Shown here: in pieces, positions 1 to 22,796 of the stretch
Numbering within the stretch: the stretch's first letter is position 1
How the letters are laid out: every line of letters begins with the position of its first letter
Virus record (IMG/VR): IMGVR_UViG_3300026186_000010
Location: 1 to 22,796 of that record
Strand: one strand, 5' to 3'
DNA length: 22,796 bases
Source: a virus
The notes under the pieces: model-generated
Told to the model about the DNA's origin: nothing
What the model saw: only the letters and a program-made list of their open reading frames with translations
The model's database searches: none
Position numbers and translations under genes: made by a program

Positions 1-357
1 TTCACATATTGCTTCTACTTCTTTATCATAATATTTTACTTCAGGAACTTCTGGAATACAATCATGAACTTGATCAATATACTCAGTAAGTTTTTTTAAT
101 TCTTCATCATAACATTTAATTTCAGGAATATCAGGAATATCCTTCCTTACATCATTAATAAGACGCAATACTTCTGTAAGGTCACCTGATTCTTCTGCAA
201 CAGGTTCTTCTATTGTCTCTTCTACAATATCTTCTTCTTCCTTTTCAACAAACTCCTCAACCGAGGGTAAATCTTCTTTTATAAATTCATCCGCTGATGG
301 TAATTCACTTAAATCTTCAGTGAAATCATTGATCGACGGTAACTGGTCGTTTGACAT
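1..357 (-). CDS. Acidic repeat protein, N-terminal part (runs off left edge)
   Basis: An open frame of 119 codons begins with ATG at 357 and is still open at base 1, so the C-terminus is missing. The protein is very acidic. Residues 6-36 hold three copies of a short motif: LPSINDF (6-12), LPSADEF (19-25) and LPSVEEF (30-36). An E/V-rich stretch (EEEDIVEETIEEPVAEE) follows. Next comes a segment with two units about 27 residues apart, IPDIPEIKCYDEEL and IPEVPEVKYYDKEV, each probably leading into a helix. I recall similar acidic proteins with PEVKYYD-type repeats in marine T4-like phages, but their function is not known to me. It follows gp16, where T4 has the large terminase gp17 directly. The start is the first ATG after the gp16 stop, and no good Shine-Dalgarno is visible. 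Codon use and orientation match the neighbours. Its coding status is well supported; its role is unknown. Confidence 0.85.
   Translation of the reverse strand, partial: MSNDQLPSINDFTEDLSELPSADEFIKEDLPSVEEFVEKEEEDIVEETIEEPVAEESGDLTEVLRLINDVRKDIPDIPEIKCYDEELKKLTEYIDQVHDCIPEVPEVKYYDKEVEAICE
250..342 (-). repeat. Triple LPSxx[D/E]F short motif in acidic ORF
   Basis: Three copies of Leu-Pro-Ser-x-x-Asp/Glu-Phe lie within 31 residues of the acidic ORF, separated by 6 and 4 residues. The copies are not identical at DNA level (TTACCG, TTACCA and TTACCC for the Leu-Pro), so the conservation is at protein level. This is the pattern of a short linear docking motif used several times over. The partner is unknown. 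Confidence 0.8.
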
Positions 358-398
358 GGTATGAGTAACTTAAATACTTTGGGATTTCTCTCCCTTTT

Positions 399-833
399 TT
401 ATTTATTATCTTTAGGTAGTCCGGACTTTATAATTTTTGCAAGATCTGCTGTAGATCCTACAAAAAGTGCGTTATTGACAGTTGATGGTCCTTTTTGTTT
501 TGTTTCTTCTTCAACATCTTTCAACTTCTTCTGAAGATCCATTAACTTATCAGTAGCATCAGAAACACTCTTAATCAACTGTCCAGCAACTTCATATGCT
601 CTAGGCATTTCACTTTCTTGTGCTAATTCAAGAATACCATTAATTGCTTCTTGACCTTTTTCAATTATGCTATAAAGATTACCCCTTGTATATTCATAAT
701 CTTTGGTAATATCATCTTGAGTAAGTCTATCTGGTTTTTCTCTATCTACACCAACAACAACTTCACTTTCATCTACCGCAATTTCGGTGGGGGTAATATT
801 AAAAGTTTCATCCAATTTTTTCGTCATCTTCAT
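399..833 (-). CDS. gp16: gp16-like small terminase subunit
   Basis: This 144-aa protein is the likely small terminase subunit, which in T4 stimulates the large subunit gp17 and helps load DNA for packaging into the prohead. T4 gp16 is 164 aa. The resemblance is in three places: an N-terminal acidic region leading to DYEYTRGNLY (about 45-54; T4 has DYGVVRRNM); a central helical part with ESEMPRAYEVAGQL (about 73-86; T4 has NADSPRHMEVFATL) followed by a charged coiled-coil-like helix; and a C-terminal NNALFVGSTADL (T4 has NATVFMGSPTEL). It is probably a ring-forming helical protein. The ATG at 833 lies 6 bases after the gp15 stop. A second in-frame ATG two codons later (827) is equally possible, and neither has a strong ribosome site. 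Its place directly after gp15 matches the T4 order 15-16 and supports the call. These T4 comparisons are from memory, not from an alignment. Confidence 0.85.
   Translation of the reverse strand: MKMTKKLDETFNITPTEIAVDESEVVVGVDREKPDRLTQDDITKDYEYTRGNLYSIIEKGQEAINGILELAQESEMPRAYEVAGQLIKSVSDATDKLMDLQKKLKDVEEETKQKGPSTVNNALFVGSTADLAKIIKSGLPKDNK
400..407 (-). promoter_or_regulatory. Candidate T4-type late promoter element AATAAATA (acidic ORF)
   Basis: The minus strand reads AATAAATA, 7 of 8 positions of the T4 late promoter TATAAATA. It overlaps the last codons and stop of gp16 and lies 42 bases before the ATG of the acidic ORF. It is the weakest of the four intergenic candidates, because AATAAATA also occurs inside genes here (10241-10248, 13700-13707). 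Position in one of the only four sizeable gaps is the main support. Confidence 0.45.
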
Positions 834-839
834 TATAAT

Positions 840-1853
840 TTAATCCCAACTGCCATCAAATCCAAAATCATCTCCAGTCTCAATTAGAACATTATCAGCG
901 GCAGTTATCTTACCAACATTAGCACCAGCAACATGACCAACTGCTGTAGTACCATCTTGTCCTCGGAGAACTGTAAGTTTATTTCCAGTCTTCTTGTCAA
1001 CATACAGCTCTTCATTATCAATTACAATATATGTATTTTCTGGAATATTAGTGGCATCATTAACTTCAATATAAGCATCTGCTAAACTTATATCATTAGT
1101 AAGATTAGTTGCAATATCTCCATCATAATTCTTCGTTGCTCTAGGAGTAACAGAGTATGTAAGATCTCTTCCTCCAGTTCTAGAATCTGCACTGGAAGAA
1201 TCTGCAGCAATATATCCAATAGCAACTTTCTTAATGATATCACCACCAGCAGTAGATACGGGACCAAACAGATAAGTCTTTGCTGTAAATCTTAATGTAT
1301 ATAATAATACTCTTCTAGTACTAAAGTCACCCTCATAATCATCAGTCATAGTGATATTATCCAAAATCACAGGAATATCTCTTTTCTCTCCAAGTGATTC
1401 TACAAGATCAACTGTTACACTATATGCTGGTTGAAAATAAGGTACTATCTGCTCCACCATTTGTAAAGCATCATCATTTAATTTTGTCATAATAGCAAGT
1501 TCAAATTGCATATTATACGGAACCGGCATATATGTCTTTTTCTCTACCGATTTATCAGCACTACTCCCTGCAAGAAAAGTTTGAGTAGTTGTTACTTTTC
1601 TACTGGGGTCATATGTCATTCCAATAAATTCAAATGACATTCTTGGTAATGTCATTTGAACAGATTTATTCAAATTGGGAGATTGCTCAAGCCTTGCTAA
1701 AAACTTTTGAGTAGGACCATATGCAAGAGGTACTTTGATTACACTTGTTGTATTGTCATCACTATCCGTATGCTTGATAGTTATCCCATTAAATAACGTA
1801 CCAAAAGAAATAATAGTTTTTCTTAATATTTCGTGATAAAAATACTCAAACAT
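840..1853 (-). CDS. gp15: gp15-like tail completion / sheath stabiliser protein
   Basis: This 337-aa protein matches T4 gp15, which caps the completed tail tube and sheath as a hexamer and provides the surface that joins the head. The N-terminus MFEYFYHEILRK resembles T4 MFGYFYNSSFRR. Later family signatures are TLPRMSFEFIGMTYDP (about 68-83; T4 has ILPRINLHLVDFSYNAP), PVPYNMQFELAIMTK (110-124) and MVEQIVPYFQP (132-142), which is near-identical in T4. The core ends about residue 250. Residues about 252-318 form an extra module (IDNEELYV ... LRGQDGTTAVGHVAGANV) not found in T4 gp15, and the protein then ends with LIETGDDFGFDG, as I recall for marine T4-like gp15 proteins. T4 gp15 is about 270 aa, so the module explains the added length. 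The ATG at 1853 has no clear Shine-Dalgarno. A CATAAATA element lies 22 bases upstream, so this gene probably opens a transcription unit with gp16. Confidence 0.95.
   Translation of the reverse strand: MFEYFYHEILRKTIISFGTLFNGITIKHTDSDDNTTSVIKVPLAYGPTQKFLARLEQSPNLNKSVQMTLPRMSFEFIGMTYDPSRKVTTTQTFLAGSSADKSVEKKTYMPVPYNMQFELAIMTKLNDDALQMVEQIVPYFQPAYSVTVDLVESLGEKRDIPVILDNITMTDDYEGDFSTRRVLLYTLRFTAKTYLFGPVSTAGGDIIKKVAIGYIAADSSSADSRTGGRDLTYSVTPRATKNYDGDIATNLTNDISLADAYIEVNDATNIPENTYIVIDNEELYVDKKTGNKLTVLRGQDGTTAVGHVAGANVGKITAADNVLIETGDDFGFDGSWD
900..1100 (-). other. Inserted 'NEE..DGTT..H..G' module in gp15
   Basis: These bases encode about 66 residues of gp15 with the pattern: acidic strand, IVIDNEELYV, L-x-V-x-R-x-x-DGTT, H-x-x-G-x-x-V. 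The same pattern occurs in the DUF4815 giant (6930-7150: KIGNEIIKYTG, LTGVTREIDGT) and in the other giant (19893-20070: QINNEIMKIN, ILVDRTWMGTG, THSVGDVVRV). The module lies between the gp15 core and its conserved C-terminal tail. The boundaries are approximate. Confidence 0.65.
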
Positions 1854-1875
1854 TATTCAACACTTTTAATAGCTC

Positions 1876-1883
1876 TATTTATG
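1876..1883 (-). promoter_or_regulatory. Candidate late promoter CATAAATA (gp15-gp16)
   Basis: The minus strand reads CATAAATAG, 7 of 8 matches to the T4 late promoter TATAAATA. It spans the TAA stop of gp14 and lies 22 bases before the gp15 ATG. In T4, transcription starts a few bases after this element, which here would give a leader of roughly 15-17 bases. Identical octamers occur at the two other equivalent gaps, before gp13 and before gp8. Confidence 0.65.
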
Positions 1884-4428
1884 GATTTCCAAAAGGATTA
1901 CCCTCAGAGAAATCTAATATTGCATCTGCTGCTGTCTCAATATTATCATTATCTGCAAAAGGAGTTACAACATCATCTGTATTATAAACTCTAAGTTTTC
2001 TAGTTGCACCACTTTCTGATCCAGTAAGTGTTTCTCCAACTATAAATGATCCATCAACTATCTTAACCGTTAATATAGAAGTTGAAGTATCCCAACTATT
2101 AACAAGTGCAGTTACACCACTACTTGAACCTGTAACAATTTCATTAAGAATATAATTACCACTACTTGAAGTATCTGGTGAAGATAACGTTATGGTAGGT
2201 GCAGGACTACTAGTTCCAAGTACATATCCATGTCCAGCATCTACTATTCTAATTGATGTAACTATACCAGCAGAACTGATAATTGCAGTACCCTTCGCCG
2301 TATGTATTCCAAGGGCCACATCAACATAATTCTTATCAGCAGCCGAATTACCTATTGATATTGTTGGTGGAGTAAGATATCCACCACCACCATAGGTAAC
2401 TCCAATACCAGTAACAATGCCCGAATTAGCAATACCAAATTCAAAGTTTGTTGTAGCAATACCAACATTAACTGCTACTTTACTCATGAAAATTGAACCA
2501 ATTCCAATTGAGGACACATAAGTATCTGTTTGAATAAAGTTATCAGTCAGAGCAGTACCATAAACATCACTATGACCAATAGCCAACCTAACCCTATCTC
2601 CAACAATAATATTCGTTGTTCCAATACCCGTAATAATATCTGATCCAATACCCAAAGTTCCTTGAGTTTGAACAGAAGTGAATCGCATATGGCAAGTACC
2701 TAATGCCCTAAATGCCTCATCTCCTCCACCAGGAGATTCAATAGTTATAGTGGGGGTATCTTTATAACCATATCCACTATTTCCAATAGAAATTGCAGTT
2801 ACCGTTCCGCCAATAGAAATAGTTGCTGTAGCTGTAGCTCTTACTTGTGCAGTAGAACCAGAGAACGTAAGTAAAGGTGGAACCGTATATCCAACACCAA
2901 TAGTTGCTCCTGTTCCAGTAGCCCATGGATCTGAAGTGGAATTAAATCCAACAGCAGTAACAATACCTGTTATAGGATGAATAGTAACAATACCAACTGC
3001 TGCTATTGTTACTGGATCATTTCCATATCCCGATGTACCTGTTGTAATTGCTACTGTAGGTGCAGTTGTATATGCTCTACCAGTAGTGCTAAACGCTATA
3101 GATGATGCATCAATTGAAGATCCTGACAATGCAACTGTTGCAGCTGCACCAGAAGCAACAGGTGCTGAGAATGTTATCGTTGGAGCACTTGTATAGAATT
3201 TACCTTCAGATCCAATAGCAACACTCTTTACTGTTCCTCCCGTAAGAGAATATGTATCTAATGTTGCTGTTGCAGTCGCAACATTTCCAGTTCCTGTAGG
3301 TAAAGCAAATGTAATTCTTGGAGCCCTCTTATAAAATACTCCTCCAGTTGTCCCTCCTGGGTATAAGTATTCGACAGCGCCTGTATCAATAGTTGCAGAA
3401 ATAACACTTACCCCTGCTCCAATTGGACTCTTAATAGTAGCAGTTGCTGCAGCACCTACATGTGTTGGAGTCTCAAAGGTTACTGTAGGTGCCGTTACAT
3501 ACCCTTCACCTGCCGTAGAAATCGTTACGATACCAACTGCACCAGTTGATGCAATACCAACCGTTGCAGCTGCTCCTACGCCCGTCTCATGAATAAATAC
3601 AATACCAGGAGCAACAGTATACCCAATACCCGGATTTCTTATTTCAACACCCTGAACTTTCTTACCCTTAACTCCATCACAATCAATAATATCACTAATT
3701 AAAGTCGCGATTCCTACTGCATCTGTTCCTCCAGATGGTGCTGATGAAATAGCAACTCTTGGTGCTGTAGTATAGTTATATCCTCTATTTTCTACAGTAA
3801 TAAACCTTACTGCTTTATTAACCACTCCAGTATATGCAGTGGCAGTAGAAGCAGTTCCTACCATAGTAAGAGATTGAATGTAACCTTTATCAACTACATT
3901 ATCATCAATATCTTCAATACCAACATCAACCACCTCATCTTCATATCTAAAGAGTTCGCATCTCAATTCATAAACATAATTCTTTTGAAGTTGATAGAAT
4001 GGTTTTTCATGCTCTACAAATTTAATTTCAAATAAACGATCTCCTAATGGAAACCAAATTAAATCTCCCTCTTTTGGTCTAGTTGATAATTCTATATTAG
4101 GTATATTCTTAATGAGGGGAGATATATAACTTTCATATCTTTCTTGGGAAATAACAAGAACAAGATCATCAAGATCTTGAATTCCAAATTTAGACATGAT
4201 GGTTCCTAAACCTTCATATCCCTCATAATTATCTACATATGCTTCCAAAGGATAAGCATCCGTAAATTTAGATTCAATTACCTCTTTTATTATTGTATTT
4301 TTTGTTATATATTGTCTGGGTATATAATATATCTCTACGCCATACATGCGTAGTTGTTCATTCACCAAATCTTGAATAAGATTCTGTTCTGTTTTAGACC
4401 CTTGCTGAAAATATGGATTAAGTACCAT
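1879..4428 (-). CDS. gp14: gp14-like neck protein with large Gly-Tyr repeat insertion
   Basis: This is the neck (head completion) protein that in T4 forms, with gp13, the connector between the portal and the tail. T4 gp14 is about 256 aa; this one is 849 aa. Residues 1 to about 178 are the gp14 core: MVLNPYFQQGSKTEQNLIQD, VEIYYIPRQY, EGDLIWFPLGDRLFEIKFVE and FYQLQKNYVYELRCELFRYE. The last 30 or so residues (DNIETAADAILDFSEGNPFG) are the family tail as I recall it in marine T4-like phages. Between them sits a long beta-rich insertion with ten Gly-x-Gly-Tyr-x-x-(Ala/Thr/Pro)-Pro modules (about 216-744), and then an SSGVTA / ESGATR module (757-811). The insertion keeps the reading frame, and both ends of the parent protein are intact, so it is a functional enlargement and not a broken gene. 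The ATG is 4 bases after the gp13 stop, which suggests coupled expression with gp13. Confidence 0.92.
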   Translation of the reverse strand: MVLNPYFQQGSKTEQNLIQDLVNEQLRMYGVEIYYIPRQYITKNTIIKEVIESKFTDAYPLEAYVDNYEGYEGLGTIMSKFGIQDLDDLVLVISQERYESYISPLIKNIPNIELSTRPKEGDLIWFPLGDRLFEIKFVEHEKPFYQLQKNYVYELRCELFRYEDEVVDVGIEDIDDNVVDKGYIQSLTMVGTASTATAYTGVVNKAVRFITVENRGYNYTTAPRVAISSAPSGGTDAVGIATLISDIIDCDGVKGKKVQGVEIRNPGIGYTVAPGIVFIHETGVGAAATVGIASTGAVGIVTISTAGEGYVTAPTVTFETPTHVGAAATATIKSPIGAGVSVISATIDTGAVEYLYPGGTTGGVFYKRAPRITFALPTGTGNVATATATLDTYSLTGGTVKSVAIGSEGKFYTSAPTITFSAPVASGAAATVALSGSSIDASSIAFSTTGRAYTTAPTVAITTGTSGYGNDPVTIAAVGIVTIHPITGIVTAVGFNSTSDPWATGTGATIGVGYTVPPLLTFSGSTAQVRATATATISIGGTVTAISIGNSGYGYKDTPTITIESPGGGDEAFRALGTCHMRFTSVQTQGTLGIGSDIITGIGTTNIIVGDRVRLAIGHSDVYGTALTDNFIQTDTYVSSIGIGSIFMSKVAVNVGIATTNFEFGIANSGIVTGIGVTYGGGGYLTPPTISIGNSAADKNYVDVALGIHTAKGTAIISSAGIVTSIRIVDAGHGYVLGTSSPAPTITLSSPDTSSSGNYILNEIVTGSSSGVTALVNSWDTSTSILTVKIVDGSFIVGETLTGSESGATRKLRVYNTDDVVTPFADNDNIETAADAILDFSEGNPFGNP
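2179..3801 (-). repeat. Ten Gly-Tyr / Ala-Pro modules inside gp14
   Basis: Ten related units occur at residues 216 (GYNYTTAP), 267 (GIGYTVAP), 307 (GEGYVTAP), 363 (GVFYKRAP), 409 (GKFYTSAP), 450 (GRAYTTAP), 511 (GVGYTVPP), 552 (GYGYKDTP), 681 (GGGYLTPP) and 732 (GHGYVLG, then SPAP). Most are followed by a beta strand of the type T-[IV]-[TA]-[FI], then an Ala-rich ATATA strand, then a strand of V-x-[AS]-[IV] type. Spacing is mostly 40-60 residues. The longest gap (559 to 681) holds a different segment containing GIGTT turns. The units have diverged at DNA level, so this is an old expansion. Confidence 0.85.
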
Positions 4429-4432
4429 AGCA

Positions 4433-5278
4433 CTAACCTATCATATCTAAAGGTGGAAGTTCATAAGTACTAGACATTCTCTCCCTAATTCGTTCTATTT
4501 CTTTTTCACCATCATCATATATTTGTCTTCCATTTAATTCCACACCACCTGGAAGTTTTACTCCACCAAACTTAATTAGATTTTGACCCCACTGCCTTTT
4601 TAACAATGCAGTAAAATAAAGTTTTAAGAAAGAATCATTCCAAACCCTTGAAAAATCATTTGGATCAACAAGTCTGTAACAATCCATAATAATATAATCA
4701 TTCTTTGCCATACTTCCCCAATCAATATCAAGATATAATCTATCCATTCTTTGATTAAATCTTATTTGTTTTTGGGTTGTTAATAAAAATTCAATATCCT
4801 CAAGATAAGTTTTTACCATTGCATAAGTTAAAATTTCAGTAGATCCCCAATAGTAAATATCATTCAAAAACATCTGATATTTAACACTAAACATATTATT
4901 GGTAACAGTATTAGTACCATCAAAGTGAAATATCTTTGTTACTCCAATAACAGAAGGTGGAACTTGAAAATAATTACTATTCTCTTCCCAATCAAAATCT
5001 ATCGATGTCCCATCAATAGTTGTGGTAGCCGTTGTAGTAGTTATTCCTGCAGTATTACTACCACCTCTTGCTCTTCCCCTATCAATATCATCTTGTGTGA
5101 TTTTATATTTTAAAAATGCTTGAGCTACGCCATCAAAGTGCCTCTCATGGAAATATTGGAGAGCATCATCTAAAAGATCTCCTACTTGCTCCTCGGCAAC
5201 ATTAATTTCTAAGACAGGAGCACCCAGCTGCCTTTTAGCATAATCAATTAATTCGGACCTGGTACTAGGCTGAGACAT
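4433..5278 (-). CDS. gp13: gp13-like neck protein
   Basis: This 281-aa protein matches T4 gp13 (309 aa), the head-completion protein that binds the portal side of the neck and works with gp14. Near the N-terminus, RQLGAPVLEINVAEEQVGDLLDDALQ (split here as RQLGAPVLEINVAEEQ, 16-31, and VGDLLDDALQ, 32-41) followed by HFDG (47-50) parallels T4 RLGAPVVNVEVTEEQI and HFDGS. Towards the C-terminus, RQWGQNLIKFGGVKLPGG (228-245) and ELNGRQIYDDGEKEIE (247-262) are the strongest family signature. A short Thr-rich loop (about 73-92, TTTTATTTIDGT) is the only low-complexity part. The ATG at 5278 follows the 128-aa gene by 22 bases, and that gap holds a CATAAATA element, so gp13 probably opens a unit with gp14. 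No Shine-Dalgarno is visible before the ATG. Confidence 0.95.
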   Translation of the reverse strand: MSQPSTRSELIDYAKRQLGAPVLEINVAEEQVGDLLDDALQYFHERHFDGVAQAFLKYKITQDDIDRGRARGGSNTAGITTTTATTTIDGTSIDFDWEENSNYFQVPPSVIGVTKIFHFDGTNTVTNNMFSVKYQMFLNDIYYWGSTEILTYAMVKTYLEDIEFLLTTQKQIRFNQRMDRLYLDIDWGSMAKNDYIIMDCYRLVDPNDFSRVWNDSFLKLYFTALLKRQWGQNLIKFGGVKLPGGVELNGRQIYDDGEKEIERIRERMSSTYELPPLDMIG

Positions 5279-5297
5279 CTATTTAGTATATTTAAAT

Positions 5298-5305
5298 TAT
5301 TTATG
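5298..5305 (-). promoter_or_regulatory. Candidate late promoter CATAAATA (gp13-gp14)
   Basis: The minus strand reads CCATAAATAA across the stop codon of the 128-aa gene. It lies 19 bases before the gp13 ATG, in the same arrangement as the elements at 1876-1883 and 15138-15145. The predicted leader is about 12-15 bases. Confidence 0.65.
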
Positions 5306-5687
5306 GTGCTGAAGCAATTCCCGCTTTAACAAGAACATTTCCCGAAGCAATGGTATATACAGTAGAACCAGAACTCACTAAAATATTATGCACATATCTA
5401 CCTTCATTTAATGATCTCGTATCTGCTGTAGTTAAAGAACTAATAAACTTACCATTAGCAGCACTTGAAAATCCTACTCTAAAAGTTGCTACAGCACCTA
5501 AAGTAGCTCCTACAGCAACACTTCTTGCCATTTGAGCAGATATTGACCATCCAGTAAAATCAAAAGAAGAACTATTTACATCTGTTATTTCATAATTATC
5601 TCTATAATTTGCTCCAGTATTAACTACTAAATTAACACCTTGAGAAGTTCCTGCATTGGGATCAAATTTAAATGAATGAGTTGCCAT
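5301..5687 (-). CDS. Small probable virion protein, beta-rich (128 aa)
   Basis: I do not recognise a named T4 counterpart. The 128-aa protein looks like one all-beta domain: HSFKFDPNAGTSQGVNL, then NYRDNYEITD, a strand pair SFDFTGWSISAQMARSV, a strand VATFRVGFSS, a turn NGKFISSLTTADT, and SLNEGRYVHNILV then TIASGNVLVKAGI. Alternation of 'FTGWSISAQMA', 'G.F...L' and 'G.Y.H.I' resembles the small Ig-like or upper-baseplate accessory domains of tailed phages, which I offer only as a pattern likeness. It starts with ATG at 5687, overlapping the TAA stop of the 77-aa gene by one base (TAATG). It is preceded by the clearest Shine-Dalgarno in the window, AGAGGAG. Position between a giant baseplate-type protein and the neck gene gp13 suggests a structural or accessory role in the particle. 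Confidence 0.8.
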   Translation of the reverse strand: MATHSFKFDPNAGTSQGVNLVVNTGANYRDNYEITDVNSSSFDFTGWSISAQMARSVAVGATLGAVATFRVGFSSAANGKFISSLTTADTRSLNEGRYVHNILVSSGSTVYTIASGNVLVKAGIASAP

Positions 5688-5920
5688 TAGATACTCCTCT
5701 CCGCTAATCCTTTAAGTAAAGATTTAATTTCATCTAACTCTGTTTTAATAGAATCAAAATCATTCTCTAGATCTCCAATCCTGTCACGTTCCTTTTCTTG
5801 AAATTTCTTTCTAGAAAGATATGAATCATACTCTAATTTATTATCATTAATGATAGCTTTTGTGGTAGAATCTCTAAAAAGAGAACTATCCCCCTCAACT
5901 GGAATTAAATTTCTTTTCAT
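5687..5920 (-). CDS. Small coiled-coil protein (77 aa), start corrected to ATG 5920
   Basis: The frame could begin at a TTG at 5935, but that would overlap the upstream gene. The ATG at 5920 lies one base after the upstream TAA (TAAAATG), giving a 77-aa protein that starts MKRNLIPVEGDSSLFRD. I recall small marine T4-like phage proteins with the start MKRNLIPVEG, which supports this choice. The first 30 residues are a compact conserved head. Residues about 37-72 are highly charged with a heptad-like pattern (IGDLENDFDSIKTELDEIKS), so a coiled coil is likely. It has no membrane segment or signal peptide. Its stop overlaps the start of the 128-aa gene, so the two are probably co-translated. Function is unknown. 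A coiled coil could hint at a fibre, chaperone or whisker-like role, which I infer only from shape. Confidence 0.82.
   Translation of the reverse strand: MKRNLIPVEGDSSLFRDSTTKAIINDNKLEYDSYLSRKKFQEKERDRIGDLENDFDSIKTELDEIKSLLKGLAERSI
5694..5700 (-). promoter_or_regulatory. Strong Shine-Dalgarno AGAGGAG before the 128-aa gene
   Basis: The minus strand reads AGAGGAG, 6 bases before the overlap TAATG that starts the 128-aa gene. It lies inside the end of the 77-aa gene. It is the best ribosome site I see in the window, which suggests high-level or independently initiated translation of this small protein. Confidence 0.7.
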
Positions 5921-5921
5921 T

Positions 5922-8900
5922 TTATGCAAGTGCAATAACTCTTAGATCTTGAATAACTGGTACAACCGCTTGACTTGTTGATGTCATGACTAATTTAATT
6001 CTAACAACTTTAAATGATGGCAAGTCATCAATTGACCATTCATACTCTCTAAATGATCTTGGACCAGGTACATAATCATGAAAATCATTTTTCGCTATAA
6101 GAGTATCAGGAGATCCTGTATTCTTAGAAGGATCATTTACTCTCCCATCAGTAAGATTTGAATATCCAGGGAATGGAGTGAAAACAACAGAACCTGATAC
6201 ACTATCATGAATAGAATAAAATGCTCTAATGTCATTTTCTTCACTAATAGATGCAGTAAGCATCACCTTTATAGCAGTTGCTGAATTTGTTAAAATTACT
6301 GGTCGTGAAACATAAAAACATTTGTTCGGATCATCTACAATAGTATTTGATCTCTTATCATTTACATAATCAGTTATAGGTCTATTCACTCTATTTGAGG
6401 TAAATATAATATTTGCTCTTGAAAGATCAATCATTGGAGAAAGTTTTGGATCAGAACTTACTAAATTCATATTCATAGTAAAAGACTTTCTCCCAGGAAG
6501 ATTAGTAAGTCGAGCATCTTCATTTACTTTAGAAGCAACCATTCTTGGAGAAGAAAAATAATTAAGAGCATTTAAAGAAACTGGTTGGAATCCTTTATCA
6601 ACATAAGGAGCCTCAGTTCCATCAACACTCTTACCAGTAATTGTTCTTACTGAAGATGCTACTGTTGTAAATACAGGAGTAATCGTCACTATTTCTGGAG
6701 TTATAATTTCAAAGGGAACATTATAAGTTGCCTTAACATTAGATCCCCCAAAAGATCCAGATTCATTAAAAAGAAGACTGGGCCAACCAACAGTTCCAGT
6801 TCTATCACTTATATTAGTTCCTGAAGAATTATCAATTTTTAAATAGAAATAATCAAGTCCTATCTGCTCATCAATATCTCCTTCACTTAAATCATGAGTT
6901 TTATTAACTCTAAGGAGTGATATTCCATTCATTTCATACTTATGAACTCTTTGTCCATTTGTATATGCAAATGCCTTTGTTCCATCAATCTCTCTTGTAA
7001 CTCCTGTTAATGTATTTGATGCATGTCCAGTATATTTAATAATCTCATTTCCAATCTTAACATAACCAGCATTAGTTGCTCCAACAGCAACATTTTCAAA
7101 TTCTGTAAAGTTTGCAGTACTTGCAAGAGAAATATTTCCAGTACTATAAGCAGAATAATCTACATTTATTTCTGTTGGTGTAACCTCAGATTGTGCATTT
7201 GATATAGTAACCTTATTAACATCCGAATGCATTCCATGATTTCTCATATCTATTTTAAAATGCAATCCATCATCTACTTCTTGTAAAGGTTGTGTTATTA
7301 CAACACCACCAGAATGTGTACTATTGAGAGTAGTAGTAAGACCTGCAGAATTCTCATACGTTAGTGTATATCCTGCACCAACTGTAAATGTCCCCTGAAC
7401 ATTATTTACAAGAAGTTCATTGAAACCACCAATTTCAGTAACACTTAATCTAAGATCTCTTCCTACAGAAGCAATGCCAATTGATGATACTGTTAAATAA
7501 TCTCCAACACTATATCCCAATCCTCCATCTGATATAGTTGCTGCTACTGCAACACCAGAGCTAATTGTTATATTAGCAGTTCCATTTTTTCCAGTTCCGC
7601 TATTAAGATTAGTTAATGTTAAATTAGAATAAGTAGTTGATCCACTACTTGGAGTATATCCAATACCAGCATTTGTAATTTGAAGTGTCTTAGCAGTACC
7701 AGCACTTCCTACGTAATTTCCAGTTGCACCAGATTTTAATTGGGTAATTGTATTTCCATATTCTAAATCAGAATCTTGTACCGTTGTTCCAATTCCAATT
7801 CTAATAGTTTTTGAATTAACAGCAAATGGATTCTGCCTAAGAAGAGAAATATCAGTAGGTAATGGTGGATTAAAGAACTGAACAGATCCTTGACGTTCAA
7901 AATCTGCTCTGAATATTTGGAATTTAAGATCTTCATATTGACTTGGCGTCCAAACCGCAGCATTTTGTGATTTATAGAGAGAACCAAGAAGCGGTTGCTG
8001 TGTAACTAATATTTGCCCTGCTTCTGAAGCAGCCGATTTTACATCAGCTTCTCCTAATCTAGAAATCCAAACAGTATATTCCGTAGAATTTGATAAAAGA
8101 ACTATAGCATACTGCGTACCATCTCCATTCAAATAGACCGGAGCATCAAATGTAACAGTAGTCACGGCAGTTGCATCATCAGAAATATTAACATCATTTG
8201 GCAATACTTCAATATCTGCAAATGCAAGTATTGTATGTGTGGGAAGACCCGTTCTGATTTCTCTAAGTTGACATGTTACAGGTAATACCGGATCTTTACT
8301 TCTAAAGTATAGATTTAGCTTAGTTACAAATATTCCGTTTGCATCATCAACAAAGAAAGATTGTGCTAAAGGATCCTGTCCGTTAAGATTATAAGCCGTT
8401 ACAATATTTTCTACTGTACTACTACTAGTACTAGAACTAGTATCCCCCGCAGTAGCATGAGCGGTCGCATTTAATACTCTAGTCTCCATGAAATCTTCAT
8501 GAGTAACTCTTGCATTTCGTAAAGAAAGAGTTACTTCTTGAGTATTATCAATATCTCCTTGAGAATAGAATATTTCCTCAGCAGAAGTTGTCACTACACC
8601 ACCAGTTCTATCATTTGTAGAGCTATTGGTTAATCTAAACATCGATCTACCAGTTTCAAATTGAGGATTTCCTGCTATATTCCCATCAGGAACCATATAA
8701 GATCCAATTAAAGTTCCAACCCTATCTGAAAGGAGTCTATAATTTGAAATAGTTGCTGTTGCACCACTACTTTGACCCTGCAAAAGCATTCCATTTCTAG
8801 CCCATCCAGCAAATTGTGGTTGCTGTTCAGCAGCAAGGCTAAATGTATCAATATTTAAAGTAGTGCTGGTCGTTGAATAATCTCCAGGAACAGAATTATT

Positions 8901-11900
8901 TCTATCATAAGGATTTTGATCATAAAGATCTGTAGGAGCGTTGTAAGGACCATATTTATGATTTGAGTTAGCTACTCTAAATGTCATAGACGGTACAGAT
9001 GTTGTATCTGCCGGAGCAGGTACAACAGATGCAATTACAGTTTCTCCTACAGTAAAAGTACCCTTCGTCATTGTAATTTCTAATAACTTTGGAACTAACC
9101 ATTCATTAACATCAACATCATCAAAGAATCCATAAAGTTGAGTGTTTGGCTTCATTCCTTTAGCAATAAATTCAATATTTCTAGAACGCATGAAATAGAT
9201 GATATTTCTACTTACAATCCTATCACCCAAAGATTCTGTATCAATTTGTTGACGTACAGCACTTTGTACACCTGTTCTACTTTGTTCAAGGTCAGTTGAA
9301 AGACTTACACTACCATTAACACTTACATCCGTAGTTGTTGAAGTGACCATGCTACCGGCCTGCTGGCTTCCAGTAGTGGTTCCATGAGCTGCTGCACCAC
9401 CAGCGTGAGTCTGTCGTGCTCCACTAAAACCCCAAGATCCAGAACTTGGCACCCACGCTGAAGATGAAGATGTGGATACATCTACATCTAAAGTCATTCC
9501 TAGATCATGAGTAATATTATCTGTCTGCCAAGAATTCCAAATAATTTCAGTTAATCCAGATCTTGATCCATCTGCATTATTAGTTATTTCTGCTCTTAAG
9601 GATTCTGCAACACCTAAGAATGAACCTTCCATTTCAACATCTCTAAGTTCTAACCTATTAACATCAATCCACACATCAGCAGTTGGATCAAGTATAATAG
9701 ATCCTTCCCAATTCATTACCAAATATGGAGTTACATTTTCAACTCTTGTTGCATATGGTTGTTCCAACCATAATTTATCATCATAATCTAAACTAACAAC
9801 CTGACCAGTTCTTTTAATACTAGTTCCAGTAATATTTTCTAAAAAATTATGATCTTGATTTGCACTTGTTGTAGTTCCCAATCCAGCAATTGCATCCGAT
9901 CCCAATTCCAAATTAAGGGATGTTGTATAATGAGATGGTCTCAATTGACCCCGTTGGAGATCTACACTATTTTTAACACCAACACTAACATCTTGAGTAC
10001 CAACTGATGAAAAATTATCAATTAAATATCCAGACTTAAATCTATTTTGCCCAAGGGAATCTGCAATAAAAAGATCTGCAGTATTACTCTCAAGTAAAGA
10101 CAATGTAGTATAATACTCAAGATGATTAATTCTCCTTTCAAGTCTAGAAATATCACTCATTTGATATCTCTTATGTTGTATATAACTTATTTGTACATCA
10201 TTAGTATTATAAAGATATGGAGGTACTGCAAGATTAGCAATATTTATTGCATCAGAAACCGCACTGGGAAGTTTTGGATCATCAGATGGATCCCCAAATT
10301 TTAATTGAAAAACTCCATCTTTAGTTAAATAAACTCTATCTAATCTTGGAAGATAATATTCAAAAGTAATAATTTCAGACTCATCAGAAGCAAAAACATG
10401 CTGTGAGCTATGATTTCCGTCCGCAAATGATCTACTAGAAAATTCAAAAGGAGAAGCACTTCCCTCTGTTACCACATAATCATTAACTCTTGGTCTAACA
10501 TCAATAATATCACTATTCCTATAACCAGGTAACCCCCAAAGTTCTGTACGATAATCAAATCCCTCATAAGAATTAATAGTTGTAATGTCTCCTGCATCAG
10601 AAGATTCATAATATCCTTTAGAATATACAACTTTCAATTTTCTTAAGGGTACATTTACATCTTGTTTTCTTTGAATATAAGAATAATCATAATAAGTAGA
10701 CGTTTGTCCATTAGATGGACTAAAATTCTCCGTTACATTAGTACTACCTTCATCTAAAGTAATAGCAATTCCATTAACTCCGGACTCTAAAAATTCAAGA
10801 ACTTCACCAACTTCAACAGAAAAACTATTCAAATAAGTAAAAGATACTTTACTACTACTTAATTGCTTGGCATATATTCCCCTTGCACCACTTACAGCTC
10901 CTACAAATTCTTCTCCAATAATTAAATCATCAGTTTTTGCTGTAGGTCCATCTAAAGATTGAATAATTACATTTGGGAGAACAGGATCAGATGAATTATT
11001 GGATTCAAATATTCCATAAATCCTAATTACATCTGGTACATTAAGACAAATCCTTTCATCCTGAACTCTAGTTCCATACGGATAATTTCCATAAGTGAGT
11101 CCATCATTTCTAGTGGTTCCACCAATACCAGATCCTACTAATAAAGATTTGTCAAAAACACTAATCTCTATAACACTCTTTTTCTTTGATTTTGCCGTTA
11201 AAGAAGATTTAGTTACAGTTGCAATTAATCTAGATCCTGTATCATTAGCCCCAAGCCCATTAATTGTTAACTCCGTCATTCCTGAGTTAAATTGGAATTT
11301 GTCTTCACTTAATGTTTCTGTAGTTCCATCAGACCGCACTAAAACATATCTCTCCTCATCAAAAGGTAAAAATACCAAATTAGTTCCAGATGTTATGGAA
11401 TTTGTAGAATTACTAGTGATACTTATTCCATCATACTCTTTTCTAAGAATTACAGAAGAACCTGTTAAATCTACAGATTTAACATTTCTCTTTGGAAGAG
11501 GTGCAAAAAGACTTTGACCATTCTTTGAGTTCTTAAATTGTGCGCGTAATACCGAAAGATCATTTACTGAAGTTCCACTAGCACCAATACCAATGCCACC
11601 ATCAGCAACTCCTGTTACAGTTGTTACTCCACTGATTATAAGCGAATTTGTATTTACAACATCAACTTTAGCATAAGATTTTTCACTAAAATTAGGACGA
11701 GTATATTGTATAATATTTCCACTAGTTACAATACCAGGGAAAGCTGTCAGTGGACTAGTGACTGTTGCAATTCCTACAGAAAATGGTGTAATATCTGCAT
11801 TACCATTTCCTACTTTAGTTGCTACTTTTTGAAGAGTATCAGCAGAGAAAGTACTTGCTGATCCAACAGTAGCATATAATGATTTTACCTCAGATATTCC

Positions 11901-13538
11901 ATAATTAGTCCATCCAATACTAACTCTAGACTCAGTTGTATTATCAAAAACCAGTCTTTCACCATTAATGAAATTTCCAGAAACTTGATAAACAGTTAAA
12001 GCAGTCCCAGCAGTTACTGCATTTTTTAAAAACGCAGTTGCACCACTCGAATCTCCTTTAATATAAGTTGGAATAGTAAGAGTAACATCTGTATTAACTT
12101 GTAAATCACCATATGTTTGCACATCAAATAAGGAAATATCCCATCTATTTAAATTAAGATTTTCTAACTCATAAGATCCAGACTCTAATGCATAATCATA
12201 TAGTCTAGCAACACCAATTTCCTTTCCTGCTGGCACATAACTATTAATACCAACCCTTGCATCTCTTAAACTAATAGTAGCAGAAGTATTAATACCAATC
12301 GCCGGAGCTCCAGAAGCTCTATTAAGTTCTAATGTAGATCCAAAAGTGAAATTAAGTCCTTGGTTTGAAAGTTCATTTGTTGTTCTTGTTTTAGGAGAAT
12401 TTACAAGAACAGGTCCTATAATCTCGCATTCATATCCCTGTACATATGCTTTTCCTGGACCAATCTTATAAACCATCAAATCCTCAGATGGTTTTTGTCC
12501 TGTAGAAGTTAATTGATTCCTTTTATAAATTCCACCATTTCCCTTTCCATCATTTAAACTCTCCTTACAATAAACGTCAAATGCTTTAATATAATAATTC
12601 CCAGATTCATCAAAAGTTCTTCTAGCGAATTCATCTGCAAGAATATTATAATCAGTATAAGTGTTTATTTTTCTAAGTATACCATCCCTTACACTTGCTA
12701 ATTCAACAAAATTTGGATATTCATATTCATCAATGGGTTTTTTTGATAATCTTGCTCCAATCTTTAACCTATCAGCGCCTGGTGCAGCATAATTATTAAA
12801 TCCATTAGCATTATCATTAAGATAGGGATCTATATCCGCAGTTATAACATCTTCAATAACATCCAATCCTACCCTATAGCTAGGAGTATTGGTGTATTGA
12901 TCAAGAATTAAAATTTCATCATGAACTTCAACCAAATATCCACGTAAAAAATAAACTCCATTAGCAAGTGCAAATGCAGATCCTACATCAGCAGCATTAG
13001 ATGATAATGTACGTGCAAATCCTTCTCCAGCAGTAATAAAACTATTTCCAAAAGTAATATCAGAATCAGTAACTAAATTCTCTGCATCCTGAAATTCTCT
13101 TCCCGAATTATTCTTATTAGATTGATAATAATCAATATAAAGAGTAATATTTCCTCTAGAAGATTCTTCTGATGTAATTACCTTTTTAACAATGGCAACT
13201 ACTCCTGAATTTTCACCTCTAATTTGTAATCCTACTAACTCATCTAAGTATAAAGATACTGGAATTCCAAGAAAATTAGATTCAACTTCAATTGAATAAA
13301 AATTTTGAATATATGTCAGATTTCCAGGAATAACCTTAGCACCTTCTTTAAAGAAGTGATTGCCAAACTGTTCGATTTGATTTTGCAGCATTGACTGCAA
13401 AGTGGTCAATTCTCTAGCTTGAACCGGATATCCTGGTTTAAATAAAACCTTATAGTAGTCTTTGGCCTTACCACCAATTATTGGTTCATTATAGTCATCA
13501 AAATATGGTGAGACGTTGAGATTAGTTTCCTGAGACAT
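5922..13538 (-). CDS. Giant virion structural protein with N-terminal DUF4815-like region (2538 aa)
   Basis: This is a 2538-aa virion protein. Residues 32-48 (LFKPGYPVQARELTTLQ) and 54-66 (QIEQFGNHFFKEG) are the signature I associate with DUF4815 proteins of marine T4-like phages, proposed to be baseplate or tail-associated. Later parts are a mosaic: an SSGATAFLKN / GNFINGERLVF module (nt about 11930-12070), an SGARG module (near 10870-10930), a Gly/Ser/Thr/His-rich linker (9297-9478), an SSGATATISN module (8730-8790), a Gly-Tyr pair (GIGYTPSSG, GLGYSVGDYL; 7500-7675) and a NEIIKYTG..DGT module (6930-7150). The C-terminal 200 residues (SRANIIFTSNRVN, DFHDYVPGPRSFREYEWS) look like a conserved closing domain. 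It occupies the place where T4 has gp9, gp10, gp11, gp12 and wac. The ATG at 13538 overlaps a purine-rich site, TAAGGAATTATG, in which the gp8 stop forms part of the AAGGA. No enzyme motif is apparent. Confidence 0.9.
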   Translation of the reverse strand: MSQETNLNVSPYFDDYNEPIIGGKAKDYYKVLFKPGYPVQARELTTLQSMLQNQIEQFGNHFFKEGAKVIPGNLTYIQNFYSIEVESNFLGIPVSLYLDELVGLQIRGENSGVVAIVKKVITSEESSRGNITLYIDYYQSNKNNSGREFQDAENLVTDSDITFGNSFITAGEGFARTLSSNAADVGSAFALANGVYFLRGYLVEVHDEILILDQYTNTPSYRVGLDVIEDVITADIDPYLNDNANGFNNYAAPGADRLKIGARLSKKPIDEYEYPNFVELASVRDGILRKINTYTDYNILADEFARRTFDESGNYYIKAFDVYCKESLNDGKGNGGIYKRNQLTSTGQKPSEDLMVYKIGPGKAYVQGYECEIIGPVLVNSPKTRTTNELSNQGLNFTFGSTLELNRASGAPAIGINTSATISLRDARVGINSYVPAGKEIGVARLYDYALESGSYELENLNLNRWDISLFDVQTYGDLQVNTDVTLTIPTYIKGDSSGATAFLKNAVTAGTALTVYQVSGNFINGERLVFDNTTESRVSIGWTNYGISEVKSLYATVGSASTFSADTLQKVATKVGNGNADITPFSVGIATVTSPLTAFPGIVTSGNIIQYTRPNFSEKSYAKVDVVNTNSLIISGVTTVTGVADGGIGIGASGTSVNDLSVLRAQFKNSKNGQSLFAPLPKRNVKSVDLTGSSVILRKEYDGISITSNSTNSITSGTNLVFLPFDEERYVLVRSDGTTETLSEDKFQFNSGMTELTINGLGANDTGSRLIATVTKSSLTAKSKKKSVIEISVFDKSLLVGSGIGGTTRNDGLTYGNYPYGTRVQDERICLNVPDVIRIYGIFESNNSSDPVLPNVIIQSLDGPTAKTDDLIIGEEFVGAVSGARGIYAKQLSSSKVSFTYLNSFSVEVGEVLEFLESGVNGIAITLDEGSTNVTENFSPSNGQTSTYYDYSYIQRKQDVNVPLRKLKVVYSKGYYESSDAGDITTINSYEGFDYRTELWGLPGYRNSDIIDVRPRVNDYVVTEGSASPFEFSSRSFADGNHSSQHVFASDESEIITFEYYLPRLDRVYLTKDGVFQLKFGDPSDDPKLPSAVSDAINIANLAVPPYLYNTNDVQISYIQHKRYQMSDISRLERRINHLEYYTTLSLLESNTADLFIADSLGQNRFKSGYLIDNFSSVGTQDVSVGVKNSVDLQRGQLRPSHYTTSLNLELGSDAIAGLGTTTSANQDHNFLENITGTSIKRTGQVVSLDYDDKLWLEQPYATRVENVTPYLVMNWEGSIILDPTADVWIDVNRLELRDVEMEGSFLGVAESLRAEITNNADGSRSGLTEIIWNSWQTDNITHDLGMTLDVDVSTSSSSAWVPSSGSWGFSGARQTHAGGAAAHGTTTGSQQAGSMVTSTTTDVSVNGSVSLSTDLEQSRTGVQSAVRQQIDTESLGDRIVSRNIIYFMRSRNIEFIAKGMKPNTQLYGFFDDVDVNEWLVPKLLEITMTKGTFTVGETVIASVVPAPADTTSVPSMTFRVANSNHKYGPYNAPTDLYDQNPYDRNNSVPGDYSTTSTTLNIDTFSLAAEQQPQFAGWARNGMLLQGQSSGATATISNYRLLSDRVGTLIGSYMVPDGNIAGNPQFETGRSMFRLTNSSTNDRTGGVVTTSAEEIFYSQGDIDNTQEVTLSLRNARVTHEDFMETRVLNATAHATAGDTSSSTSSSTVENIVTAYNLNGQDPLAQSFFVDDANGIFVTKLNLYFRSKDPVLPVTCQLREIRTGLPTHTILAFADIEVLPNDVNISDDATAVTTVTFDAPVYLNGDGTQYAIVLLSNSTEYTVWISRLGEADVKSAASEAGQILVTQQPLLGSLYKSQNAAVWTPSQYEDLKFQIFRADFERQGSVQFFNPPLPTDISLLRQNPFAVNSKTIRIGIGTTVQDSDLEYGNTITQLKSGATGNYVGSAGTAKTLQITNAGIGYTPSSGSTTYSNLTLTNLNSGTGKNGTANITISSGVAVAATISDGGLGYSVGDYLTVSSIGIASVGRDLRLSVTEIGGFNELLVNNVQGTFTVGAGYTLTYENSAGLTTTLNSTHSGGVVITQPLQEVDDGLHFKIDMRNHGMHSDVNKVTISNAQSEVTPTEINVDYSAYSTGNISLASTANFTEFENVAVGATNAGYVKIGNEIIKYTGHASNTLTGVTREIDGTKAFAYTNGQRVHKYEMNGISLLRVNKTHDLSEGDIDEQIGLDYFYLKIDNSSGTNISDRTGTVGWPSLLFNESGSFGGSNVKATYNVPFEIITPEIVTITPVFTTVASSVRTITGKSVDGTEAPYVDKGFQPVSLNALNYFSSPRMVASKVNEDARLTNLPGRKSFTMNMNLVSSDPKLSPMIDLSRANIIFTSNRVNRPITDYVNDKRSNTIVDDPNKCFYVSRPVILTNSATAIKVMLTASISEENDIRAFYSIHDSVSGSVVFTPFPGYSNLTDGRVNDPSKNTGSPDTLIAKNDFHDYVPGPRSFREYEWSIDDLPSFKVVRIKLVMTSTSQAVVPVIQDLRVIALA
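9297..9478 (-). other. Low-complexity G/S/T/H/Q-rich linker in the DUF4815 giant
   Basis: These bases encode about 60 residues dominated by Ser, Gly, Thr, Ala, His and Gln (for example SSSSAWVPSSGSWGFSG and HAGGAAAHGTTTGSQQAG). It falls near the middle of the protein, about residues 1355-1415, and looks like a flexible or exposed linker between two folded halves. Confidence 0.6.
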
Positions 13539-13540
13539 AA

Positions 13541-13546
13541 TTCCTT
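13541..13546 (-). promoter_or_regulatory. Stop-overlapping Shine-Dalgarno AAGGAA before the DUF4815 giant
   Basis: The minus strand reads TAAGGAATTATG. The gp8 stop TAA provides the first bases of AAGGA, and the ATG follows 3 bases after GGA. That spacing is short. The arrangement implies coupling of the giant gene to gp8 translation. Confidence 0.6.
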
Positions 13547-15119
13547 AAAAGTTCACAATTACTTTGATATCTTCTTTTTGGTTTGTCGATCTAGTGACCG
13601 AGGGTCTATTATCAATATAAAGCATGTTACCAGAATATTTTTTTGCTTCTGGTGGTGACACACCTTTAATAAACGACTGTCCCAAATAGTATGTTTTACT
13701 ATTTATTAGGGTACTAATACCAGGATTAGAGGCACTACCAAAAGCAGTTTGTATTGCTAATGTTGCGCTACCACCTAGAATATTTAAAGAACCATTAGTT
13801 CCTATATCTGCAGTAAACCTATGCATCTCAAATCCATAGGTAGGATCTGTATTTTTAGATCCCATTGGAAGAGTAGTAAATCCACAATGGAATCTATCTT
13901 GCCAATATTTCAATACTCCAGTAACTTGATCATAAGCAATAACCCTACCAAAAGCAGTTGAACCAACACCAACGGTTTGTGTAATTTGAGTATCTGAATT
14001 AAAAGTAGTAGCGCTATATCCAGCACCTACTAATTTTAAAGCATAAACTGCACTTGCCTTATCAAGTGTTAAAAGAGCATCTGAATCATAACTTTTGGGA
14101 GATTCTACAATTCCTACTCTTGCTATTTGATTGCCAGTAATAAAATCTGGATTTTCTGCGTCATTTTCAATTCTAGCATACAAAACTACTCTAAAAGCTC
14201 CCAATTCAGTATAGATATTTGCACCATGCCCTCCTGGAGGTGGTATAATAACATCAAAAACCGGAAGAGTTGATCCTGTAGGTACTCCACCAGCAGCAAG
14301 ATCTACAGTTCCAAAAGTATATCCAGATCCCCCATTTGAAATGGTCACACTTTCTATTTTAGAATCATTATTAACCACTACAGTCGCTTCTGCTCCAGAC
14401 CCATCCCCACGAATTGGAACTCTTGTATAAGTTCTATTAGCAGTTCCTAACCCCACTCCCCTATTTGATATGGTTACAATTTTTAATTGTCCACTAGTTG
14501 CGGCATTTTCTCTTACTGCTGCATCAGCAGTATTAGTTTCCCAATCAGCAGGAACTGGCATAAAAGTATCTGTTTCAAACTTAACAATCTCACTGGGACT
14601 AAGTGAATATAGATACTTCCAAAGGTATCCATCACCACTAGTTCCAGCTGCTCTTGGCTCTAAATCTGTAAATGTTGGCTCATCAAGAGAAGGTCTACCG
14701 CTGGGATTTTCTGGAGTAGTTCCATTTTGAAGGCATTCATAAACCCTATAATCACTTGTTAAGACAAAACTTGAACTATCATATAAAGAAACTACATTAG
14801 AAGGAAGAGCTACGTTAAGTACAGTAATATCATTACGATACATATCATAAGTAGTTCCCGATACCCAAGGCCATTTATGAACAACTCTTCTAATATCATC
14901 ACTTGAAATTTTCTTCATGGCAATTGCAGTATCCCAAAAATTATTGAGTTGATTAAAACTCTCCATAGGACTAGGAGGAGATGTCTCCCAAGACGTATCA
15001 TAATCAGTTGGATTTGGTAATCCCACATAAGCATAATAAGAATTATCGCTAGTGGATACTCCCGCTAAAAAATTCTTAGCATTTAGTATACGGAGATTAT
15101 CAGATATAATTGCAGCCAT
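13545..15119 (-). CDS. gp8: gp8-like baseplate wedge subunit
   Basis: This 524-aa protein matches T4 gp8 (334 aa), a baseplate wedge component. Matching points are YRVYECLQNGTTPENPSGRP (about 124-143; T4 has a YRCLDVPDTG-type segment), GTSGDGYLWKYLYSLSP (159-175; T4 has GDGYVWEYLFEIPP), MPVPADW (187-193) and the C-terminus GNMLYIDNRPSVTRSTNQKE then DIKVIVNF (T4 has GEMIYMENRPP ... QTEEINILFTF). Between about 210 and 290 is an added beta module with RGDGSGAEATVVV and ISNGGSGYTFGTVDL, related to the Gly-Tyr modules of gp14. A further enlarged part (about 300-480) also contributes to the extra length. The ATG at 15119 is the first in frame after the gap. The leader contains A8 and no Shine-Dalgarno. 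The gene lies between two giants and probably opens a unit from the CATAAATA at 15138-15145. T4 comparisons are from memory. Confidence 0.9.
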   Translation of the reverse strand: MAAIISDNLRILNAKNFLAGVSTSDNSYYAYVGLPNPTDYDTSWETSPPSPMESFNQLNNFWDTAIAMKKISSDDIRRVVHKWPWVSGTTYDMYRNDITVLNVALPSNVVSLYDSSSFVLTSDYRVYECLQNGTTPENPSGRPSLDEPTFTDLEPRAAGTSGDGYLWKYLYSLSPSEIVKFETDTFMPVPADWETNTADAAVRENAATSGQLKIVTISNRGVGLGTANRTYTRVPIRGDGSGAEATVVVNNDSKIESVTISNGGSGYTFGTVDLAAGGVPTGSTLPVFDVIIPPPGGHGANIYTELGAFRVVLYARIENDAENPDFITGNQIARVGIVESPKSYDSDALLTLDKASAVYALKLVGAGYSATTFNSDTQITQTVGVGSTAFGRVIAYDQVTGVLKYWQDRFHCGFTTLPMGSKNTDPTYGFEMHRFTADIGTNGSLNILGGSATLAIQTAFGSASNPGISTLINSKTYYLGQSFIKGVSPPEAKKYSGNMLYIDNRPSVTRSTNQKEDIKVIVNF

Positions 15120-15137
15120 TTTAAGCAGTTTTTTTTC

Positions 15138-15145
15138 TATTTATG
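15138..15145 (-). promoter_or_regulatory. Candidate late promoter CATAAATA (gp8 unit)
   Basis: The minus strand reads TCATAAATAG over the stop codon of the right-hand giant and lies 18 bases before the gp8 ATG. It matches TATAAATA at 7 of 8 positions, in the same geometry as the elements at 5298-5305 and 1876-1883. The predicted leader contains an A8 run and is about 11-14 bases. Confidence 0.65.
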
Positions 15146-18100
15146 AAGTATAATTAATGTATCTTAGAGGTTTACCTCTTTGAACAATTGCTGAAGTTGA
15201 AATACCACCCAACCCATTAGTTGTGTATGCATTAAATGCTTGAGAAGCAACTTTTCCAAGGTCGATTCTTCCCCAACTAAAGGTTCCAAAATATCTAGAT
15301 GTCTCAACTCCTGAAGTTGAAGGATTATTACTACTAGACCTTGCATAAATTCTTCTTACATAGGTTATTCCAACACCAGTAACATTAGATGCCATACTAC
15401 TTGCAGTATCTACTTGATAAACATTATCAATATATTGAGTTCCAACCCCAATAACATTACCACTAGTATCTTTAGAAGATATTGAGGTAGTTGCTATTCC
15501 TGCATTTGAATCAGAAATTACGAAGAAATCTCCAACATCAAGAGAACTTATAGTAATAGCAGATCCAACATAAGTAGTATTTCTCAAATCTGAGTTACCT
15601 GGAATAAAGAGATCAAAAATCATCTTCTCATTCGACGCCACTGTAGTAGTTCCGAACCCAACAACTATTCCAGCATCTCCAGTATAATAGTTTGAAGTAT
15701 TTGTCTCCTTAACCTTCACAGGATCTGGAATAAGAACTACTGGAGGATTAGTTGAGGTATATCCTGATCCTGGAGTAGAACCTATAGTTATAGCGCTTAC
15801 AACGCCACTACTTAAGGTTGCCGTTGCATATGCTTGATTATCGCCTGGAGTCGTTCCTAGTCCCACTGGGGAACCAATTGTTAATGTAGGTGCAGTAGTA
15901 TATCCATATCCACCATCAGATATAATAATGGACGTAATTGTTCCAGCAGTAGAAACATTTGCAGTGGCGGCCGCCGAAACTAAAGATTCCTGACCAAAAA
16001 TGTTAATATTTTGTTGAATATCATCCCTCAATACACTAGTAGATGCTTCATTATAAGGATCAAATCCAGGTTTAATGGAATCGACATATACTTGCGTAGA
16101 ACCTATTCCAACAGATTGAATAATATGAGTAGTTGGGTGAATATGAGGTTCATAAAGATTTCTATCTTTACCAACAAAAACCCCATCAATAATCATATCT
16201 CTTGTCTGTCTACACCACTTAACAGGTCGTTTAAGAGTTTCATCATCAGTAAGACCTGCTCCTCCATATGGATTAGTCTGAACAGAATCGGTCGTATTAA
16301 TTCCAGTAACAACTCTAGGATCTTGCTGTAAACCAGGACCTTGCCCAAATCCACCTTCATAATTTAATGTAAGTTTATCACCAACCTTAACAGTTTCAAG
16401 AATATCTTTAAAGACAACATCGACAGCACCACTTCCCTTATAGAATATAACTTTTACTGTATCCCCATCTTTTGGTGCCTCAGTAAATTCAATTATACTT
16501 CCACCTTCAAAGATATAAGATTCTCCAGGTTTTTGAATAATATCATTAATGAATATAAGAAGTGTTGCTTTAATATCAATAGGAGACCCTTTTGCAGCTC
16601 TAATTGTAACAAATTGGTCATTAAGTCTTAATGAGAATTTCTTTCTTACCCCATCAAAGAATTGATGGAAAGTATCAAGAACTTCAAATTGACCAACACT
16701 CCATCCAGCGAATGAATCATTAAATGTTTCCTGAATTGATATTTGGAATTCCTCAAATGATTTGGAAGTATCAGTAGGAATTCCACTATTCCCTCCAACT
16801 TCAACGGTTAATATTTCACCTTGACCATATGAATATCCAGTATTTCTAAGACTAAATTCAATTACACTAGAACCTTGTCCCACCACAATATCTACTTTTG
16901 CTTGAGTTCCAATTCCGGAAGAAGAAGAACTATAAAGCAACGGAAGATTAGAATATGATAATGGATCATCAACTACTACACGAAGAGGTTTTTTAACACT
17001 TCCACTTCTACCATAGAAATGAGTTCTTGTTGATATTCCAACATTAAGTTCAAATGTATTATCATTAACAACCCTATTAATAATTGTTGGGTTAATAGCT
17101 GGATCCATCTTAGATGAAGAATTATTATTAATTCTTGGAGATACAATTGCTGCCTGTACAGTTCCTCCCGAATTATAATAAGTTGGTACAGTTGATATTC
17201 CAACATTTACTTCAAATTCTGTGGTGCTATTAACATCAGTAACATTAACACCGCCATAGGTTGGATCAGCTTTTCTAGGATATCTATGATGAGAAGCATG
17301 AGAATCTTTAGCACAAGTAAAGATTAAAGATTCATCTGCCAACTTAATAGTAGTTCCTTTTGTCAAACTATGTGTTCCAATCCCTAATACCAAATCACCC
17401 GTTGCAGGATTATATGTAGCAGTAGAAATACCATAATTAACAATGGTTGTTATACCAACATTAAGAGTAATTGTAGTAGCAGTCGTTGCACCAATAGAAA
17501 CTGAAGTATCATAATAAGGATCTACAGGTCTGGGATAGGTATGATAACTTGCATTCCCATCCATTGCACAGGTAAAGGTTAATGAATTATTAGCAATTTT
17601 AATTGATTCACCTGCTTTTGTTAAACTTCCTACAGCAGAAGATACAAATGTATGAACACCAACATTTGTAGAAGGTGTATTTCCAGTACCTAAAACTTGA
17701 ACTTCAAATGAATTAGTAGTTACGCCAGAAATTGCTAACCACTTATTATTTGCATAATCTCCAGCTCGTGGATAAGTATGATTAGTGGCATGACTATCTT
17801 CGGCACATGTAAAGGTTAATGAATCGGTTGCAAATTTAACTCTATCTCCATTAGAGAATATAGATGTTCCAATTCCAACTCCAGAAACAAAGCAGGTCAT
17901 AATGCCTGTTGTTGGGGTATATGTGCAGGTAGTTAAAGTATGAGAGGTAGATCCTTTAAGTGTATGTGATCCAATAGTTAATGCTAAATCACCCGTGGTA
18001 GGAGTATATGTAGCATCAGAAACATCAAAAGTTACCTTCGGAGCTGTACCAACATTTACAGTTACTGTATTAGTAGTTGTTGATGTAATTGCAGTAGTTC

Positions 18101-21100
18101 CGATTCCAATAATAGGATCATTTGCTCGTGGATAAGAGTGATCAGTAGCATTTCTGTCTTGACTACACGAGAATGTTAATGCGTCGGTAGAGAATCCAAG
18201 AACTTGAGTTGTATTATAACTATGTGAAGGAATTGTTAATACCAAATCACCAGTAGTGGGATCATAAGTTGCATCGGTAGGTGTAGTTGTCCCTACACCT
18301 GCTACAGTTACTCCCCCACCCACTGCACTAACAAAAGTATGTACATAATCTCCACCAGAAATTATTGCATCAGAAGTTGCGCTAATGAAGGAATGTGCAT
18401 AATTACCACCAGAAATTACTGCGTCACTATCTGCACTTACAAAACTATGTGCGGATTGATCTCCAGGACCAGCAACACCAACATTAACAGTAATCGTGTC
18501 ATTCATATGAACAACGCCATTGGTAGATGCTGATACAAATGTATGTGCAGATGTGTCGGTGGAAATGCCTACATTAACATCAAATGTATTTGTAGCAACA
18601 TTTGAAACAGTTAACCATTTACCGCTATATGGATCTGTTTTTCTTGGATATGCATGATGTGTTCTATTTAAATCTGTAGCACAAGTAAATGTTACAGAAT
18701 TATTTACAAGTCTAACTTTATCATTATTATTAAATCCATGACTACCAATAGTTAGAGTCAATACTCCTGTTGTAGGAGCATATGCAGCATTTGTTGCTGT
18801 ATAAGGAGTTCCATCGCTAGTAATACCAATTGATGTGTTATATGCCGGATCATCCCCTCTTGGATAGAAGTGTGTAGATACACCAGCATCTAATCCACAT
18901 GTCATTGCTAGTCCAGTAAATATCACGACACTAGATTTGCCAGTAGTACTCAATCCATGAACACCAGACGTAGTGACAGTCATAATACCAGTAGTGCTGG
19001 TATATGCCGCTGTAGAGATAGAAAGAGGAGCGGCATAATCGCAAGTCATTGCGATACCCGATAAAAGAACCTCTTCACCTCTTACCAATCCATGAGCAAG
19101 TGTTGTAGTAACTGTAGCTATGCCTGATACTGAAGAATATCCAACATTTGATATATCTCTTGGGACATAGAATATTTGCCCACTAGTAATTGCAATGCCA
19201 GTTATATGTCCATCTGAAATTGTTGCAGTACCAACATTTGTATAATTTGCCTCATAAAGGCTAGATGTCTGAATCGCAACATTAACAGTAGGTTGAACTC
19301 CTACTCTATATCCAGATCCACTATTTCCAACACTAATTGACTGAATCGTACCTGCAGTAGAAACTGTTACTGTTCCTCCTGCAGCTACCAATGGTTGATA
19401 TCCAAATCCTCCCGTTGATCCTACAGAAACTATAACCCCTCCTGTAGGAACAGTTGCATTATTAGTATCATAAGCAACCGAAGATGCAGTACCAGTAAAC
19501 ACAATACTAGAGATCCCAACATCTTCAGTTAAACTATAATCTTTCTCTTGTGCCTGAATTCCTTGAGGAATTTGGAAAATACCATTAATTAAAATAACGG
19601 AATTATTTGTAGAAATTCCAGTAATATTTTCACGATTTGATTTTAAAGTAAATGTTTTTCCAATTCCACTAAATTCATTTGAAATATCATCAAAAATATA
19701 ATTTGTTGAGTATGCAGCTCTTTCTTCATTTATACCCCCACTTCTCATAAAGGTTCTACCTTGGAAACTGGAATGAGTTGAGATACCCGTCCAATCTCTA
19801 TCGTCTGGTGCATTTGTTGTTGATGATATTGGATCAGGTCCATAAGGTGCTTCAGCAAAGTGAAGAGTATTATCAATAATATTATAATTACCCTCAATTA
19901 CTCTAACAACATCTCCCACAGAATGAGTGGCAATTCCTGTTCCCATCCATGTTCTATCAACAAGAATTATATTTGTATTTCCAAAACCAACAGTATTGAT
20001 TTTCATTATCTCATTATTAATCTGAATTATATTTCCACCAAAGAATGATGTTATTCCAGAGAAAATGAGTCGATTATCTACTATTTGAGCATTTTTCGCA
20101 AGGGTTGTTGTAACTGAACTACCAACAATAGGAGACTGCATCCAATTATCAATTGCAATAAGAGCTTTTGCATTTTGATTTTTCGCCACAAATACATGAG
20201 ATGTTCCAATTCCAACAGAAGTAAAATTTAAAACCGATGCAGTTGCTGCCAATGCATCACTAGCACTTGCCGCAACTTTAACAACACTCTCATTTACCTT
20301 AACAATGTATAATGTAGATGGTAATTTATCCGTTGTTCCAATTCCAACAAAAGATGCTGTTTGAATTCCAATCGCCATCGTAGCACCAACACCAGCATGA
20401 TGATAAGAAACTTCTTCACCCGTTACAAAGAAATGATCCGGAATAGTAATTGTATTATTCGTTGTACTAACTATCTGAGAATCATCTCCTCCAAAATATC
20501 TTTGGAAAATCATATTCTGATTATGAGTTAGGTCAAAACTTCTCTTGATTGATTTATCAGTTCCCTCATATAAACCATAATCTGTAACAAATGCTGCATT
20601 AGTTCCAATTCCAATCAAATTATCTGCACGAAGACTTTCTTTAAGAAGTCCCACTGCATTTTCAAATACTCTTACTTGAACATCAATACTAGCTTCGGGA
20701 GTAAAGGTTAAGAATGTCCCACTTTCAGTGTAATTAGCATCAAAAGTTCCTAAAGAAGAATGTGATTGTAAAATACCATATTCTGTTATAGATGCAGTTG
20801 TTCCATCATCAACAACTACAACTTCAGACATTTCATACTTATTATTAGTTGTATCTTCTACACAAGTAATATAATATGCACAAGAATGTCCACCCGAATA
20901 TGAAGTAATTGAAGTTACGCCAGGAGATCCTGAAGCAGCAATAGATGCGTATCCAGAATCAAATATACAAGTATTTAATTCTTGAGTCCCAATTCCAGTA
21001 AGTCCAGAATCAGCACTAGCAAGGGAAATAGCAAGAGTGTTTATAGTGTGTGCAACACCAACAGCAGAATCTGGTTTAAAGTCAACTTTAAAATGTGTAC

Positions 21101-22796
21101 CATCAACATAAGCATAATAAGTTCCTAATCCAGCAATTCCAAAACTACTCTGATTATTATCAGTTAATTGACCATACTCAACCAAATCTGCAGTTATTCC
21201 ATCATGAAGAATATTAAGTTCATCGAATTCGTAATAAGAACCATCAGTTCCTCCAATTTCAACTAAAACTTTTGCAGCACGATATGTTGTAGCAATTCCA
21301 ACAATTGTTACTGCCGAACTTGATCCACTTGGAATAGTAACTTGATTTGATCTAATATCTACAATAGTTCCTAAAGTAGTGCTTCCAATTCCCGAAACAT
21401 TACTCTTAAGATCATGTGAAACAAATCCAATATCATAATCATTAATAGAATATTTAATAGGATAGAAGTTAAGTTGTCCAAGAGTTCCACTTATACCAAA
21501 ATCAAATGATCCAAGATCTGGATATGTTGAAACTCTACCATATTGATTAAGATATCCCAATTCATTATCATGAAGAAGAGAAACAATCAAAATTTGTCTT
21601 TCCGCAAGATATCTTTTATCTCTTGCAAAAGTAATATATTTCTTAGTTCTTGCAGAAGCTAATTCAAATAAATCAACTGTACTATACCTATCTGCTCTAG
21701 GTAGATGACTAAATGATCCACTAAAATCATCAATTAGTAAAACTCTATTTCCAACAGATTCATAATAATCTGCTAACACTCTATTTTGGAAGACAATTTC
21801 ATTAGAAATTAAACCAAAAGTTCCAAATTTTTCAGTCTTTTCAGTTGCTAAATCAAAAGCATAAACACAATTTAAATCACCTGTTCCAAAAAGTTCAACA
21901 ACAACATCAGACATAGAATCCCATGCTTCTAAATCATAGTAAATTGGATTTCCATCCCAAGTGCTATCCATTGGACTTTCAATCATTAAATCTGAGAATT
22001 TTACAAATCCAGAAGTATGATTTAAAGAACTTACAGGATCATTCCATGTATCATAATCAATTTTAGATTTTAAAGCATATGAAAAATATTGATAATAATG
22101 ATTATCAGGAAGTCTTTGTGTTGTATTATTTAAAATTCCAGTGTCATACTTCCACCCTTTATTAACATCTGAATATGGTCCTAGCTTAATATAGGAATTA
22201 AATTCTACTTTCTCCCGAATAACTCCTCTAGTATTTGAAGATTGTCCTGTTAAAATACTATTTAATTTAAGATCACTATCTGTTGATACTTTTAAGAACT
22301 CATCCCTATTATTCCAACTTTGAACTACTCCAACATAAGAATCAGATACAACATATTCTCCCATAAAGAAATCATTTTTCTTAAGTTTTATATCAAAATC
22401 TGGGAAATATGCTTCTGGAAGAATTCTACCCATAGAAGAATATGGATCAAAAACTCCTGGGAATGCATTAGGAGCTAATGCATCTGTCATATCATAAGTA
22501 ATAGAACCCGTATTTCCACCTAAATCTGGTTCAATAGCAGTAACGGGGAATAATGCATAATCATAACTATTAGAATTAAATCCCTTTGCAGTAGATCCAA
22601 TTCCAACACTCAAATTCTCTATTAATACTTTACTACCAACTTCAAATGGGAAAACATCACTAAATCCAGTATTAAATCCTACAGTTACTTTTTTAGTTGT
22701 ACTATTATAGGATATAGTATTAATACCAATACCATTTGAGTTATCAATAGGAATGATAGTCGGAGTTGTGTTATACATTCCTGTTGTATTTTTACG
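15141..22796 (-). CDS. Giant virion structural protein in the gp7 position, 5' end outside window
   Basis: The frame is open to the right edge: six more codons (R K N T T G) precede the Met at 22778, with no stop. The GGA directly before that ATG is too close to serve as a ribosome site. The true start is therefore probably outside the window, and at least 2551 codons are present. Numbered from Met 22778, residues 1 to about 650 are a folded head with YYQYFSYALKSKIDYDTWND (about 230-250). A mosaic middle follows: a NEIMKIN/DRTWMGTG module (about 905-960), an INGIFQIPQG module (about 1070) and an array of C-x2-D-x5-H-x-YPR-x2-D repeats (1294-1838). The conserved C-terminal part has WSVGQFEVLDTFHQFFDG (about 2020-2040), INDIIQKPGESY (about 2080), RPVKWCRQTRDMIIDGVFVG and a closing GTFSWGRIDLG segment. 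T4 has gp7 directly before gp8, so this is a positional gp7 counterpart. I could not see real sequence likeness to T4 gp7. Confidence 0.88.
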   Translation of the reverse strand, partial: RKNTTGMYNTTPTIIPIDNSNGIGINTISYNSTTKKVTVGFNTGFSDVFPFEVGSKVLIENLSVGIGSTAKGFNSNSYDYALFPVTAIEPDLGGNTGSITYDMTDALAPNAFPGVFDPYSSMGRILPEAYFPDFDIKLKKNDFFMGEYVVSDSYVGVVQSWNNRDEFLKVSTDSDLKLNSILTGQSSNTRGVIREKVEFNSYIKLGPYSDVNKGWKYDTGILNNTTQRLPDNHYYQYFSYALKSKIDYDTWNDPVSSLNHTSGFVKFSDLMIESPMDSTWDGNPIYYDLEAWDSMSDVVVELFGTGDLNCVYAFDLATEKTEKFGTFGLISNEIVFQNRVLADYYESVGNRVLLIDDFSGSFSHLPRADRYSTVDLFELASARTKKYITFARDKRYLAERQILIVSLLHDNELGYLNQYGRVSTYPDLGSFDFGISGTLGQLNFYPIKYSINDYDIGFVSHDLKSNVSGIGSTTLGTIVDIRSNQVTIPSGSSSAVTIVGIATTYRAAKVLVEIGGTDGSYYEFDELNILHDGITADLVEYGQLTDNNQSSFGIAGLGTYYAYVDGTHFKVDFKPDSAVGVAHTINTLAISLASADSGLTGIGTQELNTCIFDSGYASIAASGSPGVTSITSYSGGHSCAYYITCVEDTTNNKYEMSEVVVVDDGTTASITEYGILQSHSSLGTFDANYTESGTFLTFTPEASIDVQVRVFENAVGLLKESLRADNLIGIGTNAAFVTDYGLYEGTDKSIKRSFDLTHNQNMIFQRYFGGDDSQIVSTTNNTITIPDHFFVTGEEVSYHHAGVGATMAIGIQTASFVGIGTTDKLPSTLYIVKVNESVVKVAASASDALAATASVLNFTSVGIGTSHVFVAKNQNAKALIAIDNWMQSPIVGSSVTTTLAKNAQIVDNRLIFSGITSFFGGNIIQINNEIMKINTVGFGNTNIILVDRTWMGTGIATHSVGDVVRVIEGNYNIIDNTLHFAEAPYGPDPISSTTNAPDDRDWTGISTHSSFQGRTFMRSGGINEERAAYSTNYIFDDISNEFSGIGKTFTLKSNRENITGISTNNSVILINGIFQIPQGIQAQEKDYSLTEDVGISSIVFTGTASSVAYDTNNATVPTGGVIVSVGSTGGFGYQPLVAAGGTVTVSTAGTIQSISVGNSGSGYRVGVQPTVNVAIQTSSLYEANYTNVGTATISDGHITGIAITSGQIFYVPRDISNVGYSSVSGIATVTTTLAHGLVRGEEVLLSGIAMTCDYAAPLSISTAAYTSTTGIMTVTTSGVHGLSTTGKSSVVIFTGLAMTCGLDAGVSTHFYPRGDDPAYNTSIGITSDGTPYTATNAAYAPTTGVLTLTIGSHGFNNNDKVRLVNNSVTFTCATDLNRTHHAYPRKTDPYSGKWLTVSNVATNTFDVNVGISTDTSAHTFVSASTNGVVHMNDTITVNVGVAGPGDQSAHSFVSADSDAVISGGNYAHSFISATSDAIISGGDYVHTFVSAVGGGVTVAGVGTTTPTDATYDPTTGDLVLTIPSHSYNTTQVLGFSTDALTFSCSQDRNATDHSYPRANDPIIGIGTTAITSTTTNTVTVNVGTAPKVTFDVSDATYTPTTGDLALTIGSHTLKGSTSHTLTTCTYTPTTGIMTCFVSGVGIGTSIFSNGDRVKFATDSLTFTCAEDSHATNHTYPRAGDYANNKWLAISGVTTNSFEVQVLGTGNTPSTNVGVHTFVSSAVGSLTKAGESIKIANNSLTFTCAMDGNASYHTYPRPVDPYYDTSVSIGATTATTITLNVGITTIVNYGISTATYNPATGDLVLGIGTHSLTKGTTIKLADESLIFTCAKDSHASHHRYPRKADPTYGGVNVTDVNSTTEFEVNVGISTVPTYYNSGGTVQAAIVSPRINNNSSSKMDPAINPTIINRVVNDNTFELNVGISTRTHFYGRSGSVKKPLRVVVDDPLSYSNLPLLYSSSSSGIGTQAKVDIVVGQGSSVIEFSLRNTGYSYGQGEILTVEVGGNSGIPTDTSKSFEEFQISIQETFNDSFAGWSVGQFEVLDTFHQFFDGVRKKFSLRLNDQFVTIRAAKGSPIDIKATLLIFINDIIQKPGESYIFEGGSIIEFTEAPKDGDTVKVIFYKGSGAVDVVFKDILETVKVGDKLTLNYEGGFGQGPGLQQDPRVVTGINTTDSVQTNPYGGAGLTDDETLKRPVKWCRQTRDMIIDGVFVGKDRNLYEPHIHPTTHIIQSVGIGSTQVYVDSIKPGFDPYNEASTSVLRDDIQQNINIFGQESLVSAAATANVSTAGTITSIIISDGGYGYTTAPTLTIGSPVGLGTTPGDNQAYATATLSSGVVSAITIGSTPGSGYTSTNPPVVLIPDPVKVKETNTSNYYTGDAGIVVGFGTTTVASNEKMIFDLFIPGNSDLRNTTYVGSAITISSLDVGDFFVISDSNAGIATTSISSKDTSGNVIGVGTQYIDNVYQVDTASSMASNVTGVGITYVRRIYARSSSNNPSTSGVETSRYFGTFSWGRIDLGKVASQAFNAYTTNGLGGISTSAIVQRGKPLRYINYTS
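16430..16660 (-). other. 'INDIIQKPG' module, second copy in right-hand giant
   Basis: This part encodes KKFSLRLNDQ, then LLIFINDIIQKPGESY, then SIIEFTEAPKDGDTVKVIFY. It shares its order of elements with the copy at 19490-19670 (KTFTLKSN, VILINGIFQIPQ, KDYSLTED, SIVFTG). This is a recurring marine phage virion module with the pattern F-x-L ... I-N-x-I-x-Q-x-P ... I-x-F-T. Boundaries are approximate. Confidence 0.6.
17265..18899 (-). repeat. Six C-x2-D-x5-H-x-YPR-x2-D repeats in right-hand giant
   Basis: Six units carry an invariant 17-residue core C-x-x-D-x5-H-x-Y-P-R-x-x-D. The cores lie at 17265-17315, 17520-17570, 17757-17807, 18117-18167, 18633-18683 and 18849-18899. Each is part of a larger unit of about 72-172 residues that usually opens with a strand like ATYDPTTGDLVLTI-SH, then LTFTC, the core, and a closing strand like TNTFEVNVGIST. 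The cores differ at DNA level, so conservation is at protein level. A decayed copy with only the Cys (IAMTCDYAAP) lies just N-terminal, near 19040-19055. Confidence 0.9.
18288..18449 (-). repeat. 54-bp tandem repeat, three units of 18 residues
   Basis: Three consecutive 54-base units (18396-18449, 18342-18395, 18288-18341) encode H-[ST]-F-[VI]-S-A followed by DSDAVISGGNYA-like sequence; the third is diverged. Related HTFVSA segments lie at about 18543 and 17652. The units lie inside the array of YPR repeats and keep the reading frame. Confidence 0.85.
19490..19670 (-). other. 'INGIFQIPQ' module, first copy in right-hand giant
   Basis: This part encodes KTFTLKSNRENI, VILINGIFQIPQG, DYSLTEDVG and SIVFTG. 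It parallels the module at 16430-16660 about 3 kb further along the same gene. Boundaries are approximate. Confidence 0.55.
19893..20070 (-). other. 'NEIMKI..DRTWMGT' module in right-hand giant
   Basis: This part encodes IIQINNEIMKIN, IILVDRTWMGTGI and THSVGDVVRVIEG. It is the third example of the module inserted in gp15 (900-1100) and present in the DUF4815 giant (6930-7150). Confidence 0.55.

Follow-up and report, generated by a model that had tools for sequence, protein, structure and literature searches.

Gly-Tyr beta modules in the gp14 neck protein of a marine T4-like phage: a possible exchangeable adhesin at the head-tail junction

The window analysed here, a 22,796-nucleotide stretch of viral DNA, encodes on its minus strand an 849-residue gp14 neck (head-closure) protein (1879 to 4428) that carries a string of beta modules, apparently within a small barrel that follows the core. 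We consider it an even call that this array serves as an outward-facing accessory adhesin, its exposure and binding being presumed. An adhesin is the best reading of the array because whole modules move between related phages, the array diverges faster than the core and the neighbouring proteins, one clade carries a lectin-like alternative, and the 936 phages of lactococci provide a precedent.

The core of the protein is a T4-type gp14, the stopper of a Kyanoviridae phage, by both sequence and fold. Residues 2-169 match PF11649 (T4_neck-protein; 7.8e-32, 111.2 bits against a curated cut-off of 25) and residues 1-333 match PHROG 460, head closure Hc2 (1.6e-138). The nearest solved protein is T4 gp14 (E 1.8e-28), and the core model aligns with 9lu4_M at Z 8.4 and rmsd 3.4 over 94 residues with 39% identity. 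The gene stands in the usual order gp13-gp14-gp15-gp16, with neighbours matching head-tail adaptor Ad2 (gp13, 281 residues, 4433 to 5278, minus strand; PHROG 211, 2.7e-47), T4-gp15_tss (gp15, the tail sheath stabiliser or terminator, 337 residues, 840 to 1853, minus strand; PF16724, 1.2e-86) and small terminase (399 to 833, adjoining gp15). The gp15 of the window bears a C-terminal extension, S-PM2, HTVC008M and Shfl2 having only ~267-273 residues, and this extension is found in most phages with a gp14 of at least 525 residues and in many with one of 460. An assembly artefact as the source of the long gp14 is ruled out by an 849-residue protein on another contig (L003) that is 99% identical to that of the window, and by complete versions of 829-945 residues on more than 50 further contigs.

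Read from its N-terminus, the protein begins with the stopper barrel of the core (residues 1-178, 3895 to 4428), followed by residues 182-203 (3820 to 3885), which structural alignments suggest to be the first strands of the small post-core barrel. Modules 1-3 (residues 204-321, 3466 to 3819; pLDDT 83) and the last module (residues 710-744, 2197 to 2301) are common to the 460-residue forms in an alignment of short and long proteins; between them lie ~390 extra residues (~322-709, 2302 to 3465), a cassette of the long class that comprises modules 4-9 and a different beta domain and is missing in relatives of 458-461 residues. The SSGVTA domain (residues 745-820, 1969 to 2196), which by its barrel matches would form the rest of the small barrel, precedes a helical C-terminal tail (residues 821-849, 1882 to 1968) that contains an NPFG invariant in alignment A1 and ends in LDFSEGNPFGNP. 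All of these parts are on the minus strand. The earlier note had described a gp14 core, an internal array of ten Gly-Tyr/Ala-Pro modules, an SSGVTA part and a C-terminal tail, all of which are confirmed. The ten modules, of the form Gly-Tyr...Ala/Pro-Pro, lie at about residues 216, 269, 309, 363, 409, 450, 513, 554, 683 and 734; a fixed version of the motif occurs nine times, whereas 2000 shuffles averaged 0.28 occurrences and never exceeded 4.

An AlphaFold2 model of the protein, built with 39 homologues (mean pLDDT 76, pTM 0.47), gives each module a hairpin and a short strand, with most module blocks at pLDDT 80-92. The structure prediction proposed earlier as a check therefore returned folded beta modules distinct from the core. 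A disordered array is not supported, pLDDT values below 50 falling mainly on the core region and some loops; for the core, these low values perhaps reflect its oligomeric state and a shallow alignment. The module array is predicted to be inserted in one small barrel, with the first strands before it and the others after it, because structural alignments to small barrels span residue 182 to residues 817-824 with only ~70 residues matched. The barrel is deduced from the ranges aligned, and the fold matched (Z 6-7) is a common one. The 292-residue gp14 of S-PM2 includes the SSGVTA domain but lacks an array, which agrees with an inserted array. What had been called an SSGVTA module is present in the window, but it is apparently a small barrel domain hosting the array and not another repeat. 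The beta domain of the cassette at residues ~570-670 (2419 to 2721) is unlike the Gly-Tyr modules, and has structural matches at Z 5-7 to common small barrels.

Complete gp14 genes at 354 loci fall into stepped lengths, with gene numbers per class that mirror the queries used and not abundance: 256 residues (the T4 type), ~290, ~370, 450-500 (201 genes), 525-662 (few), 762-765 (69), 829-875 (60) and 945-960 (4). Module number grows with length, from none at ~290 residues to three at 370, four at 460, six at 560 and 10-11 at 840. Named phages include HTVC008M (290 residues), S-PM2, P-SSM2 (470), S-SM2 (481), S-CAM9 (657), S-SSM7 (762) and Sf-FS3 (763), and no GenBank phage match was found that covers 80% of the gp14 of the window. 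Among the 80 contigs with cores nearest to that of the window, 65 have a gp14 of 450-520 residues, one has 564, six have 829 or more, and eight are cut by the contig end; the ten-module class is a minority here (6 of 72 complete genes), the commonest form having ~460 residues and four modules. The long gp14 is not the singular protein that the earlier note implied, the family having a whole length series. The array is ordinary in kind for the family and uncommon in size, so that the refuting condition set in the earlier note, a gp14 ordinary for its group, applies to the type of extension but not to its length. The more than threefold enlargement described before holds against T4 gp14 but not against the commonest form among its own relatives.

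The array diverges faster than the core, gp13 and gp15 in same-class pairs, in which identity is 0.63 for the array, 0.82 for the core, 0.80 for gp13 and 0.73 for gp15. On a tree of the core only (181 columns, quick search), the 829-960 residue class requires 20 changes, at least eight of them forced by well-supported branches; direct pairs are the stronger evidence of exchange. Three contigs with an 852-residue gp14 (L146, L073 and L294) and two with a 564-residue gp14 (L147 and L280) are 98% identical in core DNA, 98-99% in the 600 nt on each side (95-99% for the flanks) and 90-93% in the two contigs compared across longer stretches, with inserts that share 61% identity where aligned. Contig L010 (851 residues) and S-SM2 (481 residues) likewise share 92% of core DNA and 90-94% of the flanks, with an insert identity of 51%. 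The L302 and L307 genes have identical cores and are otherwise nearly so, yet differ by 81 residues that correspond to two whole modules; this two-module block has 92-97% DNA identity to L147, while the rest of L147 has 62-88% to L302. Because near-identical genes differ by blocks, and because the block matches the otherwise divergent L147, related phages evidently gain, lose and exchange whole modules by recombination, as far as sequence comparison can indicate.

In T4, gp14 forms a hexamer beneath the gp13 dodecamer, its core forming the stopper ring and a flexible C-terminal arm contacting gp15 (PMC12270204). T4 gp14 (PF11649; PDB 9lu4-9lu7, 9mkb) shares the 13-14-15-16 gene order and the core with the protein of the window, however it is only 256 residues long and has only the short flexible arm after the core. 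The expanded stretch lies between core and tail, matching the core-to-arm position of T4, and the array would be placed outside the neck, pointing outward, because its T4 counterpart lies between the ring core and the gp15-contacting arm. The suggestion that the insertion projects from the neck is therefore reasonable: the modules are folded, T4 has only a flexible arm there, and the way in which the region varies suits an exposed decoration. With six gp14 copies per virion, as in the T4 hexamer, approximately sixty modules would surround the head-tail junction, where they may bind glycans of the host surface or the environment weakly and with many hands. Such an adhesin would account for the turnover of this region, by gain, loss and exchange, against a core and flanking genes that persist.

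Related proteins show both the extent and the limits of the likeness. The gp14 proteins of 460-763 residues in P-SSM2, S-SM2, S-CAM9 and S-SSM7 agree with that of the window in the core, the barrel and the position of the Gly-Tyr modules, but carry ~4-8 modules or, in the 762-residue clade, a lectin-like domain. In lactococcal 936 phages, carbohydrate-binding modules sit on a neck protein of ~500-900 residues, and one of them bound host cells; these neck passage structure proteins keep an almost constant stretch of ~180 N-terminal residues and have an exchangeable remainder, as in the gp14 of the window (PMC6669499). The 936 protein differs in being a separate siphophage collar protein and not gp14, whose carbohydrate-binding folds are recognised and whose host binding has been assayed (PMC6669499). 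The stopper of Staphylococcus phage 812, an equivalent neck ring protein, has an external beta-sandwich domain, which is one extra domain where the window encodes a repeat array (PMC12886913).

Sugar binding is hinted at directly only by the gp14 of S-SSM7, in which a concanavalin A/laminin-G-like domain (Laminin_G_3) lies inside the array, at 7.6e-6 and 26.6 bits, slightly under the Pfam cut-off of 27.6 bits. The 762-residue length class to which this gp14 belongs is one clade in the core tree. No Pfam lectin or carbohydrate-binding domain matched the gp14 of the window, and no ligand site was identified.

The modules are also found outside gp14. Searched with a profile of modules 1-3, seven of eight phage records show matches in further open frames, some of them 3000-5000 residues long, and the T4-type control Shfl2 shows none; the same modules recur in cyanophage virion proteins other than gp14, among them proteins of the baseplate, and in the window frame 15141 to 22796. 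The minus-strand frame here (15141 to 22778) encodes a large gp7-like protein that runs past the window end and has six copies of an LTFTCAxDxxxxxHxYPRxxDP repeat at residues ~1287-1840. Foldseek searches with the module found many phage proteins among viral models, several of them cyanophage structural proteins, and no match in the PDB at E <= 0.001; PDB sequences searched with a module-alignment profile gave nothing significant, and NCBIfam holds no family for the module. The wide occurrence of the modules in cyanophage virion proteins may mean that they are generic structural bricks, which counts against an adhesin. A 2409-residue protein annotated as 'gp14 neck protein' in metaG-MbCM1 (NC_019443.1, L415:20957-28186) was considered as an extreme case of gp14 and rejected: it lies at the VrlC position, the head-closure gene of this phage is a separate 308-residue ORF (L415:35846-36772), and the name seems to be a misannotation, probably caused by the shared modules.

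An alternative that we regard as unlikely, although it is the strongest competitor of the adhesin, is that the array wraps the neck as a structural collar, a built-in decoration that braces the joint of gp13, gp14, gp15 and the sheath top without binding the host. In phage 812, neck decoration proteins are believed to strengthen the joints between adaptor, stopper and terminator (PMC12886913), the collar of Milano connects the sheath with the neck (PMC10491603), and gp15 is longer (medians of 333-357 residues) in most phages with a gp14 of at least 525 residues. However, gp15 is equally long in many phages with a 460-residue gp14 and does not track the array, and its lengthening was accordingly rejected as a partner of the array. 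Bracing contacts should moreover be conserved and inherited together with gp13 and gp15, whereas the array is replaced in near-identical backgrounds.

In a passive expansion, recombination would carry modules from one virion gene to another, and a permissive loop would accommodate them although they have little function. This would fit their wide distribution in cyanophage structural proteins, as well as the isolated phages in which a module-free gp14 of ~290 residues occurs. Idle sequence should drift and shrink, however, and the length steps are narrow (829-875 residues in 60 genes), with long-class proteins 55-64% identical over their entire length, which makes such a passive expansion very unlikely.

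Two further proposals concern fibres. The earlier note had suggested that the array could substitute for whiskers, no wac gene being recognisable. Fibritin_C (PF07921) was absent from nine Kyanoviridae records, eight of them complete genomes and the ninth a 231-kb environmental record, and was detected in the positive control Shfl2 (1.3e-35); it had no match in the gp14 of the window or over ten environmental contigs, which as fragments lacking a positive control prove nothing alone. The genomes without wac include S-PM2 and HTVC008M, whose gp14 of ~290 residues has no array. Lack of wac thus looks general in Kyanoviridae, so that the array is not required to explain it, and T4 fibritin binds domain III of gp13 (190-239) and not gp14 (PMC12270204), leaving the substitution weak. 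The gp13 of the window has alignment gaps where T4 has this fibritin-binding domain, as judged by eye at 26-28% identity. The gp13 proteins of S-CAM9 and S-8S56 (L085:1871-2989 and L084:1872-2990; ~372 residues) have an insertion of ~90 residues that is absent from that of the window. A large host-recognition cluster has been reported between the VrlC-like gene and gp13 in pelagimyophages and cyanomyophages (PMC7029224); in the window, this interval (5301 to 5935) holds only two small ORFs of 128 and 82 residues.

In the second proposal, the modules resemble domain I of the T4 sheath protein gp18 and act at the neck much as whiskers do, by holding the long tail fibres when these are retracted. 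Domain I is a surface domain set into a structural protein. It sticks out from the T4 tail, where retracted fibres bind to it, and the G106S change within it inhibits retraction (PMC3004832); T4-type gp18 reads PGSNY at this site, where G107, counting the initiator Met, would be the glycine concerned. Among solved structures, the module trio aligns best with T4 gp18 residues 99-188 (Z 5.5-5.6, rmsd 3.0-3.1, 74-75 residues, 19% identity) and the next fold reaches only Z 2.7, although a Z of 5.6 is within the range of chance or common arrangements and is suggestive only. Domain I differs in being a single domain on the sheath, the profile match of the module to T4-type gp18 is not significant, and the role would be dispensable in the array-less relatives that also lack wac, so that fibre holding ranks as the least probable of the explanations considered.

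An accessory adhesin remains our preferred reading. Tentatively, and at somewhat less than an even chance, it can be extended to marine T4-like gp14 as a whole, which would be a recombining display platform with a fixed core and tail and exchangeable beta modules (a lectin-like domain in one clade), presenting about six adhesin copies at the head-tail junction. Cyanophage gp14 has been flagged as possibly under selection and geographically patterned, a signal its authors describe as indistinguishable from false positives (PMC5112629); gp14 and the neck are unmentioned in PMC3037559 and PMC10665884. Shared modules, for their part, seem to mislead annotation, as in metaG-MbCM1. If the proposed platform is correct, the head-tail junction, which is not usually counted as a host-recognition site of T4-like phages, carries a changeable adhesin. 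The gp14 gene belongs to the structural core and is regarded as conserved in T4-like phages; a changeable region within it points to a second site of contact with the host or the environment in phages that are very abundant in the ocean.
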